Positions 1 to 64,000 of a stretch of DNA of 64,000 nt are shown here, in pieces; the stretch's first letter is position 1, and each line of letters opens with the position of its first letter. The position numbers and the translations under genes are program-made. Origin of the DNA: Methanoregula formicica SMSP. GTDB taxonomy: Archaea; Halobacteriota; Methanomicrobia; Methanomicrobiales; Methanospirillaceae. The stretch spans positions 2,480,001 through 2,544,000 of the forward strand of contig NC_019943.1 in the NCBI RefSeq assembly GCF_000327485.1, written 5' to 3'. The notes under the pieces were generated by a model. That model was not told where the DNA came from and did not search any database. It worked only from the letters and a program-made list of their open reading frames with translations.

Positions 1-207
1 CCTTATACTCGTGGTCTTCCCGGTACCGGGAAGACCCTTGCAGACGCTGTTCATCGGCCTGCCACCACGGAGGCCGGGCTTGATCTGGAACGCCAGCTCG
101 CGCATCTGGTCGTCGCGGAACTCGAACTGCTCGGGAACATAATCGATCTCCAGCACCTCGGGGTCCCGGAACAGCGTCTCGTCCCACATCAGCAGGTTCT
201 TCTTCAT
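1..207 (-). CDS. cdc6: Orc1/Cdc6 replication initiator, N-terminal part only (cut by window edge)
   Basis: The 69 visible codons begin MKKNLLMWDETLFRDPEV and reach a Walker A motif (GLPGTGKTT, about residues 58-66), the usual N-terminus of archaeal Orc1/Cdc6. The family binds origin recognition boxes through a C-terminal winged helix, uses its AAA+ domain for ATP, and recruits the MCM helicase. The AAA+ core and winged helix lie beyond base 1. The start is the ATG at 205-207. Only 128 bases separate it from the next gene, and I see no clear cluster of origin recognition boxes there. Identity is firm from the motif and N-terminal sequence; which paralogue it is cannot be told. Confidence 0.88.
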   Translation of the reverse strand, partial: MKKNLLMWDETLFRDPEVLEIDYVPEQFEFRDDQMRELAFQIKPGLRGGRPMNSVCKGLPGTGKTTSIR

Positions 208-335
208 CTCTCTACACCTCTACGCAATCGGTATTAACTGCATTGATTATTGTCCCTGGCAAAAACAAAAGTTTCGTGAATGGACTGTCTCGATCATGGA
301 CATACTGCATCTCCCGCATCCGGGTCCCGGCCGGT

Positions 336-1433
336 TCATGGCGGGCGGCCGGGATCCCATTTCAAAGAGACAAGCTGGTTTGCCTTTCCGACTGCCTCAT
401 CAGCACTTGCAGCTCCCGCATCAGCTCCAATACACTTCCAGAGGTTAGGCACGAGACTGAAAGGGTACCCGCCTGCGATGACAGGTGTTCGCGCAGTACC
501 AGGATCTGCCCTGATTGCCCGGACCAGTTCGTACACCCGGGAAACATGGACGGGTAGTGTGGCTGAAATGGCGATTGCATCCGCATGATGGTCCCGTATC
601 ATCGCAACAACCGAGGGCGCGGGGGTGTTTGCACCGGTATACAGCGTGTCCCACCCGTCCATCTCAAAGAAATCTGCAACCATCCGGATACCGATATCGT
701 GGAATTCGCCGGAGACGGACGATGCAACGAGGCGCCTGCCTTTCCTTGCCTGTTTCCTGCTCTCTTCCCTCATCCGGGTATAGAGAAGTGCAATGAACAG
801 CCGGGTCGTATCGGTGATATAATGTTCCTCCGCCACACTGACCTGGTGGATCTGCCAGAGCCTTCCGGTCTCCTGCAATACCGGCTGGAATATATGCCGG
901 TAAAGGTCGCGGACAGGAACACCCCGATCGAGCATCCCCATGAGGAGGACCCGGGCATCCTCCCGGTTTGCGGCAACCAGAGCAGAAAGATATGCGCGGG
1001 CCTGGGCTCCAAGAGGATTGTCATCCCTGATGAAGGAGAGATCTTCCCGCGGGGGGGCAGAGAGGAGGGCGCGGGCTCTCGTGATGTACTCCTGTGCCTT
1101 CGAACCCTGTTCTTCCGGTAGTTCCTGGTGCAGGACATCGCTGAACGCAACAAGGCTTCTTTCAAGGATCCTGGGAGGTAAATGAAGCGATTCACGGAAT
1201 ATCCGGGCCCAGCGGATATAGTCAAGGAAGAATGCATCATCATCGACCGCGAGCGATTCCTGCAGGTGCCTTGCATACGACCGGAAATGTTCATCGAGCA
1301 GGGATTTTTCGTAATCGCTGGATTTTAAAAATAATTCAGGATACCGTTCACTATAACGACTGAACCCCTTTGCCGCAAGATTTTCTTCGTCCAGCGATAC
1401 AGGCCGGTACAGGCAATCTCCTCCGGAACTCAT
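336..1433 (-). CDS. CarH-like cobalamin-binding protein with a helical N-terminal domain instead of a DNA-binding domain
   Basis: 365 residues. Residues 1-130 are probably helical and match no family I recognise. Residues 150-225 look like the four-helix cap of B12 proteins and carry W193-x9-E203-H204, the Wx9EH signature of CarH photoreceptors. Residues 234-350 form a Rossmann-type B12 domain with E243-x-H245-x2-G248, the ExHxxG variant of the DxHxxG motif, and a following GG pair near the end (AGGYPF). CarH proteins bind adenosylcobalamin and respond to light or cobalamin, but usually through a MerR DNA-binding domain, which is absent. A corrinoid carrier or a general cobalamin sensor is possible. 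The start ATG at 1431-1433 has a GGAG sequence five bases upstream. Confidence 0.8.
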   Translation of the reverse strand: MSSGGDCLYRPVSLDEENLAAKGFSRYSERYPELFLKSSDYEKSLLDEHFRSYARHLQESLAVDDDAFFLDYIRWARIFRESLHLPPRILERSLVAFSDVLHQELPEEQGSKAQEYITRARALLSAPPREDLSFIRDDNPLGAQARAYLSALVAANREDARVLLMGMLDRGVPVRDLYRHIFQPVLQETGRLWQIHQVSVAEEHYITDTTRLFIALLYTRMREESRKQARKGRRLVASSVSGEFHDIGIRMVADFFEMDGWDTLYTGANTPAPSVVAMIRDHHADAIAISATLPVHVSRVYELVRAIRADPGTARTPVIAGGYPFSLVPNLWKCIGADAGAASADEAVGKANQLVSLKWDPGRPP

Positions 1434-1736
1434 GTCTCCAGGTCCCTCTTTCCCTGATATAACCAGATCTCACCGGCTACCTGTAACATTATTATTGTTT
1501 GGCTGAAATGGCTGTATCATAAAGACCGGAACCTGTATACCAGCCAGAAGTACGTGTGAGGGAGGGCAGATTCCGGCTCCTCGTTCTCCTTTGAAAATCC
1601 GGATTCGTATGCTGGTAACCGGGGAAGGGACGAATTGATAAACAATCATAGAGAAAAATAGTGCTACTTTGCGGCAGATGATGAAAGTTACCCCCACTGA
1701 TCCATGATGATGCACGGGTGCTGATGCCGCACTGCT
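1434..1736. other. Intergenic gap of about 300 bases, no gene seen
   Basis: This gap lies between the start of the B12-binding gene and the stop of apgM, both on the minus strand. An AT-rich stretch near 1488-1500 could hold the promoter of the B12 gene on the minus strand. I see no convincing reading frame, RNA gene or repeat. Confidence 0.5.
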
Positions 1737-2888
1737 TCAGGAAAACAGGAAGTCGAGGAAGTCGACTGCGTTTTTCATCCCGAGACCTCCTGAACGTGCA
1801 GCCTTTTCTGAATATTCTGTCGTTGTGTCGGTTCCTTTGCCCCGGACAACGAACGGTACCGGATCCCTTGTATGCGTCTTTGCCCGGATCGGCGTCGGGT
1901 GATCGGGCAGTACAGCGACAACGCCATCAAACCCGTCCAGGATCGTTCCCACGACTTCATCGACCTTCTCGATCGCCTTCACCTTCTCTTCAATGCTCCC
2001 CAGGTGCCCCGCTTCGTCCGGAGCCTCGATGTGGATATAGACAAAGTCAAGTCGCTGGATAGCATCCAGTGCGTACCGGGCCTTTGCTGCATAATCGGTA
2101 TCGAGATACCCGGTTGCGCCCGGTACCGTGATAATCTCCATGCCGGCACATCGGCCAATGCCATTGAGGAGGTCGACTGCCGAGATGATCCCGCCCTTCA
2201 TCCCGTATTTCTTCTCGAACGGGGGGAAGGCCGGTTTGTGACCGCCGCTCCATGGCCAGATCTGGGTTGCCGGGCGTTTGCCCGCAGCACTACGTGCCTG
2301 GTTCACCGGATGATCGGCAAACACTGCACGGCTCTTCTCCATACACTGCAGGAGAAGCTCCGCGTCCTTTCCCTTCGGCAGATAGGGTCCGATGCCCTGT
2401 CCCACGATATCGTGCGGGGGCGTTGTTGTCGATCCGTTCCCACCAGAGACTACCAGAAGGTTCCGGTAACTAACACCGGCCCGGACCATGACCCCGGGGA
2501 TCTCCGGCCCGAGCGCTGCAAAGAGGTCTTTTCCCTCGCTGCTTGAGATGTGGCCTGCCGAGAAATCAGCCATCGTCTCCTGCTCCACGGTCACGAGGTT
2601 GCACCGGTACGCAACATCCTCCGGTGCAAGCTCAACACCCATGCTCAGTGCTTCGAGCGGGCCGCGGCCGGTATAGTAATTTTCAGGCGCATACCCGAGC
2701 ACGGCCATGTTGGCAATGTCGCTGCCGGCCTCAAAGCCGTACGGGATCGTATGGAGCATCCCGCAGGCGCCTTCACGGGCCATCCGGTCCATGTTCGGGG
2801 TCTTTGCGTACTCCAGAGGGGTCTTATTGCCAAGCTTCGCAACCGGCTCGTCGGCCATGCCATCCCCCAGCACAACGATATACTTCAT
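1737..2888 (-). CDS. apgM: Cofactor-independent phosphoglycerate mutase, archaeal type
   Basis: 383 residues, within the normal range for archaeal aPGAM. It interconverts 3- and 2-phosphoglycerate in glycolysis and gluconeogenesis. The protein starts MKYIVVLGDGMADEP, the metal-binding N-terminus of the alkaline-phosphatase superfamily, and continues with the NMDRMAREG segment. Near the C-terminus are VLPDHPTP and a THTRDPVPFV segment that supply further metal ligands. The stop is two bases from the start of apgM's upstream neighbour, the epimerase gene (2890-3828), so the two are probably co-transcribed. The family assignment is firm. Confidence 0.95.
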   Translation of the reverse strand: MKYIVVLGDGMADEPVAKLGNKTPLEYAKTPNMDRMAREGACGMLHTIPYGFEAGSDIANMAVLGYAPENYYTGRGPLEALSMGVELAPEDVAYRCNLVTVEQETMADFSAGHISSSEGKDLFAALGPEIPGVMVRAGVSYRNLLVVSGGNGSTTTPPHDIVGQGIGPYLPKGKDAELLLQCMEKSRAVFADHPVNQARSAAGKRPATQIWPWSGGHKPAFPPFEKKYGMKGGIISAVDLLNGIGRCAGMEIITVPGATGYLDTDYAAKARYALDAIQRLDFVYIHIEAPDEAGHLGSIEEKVKAIEKVDEVVGTILDGFDGVVAVLPDHPTPIRAKTHTRDPVPFVVRGKGTDTTTEYSEKAARSGGLGMKNAVDFLDFLFS

Positions 2889-2889
2889 C

Positions 2890-3828
2890 TTACTGCCCCG
2901 TCACAGCAGCCTGTGCCGCTATCATGACACTTTCGCGGGAGCCCAGCTGCGGTTTCCAACCAAGGGCCTTGAGCTTCTCAATGGAGAGCTGCATCTTTGG
3001 CACATCGCCAACCCAGCCCAGTTCCCCTCCCGTGAAACAGTACTGCACGCCTGTCAGGCCCATCGCTTCCGTGACGATATCGGCAATAGCTACGACATCG
3101 ATCCAGTCCTCGGAACCGATGTTGAAGGTGTTCACCGGATTGCGGGCATGGGCAATGGCAAACTCCATGGCGCGGATACATTCCGTGACTTCAAGGTACG
3201 ACTTGGTCTGCTTGCCGTTCCCGAGGATCTCGAGCTCCTTTGGATTTCTTTTAAGTTTCCGGACAAAGTCCGTGATCACGCCGTGGCCGCTCCGCGAGCC
3301 GATGATATTGGCGAACCGGAACTGCCAGGAACGCATCGAGAACGAGTGGCAGTATGCCGAGATGAGCGACTCGCAGGCAAGCTTGCTTGCGCCATAGACC
3401 GAGACCGGTTCGAAGGGGGCGTAAGTCTCGGGTGTCGGGATGACCGATGCATTCCCGTACACGGTTGATGTGGAGGTGAAGACCAGTTCCGGCACGGAAT
3501 GCATCCGCATTGCCTCGAGCACACGGTAGGTGGCGACGATATTGTTCTGGAAGGTCGGGTCCGGGGTCATCGCACTCTGGCGGACATCCGGATCAGCTGC
3601 AAGATGGTACACCCGGTCCGCTCCTGTGAGGGCGTCCTGCCAGCCGTCACCAAGAAGGTCTTTTTTAACCAGTTGTACGTTTCCCGAACGAAGATGGCCG
3701 GCAATCGTTTCCTCGCGCCCGGCAACAAGGGAATCAATCACCACAACGCGGTCACCCTGTGCCACGAGGGCATCCACCAGATGCGAGCCGATGAACCCGG
3801 CGCCACCTGTCACCACATCAAACATCAA
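2890..3828 (-). CDS. NAD-dependent nucleotide-sugar epimerase/dehydratase (GalE-like)
   Basis: 312-residue extended short-chain dehydrogenase. The NAD-binding GGAGFIG motif is at residues 8-14. A serine/threonine-rich TSTSTVYG segment and YGASK supply the catalytic Ser/Thr and Tyr-x3-Lys of UDP-sugar 4-epimerases. In this family the protein would act on a UDP- or other NDP-sugar for cell-surface glycans; the substrate cannot be read from the sequence. It precedes apgM by one base in a two-gene unit. The start is one of two adjacent ATG codons (3823-3828). The marker-12 gene is transcribed away from it, with only 36 bases between the two starts. Confidence 0.88.
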   Translation of the reverse strand: MMFDVVTGGAGFIGSHLVDALVAQGDRVVVIDSLVAGREETIAGHLRSGNVQLVKKDLLGDGWQDALTGADRVYHLAADPDVRQSAMTPDPTFQNNIVATYRVLEAMRMHSVPELVFTSTSTVYGNASVIPTPETYAPFEPVSVYGASKLACESLISAYCHSFSMRSWQFRFANIIGSRSGHGVITDFVRKLKRNPKELEILGNGKQTKSYLEVTECIRAMEFAIAHARNPVNTFNIGSEDWIDVVAIADIVTEAMGLTGVQYCFTGGELGWVGDVPKMQLSIEKLKALGWKPQLGSRESVMIAAQAAVTGQ

Positions 3829-3864
3829 TACCTAATATGTCATCCATGCTATAGGATTACTGCT

Positions 3865-4737
3865 ATGTTCATCGGGATCGATCACGGCACGAGCGCCATG
3901 CGGTTCGCCGGAGAGGGAAGGGAATTCAAGCTCTCTCGCGAGGCTGCAAAGGACTTTGTCATCGCCGACCTTGCCCGCATCTGCCCGCCCGAGGAGATCG
4001 AAGGTATTGCCGTCTCTTACTCGATGGGCGACAACTTCTCGAAGATCACACGGATCGACAAGGTACAGAACCGGGGGCTGGTCAGCCGCGAGGGGGCGGG
4101 CAAGCACATCGGCGGCGGTACGCGGGTCTTTGACGAGGTGGCGGCAAGCGGCATCCCGGCAATCGCCATCCCTGGCATTCACCGCGGGTCTCCAACCGAT
4201 CCCCGGTTCAAAGCCTATTCACACCAGACCAGCCCCGAGAAGATCGGAATTGCCTACGAGGTCTGCCACGATCTGGGGGACGATGTGATCGTCTCCGACG
4301 TAAGTTCCAACACGGTGACGCTCCTTGTTTCGGCCGGGAAGATTGTCGGGGCATTCGATGCCTGCATCTTTGCCCCGGGGACACTCCACGGTGCCCTCGA
4401 TGTCGACGCGATCCGCCGCATCGATGAAGGGGCCTGTACTGCAAACGAGGCGTTCCAGCACGCAGGCGCAAACTTCTCGGTGCCGGAACCGGAACGGATG
4501 CGTACCGTTGCCCTCTTCGCTGCCATGGAATGTGCGGCACTCCGGCTCCTCAATCCCGGTGCAGCCATTGCGCTCGCGGGCAGCCTTGCACCGGCAGTTG
4601 CACAGGAAGTCGGTTCGCTGCTCGGCTCGAAGGTTGCTGTATACGATGAGTGGTGTGCATCCCGCGGGTGTGCACGGATCGCCCGCGACGTCTTTTCCGG
4701 CAAAACAACAATCCTGGGGCTCGGTACGGATCTCTAA
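3865..4737 (+). CDS. Putative methanogenesis marker protein 12 (UPF0285-like)
   Basis: 290 residues beginning MFIGIDHGTSAMRFAGEG, the hallmark N-terminus of methanogenesis marker protein 12, a family largely confined to methanogens. GIDHGT resembles the phosphate-1 loop of the acetate kinase/Hsp70 ATPase fold, and IALAGSLAP near residue 233 could be the adenosine motif, so an ATP-dependent activity is plausible but unproven. An upstream in-frame extension exists but overlaps the epimerase gene; the ATG at 3865 matches the conserved start. The biochemical role is unknown to me. It is transcribed alone, with a 735-base structured gap following. Confidence 0.85.
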   Translation: MFIGIDHGTSAMRFAGEGREFKLSREAAKDFVIADLARICPPEEIEGIAVSYSMGDNFSKITRIDKVQNRGLVSREGAGKHIGGGTRVFDEVAASGIPAIAIPGIHRGSPTDPRFKAYSHQTSPEKIGIAYEVCHDLGDDVIVSDVSSNTVTLLVSAGKIVGAFDACIFAPGTLHGALDVDAIRRIDEGACTANEAFQHAGANFSVPEPERMRTVALFAAMECAALRLLNPGAAIALAGSLAPAVAQEVGSLLGSKVAVYDEWCASRGCARIARDVFSGKTTILGLGTDL

Positions 4738-4958
4738 AATCCGGGTCAGCCAAAAAAAGCGCCAGCGAGGAGCATCGACCGTTCGTTTGTCCGGGCCGCA
4801 ACCAGCCACATACCCCCCTGCCTTAGGCCACGTGCGGTGGGGGGGTGTCAAGTACCCCCCACCCCCCAGAGCAACATCCGGCCGGCCATTTCGTATTGTT
4901 TTCCGATGTAACATGATAGTGCAGGGAATATCCGGCCACCAGCCTTTTGGTTCGCAGC

Positions 4959-5053
4959 GGGGGGTCTCCATGATACCCCCCTAGCACCGGGCGGGGGGGT
5001 ATAATCGCTCTGAAACGCAACAAGGGGGGGAGGGATGCTGCTGGAGACCCCCC
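4959..5053. repeat. Twelve-base inverted repeat enclosing a G/C hairpin
   Basis: GGGGGGTCTCCA at 4959-4970 is the exact reverse complement of TGGAGACCCCCC at 5042-5053. Inside it, ATACCCCCC at 4973-4981 pairs with GGGGGGTAT at 4994-5002 across a 12-base loop. Together they can form a nested cruciform or a long RNA stem. The function is unknown. Confidence 0.7.
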
Positions 5054-5400
5054 ACCTCATGTTAGGGAAGCGTGCATTGTTGCACGGTATTTCCGGACCC
5101 GGGCACCGGCGGAGAGATGATTGCACCACCCTGATCAAATCCTGTAGAGGGTGGACTCTATCGGGCAATGCGGGGAGGGGTGTCCCGGACACCACCCCCC
5201 CATCCCCACCAGGGAGGGTATGATTGAATTCAAAAGAAAAAGGGGGTGGGGGTACACAGCAGACCCCCCCCTCATCACGACCGGATTATCAGCACAAACG
5301 GGGATCCGGGGCCGACGTTGGGAACGGATCAGCATTATTAATAGTGATAAATTACCACATTAATGCGCAATAATTTCGGGTATCGCCATATGAATGCCGG

Positions 5401-5424
5401 GTGTAAAGTCATGATAATTTACAC
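5401..5424. promoter_or_regulatory. Candidate operator upstream of porCDAB
   Basis: GTGTAAA at 5401-5407 and TTTACAC at 5418-5424 form a perfect seven-base inverted repeat with a ten-base spacer, ending 48 bases before the porC start. The size and symmetry fit a dimeric helix-turn-helix regulator. The flanks are AT-rich (for example 5334-5360), as expected of an archaeal promoter. No experimental evidence is available to me. Confidence 0.45.
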
Positions 5425-5472
5425 ATCCGGTCGCTTCCTTATCATGGAAATCTGATAATTGGGGATTTTTCC

Positions 5473-6015
5473 TTGAAAGAGCTACGTATCCACGGCAGGG
5501 GTGGCCAGGGGTCTGTCACTGCTGCCGAACTGATCGCAGTCGCCGCATTCGAGGGCGGCGTCTATGCCCAGGCCTTTCCGGCATTCGGTGTCGAGAGGCG
5601 GGGGGCCCCGGTCCAGGCATTTGTCCGGTTTGACAACAAGAAAATCCGGAAGAGGAGCCAGGTGTACGAACCCGACTATATCATCGTGCAGGACAGCACC
5701 CTGATCAAAGACGTGAATGTCTTTTTGGGGGTAAAGCCCGGCGGGATCGTGATCGTGAACACCGAGAAGAAGCCGGAATTCAAGGTGCCTGATGGCGTGA
5801 AACTGATAACCATCGACGCCACATCCATCGCCCTCAAGGCGCTCGGCCTCCCCATCACCAACACCACGCTCATGGGAGCGTTTGCCGCTGCATCAGGAGA
5901 GATCCAGTTCTCGGCACTCGAAAATGCACTGAAGCACCGCTTCCCGGGTGAACTTGCAGTGAAGAACATCGCCGCGGCAAAGACCGCGTATGACACCGTG
6001 AAGGGGGCAGCTTAA
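5473..6015 (+). CDS. porC: Pyruvate:ferredoxin oxidoreductase, gamma subunit
   Basis: 180 residues starting at a TTG codon, with MKELRIHGRGGQGSVTAAEL, the typical N-terminus of 2-oxoacid:acceptor oxidoreductase gamma subunits. It is the first gene of a four-gene operon in the order gamma-delta-alpha-beta. The complex interconverts pyruvate + CoA and acetyl-CoA + CO2 with ferredoxin; in methanogens it mainly makes pyruvate for biosynthesis. The stop TAA shares its last A with the ATG of porD, so translation is probably coupled. Pyruvate is preferred as substrate over 2-oxoisovalerate from the alpha and beta sequences and the operon form. Confidence 0.93.
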   Translation: MKELRIHGRGGQGSVTAAELIAVAAFEGGVYAQAFPAFGVERRGAPVQAFVRFDNKKIRKRSQVYEPDYIIVQDSTLIKDVNVFLGVKPGGIVIVNTEKKPEFKVPDGVKLITIDATSIALKALGLPITNTTLMGAFAAASGEIQFSALENALKHRFPGELAVKNIAAAKTAYDTVKGAA

Positions 6016-6275
6016 TGGCGCTTGCGACAGGATGCAGGGCTCGCCCCGGAAAGTCGCGCGACAACAAGACCGGATCCTGGCGGGTATTCAAGCCGGTCTT
6101 CGATCATGAAAAGTGCTCGAAATGCGGGATGTGCCAGACCCTCTGTCCCGAAGGGTGCGTCCACGAAGATGCAGAAGGGTTCTTCAATCCCGATTATGAT
6201 TACTGCAAAGGATGCGGGATATGTGCCGAGGAGTGCCCGAAAGAAGCGATTGCCATGAAACAGGAGGAGAAGTAA
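6015..6275 (+). CDS. porD: Pyruvate:ferredoxin oxidoreductase, delta (ferredoxin-like) subunit
   Basis: 86 residues with two 4Fe-4S motifs, CSKCGMCQTLCP and CKGCGICAEECP, in the second half, which pass electrons from the thiamine centre to external ferredoxin. The first 30 residues are the basic and tryptophan-containing segment (TGSWRVFKPVFD) typical of PorD. It overlaps porC by one base, and porA starts directly after its stop. Confidence 0.94.
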   Translation: MALATGCRARPGKSRDNKTGSWRVFKPVFDHEKCSKCGMCQTLCPEGCVHEDAEGFFNPDYDYCKGCGICAEECPKEAIAMKQEEK

Positions 6276-7433
6276 ATGCTGGAGATAACCGAGGGATCGC
6301 ACGCGGTGGCTGAAGCAGTCCGGCTCTGTCGCCCGCAGGTGGTCTCGGCATACCCGATCACCCCCCAGACCCATATCGTCGAAGCTCTCGCGGATTTTGT
6401 TGCCAACGGGAAGCTCGACGCCGAGTACATTACTGTTGAGAACGAACTCTCCGCACTCTCTGCCTGCGTTGGTGCAAGCGCAGCGGGTTCGCGTGCCTAC
6501 TCGGCAACAACATCGCAGGGCCTGATGCTGATGGCCGAGGTTGTTTTCAATGCTGCGGGCATGCGCCTCCCTATCGTCATGTCCATCGCGAACCGTGCCA
6601 TGGGCGCACCGCTCTCCATCTGGAACGACATGCAGGACTCAATCTCCCTGCGCGACGCGGGCTGGCTCCACTTCTATGCTGAGGATAACCAGGAGGCAAC
6701 CGACCTCCACTTCCTTGCCTTTAAAGTGGCGGAAGACCCCTCCGTCCAGCTGCCGGTCTTTGTCTGCTTTGACGGGTTCATCCTCTCCCACACCTATGAG
6801 CCGGTGGACATCCTCACGCAGGAACAGGCTGACAAGTTCCTGCCGGCGTTTGCTCCGGCCGAGAAGCTGGATGCAAAAGACCCCATCAGTTTCGGCATGT
6901 ATGCGACACCGGAATATTATCTCGAATTCCGCTACGAGACGAACGAAGCCCAGAAACGGGCTAAGGACGCAATCGTAAAGTACGGAAAAGAGTTTGGTGC
7001 GCTCTTTGGCAGGGATTACAGCGCGTTCATCGAATCGTACCGGCTCGATGATGCCGAGACCGCAATCGTAGCGATGGGCTCCATGTGCGGGACGATCAAG
7101 GATGCCATTGACGAGATGCGGGATGACGGTATGAAGGTCGGGCTCCTGCGGATCCGGGTCTTCCGCCCGTTCCCGATTGAAGAGGTTGCCAAAGCGCTTA
7201 CCCACGTGAAGCGCATTGCAGTGCTTGACAAGAACGTCTCGCTTGGCTCCCGGGGAGGAGCAACAGCAATCGAGGTCCGTGATGCACTGTACGGCTCCAC
7301 GATACCGGTAAAAGGCTACATCCTCGGGCTTGGCGGCCGCGATATCCGCAAGAAGGACATCAAGGAGATCGTGAGTCTCTGCGAGAAAGGGATCGGCGAC
7401 CAGTTCTACGGGCTGCGCAAGGAGTTGATCTGA
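6276..7433 (+). CDS. porA: Pyruvate:ferredoxin oxidoreductase, alpha subunit
   Basis: 385 residues. The N-terminus [20 protein letters not shown], followed by SAYPITPQT and VENELSA, is the conserved pyrimidine-binding region of PorA; the central [10 protein letters not shown] and C-terminal [15 protein letters not shown]-type segments also match. With PorB it forms the thiamine-diphosphate active site. The ATG follows the porD stop without a gap, and porB begins one base after its stop. The assignment to pyruvate rather than another oxoacid is by sequence resemblance only. Confidence 0.94.
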
Positions 7434-7434
7434 G

Positions 7435-8343
7435 ATGGCAGAAAAGAAGAAGACCTGCGACCTGTTCGACTGCGGCCACCGTGCCTGCGGCGGCTGCGGG
7501 GCGTCGCTTGCTGCCAGGCTCGTGACGGAAGCGGCTGGGCCCGAGACGATCGTTGTCTCCTCCACCGGGTGCATGGAGGTTTTCTCCACCCCGTACCCGG
7601 AGACTGCATGGAAGGTCCCGTGGATCCACTCGCTTTTTGAGAACGCTGCGGCGGTTGCATCGGGCATCGACGCTGCGCTGAAGAAGCAGGGCAGGAAAGA
7701 GAAGATCGTGATCATGGCAGGCGATGGAGCAACCTTCGACATCGGTATGATCAGCATCAGCGGCGCATTCGAGCGCGGCCATGACTTCACCTACATCTGC
7801 TATGACAACGAGGCATACATGAACACCGGCATCCAGCGGTCCGGTGCCACACCCCTCGATGCCAGCACGACCACAAGCCCGGCCGGCTCCCAGTCGTTTG
7901 GCAACAAGCGGCCCAAGAAGGACATGCCCGCAATCCTTGCAGCACACGGGGCACCTTATGTCGCTACGGCATCCATCGCCTATCCGGCAGACCTCCGGCA
8001 AAAAGTCGAAAAAGCCATCAACACCAAGGGGCCGTGCTATGTGCAGGTCCATGCACCCTGCTGCACGGGCTGGGGATTCGAGGGCGAGCAGACCATCGCG
8101 ATCGCAAAACTCGCCATCGAGACCGGGCTCTGGCCGAACTTCGAGATGGTGGATGGCAAGGTCACGAAGGTGAAGAAGGTTGTCCGCAAGCCGGTGACTG
8201 AATACTTAAAGACCCAGAAACGGTTCCGCCACCTTTTCAAGCCGAAACTGCAGGAAGCGGAGATCGCGGCAATCCAGGCCATCGCCGACCGGAATGCCGA
8301 GAAGTACGGTCTCGACATCAAGCTCCCGCCTAGGAAAGAATAA
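7435..8343 (+). CDS. porB: Pyruvate:ferredoxin oxidoreductase, beta subunit
   Basis: 302 residues. [15 protein letters not shown] near residues 16-30 provides cysteines for the 4Fe-4S cluster, and GDGATFDIG followed about 30 residues later by [10 protein letters not shown] is the thiamine-diphosphate/Mg binding motif. A further conserved cysteine lies in HAPCCTGWG. Last gene of the por operon, followed by T-rich DNA that may end transcription (8353-8368). Confidence 0.95.
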
Positions 8344-8934
8344 AAAACATTCCTTCTCTTCTTTTTTCGAGCCGGTAATTCTCTTTTGGATGAGGGCATG
8401 TTTTGGCGGGTATGAAAATCCCCATGATTTTCATGAACTTTCTGTGCTGCTTCGCCGCATAGGCGCTCTGTTGAAACGCACATGAACCAGAGTCCACAGC
8501 CGAACGATGAAAAAGCCATGCACTATGAATGGGTGTGAGTGCTCCCCATTTCAGGGATACGCCAATCCGGGCCCTTTACGGGCTCCGTTTCCCTTCTTTT
8601 CCGGCTCCAGCGGGAATAATTCGAAGACTTCGTCTTCTCATGTCTCATGCTTTCAGCATTCGACATTTCGGAAAATGAGGAAATTATCTGGAGAAAGTCT
8701 TCATTTTTACGCCGGAGAGGGGAGGTAAATTTTTGCCACATTCTTTTGGCCGATTGGCAGGTAAAACGAGTTTTAGCCAGGGGCAGGGTGTTTGGATCGA
8801 ACCGGTTGCCGCTATGGCCGGTTTAACGGGAACCCATGGTTCTCCGTCGGAGAATCCTGCGTGCTGGTATGCGAGGGAGAGAGGGCGATAATCAGCAATG
8901 TTATTAATCCCGGCGATGACATTAGTAGGTTGTC
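8344..8934. other. Gap of about 590 bases with several hairpins and a possible structured RNA
   Basis: No convincing protein gene. After a T-rich tract there are separate stem-loops: ATGAAAATC/GATTTTCAT (8412-8434, nine pairs), GGGCCC/GGGCTC (8569-8585), GAAGAC/GTCTTC (8623-8637) and TGTC-ATGC/GCAT-GACA (8641-8665). From about 8735 to 8890, AACCGG/CCGGTT (8800-8823) and two alternative hairpins at 8828-8854 suggest a folded RNA just upstream of tRNA-Val. It matches neither RNase P RNA nor SRP RNA as far as I can judge. Confidence 0.5.
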
Positions 8935-9008
8935 GGGCTCGTGGTCTAGTCGGTTATGACGTCGCCCTTACACGGCGGAGGTCGCCGGTTCGAATCCGGC
9001 CGGGCCCA
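8935..9008 (+). tRNA. tRNA-Val (anticodon UAC)
   Basis: 74 bases fold into a full cloverleaf: acceptor GGGCTCG with CGGGCCC, D arm, anticodon stem TCGCC/GGCGG with loop CTTACAC (anticodon at 8969-8971), and T arm GCCGG-TTCGAAT-CCGGC. The discriminator base is A at 9008 and the terminal CCA is not encoded. There is no intron. A T-rich tract follows at once (9012-9017). Confidence 0.95.
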
Positions 9009-9028
9009 TCGTTTTTTAAAAAAGAGGG

Positions 9029-9586
9029 TTATGCGATTCTCACGAGCGTGATCGTGAAGACCAGGTCTTTTCCCGCAAGATCGTGGTTCTGGTCAATGGT
9101 AATGGTATCTTCAGTCATGGTGATGATCTTGATATATGCCACTGCATTATCAGCAGATCTCCGGATTGAATAGCGTTCACCGACAACGGGATTCTCGATG
9201 GCAATATCCGACCGGTTAACCGTGAAGACAAGCGAAGAATCGTACGGTCCGTATGCTTTTACCATGGGGATGTGAACGGTCTTCGTGGTATTCGGGGCCA
9301 TTCCGATCACCGCCTCCTCAAGGCCGGGAATGACTTTTCCCTGACCGATGGTGAAGACAAGTGGGGATGCGTCCCGGTTTGAATCAAAGACAGTCCCGTC
9401 AGCCAGAGAACCGGTGTAATAGACTGATACCGTATCCCCGGTCTTTGCAAAGAACGGATTGAATAAGTAGAACGCAACAGCGGCAACAACAACGAGTGCG
9501 ACAATAGCACCTATCGCAAACTGCCGCATCTTCTTCTTTTTCGCTGCGACAGCCTCTTTTCCCTTCACTTTTTCAGATTTTTTCAT
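9029..9586 (-). CDS. Membrane-anchored FKBP-type peptidyl-prolyl isomerase
   Basis: 185 residues. A lysine-rich N-terminus (1-20) is followed by one membrane segment (about 22-44), then an FKBP domain starting GDTVSVYYTGSLADGTVFDSN, with TIGQGKVIPGLEEAVIGM. A long insert between the two halves resembles the flap domain of SlyD-like FKBPs. The orientation suggests that the catalytic domain lies outside the membrane, where it would help fold secreted proteins. It is convergent with tRNA-Val. The start ATG is at 9584-9586. Confidence 0.88.
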   Translation of the reverse strand: MKKSEKVKGKEAVAAKKKKMRQFAIGAIVALVVVAAVAFYLFNPFFAKTGDTVSVYYTGSLADGTVFDSNRDASPLVFTIGQGKVIPGLEEAVIGMAPNTTKTVHIPMVKAYGPYDSSLVFTVNRSDIAIENPVVGERYSIRRSADNAVAYIKIITMTEDTITIDQNHDLAGKDLVFTITLVRIA

Positions 9587-9713
9587 GCTCTCTCCAGTAC
9601 GTTGATCTCATGACCATAAGAGCATTGCATTCTGTTCCGGAAAACAAAAGCCGGGTTGTTCAGGCAGGCATCATGCACGCAGCGGATTCCTGCCCGCTAT
9701 CACAATTGCACGG

Positions 9714-9721
9714 TATAAATA
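9714..9721 (+). promoter_or_regulatory. TATA box of the NifB-like gene
   Basis: TATAAATA lies 21 to 28 bases before the ATG at 9742. With the usual archaeal spacing, transcription would start at about 9740-9746, so the mRNA is leaderless or nearly so. This argues against the longer upstream reading frame that begins at 9610. Confidence 0.6.
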
Positions 9722-9741
9722 CCCCAAGAACCTATGTTGTG

Positions 9742-10644
9742 ATGTTCATTATGCCGGATGAAGTGAAGTATGCAGAAGTTCAGGGCCGTAAAGTCCAGTG
9801 GGACCCTGCACAGATGCGCAAGATCAAGGAGCATCCGTGTTTCTCCGAGGGTGCATGCCATAATTTCGGGAGGTGCCACGTCCCGGTTGCACCGAAATGC
9901 AATATCCAGTGCAACTACTGCATCCGCGACTTCGACTGTGTCAACGAGAGCCGCCCCGGTGTCACAACAAAAGTGCTCAAGCCGGACGAGGCCATGGACA
10001 TGGTCAAGAAAGTCGTGGACAAGTACAATTATATCAAGGTCGTCGGGATCGCGGGGCCCGGGGATCCGCTCGCAAACGAGGAGACTTTTGAGACACTCAA
10101 GCAACTCCATGAAAAATACCCGAATGTTATCAAGTGTATCAGCACCAACGGCCTCCTCCTTCCGGACAAGATCGACCTTCTCCAGAAATATGACGTGGGC
10201 AACATCACGGTCACCTTGAACGCCATCGACCCGGAGATCGGGGCGAAGATCTACCAGTTCGTCGATTACCAGGGAAAACGCTACGAAGGCATTGAGGGCG
10301 CAAAACTCCTCCTCTCCCAGCAGATGAAAGGCATCGAAGAGGCAGTCAGACGCAAGATGATCGTGAAGATCAACACCGTCTATATCCCCGGCATCAACGA
10401 GGACCACATCCCGGCCATTGCAAAGAAGGTGGGAGAGATGGGCGTCTACACCTTCAACCTCATCCCGCTCATCGCCCAGTACAAGTTCGCCAATATCACC
10501 CCACCGACACCCGAGATGAAGCGGAAGATGCAGGACGAGTGCGGCAAATACGTGAAGCAGATGCGGCACTGCCAGCGATGCCGTGCCGATGCAATCGGCA
10601 AGCTCGGCCACGACATCCAGTCCTGCGTGTACGAGAATAAGTAA
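9742..10644 (+). CDS. NifB-like radical SAM protein
   Basis: 300 residues (297 if it starts at the ATG at 9751). The segment PVAPKCNIQCNYC carries the radical SAM CxxxCxxC, followed by FDCVNESRPGV, the NifB signature. NifB fuses two 4Fe-4S clusters and inserts a carbide to make NifB-co for nitrogenase. The usual N or K after the third cysteine is I-R here, and no nif genes appear in the window, so nitrogen fixation cannot be claimed; NifB homologues also occur in non-fixing methanogens. Three C-terminal cysteines (CQRC and a later C) could bind another cluster. It is transcribed alone from a clear TATA box. Confidence 0.82.
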   Translation: MFIMPDEVKYAEVQGRKVQWDPAQMRKIKEHPCFSEGACHNFGRCHVPVAPKCNIQCNYCIRDFDCVNESRPGVTTKVLKPDEAMDMVKKVVDKYNYIKVVGIAGPGDPLANEETFETLKQLHEKYPNVIKCISTNGLLLPDKIDLLQKYDVGNITVTLNAIDPEIGAKIYQFVDYQGKRYEGIEGAKLLLSQQMKGIEEAVRRKMIVKINTVYIPGINEDHIPAIAKKVGEMGVYTFNLIPLIAQYKFANITPPTPEMKRKMQDECGKYVKQMRHCQRCRADAIGKLGHDIQSCVYENK

Positions 10645-10646
10645 CC

Positions 10647-10652
10647 TTTTTT
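10647..10652 (+). terminator. Poly-T transcription stop after the NifB-like gene
   Basis: Six T residues follow three bases after the stop codon, as in typical archaeal terminators. A short CCCTG/CAGGG stem lies just downstream (10662-10673). The rest of the gap to 10864 shows nothing further. Confidence 0.4.
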
Positions 10653-10864
10653 CCTATCATCCCCTGCACAGGGATAACAGTAATACCGAATCGTTCCGGA
10701 CTATGTTCGCATATTTGCCAGCGATGCCGGGGCAAGGTCTGGAGTGCTGCAAGATGTGGTGATTCCGTTCAGCTCCCGGGACAACGACAACGATGATGAG
10801 CAGGGGTACAAGCCCTTTTCTGATGGCAGTCACTCCTAATCAGCAACAGCGTTTACGGGTTCAA

Positions 10865-11194
10865 TCAGATCTGTAGGACATCCGATTTCGCCGGTGTTCC
10901 GGCTGTCTTCCGCTCCGGGAGCACCTCTTCCAGCGCGGCTACGAGACTGTCCACCTTCTCGTTGTTGAACGCTGCCCGGAAAGCGGCAATCTCAGCAGAG
11001 TTCATGATCATGATGCCCTTCTTCTTCATCGGGAGCCCGTTCGGGCCAAGGGGATTGATGTCGATAGCAAGGGATGCGGCACGGTTCTTGGTTGCGGGAA
11101 GCCGGATAATGGACACGCCTTTGACCGATGTCTGCTTGCGTTCCCAGTCCGCGCCTTCTTCGATAAATGTCCTGAGGGTTTCTGCTAATTCCAT
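10865..11194 (-). CDS. Small conserved hypothetical protein
   Basis: 109 residues, not assigned to a family I recognise. The middle contains IRLPATKNRAASLAIDINPL and KKKGIMIMNS, alternating hydrophobic stretches consistent with a small beta-sheet domain, and the ends are predicted helical. The charged, compact character could fit a nucleic-acid-binding protein, but this is a guess. It is transcribed alone, convergent with the NifB-like gene. The start ATG is followed by a natural MELAETLRTFIEEG helix. The Ogg-type gene starts on the other strand about 170 bases away. Confidence 0.65.
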   Translation of the reverse strand: MELAETLRTFIEEGADWERKQTSVKGVSIIRLPATKNRAASLAIDINPLGPNGLPMKKKGIMIMNSAEIAAFRAAFNNEKVDSLVAALEEVLPERKTAGTPAKSDVLQI

Positions 11195-11366
11195 AAGAAG
11201 AACTATTCATTTATATATTAAAATGCTATTCGTTCCGATCCGGCTGCGAAAAATCGCATGGGACAACGCCAGGTTCTCCCCGTCATGTTTGCACCATCCC
11301 CAGCGAATAAGAGGGGGAATGGTCAATGGTACTCCATAACCCGCTCTCCACTACTGGATCACGATC

Positions 11367-12215
11367 ATGCCCTCCATTGCTCTTCCCCCCGGCCAGCCGT
11401 TCTCGCTCGACCAGACACTCGGCTGCGGCCAGGTCTTCCGCTGGGAGCGGAGTCCCGACGGCACATGGCTGGGGATTGTTGATAACCACGTCATCCGTAT
11501 CCGTCAGGAAGGAACCAGGCTCAGGTTCAGGGGTGCCCCGGAGGAATTCATCCGCCGATACTTCTCTCTCGATATCGACCTGCTCCCTCTTCTTTCGTCC
11601 ATTGACAACGATCCCGTGATCCACCGGGCAATCGGACAGTGCAACGGCCTGCGCCTTGTGCGCCAGCTCCCCTGGGAGTGCACCGTCTCCTATATCTGCT
11701 CGACGAATTCTAATATCCCGACCATCCGACGCAGGATCGGGTTGCTTGCAGAGCGGTTCGGCACCCGGATACAATCCGGGGGTCAGACCTTCTTTACGTT
11801 CCCGGAACCGTCCTGTATTTCCTGTAAGGGGCACGAAGGCCTCACGATATGCAAACTCGGGTACCGCCAGCCATACGTGTACGGCACCTCCTGCACCGTC
11901 ACCGACGTGAGATCGTGGGAAAAGAAGATCCGCCGGCTCCCGTACGAGGATGCCCGCAAGGAATTGATGAAACTACAGGGTGTTGGCCCGAAAGCTGCCG
12001 ACTGCATCCTCCTCTTTGCGTTCCAGAAATACGATGCGTTTCCCGTGGATGTCTGGATCCGTCGGATCTTAAAAGAACAATACCTTCCGGATCTTCCTAC
12101 GGATGCCCCGCTGACAACGAGGGAATACGACCGGATACGGAAGTTTGCAAAGGAGCAGTTCGGGGAGTATTGCGGCTGGGCACAGGAATACCTGTACGCG
12201 GCAAGGATACTGTAA
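11367..12215 (+). CDS. ogg: 8-oxoguanine DNA glycosylase/AP lyase, OGG1 family
   Basis: 282 residues. The N-terminal half resembles the OGG1/AlkA N-domain (QTLGCGQVFRW at about 18-28). The C-terminal half has the helix-hairpin-helix GVGPKAADC and the downstream catalytic Asp in FPVDVWIRRIL, the HhH-GPD signature. The Lys in GPK fits the Schiff-base nucleophile of bifunctional OGGs. It would remove oxidised guanine in base-excision repair. It lies convergent to the hydrolase gene, 17 bases away. The start ATG at 11367 gives a sensible N-terminus. Confidence 0.88.
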   Translation: MPSIALPPGQPFSLDQTLGCGQVFRWERSPDGTWLGIVDNHVIRIRQEGTRLRFRGAPEEFIRRYFSLDIDLLPLLSSIDNDPVIHRAIGQCNGLRLVRQLPWECTVSYICSTNSNIPTIRRRIGLLAERFGTRIQSGGQTFFTFPEPSCISCKGHEGLTICKLGYRQPYVYGTSCTVTDVRSWEKKIRRLPYEDARKELMKLQGVGPKAADCILLFAFQKYDAFPVDVWIRRILKEQYLPDLPTDAPLTTREYDRIRKFAKEQFGEYCGWAQEYLYAARIL

Positions 12216-12232
12216 AAAGAGAGCAGGGGGAT

Positions 12233-13459
12233 TTACGTGCCGATATCCCAGCTGCAGGAATATTTCTTCTGTTCTTTGGAGAGCGAATCAATCGATAGCC
12301 CGAGAGACGCGAGTTTCAGGTTTGCAACCTGCTCATCAATCTCATTGGGGACATCATAGACACCGCCCTTCATCTTCTTCCCGTTCTTTGCGATATGGAG
12401 CGTGCAGAGCGCCTGGAGTGCAAAACTCAGGTCCATGACCTCAATCGGGTGTCCCATTCCCTTGGGAGTGGCGAGGTTCACGAGCCGGCCTTCTGCAAGC
12501 ACATGGACAGATTTCTTCCCGAGGACGAACGTCTCGATGCCGTCGCGACGGATGATCTTTGCAGCGTTCTTGTGAAGATATTCGAGGTCGATCTCGACAT
12601 TGAAATGGCCAGCGTTCGCGAGGATCGCGCCATCCTTGAGTTTTGCAAAGTGCTTCTTTGCAATGACAGCACAGTTACCGGTAGTGGTGACAAAAATGTC
12701 CCCGATAACTGCTGCATCCTCCATGGTCATGACCATGAATCCGTCCATGTGCGCCTCAAGTGCCCGCCGGGGGTCGATCTCGGTGACGATGACCTTTGCA
12801 CCAAGCCCATGTGCCTTCCGCGCAAGCCCGCGGCCGCAGTAGCCGTAGCCGGCGACAACAAAATATTTCCCGGCAATGAGCGTGTTCGTCGTGATCATGA
12901 TCGACGAGAGAACACTCTCCCCGGTGCCGTGGACATTGTCGAAGAAATGCTTCATGGGGGTATCGTTGACCGCAACCACGGGAAACTCCAGCTTGCCCTC
13001 GGCGGCCATTGCCTTGAGCCGGTGAATACCCGTGGTGGTCTCTTCGCAGCCCCCGATGACCTTCTTTAAGAGGTCGCGACGCTTGGTGTGGATATAGTGG
13101 ATCAGGTCCATGCCGTCATCGATGGTGATGACCGGCTTTGCATCCAGTACGTCATTGATCGCGGCATAATACTCATCGACCGTGCAGGACCGCTTCGCGT
13201 AGCAGTTGACATTTTTTACTTTCCCGAGAGCCTCGGCAACATCATCCTGCGTTGAGAGCGGGTTGCAGCCGGTGATATGCACCTCTGCACCACCTGCGGC
13301 GAGGGTCGATACCAGGTTCGCGGTCTTGGCCTCGACATGGAGCGCCATGCCGATCGTCATGCCCTCGAACGGTCTCTCTTTGACAAACTGTTTCCTGATG
13401 GCAGCAAGTACGGGCATGTACTGTCCTGCCCATTCAATCTTCAGCGTTCCGGAACTCAT
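12233..13459 (-). CDS. ahcY: S-adenosyl- (or S-inosyl-) homocysteine hydrolase
   Basis: 408 residues of the SAH hydrolase family: NAD-binding [18 protein letters not shown] in the middle, the substrate-loop segment GESVLSSI, and a C-terminal [24 protein letters not shown]. The family removes the by-product of SAM-dependent methylation. Work on a Methanocaldococcus homologue showed a preference for S-inosylhomocysteine after deamination, so the true substrate here may be the inosine form. The ATG at 13459 has GAGG at a good distance; a TTG at 13471 is in frame but less likely. The gene is convergent with ogg. Confidence 0.92.
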
Positions 13460-13607
13460 GGATATCCTCAACGGGGGACCGGAAGTGGACCGGCCCGCCC
13501 GGGTAACTGACTATCCTATACATAGAGTCGGCAGGCAACATAAACTCCGCGCTGGTGCAGGTGCCTTTCGAAATGATGATAGGTTTTTCCATCCAATTAT
13601 GAGTGCT

Positions 13608-14414
13608 ATGGTGCTGACACGGAGGATCATCCCCTGCCTTGATCTCAAAGATGGCAGGGTTGTGAAAGGAACCAATTTTGTCGGGCTCCGGGATGCCGGG
13701 GACCCGGTGGAGCTGGCCGGCAGGTATAATGAACAGGGCGCTGACGAAGTCGTCTTTCTCGACATTACCGCTTCCAAAGAGAAACGGGGCATCATCATCG
13801 ATGTCATCCAGCGTGCCGCAGACCAGCTCTTCCTGCCGCTCACGGTAGGGGGCGGCCTCAAGTCCCTGGACGACATCCAGCAAATCCTGAGGGCCGGTGC
13901 CGACAAGGTCAGCCTCAACACCAGTGCTGTCCATGACCCGTCCCTCCTCACCCGCGGCGCGGAGGCATTCGGCACCCAGTGCATGGTCTGTGCGATCGAT
14001 GTGCGGCGGAACACCACCCCGAACGAGAAGGCGATCCCGGTCAGCCTCCCGGACGGATCAACGTGCTGGTATGAAGTCGTTATCTATGGCGGCAGCAAAC
14101 CAACGGGGATCGATGCCGTTGCCTGGGCAAAGGAGGCCGAGGAGCGGGGCGCAGGAGAGATCCTCCTGACAAGCATGGAGACCGATGGTACGAAGAACGG
14201 CTTCGATATCCCTATTACAGCGGCTATTTCCGATGCTGTCGGCATTCCGGTCGTTGCCAGCGGGGGAGTTGGGACCCTTGAGCATTTCTATGACGGGTTC
14301 AAAAACGGGAAGGCGGATGCCTGCCTTGCGGCTAGTGTTTTCCACTACGGCGAGTTCACGGTAAAAGAAGTGAAGGAATACCTCAGAGGGCGGGGTATCC
14401 CGGTACGGCTCTGA
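13608..14414 (+). CDS. hisF: Imidazole glycerol phosphate synthase, cyclase subunit
   Basis: 268 residues (271 from the ATG at 13599). [21 protein letters not shown] is the standard HisF N-terminus with the catalytic Asp in CLDLKDG; the second catalytic Asp lies in [14 protein letters not shown]. With HisH it closes the imidazole ring in histidine synthesis and yields AICAR for purines. No other his gene is nearby. Its 3' end overlaps the 3' end of pheT by 32 bases on the opposite strand. The exact start is uncertain because no ribosome binding site is evident. Confidence 0.93.
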
Positions 14415-16011
14415 GGTCGAACTCGAACGCTGCAACAGGGTGTTCGAGCTCGAATGCCACCAGCACGGCGGGGTGGATCTCGCCAAAGACTCCTACCTTT
14501 TTCCCGTTCACGATGATATCGCCCCGGCGCCCTTCGATAAATGCGGGATCTGCGGATTCTTTTACCATATACTCAATGGAGAGCTCGTGGAGCACGGCAT
14601 CGGCGGTTGCATAGGCTTCTGAGAAGTCTGCCTCGGGATGGGTGCTGACACCAGATGCCTGCTGGTGGGTCTTACAATCGACCACCACATCACCGACCGT
14701 AAAAAGGCGCTGGGGCAGTTCACGGTGCCGGTTGATGGTGAGGAACTCCATGAGCAGGGGTAAGAGTTCCGTCCGGACCACGGTATTCTCGATGCTGATA
14801 GGGTGCATGACATGGAGGACACCGGGTGTCTCCGTCCGCTGCATACGCTTGTACAGCACATCCTTATTGGTCAGCGTGAACGGCATGACTTCAAGGTACC
14901 CTAGGCCGGAAAACACCTGCCGGGCCAGGGCCATGCCGACCTGCACCGGGTGGGGTTTTCCGACAGTGAAGGTCTTCGGGGGCACGGATTCCAGCTTGTC
15001 ATACCCGTACGCAATCGCCACATCCTCGAAGAGGTCCCAGTCATGCATGATATCTGCACGGTAGCAGGGGACCTGTACTGTTACCTTGTCGGCACCGGCC
15101 GGTTCTGCACCAAAGCGCATCATCTTCAGGTACCCGCACATGGATTCCGAGGTCAGGTCCGCTCCCAGCAGGCGCGAACACTCGCTGACGCTGATGACAC
15201 GCTCGGCAGGGGCAAGGGTCGGGGTCTGGACGCCTCCGATCTCAACGCTCTCGATGGTTGCCCCGGCTTCTGCCATCGCTGTGCAGATGATATTAACCGC
15301 AACGCTGACTGCCCGTTTGTCGATGCCGGTGGTGTCGAGGAGGATGTTCTTGGTGTCGATGGTGACACGCGTCCGCTCCCCGTTGATGATCGGGGGGAAC
15401 GAGAGAACATGATCGTCATCATCCACAATGAGCGGGAAGAGGGGGAAGTCTTTTACGATCTTCGCATAGTCCCTGCCTTTCGGGTGCTTCTCGAGGATCT
15501 CCTCCATCGTCATCTTCCCGGTGAAGTCGAGCGGGACAAAACCACGGCTCCTCCTTGATGCAATATAGTGGAATGGCGGCTTGACAGTGTCCATGTCATG
15601 GATCCCGATGGCAACCTTACTCCGGCCCCTGCCTACGGCCCAGTGAAGCGACTCCTGCAGGGACATGATGCTCTGGATCGATTCATCGTCGAACTTCACG
15701 CCACGGATGACCGCCGCACCGAGAACCGGGCGGATGGCTGCAAGCTGGGGATCGATGGTGAACCGGATCCCCGAAGGCTTGACCGGGTATTCCGGCAGAC
15801 CGGTTTCGATCCCGAGATACCCCCGCATTGCGCGGGCTACCCCTTCGGGACTGAACAGGTCGGGCCGGTCGGGGAAGAACTCCACATCCACATGATCCTC
15901 CTCGATCCGCTCGACATCGGAACCGATCAGGGGGACCTTCTCGATGATCGTCTTCCGGTCAGTCCGGGTGAGCCGCTCGAGATACTTATAGGGTAGGGTG
16001 ATGACCGCCAT
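14383..16011 (-). CDS. pheT: Phenylalanyl-tRNA synthetase, beta subunit
   Basis: 542 residues, the short archaeal form lacking the bacterial EMAP/anticodon extensions. It begins [22 protein letters not shown]3/B4 editing region ([26 protein letters not shown]) lies in the first third, B5 ([20 protein letters not shown]) in the middle, and the catalytic-like domain at the end. It pairs with PheS to charge tRNA-Phe. It starts two bases after the pheS stop and is the last gene of endA-trpS-pheS-pheT. Confidence 0.96.
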
Positions 16012-16013
16012 CG

Positions 16014-17456
16014 TCAGATCCCTCCCTTCATCTGCCGGTACGATGGTGTCTCCCGGAGGAAGGCAACATCGCTCTTGTGGAGGAGGCGCAGGTCTTTTAA
16101 TCCAAGCCGGAGCATCGCTATCCGGCTCACACCAAGGCCCCAGGCCAGGACGGGATACATTATACCGAGAGGCGCGGTGACTTCTTCACGGAAGACTCCG
16201 GCGCCGCCCATCTCGATCCACCCGATCCCATCAATGTAGACTTCGGCATCAAGGCTCGGCTCGGTGTAGGGGTAATACGAGGGCTTGAACCGCACGCTCT
16301 CAAAACCCATGCGGTTGTAGAACTCGCGGAGCGTTCCGAGCAGGTTGGCAAACGAGACGTTCTCATCCATCACGATGCCTTCAAGCTGTTCGAACTCGGC
16401 AAGGTGCGTTGTGTCGATCGTCTCGCGCCGGTACACCCGGCCAACGGCAAATGCCTTGACCGGAGGTCTGGTGTTTTGTGCAAGGTGCTGGATGGAGAGG
16501 CTTGTCGTGTGAGTCCGGAGCACGCACTGCTCCGCCTTCTCCTCCTTCCACACACCGCCCCAGCCGGTCGAAGAGGTCTCGCCCCCCGAGATATGCATCG
16601 CCTTGACGTTCTCAAACCCTTTCGGAAGAGGAAGCGTCTCCTTCAGGTAGAACGTGTCCTGCATCTCGCGGGCCGGGTGGTCCTGCGGCTGGAAGAGGGC
16701 ATCGAAGTTCCAGAAGGACTGCTGGACGATCTCCCCGTAGAGCTCGGTAAAGCCCATCTCGAGGAGGATCTCCCGCATCTCGCCGATGATTCTCTGGTAG
16801 GGGTGGATCTTGCCGGGATATGCCTTCTTCGGCAGCTTGGTGACGTCGTAGCGGCGGAGATTTGTATTCTTCCACGAGCCGGAGATGATCTGTTCGCGGG
16901 TCAGGGTACCGGTCTCTTCGCGGAGGTCGAGGCCTTTTTTTGCCAGCGCAAGTCCCTCCGGGGTTGCCGCGATGAGGTACTTTACGGTCTCGGACAGCTG
17001 GAGGATCCCGCGCTTGATGAGTTCCTTTGTCTTCGGATCGGTAAGTGATGGGTTCTTCAGGGCGGCTTCATCGCCTTCGGTTGAAGCGCCGGGAGTCTTG
17101 ATGACGTTTGACCCTTCGACTTTGATAAGCCCTTTCTTCCTGAGCTGCCCAAAGCCAATCCGGAATGATGGCTGTTTCTTGAGATCGTCCAGCATTGTGC
17201 CCGGCAGGATGTTGCGGAGGAGTTGTGTCTCGGGCAGGCCATTTGCGGCATATTCTTTTCCTTCGTCGGAGAGCGTGAACTCCGTGGACACAATCCGTTC
17301 CACGGTGGCAAAACCCTTGTCCTGTGCAAGATGGGCCCACTGGACAACCGCTTCGGGGGTAGCGTCCATGACCGCGGCAAGGTGCCCTGCATCTGCTCTC
17401 TTCTCCGTTTCAAGGGTTGCAAGCAACCGTTTCTCGTTCTGCGTCAGTTCCGCCAT
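16014..17456 (-). CDS. pheS: Phenylalanyl-tRNA synthetase, alpha subunit
   Basis: 480 residues. The N-terminal 150 residues are tandem winged-helix domains that bind tRNA. The class II catalytic core follows, with motif 2 ([14 protein letters not shown]), the Phe-binding region, and motif 3 ([14 protein letters not shown]) at the C-terminus. It forms an (alpha-beta)2 enzyme with PheT. It follows trpS after a single base and runs into pheT, so the three are clearly one transcript. Confidence 0.96.
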
Positions 17457-17457
17457 C

Positions 17458-18714
17458 TTATATCCTTATCCTGTCCTTTGCTGCGTCCATCTTCTCCCGG
17501 AAGTCATTCAGGAACGCAACAACCCGTTCAGCCGTCTCTTTCTTGCATTGGCCACAGGTGATCTCCCCGGCAGTGCACTTTCTCCGGATTTCCGCAAGTT
17601 CTGCATCGTCCGTCACCATGTGGAAGAGGTTGAGAAGATAAAGCGAGCACTTGTCGGGTTCTCCGCCCAGCCGCTTCTGCTCCTCCAGGGTCATCCTTCC
17701 CCCGGTGATAGCGCTCATCACTTTCTTTCTCACCATTGCTTCGGGCTCATGGAAGGAGATGAAACTCTCGGGAATGCTGCTCGACATCTTCCCTCCCGTG
17801 AGGCCGGGCATGAAGATATGGTATGTCGAGGAGGGCGTAAAAAACGCAAAACCCCCGTGTGCCCGCTCGATCTCACGCACCTTTGCCTTGACGTCGGTGC
17901 ACTGCGCTCCCTTGATGTCAACATGCCCTTCGTACTTCTTTGCGTGCGGGAATGCCTTTTTGACCGCTTCCATTGTAGCCTCGGGGGCATTCTTCGACCT
18001 GACGCTGATATACCCGTCACGCTCCTCAACGGTGAACATCCGCATCTTGTGCGCGATCCCGCGGGTGAGGCGGATGTGCGGGTCCTGGTCTACGCCCACC
18101 GGGACCACCGTGGGTGCAGGCTCGCGGTCGATCTGCGGATAGAGGATGTCGGCGACCTGTGTGATCACGCTGTCCGCGTGTGCAAGGTCCGTGTCAGGCC
18201 CAAAACCGTAGATTGCCGAGAGTTCCGAGAAATTGACCTTCGTCGCCGCCTCGAAGGCAAGGTCCTTGAGCCGGTTGTTCCTGCTCTGGAAATAGGTCTG
18301 CCCTTCAAACCCAAGGGCATACAGGCAGGCGAGGTACTCTTTCCCGTACTCATCGCACTTCTCCCAGGAGAGGCCGCGGACCGCATGTGCCTCGCGGTCG
18401 GCGATCGTGATATACCCGCTGCCCCCCTGCTGAACATGCCAGACAACCTCCTTCATCACCATCAGGTGGCCGAGATGCGGGTGGCCGCTTGGCATGAACC
18501 CGGTCAGGATATGGAACGGGGATTTGTTCCGGATTGCCCGGGCAATGGGAAGATAATCCCGGTGACCGACCACGATCCCCCTGCGCATGAAATAGGGGAT
18601 CTCCGGAAGTTCCGGAAGGACCGGTGCAATGGGATCGATACCAAACTCGGCAAATGTCTTTTCAATGTCAAGGGACGGTGTGCTTGACCAGGGGTTGATC
18701 TGCGGTTCCTGCAT
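17458..18714 (-). CDS. trpS: Tryptophanyl-tRNA synthetase
   Basis: 418 residues, the archaeal/eukaryotic TrpRS type. The class I HIGH-like motif reads SGHPHLGHLM near residue 80, and the KMSKS-like motif is KMSSS in GGKMSSSIPESF near residue 305. It charges tRNA-Trp. It sits nine bases after endA and one base before pheS. Archaeal tRNA-Trp genes commonly contain an intron that EndA removes, which gives a functional reason for the neighbourhood (inference). Confidence 0.96.
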   Translation of the reverse strand: MQEPQINPWSSTPSLDIEKTFAEFGIDPIAPVLPELPEIPYFMRRGIVVGHRDYLPIARAIRNKSPFHILTGFMPSGHPHLGHLMVMKEVVWHVQQGGSGYITIADREAHAVRGLSWEKCDEYGKEYLACLYALGFEGQTYFQSRNNRLKDLAFEAATKVNFSELSAIYGFGPDTDLAHADSVITQVADILYPQIDREPAPTVVPVGVDQDPHIRLTRGIAHKMRMFTVEERDGYISVRSKNAPEATMEAVKKAFPHAKKYEGHVDIKGAQCTDVKAKVREIERAHGGFAFFTPSSTYHIFMPGLTGGKMSSSIPESFISFHEPEAMVRKKVMSAITGGRMTLEEQKRLGGEPDKCSLYLLNLFHMVTDDAELAEIRRKCTAGEITCGQCKKETAERVVAFLNDFREKMDAAKDRIRI

Positions 18715-18723
18715 GATAAAAGC

Positions 18724-19734
18724 TCACAGCTTGATCCGTGCGAATTCGACGAACTGGATTCCTGAAGAATGTACAGCGCCAAACAACATCTTCTTTTTGA
18801 CACTGTGGGCCATCCGCACGGAACGGGAGATAACACTCATGGGAAGAGCGGCTTCCTTCTCCACGGCATGGACGAGCAGGTCGGAATGGACGGAAGTCCC
18901 GCAGTAGACACGGAAGTGGTGCCCGAATTTGTATCCCGTCCGGGGCGTGAACCCGTGGCGGCGCAGCTCGGTGTACACGGTATGTTTCAGGGTGAGCTCG
19001 CTGTCGCTCTCGCTTGCGAGAGCAAGGTACTCGGCAAAACTCATCCCCGCATCCCCCCGCATGAGCCGGATTGTTCCCCGGTCCATAAGGTAGAGGAGTT
19101 CAACGGGAGCGAGCATGAGCCGCTCCGGGTCAAGCCGCTTGCCGAACCCGGCCTTCTCAAGGCTTGAATCTGCCGTTACCCTGACCATTGCCGATTTGCC
19201 GGTCAGCATTGCATCCGTTGGGGTGAGATCCGGCAGCGTACAGGACGCATCTGCCAGTTTCTGGAGCTTGATCTCGTAATAGGTCAGCTCCTGTTCGTCG
19301 TCAACGACGGCAAGGATGTACTGTTTGCGCATATTGCGCGAGGCGATCACTTCCTCGATCAGGAGTTCGAACAGGATCGGGTCACGCTCGGAGAGCACTC
19401 GGACAAGATAGAGCGACTCGCCTTTACCGGGCTTTTCCCCCCGCCGGAAGACCCGGAAGTCATGCGGCCCGGTCTGGACCACGTAACCCCGTTCCCGCAG
19501 ATCGCGGTACACGAGAAAACTCCGCATGACCGTGGGCTGATCGGAGAACTCGGCAAAGAGGGTGTCAAACGAGTACCCGGGCACTTCGATCTTCTGGCGA
19601 TGGAGAAGATACAGGGCCTCCTGGGGGGAGAGCCGGAGACCGTCTCCCTCCGGCCTGCCGTACCCGCTCTGCTCGTAGAGAGGGCGGCCTTCCCGCCCGG
19701 TGCGGATGATGGATCCGTCGAATATCGCTTTCAC
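18724..19734 (-). CDS. endA: tRNA-splicing endonuclease, two-repeat form
   Basis: 336 residues made of two similar halves, the size of the homodimeric archaeal EndA in which each chain holds a tandem repeat. The second half has the conserved Tyr (TGYKFGHHF), His (FGHHFRVY) and a Lys near the C-terminus (SVKKKM), the family's catalytic triad; the first half keeps the fold (GYVVQTGPHDFRVF) but fewer active residues. It cuts bulge-helix-bulge introns from tRNA precursors. First gene of the endA-trpS-pheST operon, starting at the ATG at 19734. Confidence 0.93.
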   Translation of the reverse strand: MKAIFDGSIIRTGREGRPLYEQSGYGRPEGDGLRLSPQEALYLLHRQKIEVPGYSFDTLFAEFSDQPTVMRSFLVYRDLRERGYVVQTGPHDFRVFRRGEKPGKGESLYLVRVLSERDPILFELLIEEVIASRNMRKQYILAVVDDEQELTYYEIKLQKLADASCTLPDLTPTDAMLTGKSAMVRVTADSSLEKAGFGKRLDPERLMLAPVELLYLMDRGTIRLMRGDAGMSFAEYLALASESDSELTLKHTVYTELRRHGFTPRTGYKFGHHFRVYCGTSVHSDLLVHAVEKEAALPMSVISRSVRMAHSVKKKMLFGAVHSSGIQFVEFARIKL

Positions 19735-20025
19735 TGCCGGATCTATTTCTCCCGGATGGTATTAAGGGCGCCTGACGCGCGCCACGAGCGACCAGGAACA
19801 CCAGTACGATATCCGGGCGAAATCCTTATGCATTACAAAAATGCGAATCAATGTCTATAAAAAGGGGAAAAACCAACCTTGAGAGTCCAATCGTATCTCA
19901 TAAGTATGCTTATTTGCACGTCCCCGCGGATGAACACCATTCCGGGAAACCATGGGTAATACTATAGGATACACTGGTCCCCACACCGGAAATTTTTTCA
20001 AAGCCAGAAATAAGCGGCGGAAAAA
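19735..20025. other. Divergent promoter region of about 290 bases
   Basis: It separates endA (minus) from the radical SAM operon (plus). A plus-strand TATA at 19856-19863 and a second TATA-like ACTATAGG at 19963-19970 could drive the operon. No gene or RNA is evident; the reading frame at 19905-19958 (17 codons) is too short to support. Confidence 0.45.
19856..19863 (+). promoter_or_regulatory. Candidate TATA box for the radical SAM/AAA+/WD40/Hsp70 operon
   Basis: CTATAAAAAG followed by an A/G-rich stretch fits the archaeal TATA/BRE pattern. It would give a leader of about 145 bases before the first gene, long for this genome, so the downstream TATA-like site at 19963 may be the real one. 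Confidence 0.4.
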
Positions 20026-20667
20026 ATGGTGCACGAATACAGCGACCCCGGATGCCGAAGCAGGAGCAGACTCAACCTCTCAGGTTATCTCATGCGTTCG
20101 ACCGTAAACGGTCCCGGCACCCGGGCCGTTGTGTGGGTCCAGGGTTGTCCTCTCCGATGCAAAGGCTGCTTTAACCAGGCATTCTGGGCCTTTTCTCCTG
20201 CGCATATTGTTCCAGCTAAGGAACTCGCAGCCCGCATTCTTACGACAAAGGGAATAGATGGCATCACCTTCTCCGGAGGGGAGCCTTTTGCCCAGGCCGG
20301 ACCCCTTGCGGATGTGGCAGAACGGATCCTGGATGCGGGGCTCACGGTCGTCACCTATTCCGGTTATACCTTTGAACAGCTCGCCTCATGCCACGATTCG
20401 GATTGTTGCCGGCTCCTTGCTGCAACGGACCTGCTGATTGCCGGCCCGTACCGCGAGGACCTTGCCTGCAGGGACAGGTACCGGGGATCGGCAAACCAGC
20501 AGATCATTTCTCTTTCCGGAAGGATCGTGCCGAAATCAGTCCTTCCCGAACAGGATCAGGAAAAAACTGTGGAGTTTACCATCGCGCCTGACGGAACGGT
20601 CACCACAACGGGATTTCCACCCGACAGCCTGTTGACGCAGATGGCTGCTCGATGCAGAGGAGAGTAA
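20026..20667 (+). CDS. Radical SAM activating enzyme, NrdG/PflA-like, operon-linked
   Basis: 213 residues. STVNGPGTRAVVWVQGCPLRC, then KGC, gives the radical SAM cysteines C41, C45 and C48; GITFSGGEPF is the SAM-binding GGE motif. This is the short glycyl-radical-activase form, as in anaerobic ribonucleotide reductase activase. No glycyl-radical enzyme lies beside it; the next genes are DUF1257, AAA+, WD40, Hsp70-like and DUF2997. Its true partner may therefore be a protein of this operon rather than ribonucleotide reductase (inference). It is followed by DUF1257 after five bases. Confidence 0.85.
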   Translation: MVHEYSDPGCRSRSRLNLSGYLMRSTVNGPGTRAVVWVQGCPLRCKGCFNQAFWAFSPAHIVPAKELAARILTTKGIDGITFSGGEPFAQAGPLADVAERILDAGLTVVTYSGYTFEQLASCHDSDCCRLLAATDLLIAGPYREDLACRDRYRGSANQQIISLSGRIVPKSVLPEQDQEKTVEFTIAPDGTVTTTGFPPDSLLTQMAARCRGE

Positions 20668-20672
20668 GAGGG

Positions 20673-21071
20673 ATGTCGCATTTCAGCCGTATCAGGACAA
20701 CATTCCGGCACCGCGAAGCACTCGTGCAGTGCATGCAAGAACTCGGGTATTCGGTGGAGACCGACACGACCATCAAAGGGCACCATGGCCTTCACAACGT
20801 GGATATCGCTGCACGGAAGACCAGAGGATATGCCCTCGGGTTCGTGAAGAACGCGGACGGGGCATACGATCTCGTGGCCGACTGGTGGGGTGTCTCCGGC
20901 ACAAGCGAGCAGAAGATTGCAGAAGATCTGAAGCGGCAGGCAGGTGCCATCCAGCAGGAGTATGCAAAAAAAATGGTGCTGGAACAGGCAAAAAAGGAGG
21001 GCTTCGAGCTGGTGTCGGAGAAGAACGAACAGGACGGGACGGTGCAGCTCGTGGTCCGGAGGTGGCAGTAA
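20673..21071 (+). CDS. DUF1257 (Ycf35-like) protein
   Basis: 132 residues beginning MSHFSRIRTTFRHREALVQC, with a DIAARKTRGYALGFVKNADGAYDLVADWWG core, matching the DUF1257 family known from plastid and cyanobacterial Ycf35. The function is not established. The ATG at 20673 has AGGAGAG upstream; an earlier in-frame ATG at 20652 overlaps the previous gene and is less likely. Co-occurrence with a Ycf46-like ATPase and DUF2997 recalls cyanobacterial gene sets. The second half is charged and helical, perhaps for binding a partner. Confidence 0.82.
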   Translation: MSHFSRIRTTFRHREALVQCMQELGYSVETDTTIKGHHGLHNVDIAARKTRGYALGFVKNADGAYDLVADWWGVSGTSEQKIAEDLKRQAGAIQQEYAKKMVLEQAKKEGFELVSEKNEQDGTVQLVVRRWQ

Positions 21072-21075
21072 ATCC

Positions 21076-22638
21076 ATGCAGATCGCTGAACCTGACTTCT
21101 CCCGCAGGCTCAATATCTCGCTGCGCGCCCGCGTGACCCTGATCGTTGTCATCACGCCCGAGGAGGAGCGGGCAGTGTCCGGGATCCGCGAAGTATGCGA
21201 ATCCTGGGATCCGTCCCGCCAGTGCATTGCCTGGGACTGCGTGGGTGGCTTCTCCGTGCTTGTCGGCCCAAAAACCTTCCCCGGCCAGTCCCGCGACCCG
21301 CTCGCAGCGCTCGACGACATGATCAAGACCGGGGAAGACGCGGTCGTCATCTTAAAGGACTTCCACGAGTACTGGAACAACCCGCAGGTGAAACGACGGA
21401 TCCGCAACTTCTCCCAGGAATTCCGGTACAACCGCAGGACAATCGTGATCCTGACCCCGGCAACACGCGTCCCGGACGAGATCCGCGACGAGGCGGTGAT
21501 CGTCCACTTCCCTCCCCCAAATGCAGCCGAACTCTCGGCAGATCTCGATACCCTGATCACAACGAGCGGGATCACCTGCTCACTCACCGATGGAGGCCGC
21601 GAGAAGATCATCCAGGCCGCGCTTGGCATGACGCTGAACCAGGCCCGGCGGGCGTTCTCGAAGGCGATCGTTGCCCACGGCAGGCTCGATGACCGTGACA
21701 TTGACGCTATCATCGCCGAAAAGAAGGATATCCTCAGCGCTTCAGACGCCCTGGAGTTCTACAGTTACACCGAAACGCCGGAGAATGTCGGGGGCCTTGC
21801 GGTGCTCAAGGAATGGCTGGTCCTGCGCGAGCGGGCGTTCACGCAGGAAGCGAAAAACTTCGGCCTTCCGGCCCCCAAGGGAATTGCCCTTATCGGCATC
21901 CCGGGAACCGGAAAGAGCCTCACGGCAAAGATGATCGCCGATATCTGGCATCTCCCGCTCCTCCGGCTTGACGTGGGATCGCTTTTCGGGAGCCTTGTCG
22001 GAGAATCCGAAGAGCGGACGCGCCGTGCCCTTGCCCTCGCCGAGACCATCAGCCCGTGCATCCTCTGGGTGGACGAGATCGAGAAGGCATTTGCGTTCGG
22101 CAGCGGGGATGCCGGGACAAGCCAGCGAGTCTTTGCCCACCTGCTGACCTGGATGCAGGACAAGACCTCTCCCTGTTTTGTCGTTGCAACGGCAAACAAT
22201 ATCGCAGCGCTTCCGCCGGAACTCCTCAGGAAAGGCCGGTTCGACGAGATCTTCTTTTTGGACCTGCCGACATTCGAGGAGCGGCGCGAGATCTTCTCGG
22301 TCCACTTACGGAAGCGCAAGTGCATCCCGGCAGAGTTTGATCTCGAGACTCTAGCGCGGGAGAGCGACGGGTATGTCGGTGCGGAGATCGAGCAGACGAT
22401 CATTGATGCCATGTACCGGGCATTCAGCGAGAATATGCGCAGGGTCACGACGGAAGACATCCTCACCTGCATGCAGGCACAGGTGCCCCTCTCGGTTTCT
22501 CAGCGGGAGACGGTTGCAGCGCTTCGCACCTGGCTTGCCGAAGGACGTGCCCAGTCGGCATCCCGGGTGACCACGTCCCGTGCGCCGATGCACGGGAAGA
22601 CAATTGCACTGGAAACGTTTGCACACGAGCGCCCGTAA
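21076..22638 (+). CDS. Ycf46-like AAA+ ATPase
   Basis: 520 residues. Residues 1-230 are an N-terminal domain with an inactive-looking alpha/beta fold (VTLIVVITPEEERAV... DAVVILKDFHEYW), as in Ycf46. The AAA+ module has Walker A GIPGTGKSLT (near 273-282), Walker B CILWVDEIEKAF (near 327-338), sensor 1 VVATANNI and the arginine-finger region LLRKGRFDEIFFL; a helical lid with GYVGAEIEQ follows. It likely remodels a protein partner using ATP. Gaps of 4 and 12 bases to its neighbours show a single operon. Confidence 0.87.
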   Translation: MQIAEPDFSRRLNISLRARVTLIVVITPEEERAVSGIREVCESWDPSRQCIAWDCVGGFSVLVGPKTFPGQSRDPLAALDDMIKTGEDAVVILKDFHEYWNNPQVKRRIRNFSQEFRYNRRTIVILTPATRVPDEIRDEAVIVHFPPPNAAELSADLDTLITTSGITCSLTDGGREKIIQAALGMTLNQARRAFSKAIVAHGRLDDRDIDAIIAEKKDILSASDALEFYSYTETPENVGGLAVLKEWLVLRERAFTQEAKNFGLPAPKGIALIGIPGTGKSLTAKMIADIWHLPLLRLDVGSLFGSLVGESEERTRRALALAETISPCILWVDEIEKAFAFGSGDAGTSQRVFAHLLTWMQDKTSPCFVVATANNIAALPPELLRKGRFDEIFFLDLPTFEERREIFSVHLRKRKCIPAEFDLETLARESDGYVGAEIEQTIIDAMYRAFSENMRRVTTEDILTCMQAQVPLSVSQRETVAALRTWLAEGRAQSASRVTTSRAPMHGKTIALETFAHERP

Positions 22639-22650
22639 GAGAGTTAACGC

Positions 22651-25446
22651 ATGAGGTCTGCCGCCACCCTCCCTGTTTTCGGCCCCCTGCTCCTCCGGCG
22701 CGAGATACGGAGGCTCTCCCGTAACCTGCGGAACGGGGATCTGTCCGCAATCGGAAAACTGGCAGAAATTGAAACAACCTCAAAGGACAAAGGAGCACGG
22801 CAGGTTGCCCGGGAGAGCCTTGCGTCTCTCATGAGCCAGGAAGCCATCGATGCCCTTTGTAACGAGGCATTGTTGCGGGAGGATCCTTTCCTGCGGGATC
22901 TTGCTCTCGAAAAGGGGTATACTCCGAATCCCCCTGGTGCAAAAGCATTGTTCCTGTTTCTTTCAGGACAGGACGAGACATTCCTCCGCTTCGATCCGGA
23001 GGACCATCATCCCAGGCTTGCAGAGGGATATGCAAACGCGCAAGCACGGATCCGGTTGCACGCACTCCGCTATGCCACGGAAAATGCAGGCACAAGCCGG
23101 GGGCATGTCCTCGCTCATGCCCTTCTGGGAAGAGAGCAGGACAGTGCTGCGAAGGACTGGTCGTACGGGGAATGGGCACTTGTCATGAAAACGCTTGCCT
23201 GCGATGCATCCTGGGATCTGCTCTGGAGACTCGTACGCATGGCACCCCCGGCCTTCTCCCGTGCAGCGCTCGAGACCATGAACAGTGCAGGCTGGCATCT
23301 CGAAGGCGATGAACGGCAGGTTTTTGAGGAACTCATCGCTGACCTGCCGGAATCCTGGAATAGTCCCCTGCCGGAAAAGCCGCTCAGTTCCAACGGGGTG
23401 CAGGACAGCCAGGTGCTGCGTCTCTCGTTCTCCCGGGACGGCACCCTCCTTGGCGCAGGATCCTGCGATGGCACCATTGCTACCTGGAACGTTGCGTCTG
23501 CCCGGCTCCTTGGTTCCTGTACTCCCGGTACCGGATCCCCGCATTTCCTTGCGTTCACGCTCGACAATACCCTGCTGATAGCCGGGGGGGACAGGGGCAC
23601 ACTGCATGCAACCACCCTCTCCGGTGAGCCGGTATGGGTCTTTGACGATCCTTCTCATCCCGTCGGGTGTGCGATCCTCTCATCCAGTGGCGAGGAGATC
23701 CTGGCCGGGGACAGAGAAGGATACCTCTTCAGCATGGGGTGCAAAACCGGGGCAGTCCGCTTCTCTGCGCCTTGCCACCCCTCTCCCGTAACAGCACTCG
23801 CCCAGATAGCGGGGGGGCAGTCACTGGCAACGGGCCATGCCGACGGAACGGTCTGTTGCTTCGATGCGCTGACGGGGGTGATGCTCTGGACCGTCACGGG
23901 AACGGGCGACCCGGTCCGGGCGCTTGCCTTCTCTGAAGAAAGCGGCGGCATCCTCGTGATCCGTGGTCACGCTCTTCCGGTCTGCCTGTCCGGGCAGAAC
24001 GGGAGCCTGGTCCGGGCCTTTGCCAGGCACAGCGGCACAGTATCCTGCTCAGCAATCTCCCGGGGATGCCGGACCGTTGTTGTTGGCACCAATACGAATG
24101 TGCTCCGTATCTGGCATGAGGGGGATAATCCAACCGTGGAAATTCCGCTCTACAACAGGGTGCCATCCTGTTGCGCAATTACGCAGGACGGAACCTGCCT
24201 CATTGCAGGCTGCAATGAAGGTACGGTGTTCTCTTTTCATCTTCCCGAAGGCGTAAAGACAAGGGAGATCCGTGCGTACCGCCGCCCGGTGAGTGCCTGC
24301 TCCCTGTCTCCGGAGGGAAGACTCCTCGCCCTTGCAGGTTGGGACGGGACAGTTGCTTTGAGATCTGTCCCGGATGGGGAGCTCCTGCGCACACTCCGGC
24401 GCTCTGCCGGGGCCGTCACGTCCCTTGCCTTCGCGGGGAGGGAAACCGGTATCCTCGCCGGAACAGCGGATGGTACCGTCAGGTTGTTCTCCCCAGGTTC
24501 CGACACGGCTGGGAGGTGTATCGATCTCTATACCCCGTCATTACGTACGATCGCAGCAAGTCCGGATGGCGCAGTCCTTGCGTGTGCCGGAAAAGAGCCC
24601 GGCCTCCGGTTCTGGGATATCAGAACCGGAGGCCTCCTTTCTTCCTGCAGCGGGCTGAAGACCAGCGTGCGGTGCCTTGCGTTCCTGCCAGATGAGAAAA
24701 CACTCATTACCGGTGGATGGGACGGACGGGTCCGGTTCTGGGACGTCCCGTCTGGGACGGCAAAAGAGGTATGCAAAGGCCATACCAGCACGGTCACCTG
24801 TTGTGCCGTGAGCCCGTCGGGTGAGCTGTTCGTGACCGGCAGCAATGATACAACCGTCCGTATCTGGCAGAGTTGCGATACCAAAGAACCGCTTGTTCTC
24901 CGCGATGCGGGAAAGGAAGTGTCCTGCTGTGCCATCTCCCCGGAAGGCACGCTTCTCGCGGCGGCCGGGGCAGATCCCGTGATACGGCTGTATCACCTGC
25001 CGGACGGGGCACGCGCATATGACATCCATCAGGTCCCGGGAATCCCCACGGTACTCTCGTTTGCCAGCAACGGCCTTTCCCTTGCTGTCGGGTACGCAGA
25101 TGGGACACTGGCGTTCTATTCCCTGCATGACCGCGGCCTGATCCGGACGCTCCCCGCTCATGCCGGGGCAGTGACCGGGATTATCAGTATCGCGGAAAAG
25201 GACAGTGTTGTGACCAGCGGCGAGGATGGGAGAGTCTGCACCTTCAGGGTCCCGTTCATCCAGCCCTTATCCTTTGCAACGTTTGCCGATCTGGAGCTCG
25301 CACGGGAACATGCCGGAGGCACTGAGGCAATGGCAACCCAGTGGCGCTTTCTGTACCGGCTCCTTTCCCTCCGGTTCCAGGACGAGATCGAACTCTGCCC
25401 GGTCTTCCTGGATGCCGGCGCACTGGATATCCAGATTGTCGGGTGA
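22651..25446 (+). CDS. HEAT-like/WD40 repeat scaffold protein
   Basis: 931 residues, cytoplasmic (no signal peptide or membrane segment). Residues 1-245 are helical and HEAT-like. From about 254 to 890 I count fifteen WD-like repeats, with typical units such as VTCCAVSPSGELFVTGSNDT and LRFWD/VRIW endings, enough for two seven-bladed propellers or one seven and one eight. Such proteins are protein-binding platforms. It is unusually cysteine-rich (many SCCAIS or TCCAVS strands). Located between the AAA+ ATPase and the Hsp70-like gene, it probably presents substrates or assembles the complex (inference). Confidence 0.85.
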   Translation: MRSAATLPVFGPLLLRREIRRLSRNLRNGDLSAIGKLAEIETTSKDKGARQVARESLASLMSQEAIDALCNEALLREDPFLRDLALEKGYTPNPPGAKALFLFLSGQDETFLRFDPEDHHPRLAEGYANAQARIRLHALRYATENAGTSRGHVLAHALLGREQDSAAKDWSYGEWALVMKTLACDASWDLLWRLVRMAPPAFSRAALETMNSAGWHLEGDERQVFEELIADLPESWNSPLPEKPLSSNGVQDSQVLRLSFSRDGTLLGAGSCDGTIATWNVASARLLGSCTPGTGSPHFLAFTLDNTLLIAGGDRGTLHATTLSGEPVWVFDDPSHPVGCAILSSSGEEILAGDREGYLFSMGCKTGAVRFSAPCHPSPVTALAQIAGGQSLATGHADGTVCCFDALTGVMLWTVTGTGDPVRALAFSEESGGILVIRGHALPVCLSGQNGSLVRAFARHSGTVSCSAISRGCRTVVVGTNTNVLRIWHEGDNPTVEIPLYNRVPSCCAITQDGTCLIAGCNEGTVFSFHLPEGVKTREIRAYRRPVSACSLSPEGRLLALAGWDGTVALRSVPDGELLRTLRRSAGAVTSLAFAGRETGILAGTADGTVRLFSPGSDTAGRCIDLYTPSLRTIAASPDGAVLACAGKEPGLRFWDIRTGGLLSSCSGLKTSVRCLAFLPDEKTLITGGWDGRVRFWDVPSGTAKEVCKGHTSTVTCCAVSPSGELFVTGSNDTTVRIWQSCDTKEPLVLRDAGKEVSCCAISPEGTLLAAAGADPVIRLYHLPDGARAYDIHQVPGIPTVLSFASNGLSLAVGYADGTLAFYSLHDRGLIRTLPAHAGAVTGIISIAEKDSVVTSGEDGRVCTFRVPFIQPLSFATFADLELAREHAGGTEAMATQWRFLYRLLSLRFQDEIELCPVFLDAGALDIQIVG

Positions 25447-25464
25447 GGCAGTGAGGGTCGGTAC

Positions 25465-27066
25465 ATGAACGCACAGGAACCTGCTCTCTCCCTTGGCGTG
25501 GATTTCGGGGACGGTGCCATCGTCTGCGGGAGTATGCCACAGGACGGGAGCGGTTTTTTTACCCATGCATTCCCCGGCTGGTCGGAGGAACTACCGGACC
25601 CGGGAGGATCCGTACCGATACACCGGGTTCCGTCCCTTGTACGGTATCGTGACGCGAACTACCATGATATCGGGAATGAGGTTGTGCGGGGGGGAAATTC
25701 TGATCACCCGGCAACGGCCCGGTGGATCCGCAGCTACCTGCTCGAAGAGAGCGGGGCACTGATCGCGGCGGGGGATGAAAAACGGGTAACGTTCCGCGAT
25801 GCTGCGTGTGACCTTCTCGGTGCAATCCTGGTGAAGACCGTGACCGGGCACCAGAACATCCGTTCCGTTGTTTTTTCCGTTCCGGAAGATGCACCACCAT
25901 GGTACAGGGACTGGCTTTCGAAGATCGCCCGCACTGCAGGCATGACTGCCTGCCACACCATCGCAGAATGTTCAGCAGCAGCGGCCGGTTACGGTCTGGC
26001 AGTTGAGACGGGGCAGTCGTTTCTCCTCTTTTCCTGTGACGAGACGGCACTCAGCCTCCGTATTGCCAGGAACAACGGGTCTTTAGACAGCGCAGACATG
26101 GAAGTGATCGGGTCAGCCCGGACAGACACCGGTTCTGTCATTCTGGATACCTGGATTGCACAGGAGATCGTGGAGAAAAGCCATCTGGCGTATCATGGAA
26201 GACGGGGACAAAGCCTGATCGATGCAGCACGTGCATGCGTTCCGGGGGTCGTGCAGCACCTTGCCCGTGGCGATGAGGCTGTTGCGGGATTTCCGGATCC
26301 GGTCTCCGGAAGGCCAATCACTGTAAGGATAACGGCAGACGACATTATCCGGGTGTTTGCCGATCATGGACTGCCCGCGATCCTTGACGATGTAATCCGG
26401 TGCGCACGCGGGGAGGCACTGGCACGGGGATACGCTGATAGTGCACCGGCAGCGGTCCTGATGACCGGCCGTGGATCACTTCTCCCCGCGGTACAGGCAC
26501 TTGCCCGGGAGCGTTTTTTTGGAGTTCCCGTTCTCTCAGATCACCCGCTCGATGCCATTGTGAGGGGTGCGTGCCTGTTCCGTTCCCGTAGCGCTTCTTC
26601 AGATCACATAAGGAACAACTACGCGCTCCGGTACTGGGACCCGGCCGCGCGGGAACATCGGTACCGTTTCCTCGTCCACAGTGGCGCACGATTTCCCAGT
26701 GCCGGGCAGGTCGCCCGGATCACCATCAGTGCCGCATATGACGGGCAGGCCCGACTCGGTCTCTCCCTGTTCGAAATTGGCAGCAACGGGCCCGGGACAG
26801 GGCTGGCACTCGAACTGGTCCAGGATCCCTCCGGGGGCGTCCGGGTTGCCGCGCCTGAAAAAGATGCGGACGAGGGGAGCAGGCCAAGACTCGTGAACGG
26901 CACAATACCGACAGTGCTGGCCGCCGATCCGCCTGGCGTAAAAGGGGAGCCCCGGTTCGAACTGACATTCACCATCGACCGTGAGAGACAACTCTGCCTC
27001 ACGGCTCGCGATCTCATTACCGGGGCGATTATCAGAAGAGATGCACCGGTGTACCGGTTAACATAA
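25465..27066 (+). CDS. Divergent Hsp70/actin-fold protein
   Basis: 533 residues. LGVDFGDGAIVCGS near residue 10 resembles the phosphate-1 loop of Hsp70, VVFSVPEDAPPWYRDWL and HTIAECSAAAAGYGL match the helical connection region, and VLMTGRGSLLPAVQAL is the adenosine motif (VGGSSRIPxV in DnaK). The phosphate-2 motif DLGGGT is replaced by LLFSCDETALS, so ATP hydrolysis may be weak or absent. The C-terminal 150 residues are a beta-rich domain like a substrate-binding domain. It is unlikely to be the cell's general DnaK; a dedicated chaperone of this operon is more likely. Confidence 0.8.
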   Translation: MNAQEPALSLGVDFGDGAIVCGSMPQDGSGFFTHAFPGWSEELPDPGGSVPIHRVPSLVRYRDANYHDIGNEVVRGGNSDHPATARWIRSYLLEESGALIAAGDEKRVTFRDAACDLLGAILVKTVTGHQNIRSVVFSVPEDAPPWYRDWLSKIARTAGMTACHTIAECSAAAAGYGLAVETGQSFLLFSCDETALSLRIARNNGSLDSADMEVIGSARTDTGSVILDTWIAQEIVEKSHLAYHGRRGQSLIDAARACVPGVVQHLARGDEAVAGFPDPVSGRPITVRITADDIIRVFADHGLPAILDDVIRCARGEALARGYADSAPAAVLMTGRGSLLPAVQALARERFFGVPVLSDHPLDAIVRGACLFRSRSASSDHIRNNYALRYWDPAAREHRYRFLVHSGARFPSAGQVARITISAAYDGQARLGLSLFEIGSNGPGTGLALELVQDPSGGVRVAAPEKDADEGSRPRLVNGTIPTVLAADPPGVKGEPRFELTFTIDRERQLCLTARDLITGAIIRRDAPVYRLT

Positions 27067-27079
27067 CGGGAGGAAAGGT

Positions 27080-27283
27080 ATGGAACTACAGGAAATGGAA
27101 ATCAATATCGACAAGGAAGGAAGAGTCCAGATAAACGTGAAGGGAGTACAGGGCACCGGCTGTCTCGCACTGACCCGGGATCTTGAGACTGCCTTAGGAG
27201 TAGTTGAGCAACGGGAATATTCCGCAGACTATTATCAGCAGGAGACAGGCGTCTGTGAGCACCGGACACTGAAATCCCGATAA
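27080..27283 (+). CDS. DUF2997 small protein, last gene of the AAA+/WD40 operon
   Basis: 67 residues: an EINIDKEGRVQINVKGVQG beta-hairpin, then a GTGCLALTRDLETALG helix. This matches the DUF2997 pattern, in which a conserved Cys precedes a helix. DUF2997 is often found beside DUF1257 and AAA+ genes. A possible modified residue or cluster-binding role of the Cys has not been shown. It starts 13 bases after the Hsp70-like gene, with a GGAGG sequence upstream. Confidence 0.75.
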   Translation: MELQEMEINIDKEGRVQINVKGVQGTGCLALTRDLETALGVVEQREYSADYYQQETGVCEHRTLKSR

Positions 27284-27340
27284 TATCGGGTCAAACACCG
27301 GTCAATTCCCAGGTCATAACGGGAAGCAGTCGCTAAAAAC

Positions 27341-28375
27341 TCAACAGAAATTCTCCGTTACATAGATTGCATTATCAGAGGCGAATGCAACTCCGATCCC
27401 CTCCTGCTGGAAGTGGTAATCAAGAATATTATTCCGGTGCCCCTCGCTGTTCATCCACCCGTTTACTACTTTATTTGCGATAAATTCCTCAGTGCTCCAT
27501 TGATATTCTGTCTGCATGACGGTCCCGTTGGGCGCGATAAGGTCCTTGTAGGTATCATACCGGTAGACCATCGCGATATTCTCGGAAATTCCTTCAGTAT
27601 AATACGTTTCGTAATCGCGGACGCACGGATACCCGGCCCACTCCCCCCGCGCACGGGCATCCAATCCATCCGGGTTCGTATGCTCAAAGAAGTTTCGGAG
27701 CGTCATGTCGTAACTGTGCCCGCGGGCGATGCTTGCGAGGAATGAATCATAGGACAGGGTGGAAAGCCCGTTCTGCCGCCGCTCGTTATTAATCAGGTCA
27801 TGGATCCGTGCTTCAAGCGAAGAAGGATCGATGAAGGGCGCACCCTCTGTTTTACTGGTGTACGTATCGGGGGATGGCTGCGAGGGGATCCAGGTAACCG
27901 CAAGGGTGATCTGAGCCGTAAATGCCGGTGTAGGGGTTGCTGTTGGCACGGTTGTGGCCGTGGTCTGCGTTGTCTTCGGGGTGGTGGCAGGTATCCTTGT
28001 TGTTTGGGTTGTCACGGGGGATGCGGTTACAGGTACAGTCGTTGAGAGGGGCGTTGCGGTGGATGAAACCGCTGTTGTTATGGGTAATGGTTCCGGGGGC
28101 AGGGGAGTAATGCCTGCGGTCGCAGACACGGGCATCACGGGACCAGAAGGCTTTCCCGCAGCATTCCCCGCCATTTCCCGCAGCAGAGGAGACGAGAGAG
28201 CCCCCGCAACAATGATCACAATAATTACAGCAGCTGCAGCAGCCCCTGTCGCTGCCAACCTGCCGGTCAGGAGAGCCGGGGGGAGATCGGGTAATCTCGT
28301 CCCGCACTGCGTGCAGAATTTCTGCGAACGGTCGGACATGACAGCCCCACAGTTTGGACAAGTATTACGCACCAT
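27341..28375 (-). CDS. Membrane-anchored CAP/SCP-domain protein with N-terminal zinc ribbon
   Basis: 344 residues. A double-cysteine zinc ribbon (CPNCGAVMSDRSQKFCTQCG, about 5-24), one membrane helix (about 36-60), a long Thr/Pro-rich linker (75-170) and a C-terminal CAP domain (about 190-340) with the NNERRQNGLSTL, HSYDMTLRNFFEHTNPDG and NSEGHRNNILD motifs. The ribbon would be inside and the CAP domain outside the cell. The role of prokaryotic CAP domains is poorly defined; they may bind or cut surface polymers. It is convergent with the DUF2997 operon. Confidence 0.87.
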   Translation of the reverse strand: MVRNTCPNCGAVMSDRSQKFCTQCGTRLPDLPPALLTGRLAATGAAAAAVIIVIIVAGALSSPLLREMAGNAAGKPSGPVMPVSATAGITPLPPEPLPITTAVSSTATPLSTTVPVTASPVTTQTTRIPATTPKTTQTTATTVPTATPTPAFTAQITLAVTWIPSQPSPDTYTSKTEGAPFIDPSSLEARIHDLINNERRQNGLSTLSYDSFLASIARGHSYDMTLRNFFEHTNPDGLDARARGEWAGYPCVRDYETYYTEGISENIAMVYRYDTYKDLIAPNGTVMQTEYQWSTEEFIANKVVNGWMNSEGHRNNILDYHFQQEGIGVAFASDNAIYVTENFC

Positions 28376-28420
28376 GCTATGGTGTGCATGGAACCTGCAC
28401 AGGAAAAAAGATATGGGGGA

Positions 28421-29260
28421 TTACCGGGCCAGTTCCCGCACCTTCCCGATATTGCCCCGGTCGTCCCGCCTCTCATCAACGGGTGTCTCGCAGACCAGCG
28501 GAAGACGGGAGAAGACCCGATTGTGGAGAATCTGGCGGAAGCCTTCCTCACCGATGAATCCGAGGCCGATATGCTCATGCCGGTCGAGGCCGCTTCCCCG
28601 ATCACCTTTCGTATCATTGAGATGAATAAGCCTCAGGTTGTCAAGGCCAACAGCCTCGTCAAGCTGGCCGAGAGTCTCAGTAATACCCTCCTCCGTGCGG
28701 AGTTCATAGCCCGCGGCAAAGGCATGGCAGGTGTCAAAACAGATGCCGACACGCTCCTTTCCCTCTACCCCGTCAAGGATCCCGCGGATGTGCTCAAAGC
28801 TGCTGCCGACACTGTTCTTCTCCCCAGCGGTATTCTCGAGGAGGAGCATCGTGGAACCCCCTGCATTCGCGAGCGCCGTGTTGATTGCCTGGATTACGCG
28901 CGATCTCCCCCCGGCCATACCTTCACCGAGATGGTGGCCGAGGTGTGTGACAAGATACGGGATTCCCAGTATTTCACACCGTTCAAGTTCTGCCGTGAGC
29001 GTTGCAACAGATTTCTCGTAAATTTCCGGTTTTGGGGAAGCAAGATTGGGGAGGTAGGGCATGTGGTCGACCGGCAGGAGACCGGTTGTCTTAATCTTCG
29101 ACAGAAATGCCTCTGCAACGGAGGGGTCAACGGGCTGGTATCCCCATCCACGGGGATTCCGCGAGAACATCTGGAATACATCGCAGCCGGCATCTTTTGC
29201 ACGATCTACCGCAAGGTCCAGAGAACCGGCAATCGAGACATGAACCCCGATTTTCACCAT
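28421..29260 (-). CDS. nfo: Endonuclease IV (AP endonuclease)
   Basis: 279 residues, normal length. MVKIGVHVSIAGSLDLAVDRA is the standard N-terminus; HLGHHLGEG, LLENTAGEKNSVGS, GICFDTCHAFAAGY, HLNDTKGDRGSGLDRHEHIG and CETP supply the three-zinc site. It cleaves DNA at abasic sites, the step after glycosylases such as the OGG in this window. It starts 85 bases from the secreted-protein gene upstream, transcribed in the same direction. Confidence 0.96.
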   Translation of the reverse strand: MVKIGVHVSIAGSLDLAVDRAKDAGCDVFQMFSRNPRGWGYQPVDPSVAEAFLSKIKTTGLLPVDHMPYLPNLASPKPEIYEKSVATLTAELERCEILGIPYLVTHLGHHLGEGMAGGRSRVIQAINTALANAGGSTMLLLENTAGEKNSVGSSFEHIRGILDGVEGKERVGICFDTCHAFAAGYELRTEEGITETLGQLDEAVGLDNLRLIHLNDTKGDRGSGLDRHEHIGLGFIGEEGFRQILHNRVFSRLPLVCETPVDERRDDRGNIGKVRELAR

Positions 29261-29345
29261 TTACAACACTCCCGGATCATCTGATCCGGTTCTTTTGGCG
29301 CGGGGCTATTTGGGGATTGTGATCGGGGATATAGGGAAAAAAGAA

Positions 29346-30191
29346 TTATCTCCTGAAAATCGCGAGAAGTGCCACACCAATGCCCGCTGCCACGATGACT
29401 GCAACGGGCAGGCCGCCGGATTTTGTGGGCGGGACGGTGGTCGGTTCCGTGGTGGGGACAGGTGTGGGGGTGACCTTGAACTGCTCGGTAAAGCCGATCG
29501 GGGGGACCACTTTCACGATATAGACCGAGACCGGCTGCGGGCCGGTCATCAGGGGTGATCCTCCCACGCAGGTTGCAGATGATGCCTCCCCCTTGACAAA
29601 CGTGACTTCCACGCTGGAGCCATCGTTCCTCCCATTGTAGAGGGTAACCTGGCGCGGGCCGAGTGTTTTCTCCAGGACCCGGGTTCCTCTGGAGAGGATA
29701 TTCACCGAAGATGTCACAGCCTTGCAGGTGGTCCCGTAACAGGTTGTACAATCCGGGGCCGTTGACAGGTCAAGGGAATAGTCACCGGCAAGCGGCGTTG
29801 GAACAGATCCCGGGTCCCCGACAATATCGATCACGTATTCCCCGGTAGGGAGTCCATTGTACAGTTTGGCAATGGTTATCCAGTTCCCTCCGGCCCCACC
29901 AAGGCTTGTTGCGACAACCGTGTCGCCCACATTGAAGACCGTCAGGGCACTGTCCACCGGGACAGAACCGGTCAGGAACGAGGTGTTCATGAGAGTAAAC
30001 GAGCAGACCGGGTCACCGCCCGCAGGATACGAACAGCCATACTGTTCCGGGTTCTCGATCGTGATCGTCTTATCTTCTTTATTGATGGACGATACCATGC
30101 CCTTCACCGTGACTTCCTGGATGACTGCCGCAGCGGGCAGGATGCAGAAACAGAGGAGAAGGACAGGGACTATCAGGTAGAGTGCTTTCAT
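29346..30191 (-). CDS. Secreted protein with C-terminal membrane anchor, function unknown
   Basis: 281 residues. It has a signal peptide (MKALYLIVPVLLLCFCILPAA), an extracellular domain of about 190 residues with several cysteines including CTTCYGTTC, a Thr/Pro stalk (TPTPVPTTEPTT) and a C-terminal membrane helix ending in RR. The layout is common for surface proteins of Methanomicrobiales. The first part (TVKGMVSSINKEDKTITIENPE) may be an OB-like barrel. I do not recognise the family. The start at 30191 is chosen because it opens the signal peptide; an upstream extension lacks sense. Confidence 0.75.
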   Translation of the reverse strand: MKALYLIVPVLLLCFCILPAAAVIQEVTVKGMVSSINKEDKTITIENPEQYGCSYPAGGDPVCSFTLMNTSFLTGSVPVDSALTVFNVGDTVVATSLGGAGGNWITIAKLYNGLPTGEYVIDIVGDPGSVPTPLAGDYSLDLSTAPDCTTCYGTTCKAVTSSVNILSRGTRVLEKTLGPRQVTLYNGRNDGSSVEVTFVKGEASSATCVGGSPLMTGPQPVSVYIVKVVPPIGFTEQFKVTPTPVPTTEPTTVPPTKSGGLPVAVIVAAGIGVALLAIFRR

Positions 30192-30305
30192 GGTTTTGCT
30201 CCCACAAGGCCCCTTATGCAAGAACCTATAACGAGAGTTGCCGTTGAAGGATAAAAAGACTGCAGGAAGGAAGCTCTCTTTTTGCCAGAACTCCAATCAT
30301 TTACT

Positions 30306-31049
30306 ATGAAGGTGACCTTCCTTGGGACCAACGGCTGGTTCGACACCCCTGCCGGAAATACCGTCTCGGTCCTCCTCCGGTCGGAAAACTATGATATCCT
30401 CTTCGATGCCGGAAACGGGATTGCGAAAGCCGACCGGTACATCCCCCAGGACAGGCCGGCATTTTTGTTCCTGAGCCACATGCATATCGACCATATCGCC
30501 GGCCTGCACACCCTCTGCAAGTTCAGGTTCAGGAAAGGGCTGACGGTTTTCACGCAGCAGGGAACACGGGAGCAGCTGGAGACATTTGTTAATGAGCCCT
30601 ATACCGTACCGTTCTCCATTCTCCCCTTTAAAAACGAGGTGCACGAACTCAGCCCGGGAACACACCATGTCCCGTTCACCGTCACCTGCCTGCCGCTCGT
30701 CCACCCGGCTCCCTGTTTCGGGTACCGTGTGGAACTGGATGGCAGGGTGATCGCGTACTGCACAGATACCGGTGTCTGCGACAATGCCGTGACACTCGCC
30801 CGCAATGCAGACCTGCTGATTACCGAATGCGGCCTGAAACCCGGGGAGACGAGCCCCGACTGGCCGCACCTGAACCCAGAAAATGCCATCGCGATAGCAA
30901 AAGAGGCCGGCGCAAAGAGACTGGTCCTGATGCACTTCGGGGCCGAGGTGTACAGGACCGTTACAGAGCGCGAGGCTCTCGCCGCACAGTTCGAAGGGAT
31001 GTGGCCAGGGCTGATCGTGGCGCGCGATGATATGACCGTGGACATATGA
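30306..31049 (+). CDS. Metallo-beta-lactamase-fold hydrolase (RNase Z-like)
   Basis: 247 residues beginning MKVTFLGTNGWFDTPAG. SHMHIDHIAGL is the HxHxDH metal motif, with further ligands in VHPAPCFGYR, YCTDTGV and LMHFGAE near the end. It resembles RNase Z/YhfI-type enzymes but lacks the long exosite arm, so the substrate (tRNA, nucleotide or other phosphodiester) is uncertain. It is transcribed alone, divergent from the secreted protein gene. Confidence 0.85.
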   Translation: MKVTFLGTNGWFDTPAGNTVSVLLRSENYDILFDAGNGIAKADRYIPQDRPAFLFLSHMHIDHIAGLHTLCKFRFRKGLTVFTQQGTREQLETFVNEPYTVPFSILPFKNEVHELSPGTHHVPFTVTCLPLVHPAPCFGYRVELDGRVIAYCTDTGVCDNAVTLARNADLLITECGLKPGETSPDWPHLNPENAIAIAKEAGAKRLVLMHFGAEVYRTVTEREALAAQFEGMWPGLIVARDDMTVDI

Positions 31050-31265
31050 TGTGGCGGACTCATTCCCGCGACGGTCTTAGGTAAACGTATATTCCTGCCT
31101 GCCCTGCACGGGGAGATACGGAACACCGCAGCGGTTTCTTTTTTTCTGCACAGGGACTCACCCCCCATTCGGCCAGGCTGTCAAAAAGGAATCCCTGTCA
31201 TAACCAGAATAAATGAAGGGGGCAGGGAGGAAAAGATGAGGGGTGTTTCCCTTCAGGAATCAGAT

Positions 31266-31841
31266 TTACTTGTTCAGTTTCTTCAATACCCATGCCATGT
31301 TGGCACCGAGCGTCTCCATCGTAAGAAGCCCCTCTTCGTCGCCCTTTACGTCTCCGGGGTCCAGGCCGATGCCGACATTCCAGTAACTGGAACCGGGCAC
31401 GACCATCTGGCTGATGAAGAAGAAGTGGTTCATGGTATCGAATGCGTGGATCGCCCCACCGCGGCGTACGGCAACAACCGCAGCCCCCACCTTGCGCCGG
31501 AACATGTCGTCGTTGGCTTTTGCCACGAAACCGGCCCGGTCAATCAGGGCTTTCATCTCTGTAGAGACATCTGCAAAATACGTAGGGGAGGCAAGGATGA
31601 TCCCGTCTGCGTCCAGCATCTTTTCAATGCACTCGTTCACGATATCGTTGCCGATAACGCACTTCCCATCTCGGTTGACAAAGCATTTCCCGCACGCCGT
31701 GCAGCCACGGATCTTCTTTCCGGCAAGCTGGATGAGTTCTGTCTCAATCTTCTCCTTTTTCAATTCCTTTAGCAGCGTAGTGACAAGGATCGCGGTGTTC
31801 CCGTCCTTCCTCGCACTGCCATTAAATGCAACAACCTTCAT
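31266..31841 (-). CDS. Iron-sulfur flavoprotein, Isf family
   Basis: 191 residues. The flavodoxin-like N-terminus is MKVVAFNGSARKDGNT. The compact cluster motif C47-x2-C50-x2-C53-x7-C61 fits the CX2CX2CX4-7C signature of methanogen Isf, which binds 4Fe-4S next to FMN. ASPTYFADVSTEMKALIDR is the second FMN loop. Isf proteins accept electrons from ferredoxin and can reduce O2 or peroxide. The ATG at 31841 is at the conserved start; an upstream start at 31877 would extend it without family support. Confidence 0.9.
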   Translation of the reverse strand: MKVVAFNGSARKDGNTAILVTTLLKELKKEKIETELIQLAGKKIRGCTACGKCFVNRDGKCVIGNDIVNECIEKMLDADGIILASPTYFADVSTEMKALIDRAGFVAKANDDMFRRKVGAAVVAVRRGGAIHAFDTMNHFFFISQMVVPGSSYWNVGIGLDPGDVKGDEEGLLTMETLGANMAWVLKKLNK

Positions 31842-31947
31842 CGTGATTCCCTTGTTAGTATCCCGCCATGCGCTCATATAAGAATTCGCACCGCCACACC
31901 GCTCAGTGCGCCATCTTAAGACCCCTCACGCCAAATGGTGGTGCGAT

Positions 31948-33549
31948 ATGCTACAGAGAATACAGTTTTCCGACCTCCACCTCGGAAAGGAGCTCGGGAA
32001 AGCAATAGAAGACATGGGTTTTGAAGAGCCTTCGCCCATCCAGGCCCTCGCAATCCCCTTAATCCAGGCCGGCCGTGACGTAACGGCACAGGCCCAGACC
32101 GGTACCGGCAAGACCGCTGCCTTCGGTATCCCCATCATCGGCCGTATCGATCCCTCGCGGAGGAGCGTACAGGCCATCGTTCTCTGCCCCACTCGAGAAC
32201 TTGCCATCCAGATAGCCGAGGAGTTCTCAAACCTCCTTGCGCACATGCCCCGGATCTCCGTTCTGCCGGTTTACGGCGGGCAGCCAATAGAACGCCAGCT
32301 CCGCGCGCTCCAGGCAGGCGTACACATTGTCATCGGGACACCCGGCCGTGTCATGGACCATCTCGACCGCCGTACGCTCCGGCTCGAAGATGTCGAGACA
32401 GTTGTGCTCGATGAGGCTGACCAGATGCTCGATATGGGATTCCGCGACGATATCGAGCTGATCTTACGAAAAGTCCCGCAGAAACGCCAGACCCTCCTCT
32501 TTTCGGCAACAATGCCAAAACCGATCCTCGAAATATCCCGGCAATTCCAGAACAAGCCCGAATTTGTCAGGGTAGAATACGCGGAACTCACGGTCCCGCA
32601 GATCGAGCAGTCCTATATCGAGGTGCGCGAGCGGGAGAAACTCGACGTGCTCTGCCGCCTTATCGATCTTGCCGATCCCAACCTTGCCATCATCTTCTGC
32701 AATACCAAGCGTCGTGCTGAGGAACTCTCAACGAAAGTAAGGGCACGTGGTTACCGGGCTGACGAACTCCACGGCGACATGAAGCAGTCCCAGCGCGACC
32801 GGGTCATGGGAGGCTTCCGCAAGGGGATCATCGATATCCTGATCGCCACCGATGTCGCGGCACGGGGGATCGATGTCGACGACGTGGACATGGTGATCAA
32901 CTACGACATCCCGCAGGACGTGGAGTATTACGTCCACCGCATCGGGAGGACCGGACGGGCCGGACGGAGCGGACGCGCGATATCTTTCGTCACGCCAAAG
33001 GACTTCACCAAGCTCCGCGAGATCATGCACTATGCAAAGATCCAGATCCCACGGATGCCGGTCCCGACCCAGAGCGATGTTGCCCAGACCCGCACCCGGC
33101 AGATGATCTCCCGGGTGCGTGAGACCATCGAGGCGGGGGGTCTTGAGCCGTTTGTCCGTATTATCGAGGCAGAGGCTGAGGGCGACCTCTCGACCATCGA
33201 CATTGCAGCAGCACTCTTAAAGATACAGATGGACCCCGGTTCAGGGGCAGCCGCAGGGACGACGCCGGAGGCAGTGGACTTTGGGGATACCGGTGCAGAG
33301 CCCGGCATGGTCCGGTTCTTTCTTGCTGTCGGGAGACAGCACAAGGTTGCACCCAAGGACATCGTCGGCGCAATCGCCGGCGAGACAGGAATTCCCGGAA
33401 AAGCCATCGGCGCAATACGGATCCTGGATAATTACTCCTTTGTTGAGATCCCAAAAGAGCATGCAAACGAAGTCTATACTATCATGAAAGAGCGGACGAT
33501 CCGGAACCAGCCAACCGGAATAGAGCCCGCTTCAGGGACGCGGGCCTGA
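31948..33549 (+). CDS. DEAD-box RNA helicase with DbpA-like RNA-binding domain
   Basis: 533 residues. Q-motif FSDLHLGKELGKAIEDMGFE, motif I AQTGTGKTAAF, DEAD in VVLDEADQML, SAT in LLFSATMP, and HRIGRTGRAG (motif VI). The C-terminal region from about 430 (MVRFFLAVGRQHKVAPKDIV ... GAIRILDNYSFVEIP) is a DbpA-type RNA-binding fold as in CsdA/DeaD. It would unwind structured RNA, for example during ribosome assembly or cold adaptation. The start at 31948 is at the conserved position. The 3' end is followed by the long hairpin array. Confidence 0.94.
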   Translation: MLQRIQFSDLHLGKELGKAIEDMGFEEPSPIQALAIPLIQAGRDVTAQAQTGTGKTAAFGIPIIGRIDPSRRSVQAIVLCPTRELAIQIAEEFSNLLAHMPRISVLPVYGGQPIERQLRALQAGVHIVIGTPGRVMDHLDRRTLRLEDVETVVLDEADQMLDMGFRDDIELILRKVPQKRQTLLFSATMPKPILEISRQFQNKPEFVRVEYAELTVPQIEQSYIEVREREKLDVLCRLIDLADPNLAIIFCNTKRRAEELSTKVRARGYRADELHGDMKQSQRDRVMGGFRKGIIDILIATDVAARGIDVDDVDMVINYDIPQDVEYYVHRIGRTGRAGRSGRAISFVTPKDFTKLREIMHYAKIQIPRMPVPTQSDVAQTRTRQMISRVRETIEAGGLEPFVRIIEAEAEGDLSTIDIAAALLKIQMDPGSGAAAGTTPEAVDFGDTGAEPGMVRFFLAVGRQHKVAPKDIVGAIAGETGIPGKAIGAIRILDNYSFVEIPKEHANEVYTIMKERTIRNQPTGIEPASGTRA

Positions 33550-33623
33550 CCGTTTCTTCTGTTCTCCCGCTCATTTTTTGTGGCTCTATCGAAAACCTGT
33601 GTGGGTTTGTGTTAGATAGGGAT

Positions 33624-33962
33624 GGCGCCACGGGCGCTCGGGGTCTGACGCCCCTCACCCCGCGAAGAATCCTTCGGATTTTTCTCATCCTCACAGTCTG
33701 ACGACCGTTCGGACCGGGAAGCTTGGCCGTATGCGAGCCTCAGAAAAAATTAAAAACGGGGGGTCAAGGGGGCTTGCCCCCTTGGGCTGTCTTCGCAGTC
33801 CCAAACTGCGAGACGAGAAGATGCACAGCATCTTCTCCGTCCTCGTGGTCCCGTTGGACCATTCGGACTCCCCCTCTGGGGACCGACTGAAGGGAGGTTG
33901 CAGAAGAACACGACAGGGTTCTTCGAAGAGTAAGGGGGTCACACTCGTTGTTCCACTGAGTG
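33624..33962. repeat. Array of about ten consecutive stem-loops
   Basis: In 340 bases I can pair: GCGCC/GGCGC (33625-33637), GGGG/CCCC (33640-33654), AATCC/GGATT (33668-33680), CAAGGGGGC/GCCCCCTTG (33765-33784), GTCTTCGCAGT/ACTGCGAGAC (33789-33814), GAGAAGATGC/GCATCTTCTC (33815-33837, ten perfect pairs), TGGTCC/GGACCA (33846-33861), CCCC/GGGG (33871-33881), GAAGAAC/GTTCTTC (33903-33924) and CACTC/GAGTG (33942-33962). The stems are back to back with three- to eleven-base loops, and their sequences differ. Confidence 0.65.
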
Positions 33963-33983
33963 GGTTGTAAGAAGGATTTCTAT

Positions 33984-34006
33984 AGAGCCCAACAGAGCTC
34001 TTTTTT
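33984..34006 (+). terminator. Stem-loop plus poly-T, probable terminator
   Basis: AGAGC at 33984-33988 pairs with GCTCT at 33997-34001, followed by six T residues. It closes the hairpin array on the plus strand, consistent with the end of a transcript from the helicase gene or from the array itself. Confidence 0.5.
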
Positions 34007-34133
34007 ATAAGAATTGTGAAGCCTGCCATGTCAGGTGCAATCCGTAATAATCACGGCTCATCACGGAAACAACTGTTGCGATCATCCGGCCAGCGGCACA
34101 AACCTAATGTATCCTCAAGGGCAAACTGTCGGT

Positions 34134-34634
34134 ATGAACAAGATTGTTGTAAGCGCTTTTATCCTGGGAGCCTGCCTTGTACTCGCTCTCGTGGCCGGCT
34201 GCACCCAGCCGGCAGCTCCTGCCACAACACCCGCCCCGACTGTTGTTGAGACCACGGCAGCGGCAACTGAGGAACCAACGGCTGTACCGACAACTCCGGA
34301 ATCCATAACCCCCGGCCCGACCCAGACCCTGCCGGAGATCTGGAGCATGGAAATCCAAGTAGGCAGCAATGGCGAGGCCATCAACCCGCAGATCACAGCA
34401 ACGCTCCGTGGCGGGAAGGGGATGAATGTCATTCCGGCGATTGACGTCAAGGTCACGAGATCGGATGGCGGAGTCGAGACCGCCCGTATGATCCAGCCGC
34501 TCCACGTGGGGTCATCGGTCACCCTCAAGGGGACCACCAGCAACAATGACCGGGCAGAAGTCTGGGTCATCACCCCGAACGGCGATTCAGTGAAGATCTA
34601 CGATGCGTACGTCCCGTTCAGGTCATTCAATTAA
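34134..34634 (+). CDS. Small surface lipoprotein
   Basis: 166 residues. Signal peptide with a lipobox (LVAGC, Cys23), a Thr/Pro/Ala-rich spacer (about 24-65), then a small beta-rich domain of about 95 residues (MEIQVGSNGEAINPQITATL ... VEVW-like strands ending in DAYVPFRSFN). It would be tethered to the outer face of the membrane. I do not know the domain's function. The ATG at 34134 is chosen because it gives a proper signal peptide. Confidence 0.78.
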   Translation: MNKIVVSAFILGACLVLALVAGCTQPAAPATTPAPTVVETTAAATEEPTAVPTTPESITPGPTQTLPEIWSMEIQVGSNGEAINPQITATLRGGKGMNVIPAIDVKVTRSDGGVETARMIQPLHVGSSVTLKGTTSNNDRAEVWVITPNGDSVKIYDAYVPFRSFN

Positions 34635-34647
34635 CTTTTTTTTAAAA

Positions 34648-34845
34648 TTACCGTGACGAGAATCCCTCGGTGAGATGCCCGACATAGAGCATGATCAGGG
34701 GGATGAAAATACCGACTGCCATGATAGCATACCCCTGGGGTTCGTCTCCGAACGGGGGGGTCATGGTGATCCAGGCGCCGTTCACAAAGATGAACAATCC
34801 AATCAGGCAACTCAGTATTTTTATGATCGCTTCCATGACCTGCAC
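34648..34845 (-). CDS. Small two-helix membrane protein
   Basis: 65 residues with two hydrophobic segments, IIKILSCLIGLFIFVNGAWI and AIMAVGIFIPLIMLYVG, separated by a short polar loop with TPPFGDEPQG. The coherent membrane pattern and a ribosome-binding-like AGGTGC sequence before the ATG support a real gene. No family is recognised. It is convergent with the lipoprotein gene, 13 bases apart. Confidence 0.6.
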   Translation of the reverse strand: MQVMEAIIKILSCLIGLFIFVNGAWITMTPPFGDEPQGYAIMAVGIFIPLIMLYVGHLTEGFSSR

Positions 34846-35025
34846 CTTTCTTTACAAGGTGATGCCTGCGCACACTATTAAGTGCTTGTATCCATGTGCA
34901 GGGCTTGCAGGATCTGTTATGAACCATCTGTCCTGACGGGGTGATGCATTTTTCATCTCTGCAAATGAACAGATCAGGTACACACCTGCCGGTTGTGAAA
35001 AATCCACAGCCAGGCGATACGGAAA

Positions 35026-36303
35026 ATGGGGAAAACCATGGGAACAGCGCTCCTTACCGACCTGTATGAACTCACCATGGCCCAGAGTTACCGGGAGCAC
35101 GGGAAGACCGGTACGGCGGTCTTCTCCCTGTTTACACGGTCCCTTCCTCCCGAAAGGAATTTTCTTGTCGCGGCTGGACTCGAGACCCTGATTACGAAGC
35201 TGGAGCAGTTCCGGTTCACTGCAGACGATATTGCATATCTTGGGACCCTGGGGATCTTCAGCAGGGATTTCCTCACGTGGCTGGAACAGTTCCGGTTCAG
35301 CGGAACGATCTGTGCAGTCCCTGAAGGAACGGTTCTCTTTGCAAACGAGCCCATTCTCCAGATCGAAGGCCCCCTCCCCGAAGCCCAGGTCCTCGAAACG
35401 CTTGCCCTCAACTGCATCCATTTCGAGACCCTTGTTGCTTCGAAAGCGGCACGGATTAGCGCTGTCGGCAGGGGAAAGAGCATCGTTGACTTCGGGTTCC
35501 GGCGATCGCACACCACAGAAGCAGGCATCGCCGCAGCGCGGGCAGCCTGGATTGCCGGATTTGACGGAACATCAAACCTCGAAGCAGGGAAGCGGTACGG
35601 CATTCCCGTTGTCGGCACGATGGCGCACTCCTATGTCATGCTCTTCGACAGCGAGGATGCTGCATTCAGGGCATACCAGTCATCATTTCCAGACCGTGCC
35701 ATCTGTCTTATCGACACCTACGATACCCTTGCCTGTACGGACACCATCATCCGGCTGGCATGGGAGGGGGTGCCGGTGCCCGGTGTACGGCTTGACAGTG
35801 GGGATATCGGGATGCTTGCACGGGATGTGCGGGAGCGGCTTGACGCTGCCGACCTTGCCGGAATCCGAATCTTCGTGAGCAGCAATGTCGATGAGTATTC
35901 CATAGACCGCTGGCTCTCAAGCAATATCCCGATCGATTCATTTGGCGTTGGCACCCATTTTATCACATCGTCCGATGCACCGTTTCTCGACATGGTGTAC
36001 AAGCTGGTGGAATACGAGGGGACACCGCGGTTCAAGACCAGCCCGGGCAAGACCACGTTCCCGTACCGGCGGCAGATCGTGCGGCATTACCGTGAAGGAA
36101 TCCTCGCATATGACGAGGTGGTCCGGACTGGAAAAGACCTGGTACCGGGACTTCTCGAACCGGTTCTCACCGATGGCACGATTGTCCGGCCCCTGCCATC
36201 ACCTGATGCGATCAAAGAGCGCTGTTCCCGCGAGATTGCGTCCCTGCCTTCGCCGTTCAGGTCGTTGGAAAAACAACACTATGATGTCCGGATCCTGCCG
36301 TGA
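35026..36303 (+). CDS. pncB: Nicotinate phosphoribosyltransferase
   Basis: 425 residues (421 from the ATG at 35038). TALLTDLYELTMAQSY is the canonical N-terminus; VDFGFRRSHT contains the conserved residues near the phosphorylated His, followed by GTSNLEAGKRYGIPVVGTMAHS and VRLDSGDIG, all NAPRTase signatures. It makes nicotinate mononucleotide for NAD salvage. It is a single gene. Confidence 0.95.
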   Translation: MGKTMGTALLTDLYELTMAQSYREHGKTGTAVFSLFTRSLPPERNFLVAAGLETLITKLEQFRFTADDIAYLGTLGIFSRDFLTWLEQFRFSGTICAVPEGTVLFANEPILQIEGPLPEAQVLETLALNCIHFETLVASKAARISAVGRGKSIVDFGFRRSHTTEAGIAAARAAWIAGFDGTSNLEAGKRYGIPVVGTMAHSYVMLFDSEDAAFRAYQSSFPDRAICLIDTYDTLACTDTIIRLAWEGVPVPGVRLDSGDIGMLARDVRERLDAADLAGIRIFVSSNVDEYSIDRWLSSNIPIDSFGVGTHFITSSDAPFLDMVYKLVEYEGTPRFKTSPGKTTFPYRRQIVRHYREGILAYDEVVRTGKDLVPGLLEPVLTDGTIVRPLPSPDAIKERCSREIASLPSPFRSLEKQHYDVRILP

Positions 36304-36390
36304 GCCCCGAGAAACGATGCCACCAAACCCGTGATCTCATAAAAAAACGCATATAGTGCCCTGACAGATTCTTTGGCATACTGTCGGGAG

Positions 36391-37116
36391 GTGATTACCG
36401 TTTCCCTTGTCCCCATACCCTTGCGCATTACTGCACTTGTCCAGGAAAGAAACAGCCTCTTTGAGTACCCGCACGAGCAATTGGCCGGAATCATCCGTGA
36501 GATCAAATTCCACTGTACCTGTTGCGCCAGATGCTGTACCCGTGCCTTCAACGGTCACGTCTTCCTGCTCGACAGGGATGTTGCCGCAGTAAAAAAGATT
36601 GATCCGGATGCCCTCGAACCTGCACCGGACCCTGAGTTCTGCGACCAGAACGGAACGTTTTATGTGTCCGGGTACGCCCTCCGTGCAAAGGGGGATGACG
36701 CAGGATCCTGCTGGTTTTTGGAGAACGGCCGGTGTAGGATCTATGACAACCGTTTCTCCATCTGTCGAATCTACCCGTACATGCTCCACCGCGAACCGGA
36801 TGCCTGGGGAACTGTTGACTGGAGACAGATCTCTGGTCTGGAACAGCACGGGGAGTATGATGCAGAGATTTCAGAAGACGAGGCAATGGCGATCGCACGG
36901 GAGACAAAGGAGTACGAGGACGCCTTCCTTGCCCAGGAGATCGCGTTCCTCGAATACATGAAGGAATATTTTACTCAAAACCACCTGAAGCACGTGCAGA
37001 AAGTGTATGATGACCGGATGCGTGCTTTCTCCCGCGGGTATCCTGTCCGCATCATGGTATTCTGCGATGGCGGACTGGAAGAACATACGATCCGCAGGGA
37101 GGAAACCTCCAGGTAA
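36391..37116 (+). CDS. YkgJ-family cysteine-cluster protein
   Basis: About 241 residues. KFHCTCCARCCTR supplies the CxxCxxCC cluster motif of the YkgJ (zinc- or iron-chelating) family, and GSCWFLENGRCRIYDNRFSICRIYP supplies the remaining conserved cysteines. The C-terminal part is helical and charged. The metal and role are uncertain; an Fe-S cluster is often assumed. The start is unclear: GGAGGTGATT at 36387-36396 is a near-perfect Shine-Dalgarno sequence and contains the GTG used here, while TTG codons lie at 36373 and 36421. A second YkgJ-type gene lies at 44953-45435. Confidence 0.8.
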   Translation: MITVSLVPIPLRITALVQERNSLFEYPHEQLAGIIREIKFHCTCCARCCTRAFNGHVFLLDRDVAAVKKIDPDALEPAPDPEFCDQNGTFYVSGYALRAKGDDAGSCWFLENGRCRIYDNRFSICRIYPYMLHREPDAWGTVDWRQISGLEQHGEYDAEISEDEAMAIARETKEYEDAFLAQEIAFLEYMKEYFTQNHLKHVQKVYDDRMRAFSRGYPVRIMVFCDGGLEEHTIRREETSR

Positions 37117-37128
37117 CGGGAAAACCGC

Positions 37129-37938
37129 TCAAGGCTTGTTGTCCACGTGATCCCAGAACTGCGTCAGCACGCGCCATAGTTTGTCACGTAGTTCCTGGAC
37201 GCTGTAGCGGGCAGGGCTTTGTTCAGAACCCTTGCGCGGGCCCGGATCATAAAGGGCACGGTTTATCTCGATCTGGATCCAGGGAATGCCTTTTCTCCAG
37301 TAATGGGCATTGGAAATGAACCCTCCTGAGAACGGGTTATTGATTGCCACTTCCTGCCCCAGGCAAAATTCCTTACGGAACTCCCCGGCCAGCTCCCGGA
37401 TCCATCGGTGAGAGCAGGTGGTGATGCCGTTCTTCCCTGCCCTCCCCATACGGTCACCGTTGTTGCCAAGGCAGATGAGTGGGCGTTTTTTTCCGGCATC
37501 CTTCTGTTCTCCCGACCCCCACGGGAGCATTGAGTGGCAGTCGAAGGCTATCGCGACATCGCAACCATCGATGAGTTCGTCAATCTTCTGGTGATAGGGG
37601 AAATACCATGCCATGAGGAGCTTGTGAATCAGGGGCAGATCAGGCACCATTCCTTCGCGGTAGACCAGCCTGCCATCAACAGTGCGTATCTTGATGATGC
37701 CATCCGGGTCACGGGGCGGCAGGGGTAGGGGGGGCCTGTTCAGGTCAATGACCATGCGGGAGATCTCCGCCTCGATGCGGGCTGCAACCCTGTCACCGAA
37801 CCCGAACAATTTCCGGGTATCCGGATCACTGTAATATTGGATGTCCTTCCTGCCCAGCTGCAACCGGCCGTCCAGTTCAGGGGGAACCCTGGTGCCCCCA
37901 TGAGGAATGGAGATCAGGAAGGGGTAGTGCCGCTTCAC
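37129..37938 (-). CDS. N-formylglutamate amidohydrolase family protein
   Basis: 269 residues starting at a GTG. ISIPHGGTRVPPEL and VIDLNRPPLPLPPRDPDGI are the family's N-terminal signatures, IAFDCHSMLPWGS contains metal-binding residues, and the C-terminal IQIEINRALY holds the conserved Glu. Members hydrolyse N-formylglutamate or similar amides; with no histidine-degradation genes nearby, the true substrate is unknown. It is convergent with the YkgJ gene, 12 bases apart. Confidence 0.88.
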   Translation of the reverse strand: MKRHYPFLISIPHGGTRVPPELDGRLQLGRKDIQYYSDPDTRKLFGFGDRVAARIEAEISRMVIDLNRPPLPLPPRDPDGIIKIRTVDGRLVYREGMVPDLPLIHKLLMAWYFPYHQKIDELIDGCDVAIAFDCHSMLPWGSGEQKDAGKKRPLICLGNNGDRMGRAGKNGITTCSHRWIRELAGEFRKEFCLGQEVAINNPFSGGFISNAHYWRKGIPWIQIEINRALYDPGPRKGSEQSPARYSVQELRDKLWRVLTQFWDHVDNKP

Positions 37939-38082
37939 GTTTCAAAGTATCCTGCTGTAAGGGTGTTAAGGTTTTCATCAGGGCATCCTGTTCCATTCAC
38001 TGGCTGGATGATGACCCGTTTTTGAATGGAAATGACCTTTATTTCGTATGTAGGAATGGGCTTTTTATGCGCGCGATGGTGA

Positions 38083-38092
38083 TTTATAAATA
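38083..38092 (+). promoter_or_regulatory. TATA box of a possible small gene
   Basis: TTTATAAATA is a near-ideal archaeal TATA box. Normal spacing places the transcript start at about 38110-38116, at or next to an ATG at 38115. A CCGC/GCGG stem lies between (38093-38107). Confidence 0.55.
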
Positions 38093-38114
38093 CCGCAGGA
38101 GAAGCGGCATTTTC

Positions 38115-38189
38115 ATGATTGGCACGAATAACGCAGGTTCTCCAGTGGAAGGAAAGGGGTATAAAAGGATGATCAAACAGCCGGATTAG
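38115..38189 (+). CDS. Possible leaderless small protein of 24 residues
   Basis: The frame encodes MIGTNNAGSPVEGKGYKRMI and ends KQPD. It begins where the transcript from the TATA box at 38083 would start, and a hairpin with poly-T follows 40 bases after its stop. The unit could instead be a non-coding RNA of about 135 bases. The peptide has no recognisable motif; the basic GKGYKR stretch could bind nucleic acid. Support is positional only. Confidence 0.3.
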   Translation: MIGTNNAGSPVEGKGYKRMIKQPD

Positions 38190-38227
38190 CTGGAGAGCCA
38201 CAAGGAAAAATCCGTTTTCACAAAACT

Positions 38228-38249
38228 GGGCTATAGGCCCGTTTTTTTT
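38228..38249 (+). terminator. GC stem-loop and eight T residues
   Basis: GGGC-TATAG-GCCC at 38228-38240 followed by G and T8. It lies on the plus strand and so cannot end the flanking minus-strand genes; it fits the end of the small unit starting near 38112. Confidence 0.55.
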
Positions 38250-38335
38250 CCACCTATTTTCGCTCCGATTTGTATGGCGCCCAAAAACGGATAATAAGGA
38301 TTACCCTGTGCTGGGCGGATCATCATTCTGAAATA

Positions 38336-38833
38336 CTAGCCCCGTTTATAGCCCAGCTTCCGAAGAAACTCCTTTCTTCCGGTCACACCGGCAGAATCCT
38401 CAACTCCCCGGGGTTTTTCTCCGTCGATTACGCCCATGATCCCCCTTCCCTGTGCGGATTCTGCAACAATCACTTCCGCTGCATTCGCCGTTGCACAGAA
38501 GATAGTGCAGACTTCCGGGACCTGTTTGATCGCGTTGAGGACATTGATGGGGTAGCAGTCCCGAAGAAAGAGAATGAAGGTGTGGCCTGCCCCGATGACC
38601 CAGGCATTGTCCCGTGCAAGGGCGACCAGATCTGTATCATTACCATCAAGACGAATGAGGCAATCGCCGGATGCTTCGCAAAAAGCCAGACCAAACCGTG
38701 CCCCCGGGACTCCCTCGACAACCGCTTCGCTGATGTCTTCAACGGTCTTGATAAAGTGAGACTGCCCGAGGACCATGTTCACATCTTCGGGCTTGTGGAT
38801 CTTCACTACCCTGAACTCAACCGCTCCGCTCAT
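38336..38833 (-). CDS. Adenosine-specific kinase family protein
   Basis: 165 residues, matching the archaeal adenosine-specific kinase family (PF04008-type) in length and motifs: FRVVKIHKPEDVNMVLGQSH at the start, EGVPGARFGLAFCEASGDCL, GAGHTFILFLRDCYPINVLN and the C-terminal GRGIMGVIDGEKPRGVE. A crystallised crenarchaeal member binds adenosine and AMP; whether this one phosphorylates adenosine is untested. It is transcribed alone from the region before the DUF3821 gene. Confidence 0.85.
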   Translation of the reverse strand: MSGAVEFRVVKIHKPEDVNMVLGQSHFIKTVEDISEAVVEGVPGARFGLAFCEASGDCLIRLDGNDTDLVALARDNAWVIGAGHTFILFLRDCYPINVLNAIKQVPEVCTIFCATANAAEVIVAESAQGRGIMGVIDGEKPRGVEDSAGVTGRKEFLRKLGYKRG

Positions 38834-39004
38834 CCATTACCACAAACAGGAGATAGGTCTTGCACAATATAGGTTTTAGCCCCATAATGCCCGCCACCTG
38901 CCATCCTCCAGCATCATGCAGGGAAGAGAGGTGAATTCCGTATCCTTTTAATAACACCAAAAAAAAGCATTGCTAGAGTGAACAGCAGCCTGTCTGAGGT
39001 TTCT

Positions 39005-39796
39005 ATGTACGGGAGACACAAGCTCGATACAACTCTGATGATTGCCATGCTCCTTCTTGCCGGTAGTATCGTCATCGCAGTACCGGTATCGGCCATACAA
39101 TCATCAGAACAGTCCATAAGCGATTCGCTCACGCGGGGGAGCAGGTTTTCCATTACCATCACCGGCCACCCGAATACGGCGTATTACATCTGGCTCACCG
39201 GTACCTCGACCATGACCGGGGAACACTATGACCAGCCGCCAATTATCTCAGATACTGCAGGCATTGTAAAAGACCCCGACGGCGGCCCGTACACCATTGG
39301 ATCGTACCAGTACAACAACGGAGGCGGAGAGACGATTCGTGATGATGTCGCACCGTCATCGTCAGTCATGTCGAACACGAACTATTACGCACAGGCCACA
39401 ACGGATGAACGAGGGCTGATAATTGTCGAATTCCGGACTTCGGTTTATACAGGACTCCGCTCGTATTCAGTGAAGGTGGAAAACCCTAGTGCTCCCGAGA
39501 ACGAAAATTTCCGGATCGAGCAGACCGTGTACAGCCGGACTACCCGCCCGATGATCAATACACCGACGGCAACGGTGGCAATCCCCGAAAATACCGTAAC
39601 CTATACTCCGGTAACTACACCGGTCCCCACAACCCTCCTCCCGGTCACAACGGATACTGTCCCGGCAGAAACATCCCCTGAAATCCCCGCCACCCCCCAG
39701 CCGATAAAAAAATCACCTCTCGCGATGCCGGGCATTGTACTTGCCGCTGCCGCGAGTGCTTGTCTCGTGGCACTGGCTATCCGCCCGCGCCCCTGA
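39005..39796 (+). CDS. DUF3821-like secreted surface protein
   Basis: 263 residues. Signal peptide (about 8-33), an extracellular beta-rich domain (35-180) with SRFSITITGHPNTAYYIWLTGTST-type strands, a Thr/Pro stalk (190-235) and a C-terminal membrane anchor (about 240-258) ending RPRP. This layout and the first domain resemble DUF3821 proteins found in many copies in Methanomicrobiales, probably cell-surface components. The ATG at 39005 gives the best signal peptide; 38978 is an alternative. Confidence 0.75.
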   Translation: MYGRHKLDTTLMIAMLLLAGSIVIAVPVSAIQSSEQSISDSLTRGSRFSITITGHPNTAYYIWLTGTSTMTGEHYDQPPIISDTAGIVKDPDGGPYTIGSYQYNNGGGETIRDDVAPSSSVMSNTNYYAQATTDERGLIIVEFRTSVYTGLRSYSVKVENPSAPENENFRIEQTVYSRTTRPMINTPTATVAIPENTVTYTPVTTPVPTTLLPVTTDTVPAETSPEIPATPQPIKKSPLAMPGIVLAAAASACLVALAIRPRP

Positions 39797-39843
39797 CCCA
39801 AAAGATGCCCCCCTAAAAAGAGAAAGTCCCTGCTGGCCCGAAC

Positions 39844-40347
39844 ATGACTGACAATTCCTGTGCAACAAACGGTACTGACTGCCCGGAAATGGATGCCATC
39901 CAGCGGTTCTTTATCCGACCATTCTTTTTAAGCCTGACCATCGGCATCCCGTTCTGCATCTTCAAGATCCTTTTTGGGATAAGCGCCCTGCGTCACCTCT
40001 CGCCGGGCGGAGGCATCCTTGCATTGCTGGCACTCGCGGTAACGGTCTGGGCTTTTGCAGATCTCCTGATGAACACGGGGCGCTCCCTGTTCGACCTGCT
40101 CAACAGCACTGCACCATTCGAGTTCTGCACCATCGCGCAAGTCGGAAGGATCTTCCGGATGCCGCTTGTCTTCCTCGCGTTCGATACCCTGCTGACATTC
40201 GCGATCATCTGCGCCATGCTCTGGACCGGGTGGATCGCAACGCTCACTCCTGCAGAGTCCTGGCTCTGGTATGGTGCAACCACGATGAACCTGATCAGCC
40301 TTTCCCTGGTCTCGCTCTACAACGAGATCCGCAGGGGACACACCTGA
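39844..40347 (+). CDS. Membrane protein with probably four helices, unknown
   Basis: 167 residues. Hydrophobic stretches at about 25-47, 55-75, 95-122 and 130-155 suggest three or four membrane spans; the N-terminal 20 residues are polar with two cysteines (CATNGTDCPE). No family recognised. It lies 47 bases after the DUF3821-like gene in the same direction and may share its transcript. Convergent with the dCMP deaminase gene. Confidence 0.65.
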   Translation: MTDNSCATNGTDCPEMDAIQRFFIRPFFLSLTIGIPFCIFKILFGISALRHLSPGGGILALLALAVTVWAFADLLMNTGRSLFDLLNSTAPFEFCTIAQVGRIFRMPLVFLAFDTLLTFAIICAMLWTGWIATLTPAESWLWYGATTMNLISLSLVSLYNEIRRGHT

Positions 40348-40371
40348 CAGGCCGGAAGAATTCAAAAAAAG

Positions 40372-40857
40372 TTACTTATTATCGTCGCCGAGCGACTCGC
40401 GGCTCCGCATCTGGTACAGGACCATCGGATCCATCTCCTTGAACGTATCTGGGCCGGTCCGCATGATCACGTTCGTGATCCCGCTGTTGACGATCATCTT
40501 CGAGCAGAGGAAACAGGGCCAGATCTGGGTTGTCTCGTCTGTCTCGACATCGAACCCCGAAAGGTAGAGCGTGCAGCCGCGGGCATGCTTGCCTGCCTGG
40601 AGGAGCGCGTTCATTTCAGCATGGACGCTCCGGCAGCGCTCGTAGTTCGAGCCCGACGGGATATTGTGCTCCTTTCTCCAGCAGCGGTTCAGCTCCGTGC
40701 AGTCCATCTGCTTCCGGGGTGCCCCGGTATATCCCGTTGAGACTATCGTATTGTACTCATCAACGATGATGGCCCCGAAGTTGCGTCGTAAGCAGGTGCC
40801 CTGGTGGGCGCACCGGGTTGCAAGGTCGAGGAAGTACTGGTGCCTGTTGGTCCGCAT
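40372..40857 (-). CDS. Deoxycytidylate deaminase (ComEB-like)
   Basis: 161 residues. The zinc motif is CRSVHAEMNAL (HAE) with WPCFLCSKMIVNSG (PCxxC), and GYTGAPRKQMDC matches the dCMP deaminase loop with an extra Zn-binding Cys. It converts dCMP to dUMP for thymidylate synthesis. It follows the DUF1294 gene on the same strand after 26 bases. Confidence 0.93.
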   Translation of the reverse strand: MRTNRHQYFLDLATRCAHQGTCLRRNFGAIIVDEYNTIVSTGYTGAPRKQMDCTELNRCWRKEHNIPSGSNYERCRSVHAEMNALLQAGKHARGCTLYLSGFDVETDETTQIWPCFLCSKMIVNSGITNVIMRTGPDTFKEMDPMVLYQMRSRESLGDDNK

Positions 40858-40883
40858 TCAAGAGAGTATGGAAAATCCCGGTA

Positions 40884-42176
<1,293 letters not shown>

Positions 42177-42563
42177 ATGCAGGATCTGTCGCTCGAATAC
42201 ATCATTGCTCTCCAGAAAAAGGTACTATCCCATGACGAACAGGCAGATCTCCGGATCATCTCGGAGGGAAACCTTCTCCAGCTGGTCTTTCGGGTGACAA
42301 TGACCGATGACCCGTTCTCCCGGGCTGCCCTTGCATTCTGGTCCCTGTGCGCGTACCCTGCCTTCCGCGAGGGGAACAGGAGGACTGCGTACCGTCTTGC
42401 AGAAGAGATCCTGGTATCGGCAGGCTGCCGGGTGGATCTTCCCTGCCCGGACGTTCGGGCACTGGTACAGGGAATCGATGCATTCACGGTCGAGCCGGAG
42501 GATGTTGAACGGGCGTTCAGGAACGCGGCCGTACCTGTCTCCCCGTCAGGGTCCGAGAGGTAA
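42177..42563 (+). CDS. Degenerate Fic/Doc-family protein
   Basis: 128 residues, the size of Doc toxins. LEYIIALQKKVLSHDEQADL at the N-terminus and CAYPAFREGNRRTAYRLAEEI match the Doc/Fic fold. The core motif, normally HPFxxGNxR or HxFxDANKR, reads PAFREGNRRT: the catalytic His is Pro. Fic enzymes transfer AMP or phosphate using that His, so catalysis is doubtful. No antitoxin gene is adjacent. The ATG at 42177 has a strong GGGGAGGTG site. Its 3' end overlaps dinB by 18 bases on the other strand. Confidence 0.75.
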   Translation: MQDLSLEYIIALQKKVLSHDEQADLRIISEGNLLQLVFRVTMTDDPFSRAALAFWSLCAYPAFREGNRRTAYRLAEEILVSAGCRVDLPCPDVRALVQGIDAFTVEPEDVERAFRNAAVPVSPSGSER

Positions 42564-43703
42564 CGTAGCCTGGGATGCATCCCGCTTTTCAAATGATGAG
42601 AGCCGGATACCTATAAGCCGGACCTTCCCACCACGATATTCCTCGCAGAAGAGAGAATGAGCAAGGGACTTCATTGCTGCAGGGTTATCCGTACCATGGG
42701 AGAAACTTCGTCCCCTGCTCCGTGTGATGAACCCGGAATACCGGATTTTCAGCGTAAGCGTCCGGAAGCGGAGCCCCTCAGCAGCAAGGCTTGCCCCGAC
42801 ACACCGGATAAGTTCATCAATTACGGAGAGAAGATGCTCCCTGTCGTCCGTATCGATTTCGAAGGTTGTCTCCCGTGAGATTGATTTGGTCTCACCCGAT
42901 CCTTCCGGTACTCCGCTGCTGTCGATCCCGCAGGCAAGCTGGTGGAGAAAGATCGCACTTCGCCCGAACCTGCCGATCAGGACCTGGACATCCTGCTGTG
43001 CAAGGTCGCCGATCGTCCGGATTCCCATCTCGAAGAGCATTCCCTCGGCTTTCTTTCCCACTCCCGGGATTCTCCGTACGGGAAGCGGGGAAAGAAAGTC
43101 CCGGGCTGTTGGTGGCGTTACAATGGTGAGTCCGCCAGGTTTCCGGAAATCCGAGGCGATCTTGGCAATGATCCGCGAAGGGGCAATACCGATAGAGCAC
43201 GAGAGGCCCAGGCGTTTGTGGATACACGCCCGGACTTCCTCTGCAAAGGCTTGTGCTGTACCAAAGTCCCCCAGGGAGCTGACATTGAGGAACGCTTCAT
43301 CGATGCTCACCTGTTCCATCCGGAAGCCATATGACCGGAGGATCGCCATCACGGCAGCCGATGCCTGGACATATGCGGGAAAATCCGGGGGAAGGAAGAC
43401 GGCATGGGGGCAGAGGACGTACGCCCGGGATATCGGCATGGCAGAACGGATGCCGTACTTCCGCGCTTCGTACGAACAGGTCGAGACAACCCCGCGTCCT
43501 TTTCCCTGTTTGGGATCCGCCCCGATGACAACAGGTTTTCCCACCAGTTCCGGTCGTTTCCGTTCCTCAACGGATGCGTAAAAACTGTCCATATCGAGAT
43601 GGAAAATGATCAGGCCGCCGGAGGGAGCAGAAATTCCTGCTGCACCGGGTGTAGCCTCAATGAACCTGTGGCCGGTTTCCCGGAAGGGCGATACGAGCAC
43701 CAT
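42546..43703 (-). CDS. dinB: DNA polymerase IV, Y family
   Basis: 385 residues as drawn from the ATG at 43703, which has GAGGGGG upstream; the conserved part begins at about residue 31 (IIFHLDMDSFYASVEERKRP), so either there is a 30-residue extension or initiation is at a CTG there. YEARKYGIRSAMP and EQVSIDEAFLNVS carry the catalytic acidic residues. The little-finger domain follows after 230. It copies damaged DNA. The C-terminus DASQATLPLGP resembles a short PCNA-binding tail. It starts nine bases after nreA. Confidence 0.92.
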   Translation of the reverse strand: MVLVSPFRETGHRFIEATPGAAGISAPSGGLIIFHLDMDSFYASVEERKRPELVGKPVVIGADPKQGKGRGVVSTCSYEARKYGIRSAMPISRAYVLCPHAVFLPPDFPAYVQASAAVMAILRSYGFRMEQVSIDEAFLNVSSLGDFGTAQAFAEEVRACIHKRLGLSCSIGIAPSRIIAKIASDFRKPGGLTIVTPPTARDFLSPLPVRRIPGVGKKAEGMLFEMGIRTIGDLAQQDVQVLIGRFGRSAIFLHQLACGIDSSGVPEGSGETKSISRETTFEIDTDDREHLLSVIDELIRCVGASLAAEGLRFRTLTLKIRYSGFITRSRGRSFSHGTDNPAAMKSLAHSLFCEEYRGGKVRLIGIRLSSFEKRDASQATLPLGP

Positions 43704-43712
43704 ACAGCCCCC

Positions 43713-44888
43713 TCACCCGCCGACGGAGAGGAAATCCCCAAGCCGGCACTGCCTCTCGCGGATCACCGATTGCAAGAGCGGCCCTTCCTCGATGAACCGG
43801 GTCACCGGCAGCATGAATTTATCCGTCAGGTACCGGAGTGCCGGTCGAATCCCTTCAAACTCGGTGGGGGTCTGCTGCATCGCGCTCCGGACATTTTCCC
43901 GGACATTGAAGACTCCCATCGGGACATACCCCTTCCTTGCCTCACGTAAAATGATCGCTCCTGCCTGCTTTCCTTCGCGGGCAAGTGCTTCGAGCACCGC
44001 CATCTTGCAGGAGTAATAGCACCCCCCAAGAGGGGAGTAGGTTGTCTTTTTCCTGGTGCCCTCGTGGTCGGAAAAGACCAGTTCCTCATTTCCCAGAACC
44101 TGGAGGAATGCCTCCGACCATTCGTACTGCCATGCTGTCGGCATCAGGATCACGGCGTAATGGTTGTTCAGGCTCGAAAACTCGTGCACCCTCCAAGTGT
44201 CGATCACGGCATTTCTTTTCACATCCGACAGGAGCCGGTCGCCGATGATGGTATCGCAGGCCGTGATGGACCACCTCGTAGGAACAAGGTGCCGTGCCCT
44301 CCCCTGACCCATTGTCCCGACAGAGAATGCTTTCTGGATACGGGAGAACGGTACCCCGTTTTTGTGCAGGTCAACCACGGCATCCGCCGCCCGGAGGTCC
44401 ATATCATAGAACGTACGTTCCAGCTTTGGGTTCCACCGCCCGGGCTCGACATCGAACCGCTCAATTCCTGCGCTTGGTCCAAAGGGTGTGTGTTCTTCAG
44501 AAAATGACTGCCCCTGTGGCGTGGCCGTAAAGGCAACCTCGCTCTCAAGCGATGCTGCGGAAAGCGAGATCTCCTGGAGTGTACCGATGAACCGGTTGTT
44601 GAGGTCCGCTGCAGGCACCTGCTGTTTCCCCCGTATGAGGTTCATGCGGTACCCGATGATCTCTTCCTGCGTATGGTTTCCCGGTATCCATGCTTCGGGC
44701 ATGTCCATGACCATGGTGTCGCCATGCTCAGGGACGACCATGGGGCCCGCAAAGACATCCGGGTAGTTCCAGCTCCCGATAAAAACAGACGGTGGGGTAC
44801 TGCCTTCGATCTCCTTTCCCATGGCAACCGATCTCATCGGCATGGTCGATGCCGTCAGTTGGCGGAGGTAGGCACCTTTCCCGATCAT
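43713..44888 (-). CDS. nreA: DNA repair protein NreA
   Basis: 391 residues of the archaeal Nre family: GSWNYPDVFAGPMVVPEHGD, WNPKLERTFYDMDLRAAD, YSPLGGCYYSCKMAVLEALA. The C-terminus ends QCRLGDFLSVGG, which fits a PCNA-interacting (PIP) box QxxLxxFL; NreA of Haloferax binds PCNA by such a tail and acts in repair of alkylation/crosslink damage. The dinB gene follows after nine bases, making a replication-repair pair. No zinc-finger N-terminus is seen, unlike some NreA proteins. Confidence 0.9.
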   Translation of the reverse strand: MIGKGAYLRQLTASTMPMRSVAMGKEIEGSTPPSVFIGSWNYPDVFAGPMVVPEHGDTMVMDMPEAWIPGNHTQEEIIGYRMNLIRGKQQVPAADLNNRFIGTLQEISLSAASLESEVAFTATPQGQSFSEEHTPFGPSAGIERFDVEPGRWNPKLERTFYDMDLRAADAVVDLHKNGVPFSRIQKAFSVGTMGQGRARHLVPTRWSITACDTIIGDRLLSDVKRNAVIDTWRVHEFSSLNNHYAVILMPTAWQYEWSEAFLQVLGNEELVFSDHEGTRKKTTYSPLGGCYYSCKMAVLEALAREGKQAGAIILREARKGYVPMGVFNVRENVRSAMQQTPTEFEGIRPALRYLTDKFMLPVTRFIEEGPLLQSVIRERQCRLGDFLSVGG

Positions 44889-44952
44889 AGGATAATTACA
44901 GAAGGACCGGAGGCATTTAAGGGGTTAGTGCGCGGGGAGAAAGTAAAATGTC

Positions 44953-45435
44953 CTATCTTCGGACCGAGTACCCGGCATTCCTGAGGATCCGCATCATCGC
45001 ATCCTCCCATTTCTTGTCATCCGGCTCCCGGTGCTCCTCGACACAACTCTCCCAGAGATTCACAAGACTGGTATTATCGGAGATGAGGGTCCGGGCATTC
45101 TGGATACGGCCGACCCTGTTCCCCCGGTGGTCGAGGATCAGGAGCCGCCAGCACCCGTAGTCCCGGCAGATCTCGGGGCGTGTCAGGTGCACCGTGCACC
45201 AGGCCTTCTCTGTCCCGGGCTGGTGACGGAAAAACGGGCAGGTATGCGGGAGTTTTTCAAAGATACTTTTGTCATCGAATAGATCGTGTTTGTCGGGGTC
45301 TATCGTGACCGGTGTATTTTCCCCGGTATAGTTGTTGTGGACGAGGAACTTGTAATCCCCGTACTCCTCCCTGATGGTATGGACATCGCCAAGATAACTG
45401 CAACATTCCCCGCACTGGAAACACTCGAATGGCAG
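44953..45435 (-). CDS. YkgJ-family cysteine-cluster protein with unusual start
   Basis: About 160 residues. ECFQCGECCSYLGDVHTIREE at the N-terminus is the YkgJ CxxCxxCC motif; further cysteines lie in PHTCPFF, AWCTVH and EICRDYGCW. No ATG, GTG or TTG occurs between the upstream TGA and this essential motif; a CTG at 45433-45435 (reading LPFECF) is the nearest start-like codon. GTG at 45190-45192 would lose the motif. Either CTG initiation or a frameshift is needed. The stop of the RMD1-like gene lies just upstream. Confidence 0.7.
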   Translation of the reverse strand: MPFECFQCGECCSYLGDVHTIREEYGDYKFLVHNNYTGENTPVTIDPDKHDLFDDKSIFEKLPHTCPFFRHQPGTEKAWCTVHLTRPEICRDYGCWRLLILDHRGNRVGRIQNARTLISDNTSLVNLWESCVEEHREPDDKKWEDAMMRILRNAGYSVRR

Positions 45436-45454
45436 GATGGGTGCCCCCGCAAAA

Positions 45455-46525
45455 CTAGCGCACCATCAGCAGGGCCTGCCAGATCGCGAGGCCGAATTCA
45501 AGGGCAATCAGGATGATGATGATCCATTCCAGGGAGTTGGAATGCTGGATCCGCACCTCGTCCGAGAGCATTGAGTAGTTTTCCTTGATCACCCTCATCT
45601 TCCTGCTGACACTCTCGCTCCACTGGCCGCTCCGGAGGACCTTGAGCGCCGTTGCATAAACCCGGGCATAATACACGTCCTCGGTCACCTTGATCAGGTT
45701 GTCGACCTTCTCGATGATCTCCGAGATCTCGGCTGATGTCTCCATCAGTTTTGCCATAATCGCATGGTACTGCCGGCTCCGGAAGAACGGTGACATCTGG
45801 TCCGCATGCTCGATGTCGTCATACATCTTCTCCATCTCTCGGGCCAGTTCACGGTCATAGTACCGGAGTTCCAGCACCTGCACGTTTGCAAACTCGATGA
45901 GATCGATGAGGTCCGTCGGGTTTTCCGGGTTGCAGAGCAGGGCTGAATCCCAGGAGAGGATTGCGAGATCATCGGTTGTGTAACTGAGGGAGTTCTTGAT
46001 GATCTCTTCGCGCATCTGCGGGGCGATATTAGTCTTTTCGCCAAGAAGAAGGGCGACCGGATCGATGGAATCGTCCCTCTTGTCCGTGACGTACACGGAA
46101 TAATCCTCGTAAAAGTCCGGGTCAATGGCAAAATTCCTGATATGTGGGCGGATGATCTCGCCAAGCGTCTTGAGGTACTGGACGTAAAATTCCGAGAGCC
46201 CTTCCTGGCCGGCAAACAGGAAGGCAATCTCTTCCAGCCTGCTGATATCTGCATCCGGGGTCTCGTAGATAAAACAGAAACTGATGGCCCCGATATCGTA
46301 TACGCGGGCGAGGACAGAAAACTCAAACGGCCTGCCGTCCCGCTCCACCCGTATCGGGTGCATCTGGATCATGAGCGGGGGATCCTCGATCATGATGGAC
46401 TTGGGCTTGACCCGGACAAAACTCGTCCGTGCGGTAAAATAATTCTGGGCAAGGGCCTTCTCGAGCCAGTCGAGATCGATCTCCCTTCCAATATCATAAA
46501 TCCGGTAAAACCGGAGCGCTATCAT
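45455..46525 (-). CDS. RMD1/DUF155-like membrane protein
   Basis: 356 residues. A soluble N-terminal region (MIALRFYRIYDIGREIDLDW) is followed by helical segments with heptad-like spacing (SAEISEIIEKVDNLIKVTED), and a C-terminal membrane anchor SLEWIIIILIALEFGLAIWQ. This matches the RMD1/DUF155 family, whose members are membrane proteins in mitochondria and microbes with unclear roles. The ATG at 46525 has AGGAGAG upstream; a longer start at 46573 is possible. It is divergent from marR. Confidence 0.75.
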   Translation of the reverse strand: MIALRFYRIYDIGREIDLDWLEKALAQNYFTARTSFVRVKPKSIMIEDPPLMIQMHPIRVERDGRPFEFSVLARVYDIGAISFCFIYETPDADISRLEEIAFLFAGQEGLSEFYVQYLKTLGEIIRPHIRNFAIDPDFYEDYSVYVTDKRDDSIDPVALLLGEKTNIAPQMREEIIKNSLSYTTDDLAILSWDSALLCNPENPTDLIDLIEFANVQVLELRYYDRELAREMEKMYDDIEHADQMSPFFRSRQYHAIMAKLMETSAEISEIIEKVDNLIKVTEDVYYARVYATALKVLRSGQWSESVSRKMRVIKENYSMLSDEVRIQHSNSLEWIIIILIALEFGLAIWQALLMVR

Positions 46526-46675
46526 AGGTCTCTCTCCTGAATGGGATGTTTTCGTATCTGCAATAATGAACAACCATGAAGATGATAAAGGCTTGCGACA
46601 GCCACCAGACCTCCGTGCAGCTGCCGTTTACTGCTGGAACACTCTTGCCGATTTCGGTGAGAATGCCTGGATTTT

Positions 46676-46710
46676 GTTCAATAATAAAACAGTTCAATAG
46701 TAAAACTATT
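46676..46710. promoter_or_regulatory. Tandem repeat and inverted repeat at the marR promoter
   Basis: Two 16-base direct repeats, GTTCAATAATAAAACA (46676-46691) and GTTCAATAGTAAAACT (46692-46707), are contiguous. The second overlaps the inverted repeat AATAGT-AAA-ACTATT (46696-46710). A TATA-like TATTAATC follows at 46708-46715, about 22 bases before the marR start, so the repeats cover the promoter. They are likely binding sites for the MarR protein itself. Confidence 0.55.
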
Positions 46711-46736
46711 AATCCCGTACTGCCTATACCCGCTTC

Positions 46737-47177
46737 ATGGACGAGCGAGTCAGGGAGAAGATATCCGACGATCTCATCGCACTCCTGCCATTCTACCACA
46801 AGAAAATATTCAGGCCGCAGCAGGGAGTCAGCGGCATGCAGATCGCGCAATACCGGACGCTGGGGGTCCTTTTGCGGGAGAAAAAATCCCTATCCATGTC
46901 AGAACTGGGAAAGCAGCTCTTCATCTCGAAACCGTATATGACCGTGCTTGTGGACCAGCTGATCCAAATGGGGTATGTTGAGCGCCTTCGCGACCCGGAA
47001 GATCGCCGGATCGTCAACATCTCGATCACCCGGAAAGGTGCACGACACCTCAAACAGGCTGCATCGCACCACCGGGACACCATCCGGGAACTTCTCGACA
47101 CCCTTGGACCCCAGGACCTCGATGACCTCTCTTCCTCGCTTTCCACGATACGGAAGATCATCGCGCGGATGGATTGA
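46737..47177 (+). CDS. MarR-family transcriptional regulator
   Basis: 146 residues. The winged helix runs from about 35 to 110: GVLLREKKSLSMSELGKQLF, then KPYMTVLVDQLIQMGYVERL and RDPEDRRIVNISITRKGARH, the classic wing sequence DxRxxxxxLT. N- and C-terminal helices would form the dimer. It precedes an ABC exporter by 36 bases and probably represses it. The proposed operator lies at 46676-46710. The likely mRNA start is close to the ATG, so it may be leaderless. Confidence 0.92.
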   Translation: MDERVREKISDDLIALLPFYHKKIFRPQQGVSGMQIAQYRTLGVLLREKKSLSMSELGKQLFISKPYMTVLVDQLIQMGYVERLRDPEDRRIVNISITRKGARHLKQAASHHRDTIRELLDTLGPQDLDDLSSSLSTIRKIIARMD

Positions 47178-47213
47178 TATGCCAGGGCAGGATCATTTTT
47201 CGGGAGCAGCGGA

Positions 47214-48227
47214 ATGACATCCCATGATTCCGGACACGAAGTGATCCGCATCGACCACCTTGTGAAGGTCTTTGTGAACAAACACAAGTCCGTCACAGCC
47301 GTGGATGATGTCTCCTTCTCCGTTGCACGCGGGGAGATCTTCGGTCTCCTCGGCCCGAATGGTGCCGGAAAGAGCACCCTGATCCGGATCCTGACCACGC
47401 TTCTTGCACCCACCTCCGGGACTGCGGTTCTCGATCAGTACGATATCACAAAGCAGCCGGAAAAAGTCCGCAGCATCATCGGCGTATGCCCCCAGAACAG
47501 CACGCTCGACATGGAACTGACCGCATACGACAATCTCGATTTTTACGGGAAACTTGTCGATGTCCCCGAGGACATTCTCGACAAACGGATCTGGGAACTT
47601 CTCGAAATGACCAATCTTTCCGACCGGGCATACATGAGGGCGGGCACGTTCTCAGGAGGGATGCGCAGGAAACTTGAGATTGTCAGGGCATTTATCCACC
47701 GGCCGCTCATCCTCTTCCTTGACGAACCCACCATCGGTCTCGACCCGGAAGCCCGCCGTGAAGTCTGGCAGCAGATTGAAGAATTAAACCGGGAAGAGAC
47801 CACCATCATCCTCACCACTCACTATATGGAAGAGGCAGAGAAACTCTGCAACCGGATCGCCTTCATCGACAGGGGGCGCCTGATTGCTCTCGACACCCTG
47901 GAGAACTTAAAAAAGATGGTCCCCGAAGGGGATCTCATCACAATCGGGCTCGATGCAACGGATGACCGGATCCTGCCGTTGATCCGGGCCAATCCGCTGG
48001 TCAGTGCCGCAGAGATCAACAACAGCGTCCTTATCCTCTCTGCGAAGGAGGGGAGCAGGGTCCTTCCCGCGCTTGTTACCCTTTTTGAACAGTATTCCCT
48101 CCCGATGAACTCGATCTCAATCCATTCGCCCTCCCTTGAGGATATCTTCATCTATCTCACCGGGAGTGCCCTGAGTGCCGACAGCGGGGATGCCGGGGGC
48201 GTAAAAGGCGGGAGGAGGTTCCCATGA
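47214..48227 (+). CDS. ABC transporter ATP-binding protein, multidrug-export type
   Basis: 337 residues. Walker A GPNGAGKSTLIRIL, Q-loop CPQNSTLDMELT, signature FSGGMRRKLEI, Walker B LILFLDEPTIGLD and H-loop TTHYMEEAEKL. The C-terminal extension of about 90 residues is typical of DrrA/NodI-type exporters. It pairs with the ABC-2 permease encoded next, with a four-base overlap. Substrate unknown; regulation by MarR suggests a toxic compound. Confidence 0.94.
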   Translation: MTSHDSGHEVIRIDHLVKVFVNKHKSVTAVDDVSFSVARGEIFGLLGPNGAGKSTLIRILTTLLAPTSGTAVLDQYDITKQPEKVRSIIGVCPQNSTLDMELTAYDNLDFYGKLVDVPEDILDKRIWELLEMTNLSDRAYMRAGTFSGGMRRKLEIVRAFIHRPLILFLDEPTIGLDPEARREVWQQIEELNREETTIILTTHYMEEAEKLCNRIAFIDRGRLIALDTLENLKKMVPEGDLITIGLDATDDRILPLIRANPLVSAAEINNSVLILSAKEGSRVLPALVTLFEQYSLPMNSISIHSPSLEDIFIYLTGSALSADSGDAGGVKGGRRFP

Positions 48228-49312
48228 TCCGCGGGGCAATCGCCATCTTCAACAGGGATTTCAAGAAATTCTTAAGCAATCCCTTTGTCGTCATCATGAC
48301 CCTCATGATGCCGATCATGTACCTGGTGATCTTTGGCAACGCAATGGGGGGGACCATCAGCCACATCCCCGTGGCAGTTGTCCAGGAAGGCCCGCCCTAC
48401 ACCCCGACAACCCTGTTTACGGACATGAGCTACGAGCTCAACCATATTACCCAGAAAGACGACCCGAAACTTATCGATGTCCGTAGTTACAATGACGAGA
48501 TTGCCGCAAAAGAGGATCTCACAAAAGGGAGGGTGTCCGCAGTCGTCGTCGTCCCTTCCGACATCTCCAATGACCATGCTGTCCGCCTGTACGTGGACAG
48601 TTCGGACTCCGTCACCCCCGCGCTTGTCGAGTCCGCAGTCATGAAAGTCCTCGCAAGACTCCATGCAGACAATCCGGTCATGGTCAACAAAATTTACGGG
48701 GATATCAGGTATATCCAGTTTTTTGGTGTGGGGGTCATCATGATGGCTATCTTCACGTCAACCATGTTCGGAGGAGGGATTGCGTTGATCCGTGACCGCG
48801 AAGCAGGTATCCACGAGGGGTACCTGGTCACACCGGTCCAGCGGACGAGCATCATAGCAGGCATCATTTCCAGCGGGACCATCCGGGCATTCATCGCCGG
48901 TTTTGCCATCTTCTTCATCGATATCCTCATCACGGGAATCGTGATCCACAGCATCGGGCAGTTCCTTCTGGCAATGCTGGTCATCCTTATTGCCTGCATC
49001 GGGGTTACCAGTCTTGTGGTCTCGTTTGCCTCGCGGTTCTCCGCACAGCAGGAATATGCCTCCGTCGTCGCATTCCTCAACCTGATCCTGTTCATGACCT
49101 CAGGTGCCTTCTACCCGGTCATCGGTATGCCGGACTGGCTGCGATGGGTAACCGTGATCAATCCTGAATATTATGGCGTTGACGCACTCAGGGGGATCAT
49201 ACTCAGGGGACAGGGGATTGACGTGATCGGTATCGACCTCATCGCACTATTGCTGTTCTCCGGCGCGATGTTTATCCTCGGGATTGCAACGTACCGTCGA
49301 ACACTGGAATGA
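48224..49312 (+). CDS. ABC-2 type transporter permease
   Basis: 362 residues. One N-terminal membrane helix (about 23-43), a large external domain (50-165) and five C-terminal helices (from 168) ending with the ABC-2 motif region (YPVIGMPDWLRWVTVINPEYYGVDALR). This is the usual half-transporter permease for DrrA-type exporters. Its ATG overlaps the stop of the ATPase gene (ATGA), ensuring joint translation. Confidence 0.93.
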   Translation: MIRGAIAIFNRDFKKFLSNPFVVIMTLMMPIMYLVIFGNAMGGTISHIPVAVVQEGPPYTPTTLFTDMSYELNHITQKDDPKLIDVRSYNDEIAAKEDLTKGRVSAVVVVPSDISNDHAVRLYVDSSDSVTPALVESAVMKVLARLHADNPVMVNKIYGDIRYIQFFGVGVIMMAIFTSTMFGGGIALIRDREAGIHEGYLVTPVQRTSIIAGIISSGTIRAFIAGFAIFFIDILITGIVIHSIGQFLLAMLVILIACIGVTSLVVSFASRFSAQQEYASVVAFLNLILFMTSGAFYPVIGMPDWLRWVTVINPEYYGVDALRGIILRGQGIDVIGIDLIALLLFSGAMFILGIATYRRTLE

Positions 49313-49321
49313 TCAAAAACG

Positions 49322-50293
49322 TTATTTTTGGGCCCGTGACACCGCAATCGCGGCAATGATCAGCGCAATCGTGGTGGCCCAGACGAGAAGAGATGACTTT
49401 TCGACCGACGTTGTTTCGAATGATGACGGTGCCGAAAGGTCGGTTGCCAGCGTTGCATACAGGTTGACGGTCTCACCTTTCACGGGATACCGTTCGATTG
49501 TCCCCGTGTAGGGAACATATCCGCTCTTGCTGACGGTGAACGTTTTATACGGCGTACCGGTAACATAGACCTGCACAAGGAGGTTGCCCTGTTCAATCTT
49601 CCCTTTCTCTTCCGTATCGAACAGCACCATAGCACCATTGACATTACAATTCACCTTGTAGTACCCGATATCCCCGCCAATTGTCGCACCGGGGGACGGG
49701 GTTGTGGTCGGGTTGAGCGTGGCGTAGAGGTCATAGGTCTCGCCTTTCCCGGGAATGGTGGGGACCGATCCGGTATAGGTGATATAGCCGTCTTTCTTGA
49801 CGGTGTATTCCAAGTACGGCGTCCCGGTACTATATACCGGAACATAGACAACACCCCGCGTAATCTCCCCCTTGTTCAATCCGTCAAAAAAGACGGTCGC
49901 ACCCTCGATATTACAGTGAACCACATACCAGCCCATATCTCCTCCAACGGAGCTCTCGGTTGTTTCCGGGAGCGGGCTGATGGCTGTGTACACGTGCACA
50001 ATCTCATCCTGCAACGGCGATTTCACGAGAGAATCGGTGAACGTTGCATACCCGTTCTTCTGGACGCGGATTGTCTTGTAACTCGAGCCTGCAGGCACCT
50101 GCACCGTCAGGGCCCCCAGGGCAGTCTCACCGACATATTTGTCATCGAGATAGACCTTGGCCCACTCAACATTGCAGTGAATGACATACCATCCCTGACC
50201 GCCTTCTTCGGATGCTGTATCGGCCATGGCAGGGATAATGCATATGCCTGCAAGAAAAATCAGGGAAATTACTCCCAGGGACACGTTGTTCAT
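49322..50293 (-). CDS. Secreted protein with three PEGA-like repeats and membrane anchor
   Basis: 323 residues. Signal peptide (1-24), three repeats of about 85 residues starting GWYVIHCNVEWAKVYLDDKY, GWYVVHCNIEGATVFFDGLN and GYYKVNCNVNGAMVLFDTEE, each followed by KNGYATFTDS-type PEGA strands. Each repeat has one cysteine in xCN. A C-terminal helix (LLVWATTIALIIAAIAVS) anchors it. It is a surface or S-layer-associated protein by architecture. It is convergent with the ABC permease gene. Confidence 0.82.
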   Translation of the reverse strand: MNNVSLGVISLIFLAGICIIPAMADTASEEGGQGWYVIHCNVEWAKVYLDDKYVGETALGALTVQVPAGSSYKTIRVQKNGYATFTDSLVKSPLQDEIVHVYTAISPLPETTESSVGGDMGWYVVHCNIEGATVFFDGLNKGEITRGVVYVPVYSTGTPYLEYTVKKDGYITYTGSVPTIPGKGETYDLYATLNPTTTPSPGATIGGDIGYYKVNCNVNGAMVLFDTEEKGKIEQGNLLVQVYVTGTPYKTFTVSKSGYVPYTGTIERYPVKGETVNLYATLATDLSAPSSFETTSVEKSSLLVWATTIALIIAAIAVSRAQK

Positions 50294-50443
50294 ATCAGGC
50301 TCCCTTTATTACAGACTGCTTTGAGTGAATCTTATAAAAAACCGTGGGAAAAGTGCCAGAGAACTACCTATTTACGTATCCAGTTTCAATTACCCAATAG
50401 ATCTCCCGGATCAATCCGGGCAAAAGGATGAAACGGTGCTACC

Positions 50444-51520
50444 ATGAAGATGCATGACAGCCAGCAGACAACGTCAAGCTCCGTCACGGTTCCGTTAAGC
50501 TTCTGTATCCTTCTTCACCCAGAAGGCAGGATTGAGAGACTGGTAGACCTGAAAGTCGAAGAATACTTTTCTGCAGTGAGGGACGCAAGCATCGCATGGA
50601 TCGACTGCAGCATCCATGACGAGGACAAGGAGATCGAGAAGCTGGCCCAGCTGGCCGGCTTCACGAAAGTCCCGGTCCCCAAACTGACCCACGGGTTCTA
50701 TTCTGCGTACGAGGATTACGATACGGAGTTGGGCATCATGCTGCCATCGGTCACGGTCAAGGGCGAGAAGATGACCATCCACCCGTTGTTTGTCCTGATC
50801 CGTGACAACCTCGTCCTCACTGTCCACTCCGACCAGATCAACCGGCTGTTGCGGTTCTCGCGTTATGCCCAACAATTCTTCAAGCGGGTGGCTGCTGAGA
50901 ACACCCCGGACAAGATCACTCTCACGCTCGAACGGATCATTGATGAGAACAATGACCGCAACTTCGAGTATTTACGCGAGATCGAGATGCACGGGGATGC
51001 TATCAGCAAGTCCCTGATTGAAGAGAAGGTTGCCAAGAAGAAAGTTGCCCATGACATTTACCGGATGAAACACGTCCTCATCGATTACTTAAACGTCCTC
51101 TGGGCGACAAAGGACGTGGTTGATTCGCTGCGGTACGGTGATGCCGATCTCATAACGAACGATGAGAAACTCCTGGGGAGGATAGGAATCCTCTCGGATA
51201 ATATCGACCGTCATATCGAACTCTCCGAACAGATGTCCAACGTGCTCTCCTCCGGGCTTGAAGTGATGCAGAGCATCTACAACAACCAGCTCCAGACCAT
51301 GAACAACCGCTTTGCTCTCGTAACTGCATACCTGACGGTCCTCGGCACAGCAGCTCTGGTCCCGAATACCATCGCAACTATAGCCGGCAGCGGGGTTATG
51401 GAGGGGACCATGGCTGCCCAGTGGTGGTATATTCCCATGCTGGTCGCAACAACGGTAATCGCAACGCTCGTCTCCCTGCTCTGGGTTGTCCACGTCTGGA
51501 AACGGCGGGAAGACGACTGA
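50444..51520 (+). CDS. corA: CorA-family divalent metal transporter
   Basis: 358 residues. The N-terminal cytoplasmic domain (to about 290) has long helices near 185-290, and two C-terminal membrane helices follow (NRFALVTAYLTVLGTAALVP and MAAQWWYIPMLVATTVIATL). The pore motif, GMN in bacterial CorA, is replaced by PNTIATIAG, as in a CorA subgroup of archaea. It moves Mg2+ or another divalent ion. The external loop (GSGVMEGT) carries acidic Glu. Alone in its transcript. Confidence 0.88.
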   Translation: MKMHDSQQTTSSSVTVPLSFCILLHPEGRIERLVDLKVEEYFSAVRDASIAWIDCSIHDEDKEIEKLAQLAGFTKVPVPKLTHGFYSAYEDYDTELGIMLPSVTVKGEKMTIHPLFVLIRDNLVLTVHSDQINRLLRFSRYAQQFFKRVAAENTPDKITLTLERIIDENNDRNFEYLREIEMHGDAISKSLIEEKVAKKKVAHDIYRMKHVLIDYLNVLWATKDVVDSLRYGDADLITNDEKLLGRIGILSDNIDRHIELSEQMSNVLSSGLEVMQSIYNNQLQTMNNRFALVTAYLTVLGTAALVPNTIATIAGSGVMEGTMAAQWWYIPMLVATTVIATLVSLLWVVHVWKRREDD

Positions 51521-51541
51521 GATCCAGCCCTCTGCCTTTTT

Positions 51542-52003
51542 TTACAGTTTCTTCAGGATCAGCGCAGCCGAGTTCATGCAGTAGCGTTTTCCGGTGGGGG
51601 CCCGCCCATCATCGAATACATGTCCGAGATGAGCATGACACCGGGCACAGAGGACTTCGATCCGGGCCATGCCTCCTGACAGGTCCGGGCGGGTTTGTAC
51701 ATTCAGTTCCGATACAGGAGAGAAAAAGCTCGGCCAGCCGGTACCGGAATCGAATTTCACTTTCGCATCAAACAGATCGGTCCCGCAACAGGCACAGGCA
51801 TAGATCCCCGGTTCTTTACAGGCATGGTATTTTCCGGTGAACGCATATTCGGTCCCTTTCTTTCTCACCACTTCGAACTGTTCAGGAGAGAGGAGCTTCC
51901 TCCACTCATCATCAGACCTGATCACCGGGGGGAGGTATTCGACAACACTGGTCCAGACATTGAAGATTGGTATCGTACCCTCTTTTTCCACAGGAGAATG
52001 CAT
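51542..52003 (-). CDS. msrB: Peptide-methionine (R)-S-oxide reductase
   Basis: 153 residues. [24 protein letters not shown] and [17 protein letters not shown] give the zinc-binding CxxC pairs, and [12 protein letters not shown] contains the catalytic Cys. It repairs oxidised methionine, so it belongs to the oxygen-defence set with Isf. It is convergent with corA. No MsrA gene is in the window. Confidence 0.95.
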
Positions 52004-52089
52004 AAGCTATCCATAACTCCTGCTGAAGTCATGGGGCAACCGGATAATAGAGGTATGAATAGCGGCATTGCGGATTCCCACTGTCGGTT

Positions 52090-52656
52090 TCAGAGCCCGA
52101 AAAATCCAAGGATCCTGCGCCGGGGATCTTTGTAGAAGATCCGTGCGCCATCCTTGATGGTCCGGACATCTTCAATGGTATAGAGGATATCGGGATACTC
52201 TTTTGAGATAACGCTCAGCAGCCTCCCCAGTTCAGTCCTCGGGACGATCATGAAGATAATGGTGACCGTTGAAAAACTGCCCTGCCCCTCGATCCGGGTC
52301 ATCCCGTACCCGAGGGTAGCAAGGTTGGCGATAACCGGCTGGGGATCTCCCGGGGTTATGAGCCGGACGATGACATGGCCAATCGAGATCATGTTCTCGA
52401 TCTGCATACCAAGGAGCGTGCCAATGCCATACCCGGCAAGATACGCAAAGAGGTTCCAGTAGTCGTTCAGGTTGGTTATGACAAGGCCGGTGGAGATCAG
52501 CCAGATCCCGGTCTTGACGATACCGACACAGGCAGAAAGGTTTGCATGACCTTTGCTGACATAGATGGTGCGCAGGGTCTCGAGCGCCGCTTCGACAACC
52601 CGTGCGACCAGAATAAGGACAGGAATAGAGAAGACCAGCGCAACCATATCAGCCAT
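52090..52656 (-). CDS. UPF0316 membrane protein (DUF5698 + DUF2179)
   Basis: 188 residues (192 from a TTG at 52668). Three membrane helices in the first 100 residues (MADMVALVFSIPVLILVARV ... YLAGYGIGTLLGMQIE), with the conserved VEAALETLRTIYVSKGH motif, then a soluble DUF2179 domain (RIEGQGSFSTVTIIFMIVPR). Such proteins are widespread; a second-messenger-binding role for DUF2179 has been suggested but is not shown. The ATG at 52656 is the preferred start. Confidence 0.85.
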   Translation of the reverse strand: MADMVALVFSIPVLILVARVVEAALETLRTIYVSKGHANLSACVGIVKTGIWLISTGLVITNLNDYWNLFAYLAGYGIGTLLGMQIENMISIGHVIVRLITPGDPQPVIANLATLGYGMTRIEGQGSFSTVTIIFMIVPRTELGRLLSVISKEYPDILYTIEDVRTIKDGARIFYKDPRRRILGFFGL

Positions 52657-52757
52657 AATACCCTGCAACTCCTGATCAGAATAGTCTCACCGGCGGGTTT
52701 GAATAGCTTACGGATTCCCCCGGAACAGCGCGGACCAAAGAAACACCGGTATACCGG

Positions 52758-53726
52758 TTATTCACCGCAGATCTCGCGGATGACGGCATCCCCAAACTCC
52801 CGCGTGCCGGCAGAACCACCGAGGTCTCGGGTGCGTATCCCCTCCTGATCGAGTGCCCGGTTAATCGAGCTCTCTATGCGGGCAGCCCCGCTTGAGTCAC
52901 CCAGGTATTCAAGGAGCATTGCGGCACTTCTTATCGCAGCAATCGGGTTCGCGATGTTCTTTCCTGCAATATCCGGTGCACTCCCGTGAACGGGTTCAAA
53001 GAGGGCATAGCGATCACCGATATTCGCACTCGGTGCGAGCCCAAGACCCCCGACAAGAAACGAGGCAACATCCGAGAGGATATCACCAAAGATATTGGTT
53101 GTCACGACCACGTCATAGGCAGCCGGGTGCTGGAGGAGGTCAAGCGCAAGGGCATCGATGAACCGGTCATTACATTCAATACCGGCTTTTTGCGCTTCGC
53201 TGTTGCAGATATCGCGGAAGAGGACGTCTGACTTGAGGACGTTTGCCTTGTGGCCGATTGTCAGGTGCCCCTTTCGCTGGTGAACGAGCCGGATTGCTGA
53301 CCGTACAATCCGCTCGCTGCCAGCCCGGGTCACGACCCGGAGCGTTGTTGCACGGTCGGGGGAGAACTCTTCGATCCCGGAGTAGAGGCCTTCGGTATTT
53401 TCCCGGACAATCATGATATCAAACCCATCGCCTCTCACCGGGCGCAGGTTCGCGTACAGATCGAGTGCCTTCCTGATCCGCAGGACAACACTCTGGTAGT
53501 CTTTCATGGGGGGTGTGGTCACTGCCCCGAACAGGACCGCATCTGCAGTTTTGAGTTCGGTTATCTGCTGGTCGGCGCAGGGACAACCGGTCTGCTCCCA
53601 TTTCCCGTACCCCACTTCGACAGGAAAGTACTCAAACTCGGGATGCAGGGTTTCGAGAATTTTGCGGGCGACCGGGATGACCTCGTGCCCGATCCCATCC
53701 CCTTCAACAACGGCGATCTTTGTCAT
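52758..53726 (-). CDS. aksF: Homoisocitrate dehydrogenase of coenzyme B synthesis (leuB family)
   Basis: 322 residues of the isopropylmalate/isocitrate dehydrogenase family: VVEGDGIGHEVIPVA at the start, LRPVRGDGFDIMIVRENTEG with the catalytic Tyr region following, and GSAPDIAGKNIANPIA near the end. Its operon, with an AksA-like synthase and a YLRT-type homoaconitase, points to homoisocitrate and its longer homologues as substrates, which it oxidatively decarboxylates to 2-oxoadipate, 2-oxopimelate and 2-oxosuberate. Isopropylmalate dehydrogenase activity cannot be excluded. Last gene of the operon, overlapping the previous one by four bases. Confidence 0.85.
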   Translation of the reverse strand: MTKIAVVEGDGIGHEVIPVARKILETLHPEFEYFPVEVGYGKWEQTGCPCADQQITELKTADAVLFGAVTTPPMKDYQSVVLRIRKALDLYANLRPVRGDGFDIMIVRENTEGLYSGIEEFSPDRATTLRVVTRAGSERIVRSAIRLVHQRKGHLTIGHKANVLKSDVLFRDICNSEAQKAGIECNDRFIDALALDLLQHPAAYDVVVTTNIFGDILSDVASFLVGGLGLAPSANIGDRYALFEPVHGSAPDIAGKNIANPIAAIRSAAMLLEYLGDSSGAARIESSINRALDQEGIRTRDLGGSAGTREFGDAVIREICGE

Positions 53727-54523
53727 TTCCCCTTCCATTCCGTAACCAGATTATTAACCGCCCTGGCAACGGTTGCAGGGTTTGCACCCCAGTGGACGAC
53801 ATACCCGGATTTCCCGTTCCAGGTGTCGGGCCCCTCACGTTCTGCCCGGCAGCACCGTGCAATGAATGGTTCTTCCTGCACCTGGCTTAGTGGGCAGATA
53901 TTTTCCAGAGTGATGGTTTTTCCATAGCATTCCGAGCATAGCTGCAATCCTGTCTGGCATCCGGCAATATGCTCTCCCCCAGATACGGGATCTTCATCGA
54001 GAGTTCGATCGAACCCGGCTGCACGGCAGGGATAGACCTCCGCACCGATCTCACGGATGTCCCGTACGTGATGACAAAACCGGACCGAGAGGTCACCAAA
54101 CAGACCCGTTGCTTCCAGTTCTCTCAGGCACATCGACAGATTCGGCCGGGGGGGACTGATATCATAGACATGGATTTCCAGCAGCCCCGAGAGATCGGGA
54201 TCGAGCACAAAGGTCGTATGTTCATCCACACCGGTAAAGACCGTGCACCGGTAGCCGGAATCGAGCGCCAACCGGATGAGGCTTGTCCTGTCGTGCAACT
54301 GCACCCGGTCCGGAAAACGATAAACCTGATCTGCGGTTGCCAGTACCCGGGTCGCGACAATTTCCCGCATCATCCCTTTTCCTTGCGGATCCGGAGTGAC
54401 CTCAAGCACTTCGGTACCATTCGCGGTCTCATGAAGAAGATACCGGCTCAGGAAATAGACCCGGTCGCCACAGGGTTTTGCCGATGCGTGTCCCACGTAC
54501 TTGCAGTGCTCCGGAAAGATCAT
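53723..54523 (-). CDS. Unknown conserved protein inside the coenzyme B operon
   Basis: 266 residues, no family firmly recognised (it may correspond to a methanogen-restricted DUF). It contains about ten cysteines: a CHHVRDIREIGAEVYPCRAA region, GCQTGLQLCSECYGKTITL (C-x7-C-x2-C) and ARCCRAEREG. This pattern could bind a metal or cluster or carry sulfur. An internal VFTGVDEHTTFVLDPDLSGL segment and an ending WGANPATVARAVNNLV look like alpha/beta structure. It overlaps aksE and aksF by four bases each, so it is co-translated with the pathway. Confidence 0.7.
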   Translation of the reverse strand: MIFPEHCKYVGHASAKPCGDRVYFLSRYLLHETANGTEVLEVTPDPQGKGMMREIVATRVLATADQVYRFPDRVQLHDRTSLIRLALDSGYRCTVFTGVDEHTTFVLDPDLSGLLEIHVYDISPPRPNLSMCLRELEATGLFGDLSVRFCHHVRDIREIGAEVYPCRAAGFDRTLDEDPVSGGEHIAGCQTGLQLCSECYGKTITLENICPLSQVQEEPFIARCCRAEREGPDTWNGKSGYVVHWGANPATVARAVNNLVTEWKGK

Positions 54524-54990
54524 TGTCGTTTTCTCCAGTACTCCACGAGACCACCGGCCACCAGGATCTCCTGCATCCTGGGCGATAGGGTTTTTACGCT
54601 ATACCGCTTTCCCGAAACTTCTACAATGCCTTGCGCGAGGTTGAATTTTATCATGTTGCCATCATCGCAGGGTATGTCGGCTTCGATAAGCGGGAGGCCG
54701 ACATTGATGGCATTCCGGAAGAAAATCCGGGCAAACGAGGGCGCAATCACCGCGACCGCCCCGACCTCCCGGATCGCGATTGCGGCCTGTTCCCTTGACG
54801 ACCCGCACCCGAAATTCTTCCCGGCAACGATAACAGCTCCCTTGAGCCGGTGCGCGAGAGAGGGGTCAAGGTCCTCGAAGACATGGGATGCCCAGATGCT
54901 TTTGTCCTTGGTCCGCAAATATCTCCCGGCGATCACCACATCGGTATCGATGTCGGCAGGCAGGCAGACAGCACGCCCCTCTGCTTTCAT
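54520..54990 (-). CDS. aksE: Homoaconitase small subunit
   Basis: 156 residues of the LeuD/aconitase small-subunit family: KNFGCGSSREQAAIAI and APSFARIFFRNAINVGLPL. Residues 24-27 are YLRT. In methanogens, comparison of the Methanocaldococcus proteins linked YLRT (with Arg26) to homoaconitase and YLVY to isopropylmalate isomerase, so this subunit belongs to coenzyme B synthesis. It joins AksD to isomerise homocitrate and its homologues. Its ATG shares one base with the aksD stop. Confidence 0.88.
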   Translation of the reverse strand: MKAEGRAVCLPADIDTDVVIAGRYLRTKDKSIWASHVFEDLDPSLAHRLKGAVIVAGKNFGCGSSREQAAIAIREVGAVAVIAPSFARIFFRNAINVGLPLIEADIPCDDGNMIKFNLAQGIVEVSGKRYSVKTLSPRMQEILVAGGLVEYWRKRQ

Positions 54991-56201
54991 CAGGCAACCT
55001 CCGGGGCAGTGATCTCTCCTGCCAGTGCACTGGCAGCCGCCGTGGCAACCGATGAGAGATAGATCTCTCCCCCGACACCCATGCGGTTCTTGAAGTTGCG
55101 GTTTGCCGTGGATAGACAGACCTCCTCCTCCCCGAGAACGCCCATGTGGGCGCCAAGGCAGGGGCCGCAACCGGGGGTACCGACCGTGCATCCCGCTTCG
55201 ACAATGTCGGCAAGGACACCGGTCCTTGTTGCCTGGAGGAGAACAGAGGCCGATGCGGGGACGACAATCGTCCGGACCGCCACTTTCTTCCCTTTCACGA
55301 TACGGGCAAGCCGTGCCAGGTCGGAGTACCTCCCGTTGGTGCACGTACCGATGAATACCTGGTCAAGGGGAAGCCCGGCAAGTTCGTCAACCGGTTTCAC
55401 CGTGTCGACGCGGTGCGGGACCGCAACAAGGGGAATAATGTCAGAGAGGTCGAATTCCTGCTCCCGGGTATAGGTACAGGATTCGGGGATCTGTGGCTTC
55501 ACGGTATGCCCCCGTTCCCTGAGATAGCGCGCGGTTACATCGTCGGCATAAAACAACCCGGCTTTAGCACCTGCTTCAATGGACAGGTTGGAGAGCACCA
55601 TGCGCTCGTCAATGGACAGATCTTTGACCGCATCTCCGATGAACTCCAGTGCCTGGTAAGTTGCCCCGTCAGTCCCGAGCTCGCCCACGTAGGCAAGGGC
55701 GAGATCCTTTGCCTCCGCAGCCCCGGCAAACCGCCCTTCGAGCCGGATGCCAATTGTTTCCGGAACGCGGAGCCAGGTCTCACCCGTCAGCCAGATCGCC
55801 GCCATGTCCGTTGCCCCGACACCAGTCGCAAATGCTCCAAAGGCGCCGAGCGTGACGCTATGTGAGTCGGCGCCGATAACGATCTCGCCGGGCAGGACAT
55901 TTCCCTCGCCCATCAGCTGGTGGCAGATGCCCCCGCCGACTTCAGAGAAGTTCATGAACGAACTTTTTGCGAATTCACGGAGCTCGTGCTGGAGGGTGGC
56001 GGCAGTGGAATTGTTGGCAGGGGCGATATGATCGAAGAAGATGGAGAACTCGGTATCGTCGGCAAGATGTCGTGCACCCATGTTCTTCCATGCTTCCAGG
56101 GCAAGCATGCCCGTACCGTCACAGGCAAATGCACGGTTTACCTTCCGGTCGACATATTCTCCGGCCGGGGCATTCAGGATACGTTCAGATAACGTGATCA
56201 T
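54990..56201 (-). CDS. aksD: Homoaconitase large subunit
   Basis: 403 residues. FIGTCTNGRYSDL and GTPGCGPCLGAHMGVL supply the three cysteines of the 4Fe-4S cluster, and GADSHSVTLGAFGAFATGVGATD is the conserved substrate region. It is the short archaeal LeuC/HacA type. With AksE it dehydrates and rehydrates homocitrate-type acids of increasing length. Its ATG overlaps the aksA stop by four bases. The start at 56201 fits the family (MITLSERIL). Confidence 0.88.
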   Translation of the reverse strand: MITLSERILNAPAGEYVDRKVNRAFACDGTGMLALEAWKNMGARHLADDTEFSIFFDHIAPANNSTAATLQHELREFAKSSFMNFSEVGGGICHQLMGEGNVLPGEIVIGADSHSVTLGAFGAFATGVGATDMAAIWLTGETWLRVPETIGIRLEGRFAGAAEAKDLALAYVGELGTDGATYQALEFIGDAVKDLSIDERMVLSNLSIEAGAKAGLFYADDVTARYLRERGHTVKPQIPESCTYTREQEFDLSDIIPLVAVPHRVDTVKPVDELAGLPLDQVFIGTCTNGRYSDLARLARIVKGKKVAVRTIVVPASASVLLQATRTGVLADIVEAGCTVGTPGCGPCLGAHMGVLGEEEVCLSTANRNFKNRMGVGGEIYLSSVATAAASALAGEITAPEVA

Positions 56202-57325
56202 GCAGGGGACTCCTTCACTTTCCTTATCAGTTTTCGTAATACTTCCGGGGTGATGTTGCATTTCTGTTCGGAGTGGTCCTTGACCAGGTCGAGGACGGCG
56301 CAGATCTGCTTTTCGGTAAGTTCGCAGCCAAGGGATGCGACAACGTGCTCAAGGGCCTTCTTCCCGGTGTGCTTCCCGAGGATGAAGTGGCGTGTTCCCC
56401 CCACGAGGTCAGGAGAGAAGTATTCATAGGCAGACGGATCATCGAGAATGGCCGCGATGTGAATGCCGCTCTCGTGGGAGAATGCCAGCTCCCCGGTAAC
56501 GGGTTTGTTCCGGGGCAGGAAAATACCGGAATATTTCTCGACCAGATGCGACAGTTCCGTCAGTTTCGAGAGATCGTACCGGTCAATGCCCTTCTTTGTC
56601 CACAGGATAATGAGGAGTTCCTCAAGCGATGTATTTCCTGCCCGCTCACCGATCCCATTCACCGTGGTATGAAGCTGGAACGCGCCGGCTTCCGCTGCGG
56701 TAAGCGTGTTTGCCACGGCACAGCCCATGTCGTTGTGGCAGTGGGCGCAGAACGGGCGATCGACTGATGAGACGAGTTCTGCCATCACCGCGTGCATCTC
56801 GGAAGGGATGAGACAACCCACCGTATCGGCATAGCTGAGGAGGACTGCCCCGCGTTCTGCTGCCCGCTGGTAGACCTTTTTTAAGAACGGGATATCTGTG
56901 CGGGATGCGTCTTCTGCGGCAAACCGCACCTGCGTGCCATGGTCACGGGCATAGTCGATCATCTCCAGGGATTCTTCCAGTACCTGCTCGCGGGGTTTTT
57001 TGAACTTGAGCCGGACGTGAAGCTCGGACGTCGGGATGAAAATGCTCACCATGTCAACACCGCAGTCAATCGCGTCCTGAATATCGGGTTTTTTCGCCCG
57101 GCAGAAGCCGCTGATCCGGGCGTCAAGCCCGAGATTCGCAATCGTCTTCACGCAATGTTTCTCGTTTTCCGATACTGCCGGAAAACCGGCCTCGATCATC
57201 TCGATACCGATCTCGTCCAGCAGGGTGGCAATTTCGACTTTCTCCTTGCAGGAGAACGAAACTCCCGGCGTCTGTTCGCCGTCCCTTAGGGTCACATCAC
57301 AGATCTCAATATTCAATGGTTTCAT
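56198..57325 (-). CDS. aksA: Homocitrate synthase (AksA) of coenzyme B synthesis
   Basis: 375 residues. ICDVTLRDGEQTPGVSFSCKEK is the metal- and oxoacid-binding start of the isopropylmalate/homocitrate synthase family; HCHNDMGCAVANTLTAAEAGA and NGIGERAGNTSLEE complete the TIM-barrel site. The chain stops after the subdomains at 375 residues and lacks the leucine-binding regulatory domain of LeuA, as AksA does. It condenses acetyl-CoA with 2-oxoglutarate, then 2-oxoadipate and 2-oxopimelate. It overlaps the thiamine-enzyme gene by 20 bases. Confidence 0.87.
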   Translation of the reverse strand: MKPLNIEICDVTLRDGEQTPGVSFSCKEKVEIATLLDEIGIEMIEAGFPAVSENEKHCVKTIANLGLDARISGFCRAKKPDIQDAIDCGVDMVSIFIPTSELHVRLKFKKPREQVLEESLEMIDYARDHGTQVRFAAEDASRTDIPFLKKVYQRAAERGAVLLSYADTVGCLIPSEMHAVMAELVSSVDRPFCAHCHNDMGCAVANTLTAAEAGAFQLHTTVNGIGERAGNTSLEELLIILWTKKGIDRYDLSKLTELSHLVEKYSGIFLPRNKPVTGELAFSHESGIHIAAILDDPSAYEYFSPDLVGGTRHFILGKHTGKKALEHVVASLGCELTEKQICAVLDLVKDHSEQKCNITPEVLRKLIRKVKESPA

Positions 57326-58577
57326 GGCTGCTCCCTTCCGGACAAGTCCCGTTCACGACGAGCGTCCGCGGCCTGTCCGTAACCACGAGCTCGCGTTCAA
57401 GTGCCGGTACATCATCAGCCCGGCAGGCGACCGGGTCCGCCCATCGCAGGTACGGGAGCGGATCGTATGACGGCTGCTTACCGGTCATTGCGGTGCAGGT
57501 GTTGTTCATCACGATACAGAGCATCGGGAGACCTTTCTCGTAAACGTCGATGAGCGCATTCAGGCCGGAATGCAGCAGGGCATAGTCCCCGATCAGGGCG
57601 ATTTTCGTGCTCCGCGCCGCAACAGCGATACTGGAACCCATGCCATAACTGGCTGCCCCCAGTTCGTAGGGCGGGGTCATCCCGAGTACCGAACACCCGG
57701 CATCGCAGATCAGCGCCATCCTCCGCTCTTTCAGAATATCCATCATCGGAAGGAACGGACAATTCCTGCAAAACGTACGATAGAAGCCCCGGTCTTCCCA
57801 GGACTGTGGCCGGTCCTGCGGCACCGGGGGAAGGATCCCGCGATGGTCGCGGATGAACGTCCTTCCACGCTCCCGTATGTCCTGGATCCCCGCCACCTGC
57901 TCCGGAGGGGGATTCACGGTGACAATCCGGGTCTTCCCGGGACACGGGCCGGCACCCGCCGGCTCCCCGTTCCACTGGTTCAGGGACGAGGTGGAAGACC
58001 ACGCAAACATGGTGCGGTAGATCTCCTCGGCTGCGGTAACCCGGCCGTTCATTGTCCAGCTCCGTTCCGAGAGCCTGCCTTTCCCAACCTTTGGCTTAAC
58101 GGGGACATGCTCTGCCTCCGAATCCAGCAGGGACGGGGTAAGGCGGAGCATCGCAACCCGTGAGAACTGTTCCGAGGCTTCCAGGGCAGATACTACGCCT
58201 GCGTAGCAGCTGTCAGTACCGGGTTCGATGACCGGCAGCTCCGCAAGTTCGCCGTAATACCGGGAGTCCTGCGAGGTCTGCGATCCCTCGGCATCCGGAT
58301 CGTCGCCTGCAACCAGCACCACGCCGCCGATCAGGCCCTGTGCTGTTGCCTGCAGGAGGGGATCTGCACAGGCATTCACACCAACATTCTTGATGATGAC
58401 TGCGGCTCTCCGCCCTTCGAGCGAATCGCCGAGAGCATATTCCAGGGCGGTCTTCTCGTTGATCACCATCTCCGCGTTCACGCGTGCGCCAAGATCCGTT
58501 ACCGGAAAGCCCGGCACGGTATACTGCCGGTCTGTACATGCCAGCAATGCCTCTGCTATGACATCAATGCCTTTCAT
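57306..58577 (-). CDS. Thiamine-diphosphate enzyme like IorA without its ferredoxin domain
   Basis: 423 residues, against about 600 for indolepyruvate ferredoxin oxidoreductase alpha. The N-terminal domain has IKNVGVNACADPLLQ and GDDPDAEGSQTSQDSRYYGE as in IorA; the C-terminal domain has CRNCPFLPMMD, GMGSSIAVA and the thiamine motif GDYALLHSGLNALID ... IVMNNTCTAMTG. The C-terminal 4Fe-4S domain and an IorB partner are missing, so a ferredoxin-linked oxidation is unlikely. Located between aksA and a radical SAM gene, it is a candidate for decarboxylating 2-oxosuberate to 7-oxoheptanoate (inference). Confidence 0.8.
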   Translation of the reverse strand: MKGIDVIAEALLACTDRQYTVPGFPVTDLGARVNAEMVINEKTALEYALGDSLEGRRAAVIIKNVGVNACADPLLQATAQGLIGGVVLVAGDDPDAEGSQTSQDSRYYGELAELPVIEPGTDSCYAGVVSALEASEQFSRVAMLRLTPSLLDSEAEHVPVKPKVGKGRLSERSWTMNGRVTAAEEIYRTMFAWSSTSSLNQWNGEPAGAGPCPGKTRIVTVNPPPEQVAGIQDIRERGRTFIRDHRGILPPVPQDRPQSWEDRGFYRTFCRNCPFLPMMDILKERRMALICDAGCSVLGMTPPYELGAASYGMGSSIAVAARSTKIALIGDYALLHSGLNALIDVYEKGLPMLCIVMNNTCTAMTGKQPSYDPLPYLRWADPVACRADDVPALERELVVTDRPRTLVVNGTCPEGSSHETIEY

Positions 58578-59542
58578 CCATCCCTCCCAGGAACAAGGTC
58601 GCATCCGGCACAGTTCGTACACATCGTCTCCGCCAGACGGGCATCAAGTCCTGCCGCTTCAAGAGCCTGCCCGTGAACTGCGAAGATTTTCTTCAGCCGA
58701 CCGGCAGACGGACGGGGCACATCGGAAAGCTCAGCAACCGGGTTGAGCGGGCGGAAGACCGGAATCACGCCATGGCTTGTAAGCCTCCAGATACAGGCCA
58801 CCAGTTCAGCATCCGTCTCGCCAAGGCCTATGATGACATTCGAAAAGACACGATTCTTCCCGAAGAGTTCTACCGAACGGTCGAGAACCTGCCAGATCCG
58901 GCTGTAATCCAGACCGGGACACATCTTTAAAAACAGTTCCGGCGTCGCCGCTTCGAGGTTGAATTTCACTTCGGCAACGCCGATCTCATGGAGCCGATCG
59001 GGAGTCTTCTCTGTCGGGTAAATGGAGACGCCGATCGGAAGGCGAAAGCAGGCAAGACGCCTGACCACTTCCAGCACATATGCTTCCTCCTCTTCAATAC
59101 TCTCCAGCACCCCGCTCGTGATCGAGATCGCATGGATACGATGCCGCACGGATTCCACCATCGCCATGATCTCGTCGATACTCTTTCTTTTCCCATGGGT
59201 ATTCGGCACATTGCAGTACCGGCACCGGAAGATACAGCTGCCCGTGACCGTGATGAACGCCTGGTCAGGGCAGTGGAAACCCGGCTCTAGGAGCCTGCCG
59301 CTGATAAGATTTCCATCAAGGTAGAGGTCAGCTGCACCATTGCCCCGGTGAACAACCTCCACGGGACTTGCCGGGTCCAGGGCGAGTTTCACCCGGTGAC
59401 TGCCCATGGCAAAAAATACTGCACCACTGCCACCGGCCCCGGGACCTGCTGCGGAGCGCGCAACAAACCGTTCTGCCGGTTCACCGGTCAGATGTACAGC
59501 TCCGGTTTCAAGCAGCTGTGCTTTCAGGTCTTTCCACTGCAT
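58574..59542 (-). CDS. Radical SAM enzyme with extra C-terminal cysteine motif
   Basis: 322 residues. C103-x3-C107-x2-C110 (GSCIFRCRYCNVPNTHGK) is the radical SAM cluster site; SITSGVLES may be the GGE-like element. The C-terminus carries C308-x2-C311-x2-C314, able to bind an auxiliary cluster, as sulfur-inserting enzymes such as LipA and BioB need. The first 85 residues are a separate domain. Its stop overlaps the thiamine-enzyme start (ATGA) and its start overlaps the TiaS-like gene by 19 bases. The substrate is unknown; a role in thiol introduction for coenzyme B is a hypothesis. Confidence 0.82.
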   Translation of the reverse strand: MQWKDLKAQLLETGAVHLTGEPAERFVARSAAGPGAGGSGAVFFAMGSHRVKLALDPASPVEVVHRGNGAADLYLDGNLISGRLLEPGFHCPDQAFITVTGSCIFRCRYCNVPNTHGKRKSIDEIMAMVESVRHRIHAISITSGVLESIEEEEAYVLEVVRRLACFRLPIGVSIYPTEKTPDRLHEIGVAEVKFNLEAATPELFLKMCPGLDYSRIWQVLDRSVELFGKNRVFSNVIIGLGETDAELVACIWRLTSHGVIPVFRPLNPVAELSDVPRPSAGRLKKIFAVHGQALEAAGLDARLAETMCTNCAGCDLVPGRDG

Positions 59543-60420
59543 AGTTCCAGCGCCTCATCGTACCGTGTGAAAAAGGGGATGGCTGCCACCGCACCGACAA
59601 TTCCTCTGCCCTTCATGAGAATATTCAGATCCGGGTCCCCGAGAGTGTCCAGCTCACCTGCATCAATCTCTCCCCGTTTGACACGGCGCCCGTATGCCAT
59701 CAGTTCTTCCGAGGGTGCGAAACCGGAATATACGGCCATGCCGGTTTTCTTCGACAAGGTGTATTGTTCCAGCAGCTGCCGGAAACGGCCCGTCAGCCCT
59801 TCGGGATCACTTGTCGCGAACTCAGCGACCAGCCCTACGCAGTTCTTGGTCCGGTACGGTACCGGGTAAAGCTGGACGATGGTATGTGACAGGTAGATCG
59901 ACCGGTCATCCTCAACAGCACGGGCAATATTGTGGACAAGGGTCCACGTTGCGCCTTCTTCAGGAGTGTCCGTGTCATCGACACCAATCAATACCCGCTG
60001 CATCCTCGGGAGCCATACCGTTGCCCCGGCGATCTTCCCCCCGCCGGCTGGATCGCTCCGGCTCCGGAGGACGCCGGCTGCATCGGAGCGGCATGCCGCA
60101 GCACCGACTCCCCCGCCGCCCATTCCGATATAGGTGATGGCGATCTCGTCTCCTTCGATCCTGCAGGAAGAGATTCCTGCCGGGAACCGCGATCCCTCCA
60201 GCGCAAGGTCAACGGTTCCGGTCTTCAGGAGGTATCGCATCGTGGATCCCACGCACCGGACATCCCGCACGAGCGGGCTCTGTGCGTAATGGAGCTTCGA
60301 CCACATTGCACCGCCAATACAGTCAAAAAACTCGATGAGTTCAACTGCAGCCCCGGTGGCATCGGCCACCGCAACGATCCGCGGATAGTGGATGACGTAG
60401 GGATCAGAGATGTTCGCCAT
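59524..60420 (-). CDS. TiaS-like DDTD protein, marker protein 11-like, copy 2
   Basis: 298 residues. VLIGVDDTDTPEEGATWTLV is the DDTD ATP-binding signature of TiaS-type kinase domains; LSHTIVQLYPVPYRTKNCVG matches the following strand-loop. The N-terminal 140 residues resemble the neighbouring paralogue (GMGGGGVGAAACRS against GAGVGVAACLPQ). It lacks the OB and zinc-ribbon domains of TiaS. It belongs to, or resembles, putative methanogenesis marker protein 11. It overlaps the upstream copy by 17 bases. Confidence 0.78.
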   Translation of the reverse strand: MANISDPYVIHYPRIVAVADATGAAVELIEFFDCIGGAMWSKLHYAQSPLVRDVRCVGSTMRYLLKTGTVDLALEGSRFPAGISSCRIEGDEIAITYIGMGGGGVGAAACRSDAAGVLRSRSDPAGGGKIAGATVWLPRMQRVLIGVDDTDTPEEGATWTLVHNIARAVEDDRSIYLSHTIVQLYPVPYRTKNCVGLVAEFATSDPEGLTGRFRQLLEQYTLSKKTGMAVYSGFAPSEELMAYGRRVKRGEIDAGELDTLGDPDLNILMKGRGIVGAVAAIPFFTRYDEALELCSGKT

Positions 60421-61360
60421 AGAGTCCCGCTGCCTCGATACCTCGGTTGCCCCAGAGCACCGCACCCAGTGCACCGATCCTGCCTTTCCGGCCATTGGTA
60501 TCGATGAATGTAATGCCCATCTCCCGTGCCGCTTCTTCTGCCCGATCTACCGTCATGATCTCCTGCTTCACCTCAGCAAATGCCGGAGAGTCACGGGAGA
60601 AACCGATCCCCCGGTGGTACGCTATCCCGGTATCCTTCGAGAACGTATTCTGCTCCACGTATGCCCTGACAAAATCGAGGAGTGCCTGCACCTTGTCCGG
60701 CCTGACGGCGAAGTTCAGCGCTGAACCAACGCAATTCGTGGTCTTGGTGGGAACCGCCGGGTTGAGCTGGATGAGACGCATGTTCAAAAATTCGACCCCG
60801 GGGATCGTGCATGCACCGGCGCATTTCAGCGCCATCACCCAGGTTGCACCTTCCGTTTTAGTATCGGTATCATCGATCCCGATACAGATCTTCTCATACA
60901 TGGGGGATACAATCCTGACGCGGTTGGTGCGTGCCCCGCCAATTTTCAGGTCCTCCTCGCTTGGGTATTCGGCCCGGATAACTCCGGGTGCCTGGGGGAG
61001 GCACGCAGCAACACCGACACCGGCACCGGCAATGCCGGCCCATGAAGTGATTACCTCGTCACCCGATACTTCGACTGCTTCGAGAGCCTGCCCGCCAATC
61101 TCCCCGGCCGCAGCACCAAAATTCACCGGGTGCCTGCCCAGTTTTGCCGAGATCACCATGCTGGTCCCCTCAACAGAACATCCTTCAACAGCACCGCCCG
61201 CTCTCTTCCGGTTCATGGCATCCCATTCAATGGGGCCTCGTGCCCGGCACTGCTCAAGGATCTCGGCCCTGCCGCTCTGCTCATCGACCATAACCAGGAA
61301 TTTTTGCGAGAAGAGCGGTCCGAACCGCTTCGTAACTTCGTTGGGAATAAGGGTGACCAT
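60404..61360 (-). CDS. TiaS-like DDTD protein, marker protein 11-like, copy 1
   Basis: 318 residues, first gene of the nine-gene operon. CIGIDDTDTKTEGATWVMAL is the DDTD motif; RLIQLNPAVPTKTTNCVGSA resembles the TiaS nucleotide-binding segment (RLNPNVPxKTRGN). The N-terminal part has GIAGAGVGVAACLPQAPGVI. In TiaS this domain is a kinase-like module that uses ATP to activate tRNA; here a small-molecule kinase or ligase is plausible. A TATA box lies 45 bases before the start. It is a paralogue of the next gene. Confidence 0.8.
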   Translation of the reverse strand: MVTLIPNEVTKRFGPLFSQKFLVMVDEQSGRAEILEQCRARGPIEWDAMNRKRAGGAVEGCSVEGTSMVISAKLGRHPVNFGAAAGEIGGQALEAVEVSGDEVITSWAGIAGAGVGVAACLPQAPGVIRAEYPSEEDLKIGGARTNRVRIVSPMYEKICIGIDDTDTKTEGATWVMALKCAGACTIPGVEFLNMRLIQLNPAVPTKTTNCVGSALNFAVRPDKVQALLDFVRAYVEQNTFSKDTGIAYHRGIGFSRDSPAFAEVKQEIMTVDRAEEAAREMGITFIDTNGRKGRIGALGAVLWGNRGIEAAGLYGEHL

Positions 61361-61404
61361 GTTATCGCCGAAAATTTCGTTAACAAAATAATCGGCAATA
61401 ACTC

Positions 61405-61412
61405 TATTTATA
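61405..61412 (-). promoter_or_regulatory. TATA box of the coenzyme B operon
   Basis: TATAAATA on the minus strand, with a predicted transcript start near 61380-61386 and a leader of about 20-25 bases before the first ATG at 61360. A partial inverted repeat TGTA-TTAACA-TACA near 61450 could be an upstream element. Confidence 0.6.
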
Positions 61413-61540
61413 CAGATCGATCTTTCCCGTGCAATATCTCACACAGAAAGTGTATTAACATACAGAACAGGAGCTGTGAGTCTGCACTATCTTAGTAGAG
61501 CGGCATTCACACAGCAGGAATGGTAATTTTAACAGAACTG

Positions 61541-61547
61541 AAAAAAA
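61541..61547 (-). terminator. Poly-T stop after ftr
   Basis: On the minus strand, seven T residues follow nine bases after the ftr stop codon, so ftr is probably transcribed separately from the coenzyme B operon downstream. Confidence 0.5.
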
Positions 61548-61556
61548 GGAATGAAA

Positions 61557-62441
61557 TCAGAGGACTTTGTGAAGCTCGATCTTGAAGGGTCCGAGCGTGC
61601 CGCCAAAGTTACCGGCCGAGATGAATTTGACACCCGGCACAGTTACTGCCGCCTTGATACCGGCTGCCATTGCTGCTGCAACCGACTTCTCGTCAACACC
61701 GTCAATGACGATCTCGTACACGGCCTTTACACCGGCCGGGATCTTGGAGTCTGCGACCTTCTCGCGGAGGGTCGGGCAGTACTTCTCGTTCGTGGATGCG
61801 GGCATGAACTTGTACTTCAGGCTGCCGACCTTGGAGCCGCTCGCAACGACACCGCCGGGGAAGCTCGTAATGGTCCCGGCAACACCGTCGATTGCCTCGA
61901 CTGCTGCCTGGGCACCCATGAGGGCTGCCATCTGGTTCTCGCCCATGACAAAGAAGTTCCCGCCGGCAACGCCCTTGACGATGCCGAACTCTTCCTCACC
62001 GACATATTCGCCTTCCATGATCGGGATAACCCAGCACTTCCTGCCGCCGACTTCCTTCTGGTACTCGTGGCCATCGCCAAAGAAGTGGAGTTTGACCGGG
62101 ATCTTCTCTTCGGCATTGGTGATGCCGTTAAAGACAGCAGTCGTGGGTGCCGTCAGGACGCACTCCGCAAGGCGCTCTACGACCTGTTCTTTGAGTTTCT
62201 TCTTGCTGGCACAGATCAGGATTGCCACGCCGGGGCGTCCGTCGGGGGTCTGTGAACCGTCCAGCTCACACTCGATACCTGCCTCGCACGGGCAGCCGAT
62301 CGCGGATGTGGCAAACCCGGTAGCCTCGGTTGCTGCCTTCTTTGCCCATTCCTTGTTCACTGCAGTGATGATGACCCGGCAGACCCAGGTCGGGAATGCC
62401 TCTGCATAGGTATTGTCAATAGTAACGCCGTTGATTTCCAT
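61557..62441 (-). CDS. ftr: Formylmethanofuran:tetrahydromethanopterin formyltransferase
   Basis: 294 residues, full length. MEINGVTIDNTYAEAFPTWV and VIITAVNKEWAKKAA are the known start; AIGCPCEAGIECEL and ATSAIG continue the conserved core; the C-terminus is GGTLGPFKIELHKVL. It moves the formyl group from methanofuran to tetrahydromethanopterin, the second step of CO2 reduction to methane. A GAGGT site precedes the ATG, and an inverted repeat lies in its leader. Divergent from the fwd genes, which make its substrate. Confidence 0.97.
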   Translation of the reverse strand: MEINGVTIDNTYAEAFPTWVCRVIITAVNKEWAKKAATEATGFATSAIGCPCEAGIECELDGSQTPDGRPGVAILICASKKKLKEQVVERLAECVLTAPTTAVFNGITNAEEKIPVKLHFFGDGHEYQKEVGGRKCWVIPIMEGEYVGEEEFGIVKGVAGGNFFVMGENQMAALMGAQAAVEAIDGVAGTITSFPGGVVASGSKVGSLKYKFMPASTNEKYCPTLREKVADSKIPAGVKAVYEIVIDGVDEKSVAAAMAAGIKAAVTVPGVKFISAGNFGGTLGPFKIELHKVL

Positions 62442-62756
62442 GAGATAACCTCTGGTACCACAAAGGTACCATGATGGTCACTGAATAAAGTTTCTAATTA
62501 CATTTCCGGGCAGGACAGGATAAATGAAAGCGCAGCAAAATAACAAGAGATAATCCCAAGAGGTACATCAAAATTCATTAACTATGGCTTTTTTCCTATT
62601 AACATGCGAACCGGGTATTTAAACTAAAATAATACGATCGTCTATAAAACGGGGGTACATCGCCAATAAATTTCAGAACATTTATCTATCATCTTCTACC
62701 ACTTTTTGTTAGTCGATTTTTAGAATCGATCTATAGCTGGTGCGTGAAGATCAAAA
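62442..62756. other. Divergent control region between ftr and fwd (315 bases)
   Basis: AT-rich DNA with no gene. For fwd (plus) a TATA-like CTATAAAAC lies at 62642-62650, giving a leader of about 85 bases that can form TCGATT-TTTAG-AATCGA (62713-62729). For ftr (minus) an AT-rich element near 62486-62494 fits a TATA box. A GGTACC-based inverted repeat lies next to the ftr start. Confidence 0.5.
62453..62471. promoter_or_regulatory. Inverted repeat in the ftr leader
   Basis: TGGTACC at 62453-62459 and GGTACCA at 62465-62471 form a symmetric site with a five-base spacer, 12 bases before the ftr ATG; the first arm is part of the palindrome TGGTACCA. It could be a repressor site or an RNA stem over the transcript start. 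Confidence 0.45.
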
Positions 62757-63023
62757 ATGGCATTTGCAGTGCACATAACAAAAAACGAATGTACTAGCTG
62801 TAAAAATTGTGTGGTTGCTTGTCCTGGTTTCGCAGGTGAGCTTCGTGCAGCGGATTCTGTGCCAACGGATGATGTCTGCCGGGTCGGGAACGGGTTTCCG
62901 TTTTTCCTGATTTCAGAGGGAAGCTCACACGCCGGATCCGGCGTCTGCGTCCGGGCGTGCCCATACGGTGTTATCAGAATTGCAGGCCCCGGGTATGGAA
63001 TACCCGAGGCAGGTGTGCAATAA
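62757..63023 (+). CDS. Ferredoxin-like protein of the formylmethanofuran dehydrogenase operon
   Basis: 88 residues, probably an FwdG-type electron carrier. The first motif CTSCKNCVVACP is a complete CxxCxxCxxxCP. The second keeps only GVCVRACPYG (CxxxCP), and an extra Cys lies at residue 41 (DDVCRVG) inside an insert of about 30 residues. One 4Fe-4S cluster is certain by pattern; the second would need Cys41 as a ligand. It lies 22 bases before fwdF. Confidence 0.78.
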   Translation: MAFAVHITKNECTSCKNCVVACPGFAGELRAADSVPTDDVCRVGNGFPFFLISEGSSHAGSGVCVRACPYGVIRIAGPGYGIPEAGVQ

Positions 63024-63045
63024 GAAACAGCGTGAGGGTGAATAC

Positions 63046-64000
63046 ATGGCATTGTTTCCCAAGTTTTCGAAAAAGAAGGATGGGGTAAACGTTGTGATGG
63101 AGCAGAGGCTCCTTCAGAACACCAACAACCTTATTCTCAATGCTGAGACCTGCACGGGCTGCGGTATCTGTGTCGACGCCTGTCCCGAGGAGGCTATCGT
63201 CCTCGGGCTTGTCGGTGCGTCGAGGCGTGGTGCTATCAACTACGCTGCCCCGATCGATGTTGACGAGACCAAGTGTTCCTACTGTGGTGTCTGCGTCATC
63301 ATGTGCCCGTTCAATGCATTGACACTGAAGGTGGATGGAAAGGAGAGACTTCCGATCATCGAGAAGGAAGGATTCCCGCAGTACGACATGAAGGCGGAGA
63401 TCAACGACGAAAAGTGTGTCAAGTGCACCACCTGCGAGGAGGTATGCCCGCGGGATGCAATCGACCGGAACGTCCCCGCCTACGAAGGGACCTACAAGGG
63501 CCCCGTTGCCGGTGCAAAGCCCAAGGCTTCCGCAATGAAGAAGAAGACGACCTTCACCGTTGACAAGGAGAAGTGTTCGCTCTGCGGCCTCTGCGGCGCC
63601 CTGTGCCCGGCAATCGTTGTGAAGCACAAGGAATTCACCGCCGAATCCGGCAAGGTGGAAGGTGACGTGATCTGGGACGAGACCAAGTGCGATGCCTGCA
63701 AGGTGTGCGTTGAAGTCTGCCCCGAGGAATGCATCACGGTCGAGCGCGAGATCATCTCCGACAAGATCGATGGAAAGGTCGACATTATCCAGGACAACTG
63801 CTGCACCTGCAGATGGTGTGCGGTAAACTGCCCGACCGAGGCAATCACCGTCGAGAAGATCTTCGAAGGCGACATCGAGTTCCACGCAGAGAAATGCCCC
63901 GGCGGCTGTTCGACCTGTGCGGAGATCTGCCCGGCAAATGCGATCTACCTGCCGACCCCGAAGCCCGCAGCCGAGCTGAAGCATGACGGCATCGAGGAAA
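63046..64000 (+). CDS. fwdF: Polyferredoxin FwdF of formylmethanofuran dehydrogenase (cut by window edge)
   Basis: 318 codons are visible. Seven 4Fe-4S motifs can be counted: CTGCGICVDACP, CSYCGVCVIMCP, CVKCTTCEEVCP, CSLCGLCGALCP, CDACKVCVEVCP, CCTCRWCAVNCP and CPGGCSTCAEICP; the last has three residues between its first two cysteines. FwdF forms the electron wire into the tungsten or molybdenum formylmethanofuran dehydrogenase. The remaining C-terminus and the catalytic subunits lie beyond the window. Confidence 0.92.
   Translation, partial: MALFPKFSKKKDGVNVVMEQRLLQNTNNLILNAETCTGCGICVDACPEEAIVLGLVGASRRGAINYAAPIDVDETKCSYCGVCVIMCPFNALTLKVDGKERLPIIEKEGFPQYDMKAEINDEKCVKCTTCEEVCPRDAIDRNVPAYEGTYKGPVAGAKPKASAMKKKTTFTVDKEKCSLCGLCGALCPAIVVKHKEFTAESGKVEGDVIWDETKCDACKVCVEVCPEECITVEREIISDKIDGKVDIIQDNCCTCRWCAVNCPTEAITVEKIFEGDIEFHAEKCPGGCSTCAEICPANAIYLPTPKPAAELKHDGIEE

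Follow-up and report, generated by a model that had tools for sequence, protein, structure and literature searches.

A six-gene operon of Methanoregula that links Ycf35- and Ycf46-type proteins to a radical SAM enzyme and an Hsp70-like protein

Six consecutive genes of Methanoregula, encoding in this order a radical SAM enzyme, a DUF1257 protein, an AAA+ ATPase, a HEAT/WD40 protein, an Hsp70-like protein and a DUF2997 protein, may together specify one ATP-driven protein-handling (i.e. chaperone-type) machine that includes a radical chemistry step, a reading to which we assign a probability of about 0.4. The proposal builds on gene linkage and sequence motifs that are directly observed, and extends from there to a putative complex, an adaptor role, a modified residue and a client. 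That the genes form one functional unit had been suggested by an earlier sequence-only reading of this DNA, and the recurrent linkage described below argues in the same direction. Ycf35 (DUF1257) and Ycf46 (AAA+) have been retained in cyanobacteria and plastids, and to our knowledge their mechanism is still not settled. Both plastid genes, long unexplained, now appear as components of a single portable machine, and their linkage with a radical SAM enzyme, Hsp70 and a small protein with a conserved cysteine, across archaea, bacteria, plasmids and phages, makes an open question directly testable.

Organization and distribution of the operon in methanogens

The window, i.e. the whole stretch of 64,000 bases that was analysed, covers positions 2480001-2544000 of a genome that consists of one contig of 2,820,858 bases. 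The six genes (Table 1) all lie on the + strand and are separated, in order, by gaps of 5, 4, 12, 18 and 13 bases. The open reading frame coordinates thus agree with the one-directional, tightly spaced (4 to 18 bases) arrangement described before, and the Pfam matches together with an alignment to DnaK uphold all family assignments made at that time (radical SAM, DUF1257, AAA+, WD40, Hsp70-like and DUF2997). In the case of DUF1257 a longer reading frame, starting at 20652, overlaps the first gene; the true start is likely the conserved MSHF at 20673, the N-terminal pattern of the family being MSH[FYW].

Table 1. Genes of the operon and its fixed neighbour (window coordinates)
Feature	Position	Strand	Basis
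Radical SAM enzyme, NrdG/PflA-activase type, 213 aa	20026..20667	+	PF13353, PF04055
DUF1257 / Ycf35 protein, 132 aa	20673..21071	+	PF06868, phrog_20456
Ycf46-type AAA+ ATPase, 520 aa	21076..22638	+	Pfam AAA + AAA_lid_3, phrog_8638
HEAT-like N-terminal domain + WD40 propeller region, 931 aa	22651..25446	+	many Pfam WD40 matches
Hsp70-like protein, 533 aa	25465..27066	+	DnaK alignment, motif check
DUF2997 protein, 67 aa	27080..27283	+	PF11211
tRNA-splicing endonuclease, divergent fixed neighbour, outside operon	18724..19734	-	Pfam; conserved beside operon

The surroundings are mostly of a housekeeping nature (tRNA endonuclease, tryptophanyl- and phenylalanyl-tRNA synthetases, endonuclease IV) and further include a metallo-beta-lactamase-fold protein and a DEAD helicase protein. 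DUF1257 was found in 18 of 150 sampled genomes of the order, every one belonging to the Methanoregulaceae, and the operon is missing from about half of the sampled genomes of that family. In all 18 carriers the first three genes (radical SAM, DUF1257, AAA+) adjoin one another, and the tRNA endonuclease was seen beside the operon in 17 of these within the short stretches examined. In longer stretches and in further contigs of Methanoregula and Methanolinea, the six genes occur in identical order at every uncut locus. Because this order is preserved and purifying selection acts on each of the six genes (dN/dS about 0.04-0.34, lowest in the AAA+ gene with 0.04-0.15 and highest in the WD40 and Hsp70-like genes with 0.19-0.34), their grouping is far beyond chance. 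Relatives that lack the operon usually have an endonuclease IV gene adjoining the tRNA endonuclease at the corresponding place, and the presence or absence of the operon therefore plays out at one site.

A four-gene core and an Hsp70-HEAT/WD40 partner layer

A search for conserved neighbourhoods of DUF1257, DUF2997 and AAA+ finds these families linked in Bacillota, Alphaproteobacteria, cyanobacteria, plasmids and phages. The joint unit proposed earlier thereby stands, yet what recurs broadly is a core of four genes and not of six, namely radical SAM, AAA+, DUF1257 and DUF2997, without the Hsp70/WD40 layer. The core is consecutive (AAA-DUF1257-DUF2997-rSAM) on a plasmid of Paenibacillus polymyxa; it is present with a weak DUF1257 match on plasmids of Paenarthrobacter and Arthrobacter (Actinomycetota), with a weaker and more distant radical SAM match on a Bacillus halotolerans plasmid, with a divergent DUF1257 and an extra membrane/HHH protein in Oscillospiraceae and other Bacillota, and with DUF1257 fused to DUF2997 in rumen Alphaproteobacteria. 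Phages of Rhizobium and Aeromonas carry AAA-x-DUF1257-DUF2997, and all four core genes were found on five viral contigs. DUF1257 and/or DUF2997 lies within 7 kb at 24 of 80 viral AAA+ loci. Since a carrying genome has a single DUF1257 match (as determined in the order-wide sample), this co-location of 30% is far above chance; our own estimate from genome sizes puts the chance rate for DUF1257 within 7 kb at about half a percent. A viral scan with the DUF1257 of the window alone retrieved two weak loci only.

The Hsp70 and HEAT/WD40 genes constitute a partner layer that the Methanoregulaceae share with cyanobacteria. Genes for GrpE, Hsp70, DUF1257, DUF2997, AAA+ and HEAT-WD40 proteins are present on a Pseudanabaena plasmid, the AAA+ of which is 60% identical to that of the window; the genome of the window has a canonical GrpE elsewhere. 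Among 146 genomes assigned to the cyanobacterial phylum, four have a similarly close AAA+ relative (55-60% identity). One of these (G533) has the run GrpE-Hsp70-DUF1257-DUF2997-AAA-HEAT, and in another (G473) all six operon families are contiguous, together with a weak GrpE-like gene (E 0.012), in the order GrpE-like, Hsp70, AAA, DUF2997, radical SAM, DUF1257 and HEAT protein. Other cyanobacterial chromosomes and plasmids hold most of the six families together. The linkage thus reaches well past close relatives, into cyanobacteria, plasmids and viral contigs, and the claim of a unit survived this check. At a larger distance, 93 of the 146 genomes encode an AAA+ protein with full-length similarity to that of the window (43-60% identity), among which we presume Ycf46 itself to be included. 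The kinship with Ycf35 and Ycf46 that had been recognized before is borne out by this full-length similarity and by the PF06868 match of DUF1257.

In a maximum-likelihood tree of the AAA+ proteins, the Methanoregulaceae form one clade (100/100), the clade of the cyanobacterial clusters is its sister (95/82), and the joint clade has a support of 100/100. On the basis of this joining we read the operon as having moved horizontally between the Methanoregulaceae and the cyanobacterial group, in line with an earlier suggestion; the tree, being unrooted, would fit a transfer in either direction.

Both proteins of the partner layer needed a closer description. The WD40 protein was considered a double beta-propeller scaffold; a WD40 propeller region, putatively double, stands, and a conserved HEAT-like N-terminal domain (about residues 1-230), which matches the HEAT proteins of the cyanobacterial clusters (1e-54 to 1e-80), has to be added. 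In the case of the Hsp70-like protein, MreB is the sole match in Pfam (1.6e-6) and the alignment with DnaK, which extends over the ATPase domain and some way into the substrate-binding domain, is weak (E 0.0014); its cyanobacterial orthologue matches HSP70 at 1e-38. Compared with what we take to be the reference motifs of DnaK, the nucleotide motifs of the window protein are lost (DFGDGA, SCDETA), the set of phosphate-1, phosphate-2 and adenosine motifs being no longer intact, and a C-terminus resembling the substrate-binding domain is retained. The protein had rightly been called a degenerate Hsp70. The motifs are lost in Methanoregula, whereas they are canonical in the Methanolinea-type and cyanobacterial orthologues. 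Nevertheless, the reading frame in Methanoregula is intact (dN/dS 0.19-0.34), and, its nucleotide motifs being gone, the protein probably now acts in binding only.

The proposed machine and competing explanations

The motor of the proposed machine would be a ring of the Ycf46-type AAA+ protein (Pfam AAA at 2.3e-30, plus AAA_lid_3; phrog_8638 over the full length at 2.1e-144). Its sole P-loop (Walker A GIPGTGKS, 274) and sole Walker B (ILWVDE, 329) are both located in the second half, i.e. an N-terminal part without P-loop precedes a C-terminal AAA domain with intact motifs and lid, and it is this C-terminal domain that has the catalytic residues. DUF1257 (PF06868, 86.4 bits against a curated cut-off of 22.2, E 1.7e-24; phrog_20456, 1.3e-24) and DUF2997 (PF11211, 67.3 bits against 24.1, E 1.1e-18) are clear members of their families, and, as they are adjacent or fused in many genomes, we propose that they could act as a pair of adaptors (carriers). 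DUF2997 has near-invariant residues G14, G22, G25 and C28, forming GxxGxxC (G14 in 61, G25 in 58 and C28 in 60 of 62 sequences). The radical SAM enzyme would modify a protein held by the core, most likely this loop or else a client presented by DUF2997; the radical SAM activases to which it is related abstract hydrogen from protein backbones. The GxxGxxC is thus a plausible modification site, and DUF2997 keeps the position of possible target that it had been given before, although the loop could also be purely structural. In some lineages, clients may be recruited by the HEAT/WD40 and Hsp70-like proteins.

AlphaFold models, made from inputs that left out rows from plasmid or phage records, have a pLDDT of 82.6 for DUF1257 and 83.5 for DUF2997, the latter with a predicted beta-beta-alpha fold. 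A sequence search of the PDB with both proteins gave no match and Foldseek gave none below 0.001 for either model; an SRPBCC-like kinship of DUF1257 was discarded, the Foldseek matches in question being weak (TM below 0.45). The want of a confident structural relative for the two proteins, and the possibly structural Cys/Gly loop, count against the machine, as does the fact that most examined cyanobacterial DUF1257/DUF2997 or AAA+ loci have no adjoining radical SAM gene. Moreover, at 56 of the 80 viral AAA+ loci the remaining core genes are all absent from the surrounding 7 kb, which implies that the AAA+ protein can work without them. A more far-reaching version is offered as a doubtful one. 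In it the core would be a machine for protein modification, hitherto undescribed and carried by phages and plasmids, whose small carrier DUF2997 receives a radical-made modification at GxxGxxC; plastid Ycf35 and Ycf46 would be its remnants, and a client-recruiting layer of Hsp70 and HEAT/WD40 would have been gained by the Methanoregulaceae and by some cyanobacteria.

The carriage of the core on plasmids and phages may also point to a module for biological conflict (defence or phage counter-defence), in which the HEAT/WD40 and Hsp70-like proteins would sense an invader, the AAA+ protein would assemble the complex and a small protein modified by the radical SAM enzyme would be the effector. This is consistent with an AAA+ protein that has its P-loop and Walker B in the second half and a putative dead AAA domain in the first, as described for the ATPase of the FtsH ternary systems (PMC7159879), with the WD40 and Hsp70-like proteins being the fastest to evolve (27-40% identity where AAA+ holds 67-80%) and with the surroundings of the Geminocystis copy, in which DUF4007, HNH endonuclease and PAPS-reductase genes give the look of DNA-modification defence. 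Yet PADLOC yields generic AAA+, viperin and WD40/HEAT matches only, no MoxR or vWA gene lies beside the window operon, and the operon of the Methanoregulaceae, unlike defence islands, keeps to a single place in the chromosome, where its neighbours are housekeeping genes; phage carriage, moreover, is at odds with simple host defence. We therefore regard a conflict role as unlikely.

Studies in cyanobacteria and plastids lead in the direction of iron-sulfur or redox-stress maintenance, where the machine would assemble, repair or regulate a metalloprotein, with the radical SAM enzyme as one of the clients or electron users. In Synechocystis, ycf35 and the gene for DUF2997 belong to one operon with fed7, the loss of which impairs growth under iron limitation, metal stress and oxidative stress (PMC4284462); slr0374 (ycf46) belongs to a stress operon that is responsive to iron deficiency as well as to oxidative stress, and when slr0374 is lost the activity of the carbonic anhydrase EcaB falls (PMC7496141); and in red algal plastids the losses of ycf35 and of ycf46 both track habitat (PMC5940233). 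However, the methanogen operon has no ferredoxin, a conserved multi-cysteine Fe-S ligand set is absent from DUF1257 and DUF2997, and the carriage by phages and plasmids is left unexplained, which makes such a role quite unlikely. In two-hybrid tests, moreover, Fed7 binds a protein of the DnaJ-like kind (PMC4284462), and in conjunction with the shared cyanobacterial operon this gives the proposed machine a separate and independent hint of a link to the Hsp70 machinery.

The radical SAM enzyme could in principle be NrdG, the activase of anaerobic ribonucleotide reductase, or activate another glycyl-radical enzyme, with the other genes assisting activation. It matches PF13353 (Fer4_12, 2.5e-33) and PF04055, has CxxxCxxC (kept in 72 of 73 core members) and GGE motifs without a SPASM extension, finds its best family matches in NrdG and PFLA, and is the top NrdG match of the genome. 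But the gene scores 102.6 bits, i.e. below the cut-off of the NrdG equivalog TIGR02491 (126.1 bits), and so do all ten core relatives tested (82-119 bits); 40 of 41 genomes of the family encode NrdD, among them genomes without the operon, and the nrdD gene is distant from the operon; a second activase-like radical SAM gene exists elsewhere in the genome; and no glycyl-radical motif was found near the 23 loci checked. Similarity to the NrdG and pyruvate formate-lyase activating enzymes is therefore one of family, with scores below the curated cut-offs and no neighbouring glycyl-radical enzyme, and we consider an NrdG identity, or a role as activase of another glycyl-radical enzyme, very improbable. 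Finally, that unrelated genes are co-transcribed in one methanogen family with no joint function would fit a dispensable operon, missing as it is from many Methanoregulaceae, but is hardly credible and for the four-gene core already disfavoured, as the families recur together, reordered and with fusions, in distant phyla, plasmids and phages.

Relation to known systems

The passages on DUF1257 or DUF2997 covered by our search, which extended to papers outside subscription, give no account of the module; a further paper that names one of these families is, judging by its title, a soil-expression study. A paper on the dark matter of archaeal genomes (PMC4158269) is silent on both Methanoregula and Hsp70. 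The anti-phage system IetAS was rejected as a counterpart, its similarity being confined to the active AAA domain and the operon having no protease (IetS). Gene 5 resembles DnaK/Hsp70 in its domain alignment and differs from it, in Methanoregula, in the nucleotide motifs. The GAP1-N2 systems are conflict-type clusters that bear Hsp70 and GrpE genes, but they are centred on a GTPase instead of a Ycf46-type AAA+ protein (PMC7159879). The cyanobacterial DUF2997-ycf35-fed7 operon and ycf46 have the DUF1257, DUF2997 and AAA+ families in common with the window operon, but there a ferredoxin takes the place of the radical SAM enzyme, ycf46 is located in a separate operon, and no Hsp70 or WD40 partner is reported.

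The nearest published system is that of the FtsH ternary systems (Kaur et al. 2020, eLife, PMC7159879). These have a double AAA+ ATPase of which the first domain is dead and the second active, and some of them possess a beta-propeller or a radical SAM gene, the latter being credited with the modification of a small peptide; by description, the window operon is alike in its one active second-half AAA domain, its radical SAM gene and its beta-propeller. The available part of that description mentions neither DUF1257 nor DUF2997, and its radical SAM enzymes are of the Memo-AMMECR1 type, whereas that of the window is NrdG-like. The defining feature of these systems is a pair of partners, MoxR and vWA, and since the window operon and its annotated neighbours include neither a MoxR AAA+ nor a vWA gene, the resemblance is one in working and not in membership.

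Nucleotide-motif decay in the Hsp70-like gene and the DUF1257 N-terminus

Within a single archaeal family, the Methanoregulaceae, the nucleotide motifs of Hsp70 are lost stepwise, and despite this decay the Hsp70-like gene is under purifying selection, both in the window and in the stretches of its relatives. The family's genes form a natural series that leads from a chaperone ATPase to a pseudo-Hsp70. With respect to DUF1257, most of the proteins, in the window and among relatives, start with a conserved Met-Ser-His, and Ser2 is invariant in the alignment (44 members), which suggests that the N-terminus is functional.

Core genes on plasmids and phage contigs

On the Treponema succinifaciens plasmid pTRESU01 (L124, L125), genes for DUF1257, DUF2997 and radical SAM-AAA+ are interspersed with contractile-injection-system genes (i.e. 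sheath, baseplate V, VgrG and PAAR). In Aeromonas phage HJ05 (L113), a tail-hub-like gene precedes the order AAA-x-DUF1257-DUF2997. There may be a connection with contractile-tail assembly. The Geminocystis plasmid pGM3709_04 (L108) carries a close AAA+ relative amid DUF4007, DUF3800, HNH endonuclease, RloB and PAPS-reductase genes, surroundings with the appearance of a defence island of the DNA-modification kind. The phage-like contig L161, on which radical SAM had no match, encodes a DUF1257-DUF2997 fusion, a thymidine-kinase-like protein and an NrdD-like protein.

Split anaerobic ribonucleotide reductase

In the genome of the window, the anaerobic ribonucleotide reductase consists of two separate proteins, and nearly all of the 41 Methanoregulaceae genomes searched gave two distinct NrdD matches each.

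Coordinates of the features, counted within each stretch (L169 and L170 belong to the genome of the window, L019-L067 to Methanoregulaceae relatives)
Feature	Stretch	Position	Detail
Hsp70-like gene	window	25465-27066	compared with L019-L067
Likely DUF1257 start	window	20673	Met-Ser-His
NrdD catalytic protein	L169	3960-6146	without glycyl-radical motif
Zinc-ribbon/glycyl-radical protein	L170	3736-4119	separate, 127 aa, motif ISRVTGYLQD

Follow-up and report, generated by a model that had tools for sequence, protein, structure and literature searches.

A conserved operon of Methanoregula formicica and its relatives points to candidate enzymes for the later steps of coenzyme B synthesis

Results and Discussion

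A nine-gene operon with conserved order

A nine-gene operon of Methanoregula formicica SMSP joins the aks genes for 2-oxoacid chain elongation to five further proteins, and it probably makes coenzyme B from 2-oxoglutarate. This reading is carried by natural deletions in related genomes, by a bacterial relative of one protein that suits thiol formation and by a kinase domain in another. AksA, AksDE and AksF are named families that elongate the chain from 2-oxoglutarate to 2-oxosuberate, and methyl-coenzyme M reductase, the methane-releasing enzyme, uses coenzyme B as a substrate. In a 2025 paper the biosynthetic pathway of coenzyme B is still called unknown (PMC12068725), and no enzyme assigned to its later steps was found in the literature outside subscription papers and preprints.

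The operon lies in a window of 64,000 nucleotides, the whole stretch of DNA analysed, where nine ORFs span 61360-52758 on the minus strand:

61405..61412, minus strand: TATA box TATAAATA of the operon (read directly from the sequence)
60404..61360, minus strand: M11b, Mmp11 paralogue with a TiaS kinase (TCKD) domain, an optional operon member (TIGR03280, PF22641)
59524..60420, minus strand: Mmp11 (methanogenesis marker 11), candidate ATP-dependent phosphotransferase of coenzyme B assembly (TIGR03280, TiaS structure match)
58574..59542, minus strand: radical SAM protein with CxxxCxxC and a C-terminal CxxCxxC (PF04055)
57306..58577, minus strand: IorA-like thiamine diphosphate enzyme without ferredoxin tail, candidate 2-oxosuberate decarboxylase (TIGR03336, invariant motifs, joint loss with AksA)
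56198..57325, minus strand: AksA, homocitrate-synthase-type chain elongation (family profiles, orthologues in 8/8 control genomes)
54990..56201, minus strand: AksD, homoaconitase large subunit (NF001614 490 bits, HacA_Meth)
54520..54990, minus strand: AksE, homoaconitase small subunit (TIGR02087 169 bits, HacB2_Meth)
53723..54523, minus strand: DUF7714, XcbA homologue, candidate aldehyde-to-thiol enzyme (PF24830, NF052538, five invariant Cys)
52758..53726, minus strand: AksF, homoisocitrate dehydrogenase (LEU3_arch, AksF2_Meth and leuB profiles)

The first-pass annotation of this DNA had described nine minus-strand genes overlapping by 1 to 20 bases at every junction and a single TATA box at 61405, and both descriptions hold: the eight overlaps read from the sequence are, 5' to 3' along the operon, 17, 19, 4, 20, 4, 1, 4 and 4 bases (the last being 16 bases if the final gene starts at 53738), and TATAAATA stands at 61412-61405, 45 bases upstream of the first ATG. 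Profile searches identify the five further proteins as Mmp11, its paralogue, the radical SAM protein, the IorA-like thiamine enzyme and DUF7714. The pair previously listed as DDTD proteins is thereby corrected to Mmp11 (338 bits) and a paralogue (189 bits, below the cut-off), and the "Cys-rich protein" to the Pfam family DUF7714.

The genome contig scan returned records labelled Methanomicrobiales, or Euryarchaeota close to Methanomicrobiales, while class I methanogens were represented by named control genomes only. The last eight genes stand in identical order in 61 of the 80 Methanomicrobiales loci and the remaining 19 are collinear until the contig or locus ends, with zero exceptions, so the arrangement is not due to chance; the first gene, M11b, is found in 46 of the 80 and is optional. 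Pieces of the operon reappear, rearranged, in other families bearing mcrA. In families f8 and f22, Mmp11 adjoins the thiamine enzyme in all five Mmp11 regions read, and DUF7714 adjoins AksE in all four of its regions (and AksF too in three). The thiamine enzyme is found together with AksA, AksD, AksF and DUF7714 in 4/4 of its regions in f7 and likewise in 4/4 in f14.

Presence was tabulated across 157 genomes, with mcrA taken at E 1e-50 (counting divergent and partial copies), Mmp11 counted over its cut-off and radical SAM matches at 181 bits or more, which leaves G031, G128, G155, G045 and weaker matches out of the radical SAM count. For the thiamine enzyme the best operon-type match per genome among the matches listed was used, and IorA-type frames of about 600 residues were left out. 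By these profile searches 28 of the 88 mcrA-bearing genomes lack DUF7714 and 24 lack Mmp11; the gene set is therefore not a universal route to coenzyme B.

Joint loss of AksA and the thiamine enzyme

Natural deletions remove AksA and the thiamine enzyme together. Seven Methanomicrobiales genomes lack the thiamine enzyme, and AksA is also missing from six of them (the seventh, G136, retains a lone AksA), against none of eight control genomes, all of which keep both. A first count of eleven genomes without the thiamine enzyme had included G162, G163, G241 and G280, which were set aside as contig breaks since their aks genes reach a contig end. Mmp11 and the radical SAM protein are also absent from four of the seven and kept in G136, G173 and G176. 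Since DUF7714 and the Mmp11 paralogue are retained in all seven, de novo coenzyme B synthesis cannot be their sole role. Relatives with such partial losses give a hint as to which of the five proteins belong to the pathway. In two of them (G222 and G224) AksA, AksF, the thiamine enzyme, Mmp11 and the radical SAM protein were not found in a genome-wide search that left out AksD and AksE, and their DUF7714 has its cysteines intact with R79 and H244 lost. By their missing synthases these genomes fit Methanomicrobium mobile, and may possibly be those of coenzyme B auxotrophs; that species is listed as requiring coenzyme B and a boiled extract of methanogens, with no mention of coenzyme M (PMC10658910).

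The thiamine enzyme scores 148 bits against the IorA model TIGR03336, short of the curated cut-off of 650.9. Residues E41, G330, D331 and N359 are invariant in 20 sequences, the catalytic Glu and the GD...N cofactor motif being present, as in IorA, the alpha subunit of indolepyruvate ferredoxin oxidoreductase. It differs from IorA in its length (423 residues against a 595-position model), in the missing ferredoxin tail, the C-terminal end having one conserved Cys only, and in that the operon holds no IorB partner; a sequence search against solved structures gave no match. Among the matches listed, 62 of the 63 DUF7714-bearing genomes carry an operon-type thiamine enzyme, and when G134 and G149 are included the 157 genomes divide into 62 with both, one with DUF7714 only, two with the thiamine enzyme only and 92 with neither.

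DUF7714, a candidate for thiol formation

DUF7714 would act on the aldehyde. The protein matches PF24830 with 311 bits, and the XcbA model NF052538 gives it 56.8 bits, below the curated cut-off of 150, and 74-91 bits in six relatives; an hhalign comparison of DUF7714 with XcbA reaches a probability of 98.7 (E 2.8e-16, 233 columns). The homology with XcbA of Xanthobacter autotrophicus (pXAUT01) and Nocardioides (pNOCA01) covers most of the protein and includes W245-G246 and five cysteines (C166, C189, C210, C224 and C225) that are invariant in an alignment of 14 DUF7714 and two XcbA sequences. DUF7714 is, however, only about 23-27% identical to XcbA and stands beside aks genes instead of phosphosulfolactate synthase, and its substrate is likely to be longer than that of XcbA, which acts on sulfoacetaldehyde. 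The XcbA of the bacterial coenzyme M cluster is given an aldehyde-to-thiol reaction (PMC11507031). Judged from sequence comparison, DUF7714 is homologous to that enzyme and a candidate for the same chemistry. Its predicted model (mean pLDDT 86) retrieved nothing by Foldseek (best E 0.14) and common arrangements only in VIA-align (best Z 6.3 over 94 residues), which is neutral on a known fold; a sequence search of solved structures brought up nothing beyond weak matches to designed helical proteins. Within the 157 genomes DUF7714 is confined to families with mcrA, and the M. jannaschii control genome has no match. COG1900 proteins (PF01837), present in 126 of the 157 genomes, are a published alternative for the thiol step (PMC12068725), and COG1900 may be the sole thiol enzyme of coenzyme B.

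It is conceivable, if rather unlikely, that DUF7714 makes coenzyme M and not coenzyme B, by the XcbA reaction on sulfoacetaldehyde, its transcript being shared since both thiols are needed together. The homology to XcbA itself suits this, as does the retention of DUF7714 where AksA, the thiamine enzyme, Mmp11 and the radical SAM protein are lost, the requirement for coenzyme B, with coenzyme M not named, of the species possibly matching such genomes (PMC10658910), and the single COG1900 protein in eight of the nine f1 genomes (that of M. formicica and seven of the eight others). Against it, aks genes adjoin DUF7714 in nearly every region read where aks is kept and no contig end intervenes, and acetivorans, a species treated in PMC12068725, has a DUF7714 match as a control genome. 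The exceptions to aks adjacency are Methanocorpusculum-like (G166 and G175), with DUF7714 divergent at the far end of the cluster. Thiol chemistry is the probable function of DUF7714, and we propose more tentatively, as slightly short of evenly balanced, that 7-oxoheptanoate is a main substrate.

Mmp11 and its paralogues

Mmp11 (59524-60420) exceeds the TIGR03280 cut-off (337.9 against 255.8 bits), whereas M11b (60404-61360) reaches 188.9 bits and is for this reason taken as a paralogue; against PF22641 (TCKD) they score 44.7 and 51.6 bits, respectively. Residues 141-292 of the Mmp11 model match five TiaS entries at Z 17.1-18.0, the next row being at 7.1, and by this model the C-terminal half of Mmp11 is the kinase domain of TiaS (Z 18), the tRNA-Ile2 agmatidine synthetase. 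The TCKD kinase fold, the DDTD motif and the position of TiaS Thr18 are common to both, DDTD and the residue aligned to Thr18 being invariant in Mmp11. Only the kinase domain is shared, however; the N-terminal half differs and no match is of TiaS length, the full-length equivalog NF040849 (cut-off 600) giving M11b 39 bits over residues 157-301 and Mmp11 none among the matches listed.

A third Mmp11-like paralogue in the M. formicica genome overlaps homoserine dehydrogenase and also has a helix-turn-helix. Its interpretation as a TCKD homoserine kinase was rejected as superfluous, because an alternative kinase, TIGR02535, is found in all 27 Methanomicrobiales; canonical thrB is unmatched in 26 of these 27 (of the 157 genomes) and weakly matched once, in G153.

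To our knowledge the Mmp11 family is described as confined to methanogens. It exceeds its cut-off in six genomes lacking an mcrA match at E 1e-50 (G024, G034, G043, G132, G052 and G149), four of them Archaeoglobaceae-like, where a related radical SAM protein accompanies it. The first-pass annotation had named presence in non-methanogens that lack coenzyme B as refuting its proposal, and this may apply in part, for Mmp11 with its radical SAM relative in these six genomes and for a row of genes in G134 described below.

Mmp11 and the radical SAM protein might instead be passengers of the operon that modify a protein or another methane cofactor (e.g. methyl-coenzyme M reductase or its partners), which we consider unlikely. 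Mmp11 is catalogued as a methanogenesis marker, it adjoins an MSMEG_0568-type radical SAM gene in all seven f9 Mmp11 regions, six without an aks match and the seventh, L187, with an AksD/LeuC-like end at a distance of 9 kb, and both genes persist in G136, G173 and G176, where the thiamine enzyme is lost. Yet the genomes holding four of the seven f9 pairs show no mcrA match, and four methanogen-genus genomes are without both genes as well as without AksA and the thiamine enzyme.

The radical SAM protein

The best subfamily models for the radical SAM protein, LipS2 and MSMEG_0568, score 65 bits each (cut-off 270 bits for the LipS2 lipoyl synthase) and BioB scores 29 bits, all of them far below the curated cut-offs. 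Both Cys motifs are kept in 23 of 24 sequences, the remaining one being a fragment. The operon protein represents a fast-evolving Methanomicrobiales branch, and the M. formicica genome holds a second copy nearer to the form of other lineages. The earlier proposal that this enzyme supplies a missing step lacks support in that form, there being no obvious place for it in the textbook pathway. Insertion of the coenzyme B thiol by this relative of the sulphur-inserting LipS2 and BioB, in place of an aldehyde route, is improbable: the LipS2 and BioB matches and a conserved C-terminal CxxCxxC that could hold a second cluster speak for it, but MSMEG_0568, a family of no assigned role, scores as high as LipS2, an aldehyde route is already available through the thiamine enzyme and the XcbA homologue, and the radical SAM gene of f8 and f22 is located elsewhere.

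Identity of the chain-elongation genes

The Aks assignments follow the M. jannaschii-type pathway, with the same three activities by homology; here they form one operon, with five further proteins of candidate role, and several curated equivalog cut-offs are missed. AksD scores 490 bits with NF001614 and 420.8 with HacA_Meth (cut-off 550), AksE 169 bits with TIGR02087 and 168 with HacB2_Meth, below its cut-off, and AksF 391 bits with LEU3_arch, 336.9 with AksF2_Meth (cut-off 540) and 246 with leuB, each below its curated cut-off; the isomerase reaches broader subfamily cut-offs. In G134, which by profile search has no mcrA or DUF7714 match and no Mmp11 over the cut-off, a shorter relative of the thiamine enzyme, without the conserved cysteines and without N359, directly follows AksA-AksD-AksE-AksF, the other operon genes being absent from the row; the aks-thiamine-enzyme unit may therefore also serve a purpose other than coenzyme B. 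G149, likewise without mcrA and DUF7714, has a short relative as well. That the operon genes serve leucine, isoleucine or pimelate semialdehyde (biotin) synthesis is nevertheless very improbable, for although synthase, isomerase and dehydrogenase miss several cut-offs, leucine models match too and the G134 row includes an AksA 50% identical, the M. formicica genome has two further full-length synthases, AksA orthologues are 56-61% identical in all eight control genomes against 38-44% for the synthase types of about 500 residues, homoisocitrate models give AksF higher scores than leuB models do, and DUF7714 keeps to mcrA families.

A proposed pathway and its implications

In the pathway proposed here, AksA, AksDE and AksF would lengthen 2-oxoglutarate to 2-oxosuberate, which the thiamine enzyme (57306-58577) would quite probably decarboxylate non-oxidatively to 7-oxoheptanoate. 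DUF7714 (53723-54523) would convert this aldehyde to the thiol through its five conserved cysteines, giving 7-mercaptoheptanoate, and perhaps serve coenzyme M too. ComDE and Mmp16 of coenzyme M synthesis offer a similar logic only, with decarboxylation of a 2-oxoacid to an aldehyde followed by aldehyde-to-thiol conversion. The TiaS-type kinase domain of Mmp11 would carry out one ATP-dependent assembly step, phosphorylation of the threonine hydroxyl or activation of the carboxylate for the amide, and we find it reasonably probable that it does one or the other; the operon holds no amide ligase other than Mmp11. The radical SAM protein would be part of the pathway or of its control. The Mmp11 paralogue would not be reserved for de novo synthesis of coenzyme B, and a role as salvage kinase is a guess of low probability.

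The suggestion that the five proteins supply the missing steps is thus supported in part: it is favoured by the joint loss of AksA and the thiamine enzyme and by chemistries of DUF7714 and Mmp11 that suit two steps, and weakened by DUF7714 and the Mmp11 paralogue outlasting the loss of the thiamine enzyme, by the occurrence of parts of the set in genomes without mcrA, by the absence of DUF7714 or Mmp11 from many mcrA genomes and by the lack of a clear place for the radical SAM protein. A wider scheme, doubtful as a whole, would have DUF7714 as an archaeal XcbA that forms the thiol in coenzyme M and coenzyme B alike, uniting the last enzyme family of coenzyme M synthesis in bacteria and archaea. 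In the same scheme Mmp11 and its paralogues would be a family of kinases or ligases for small molecules derived from the tRNA kinase domain of TiaS, with a salvage kinase for coenzyme B among them.

The operon and the natural deletions together give a short list, consisting of a decarboxylase candidate, a thiol-forming candidate with a bacterial relative and an ATP-using candidate, each of which comes with a defined substrate and assay. The genes of the operon are also potential targets against methane formation.

Organization of the operon and its surroundings

Reading of the sequence placed the nine minus-strand genes where the first-pass annotation had put them, with all eight junctions overlapping (from 5' to 3' by 17, 19, 4, 20, 4, 1, 4 and 4 bases). 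The segment TATAAATA (61412-61405) is found on the 5' side of the operon.

Genes of the operon from 5' to 3', preceded by the upstream neighbour
61557-62441, formyltransferase Ftr, upstream neighbour
60404-61360, minus strand, M11b (Mmp11 paralogue)
59524-60420, minus strand, Mmp11
58574-59542, minus strand, radical SAM protein
57306-58577, minus strand, thiamine enzyme (IorA-like)
56198-57325, minus strand, AksA
54990-56201, minus strand, AksD
54520-54990, minus strand, AksE
53723-54523, minus strand, DUF7714
52758-53726, minus strand, AksF

Downstream, 89 bases past AksF, a hypothetical protein of PRK04164 families is encoded on the minus strand (52090-52668). The window genome is a single contig of 2,820,858 bases.

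Gene order and co-occurrence

Among 80 named Methanomicrobiales loci fetched with Mmp11, the order Mmp11, radical SAM, thiamine enzyme, AksA, AksD, AksE, DUF7714, AksF is found in 61, while the remaining 19 are collinear up to the contig or locus end, with no departures; M11b was found in 46 of the 80. In two Methanocorpusculum-like genomes (G166, G175) DUF7714 and M11b are relocated to the flanks of the core. Outside Methanomicrobiales the operon partners remain linked despite rearrangement. The thiamine enzyme occurs with AksA, AksD, AksF and DUF7714 in all four of its Methanoperedenaceae-like (f14) and all four of its ANME-2-like (f7) regions, AksE being undetected in two of the former. In the Methanosarcinaceae-like (f8) and Methanotrichaceae-like (f22) families, Mmp11 adjoins the thiamine enzyme in five of five Mmp11 regions and DUF7714 adjoins AksE in four of four DUF7714 regions, three of which also hold AksF (the clade names for all four families are our own reading, made from mcrA type and genome size).

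Of 157 genomes of the phylum, 88 carry mcrA, 72 Mmp11 (counted only above its curated cut-off), 65 a member of the radical SAM family, 63 DUF7714 and 62 the operon-type thiamine enzyme. DUF7714 is accompanied by the thiamine enzyme in 62 genomes, the exception being G136, and by Mmp11 likewise in 62; Mmp11 and the thiamine enzyme share 61 genomes, in 53 of which they lie less than 4 kb apart on the same strand. The corresponding Fisher p values are tiny, but were computed ignoring the relatedness of the genomes. DUF7714 is absent from 28 and Mmp11 from 24 of the 88 mcrA-bearing genomes: those without either belong to families f10, f12, f18, f24 and f28, and Mmp11 is present without DUF7714 in the mcrA-bearing f9 genomes and G020. 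In the control genome of M. jannaschii TIGR03280 was matched, and no DUF7714 match was found.

No mcrA match was obtained in eight genomes with Mmp11 and in three with DUF7714. Two of the eight, G145 and G054, belong to mcrA-bearing families, and in them the missing mcrA is probably an assembly gap. The other six Mmp11 genomes are G024, G034, G043 and G132 (f9), G052 (f16) and G149 (f26). A radical SAM protein of the MSMEG_0568 type adjoins Mmp11 in all seven Mmp11 regions of f9, as well as in f16 and f26; eight of these nine neighbours score 208-331 bits, the cut-off of 303.7 being reached only in f16, and the ninth (L190) was assigned by similarity. The proposal that the uncharacterised genes keep company with aks genes in methanogens is partly borne out, the partners co-occurring and clustering, but is tempered by the six mcrA-less genomes holding Mmp11 and a related radical SAM protein.

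Additional to the 62-genome count, G149 and G134 carry short thiamine-enzyme relatives, without DUF7714 or mcrA. That of G149 (496 residues) retains the catalytic Glu and the cysteines and has no adjoining aks genes, Mmp11 being elsewhere in the genome. That of G134 (475 residues) retains the Glu and GD, with the cysteines and N359 altered, and follows AksA-AksD-AksE-AksF on contig C71 (L250), which is another tie of the thiamine enzyme to aks. Searches of the G134 genome gave no match to mcrA, to DUF7714, or to Mmp11 above its cut-off; as nothing in it points to methyl-coenzyme M reductase, the aks-thiamine-enzyme unit may have uses beyond coenzyme B. This arrangement also counts in favor of the aks-like genes and thiamine enzyme serving biotin or leucine synthesis, an explanation we regard as very improbable.

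Natural deletions

In a survey of 159 Methanomicrobiales genomes with a completeness of 85% or more, the thiamine enzyme was present in 148 and not found in 11. Four of the latter (G162, G163, G241, G280) were dropped as losses owing to contig breaks. The true losses are G136, G171, G172, G173 and G176 (genus g14) and G222 and G224 (g12), and since two families are involved, at least two independent losses have occurred. Six of these seven lack an AksA orthologue, as against none of eight relatives that have the thiamine enzyme (Fisher p 0.0014); G136 retains a lone AksA elsewhere in the genome. M11b, Mmp11, radical SAM and DUF7714 are all retained in G136, G173 and G176, while only M11b and DUF7714 were recovered from G171, G172, G222 and G224. 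The co-loss firmly ties the thiamine enzyme to AksA, and more loosely ties Mmp11 and the radical SAM protein to the AksA set. Of the five uncharacterised proteins that the first-pass annotation had enlisted for coenzyme B, the thiamine enzyme is supported by this co-loss, but DUF7714 and M11b survive in the loss genomes.

What is left of the operon at its site in G222 and G224 is an Ftr-sized gene (confirmed as Ftr in G222), M11b, DUF7714 and a gene for an aldehyde dehydrogenase; two other genomes of their genus, G221 and G223, carry the full set of nine. No AksA/LeuA/CimA-type synthase was found at E 1e-20 in G222 or G224 (completeness 91 and 89%). In each of these reduced genomes the gene of the aldehyde dehydrogenase family comes immediately after DUF7714 (L230:11412-12929; L231:2266-3666). 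Passages of a review (PMC10658910) list coenzyme B, isovalerate, 2-methylbutyrate and a boiled extract of another methanogen among the requirements of Methanomicrobium mobile, describe the mobile factor as being of unknown nature (section 12), and cite a 1991 title by which the factor is replaceable by 7-mercaptoheptanoylthreonine phosphate. G222 and G224 would fit Methanomicrobium mobile. DUF7714 and M11b would have to serve something still needed by a coenzyme B auxotroph.

Predicted enzyme functions

The thiamine enzyme is IorA-like (148 bits against a cut-off of 650.9), and in 20 sequences from five groups there is no variation at E41 (the catalytic Glu), at the GD and N of the cofactor motif or at four cysteines. 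No ferredoxin tail was found in it and the operon has no IorB, which together point to a candidate decarboxylase working without oxidation.

XcbA performs the last step of bacterial coenzyme M synthesis. Most of the length of DUF7714 is covered by its match to the XcbA family, which scores 57 bits in the window and 74-91 bits in six relatives; in profile comparison the probability is 98.7 (E 2.8e-16), and five cysteines are invariant across 14 DUF7714 and two XcbA sequences. The XcbA genes on Xanthobacter and Nocardioides plasmids, whose products score 470 and 411 bits on the family, adjoin phosphosulfolactate synthase. In one paper XcbA is described as the functional analogue of a sulfoacetaldehyde dehydrogenase that acts in making coenzyme M (PMC11507031). 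DUF7714 may be retained in the loss genomes for coenzyme M, the setting of XcbA, and would then be dual in other genomes. The window genome has a sole COG1900 (PF01837) gene (contig 1984914-1985927). A second, shorter copy, which we read as Mmp16-type, is absent in eight of nine f1 genomes and present in most other methanogen genomes examined; the single gene raises the question of how f1 genomes make coenzyme M.

Residues 141-292 of the Mmp11 model match five TiaS entries (Z 17.1-18.0, 129-149 residues, 2.0-2.5 A; Foldseek E 4.8e-8), the next structural match reaching Z 7.1. T158, invariant in 14 Mmp11, aligns with TiaS Thr18, the residue after which the domain is named. For M11b, a salvage kinase is our guess. 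M11b adjoins Mmp4/MtxX (PTA-like) in four f14 regions (L205, L206, L207, L208) and one f10 genome (L199), and Mmp8 and an A2-like ABC protein in one mcrA-bearing f9 genome (L192). A third paralogue resembling Mmp11 (L204:9077-10183; window genome contig 1452577-1453683) has a helix-turn-helix at its N-terminus and overlaps homoserine dehydrogenase, a pairing that recurs in f18 genomes (L197, L198); this paralogue is possibly a threonine-pathway regulator or kinase. Elsewhere in the window (1746-2888, minus strand) is a proposed homoserine kinase of phosphoglycerate-mutase type (TIGR02535, 519 bits).

Of 24 radical SAM sequences, 23 carry both CxxxCxxC and the C-terminal CxxCxxC, the remaining one being a fragment. 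The operon form makes up a long Methanomicrobiales branch in the tree (some supports low). A second copy in the window genome (contig 2418077-2418988), 49% identical to that of the operon, groups with other lineages.

A proposed route to coenzyme B

A passage of a 2025 paper (PMC12068725) calls the coenzyme B pathway still unknown, with Mmp16 or L-ASST possibly required, and no enzyme assignment for the later steps was found in the literature searched (preprints and subscription papers fell outside its scope). Alongside the gene order, co-occurrence, co-loss and domain homologies documented here, a route may be proposed in which AksA, AksD/E and AksF would produce 2-oxosuberate, the thiamine enzyme would decarboxylate it to 7-oxoheptanoate, DUF7714 would form the thiol and Mmp11 would use ATP to join or phosphorylate the threonine part. 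The aks part of the operon is already known; in the same literature we found neither the link between DUF7714 and XcbA nor the natural deletions, nor the case for a coenzyme B role built on the Mmp11-TiaS match, and all three are apparently new.
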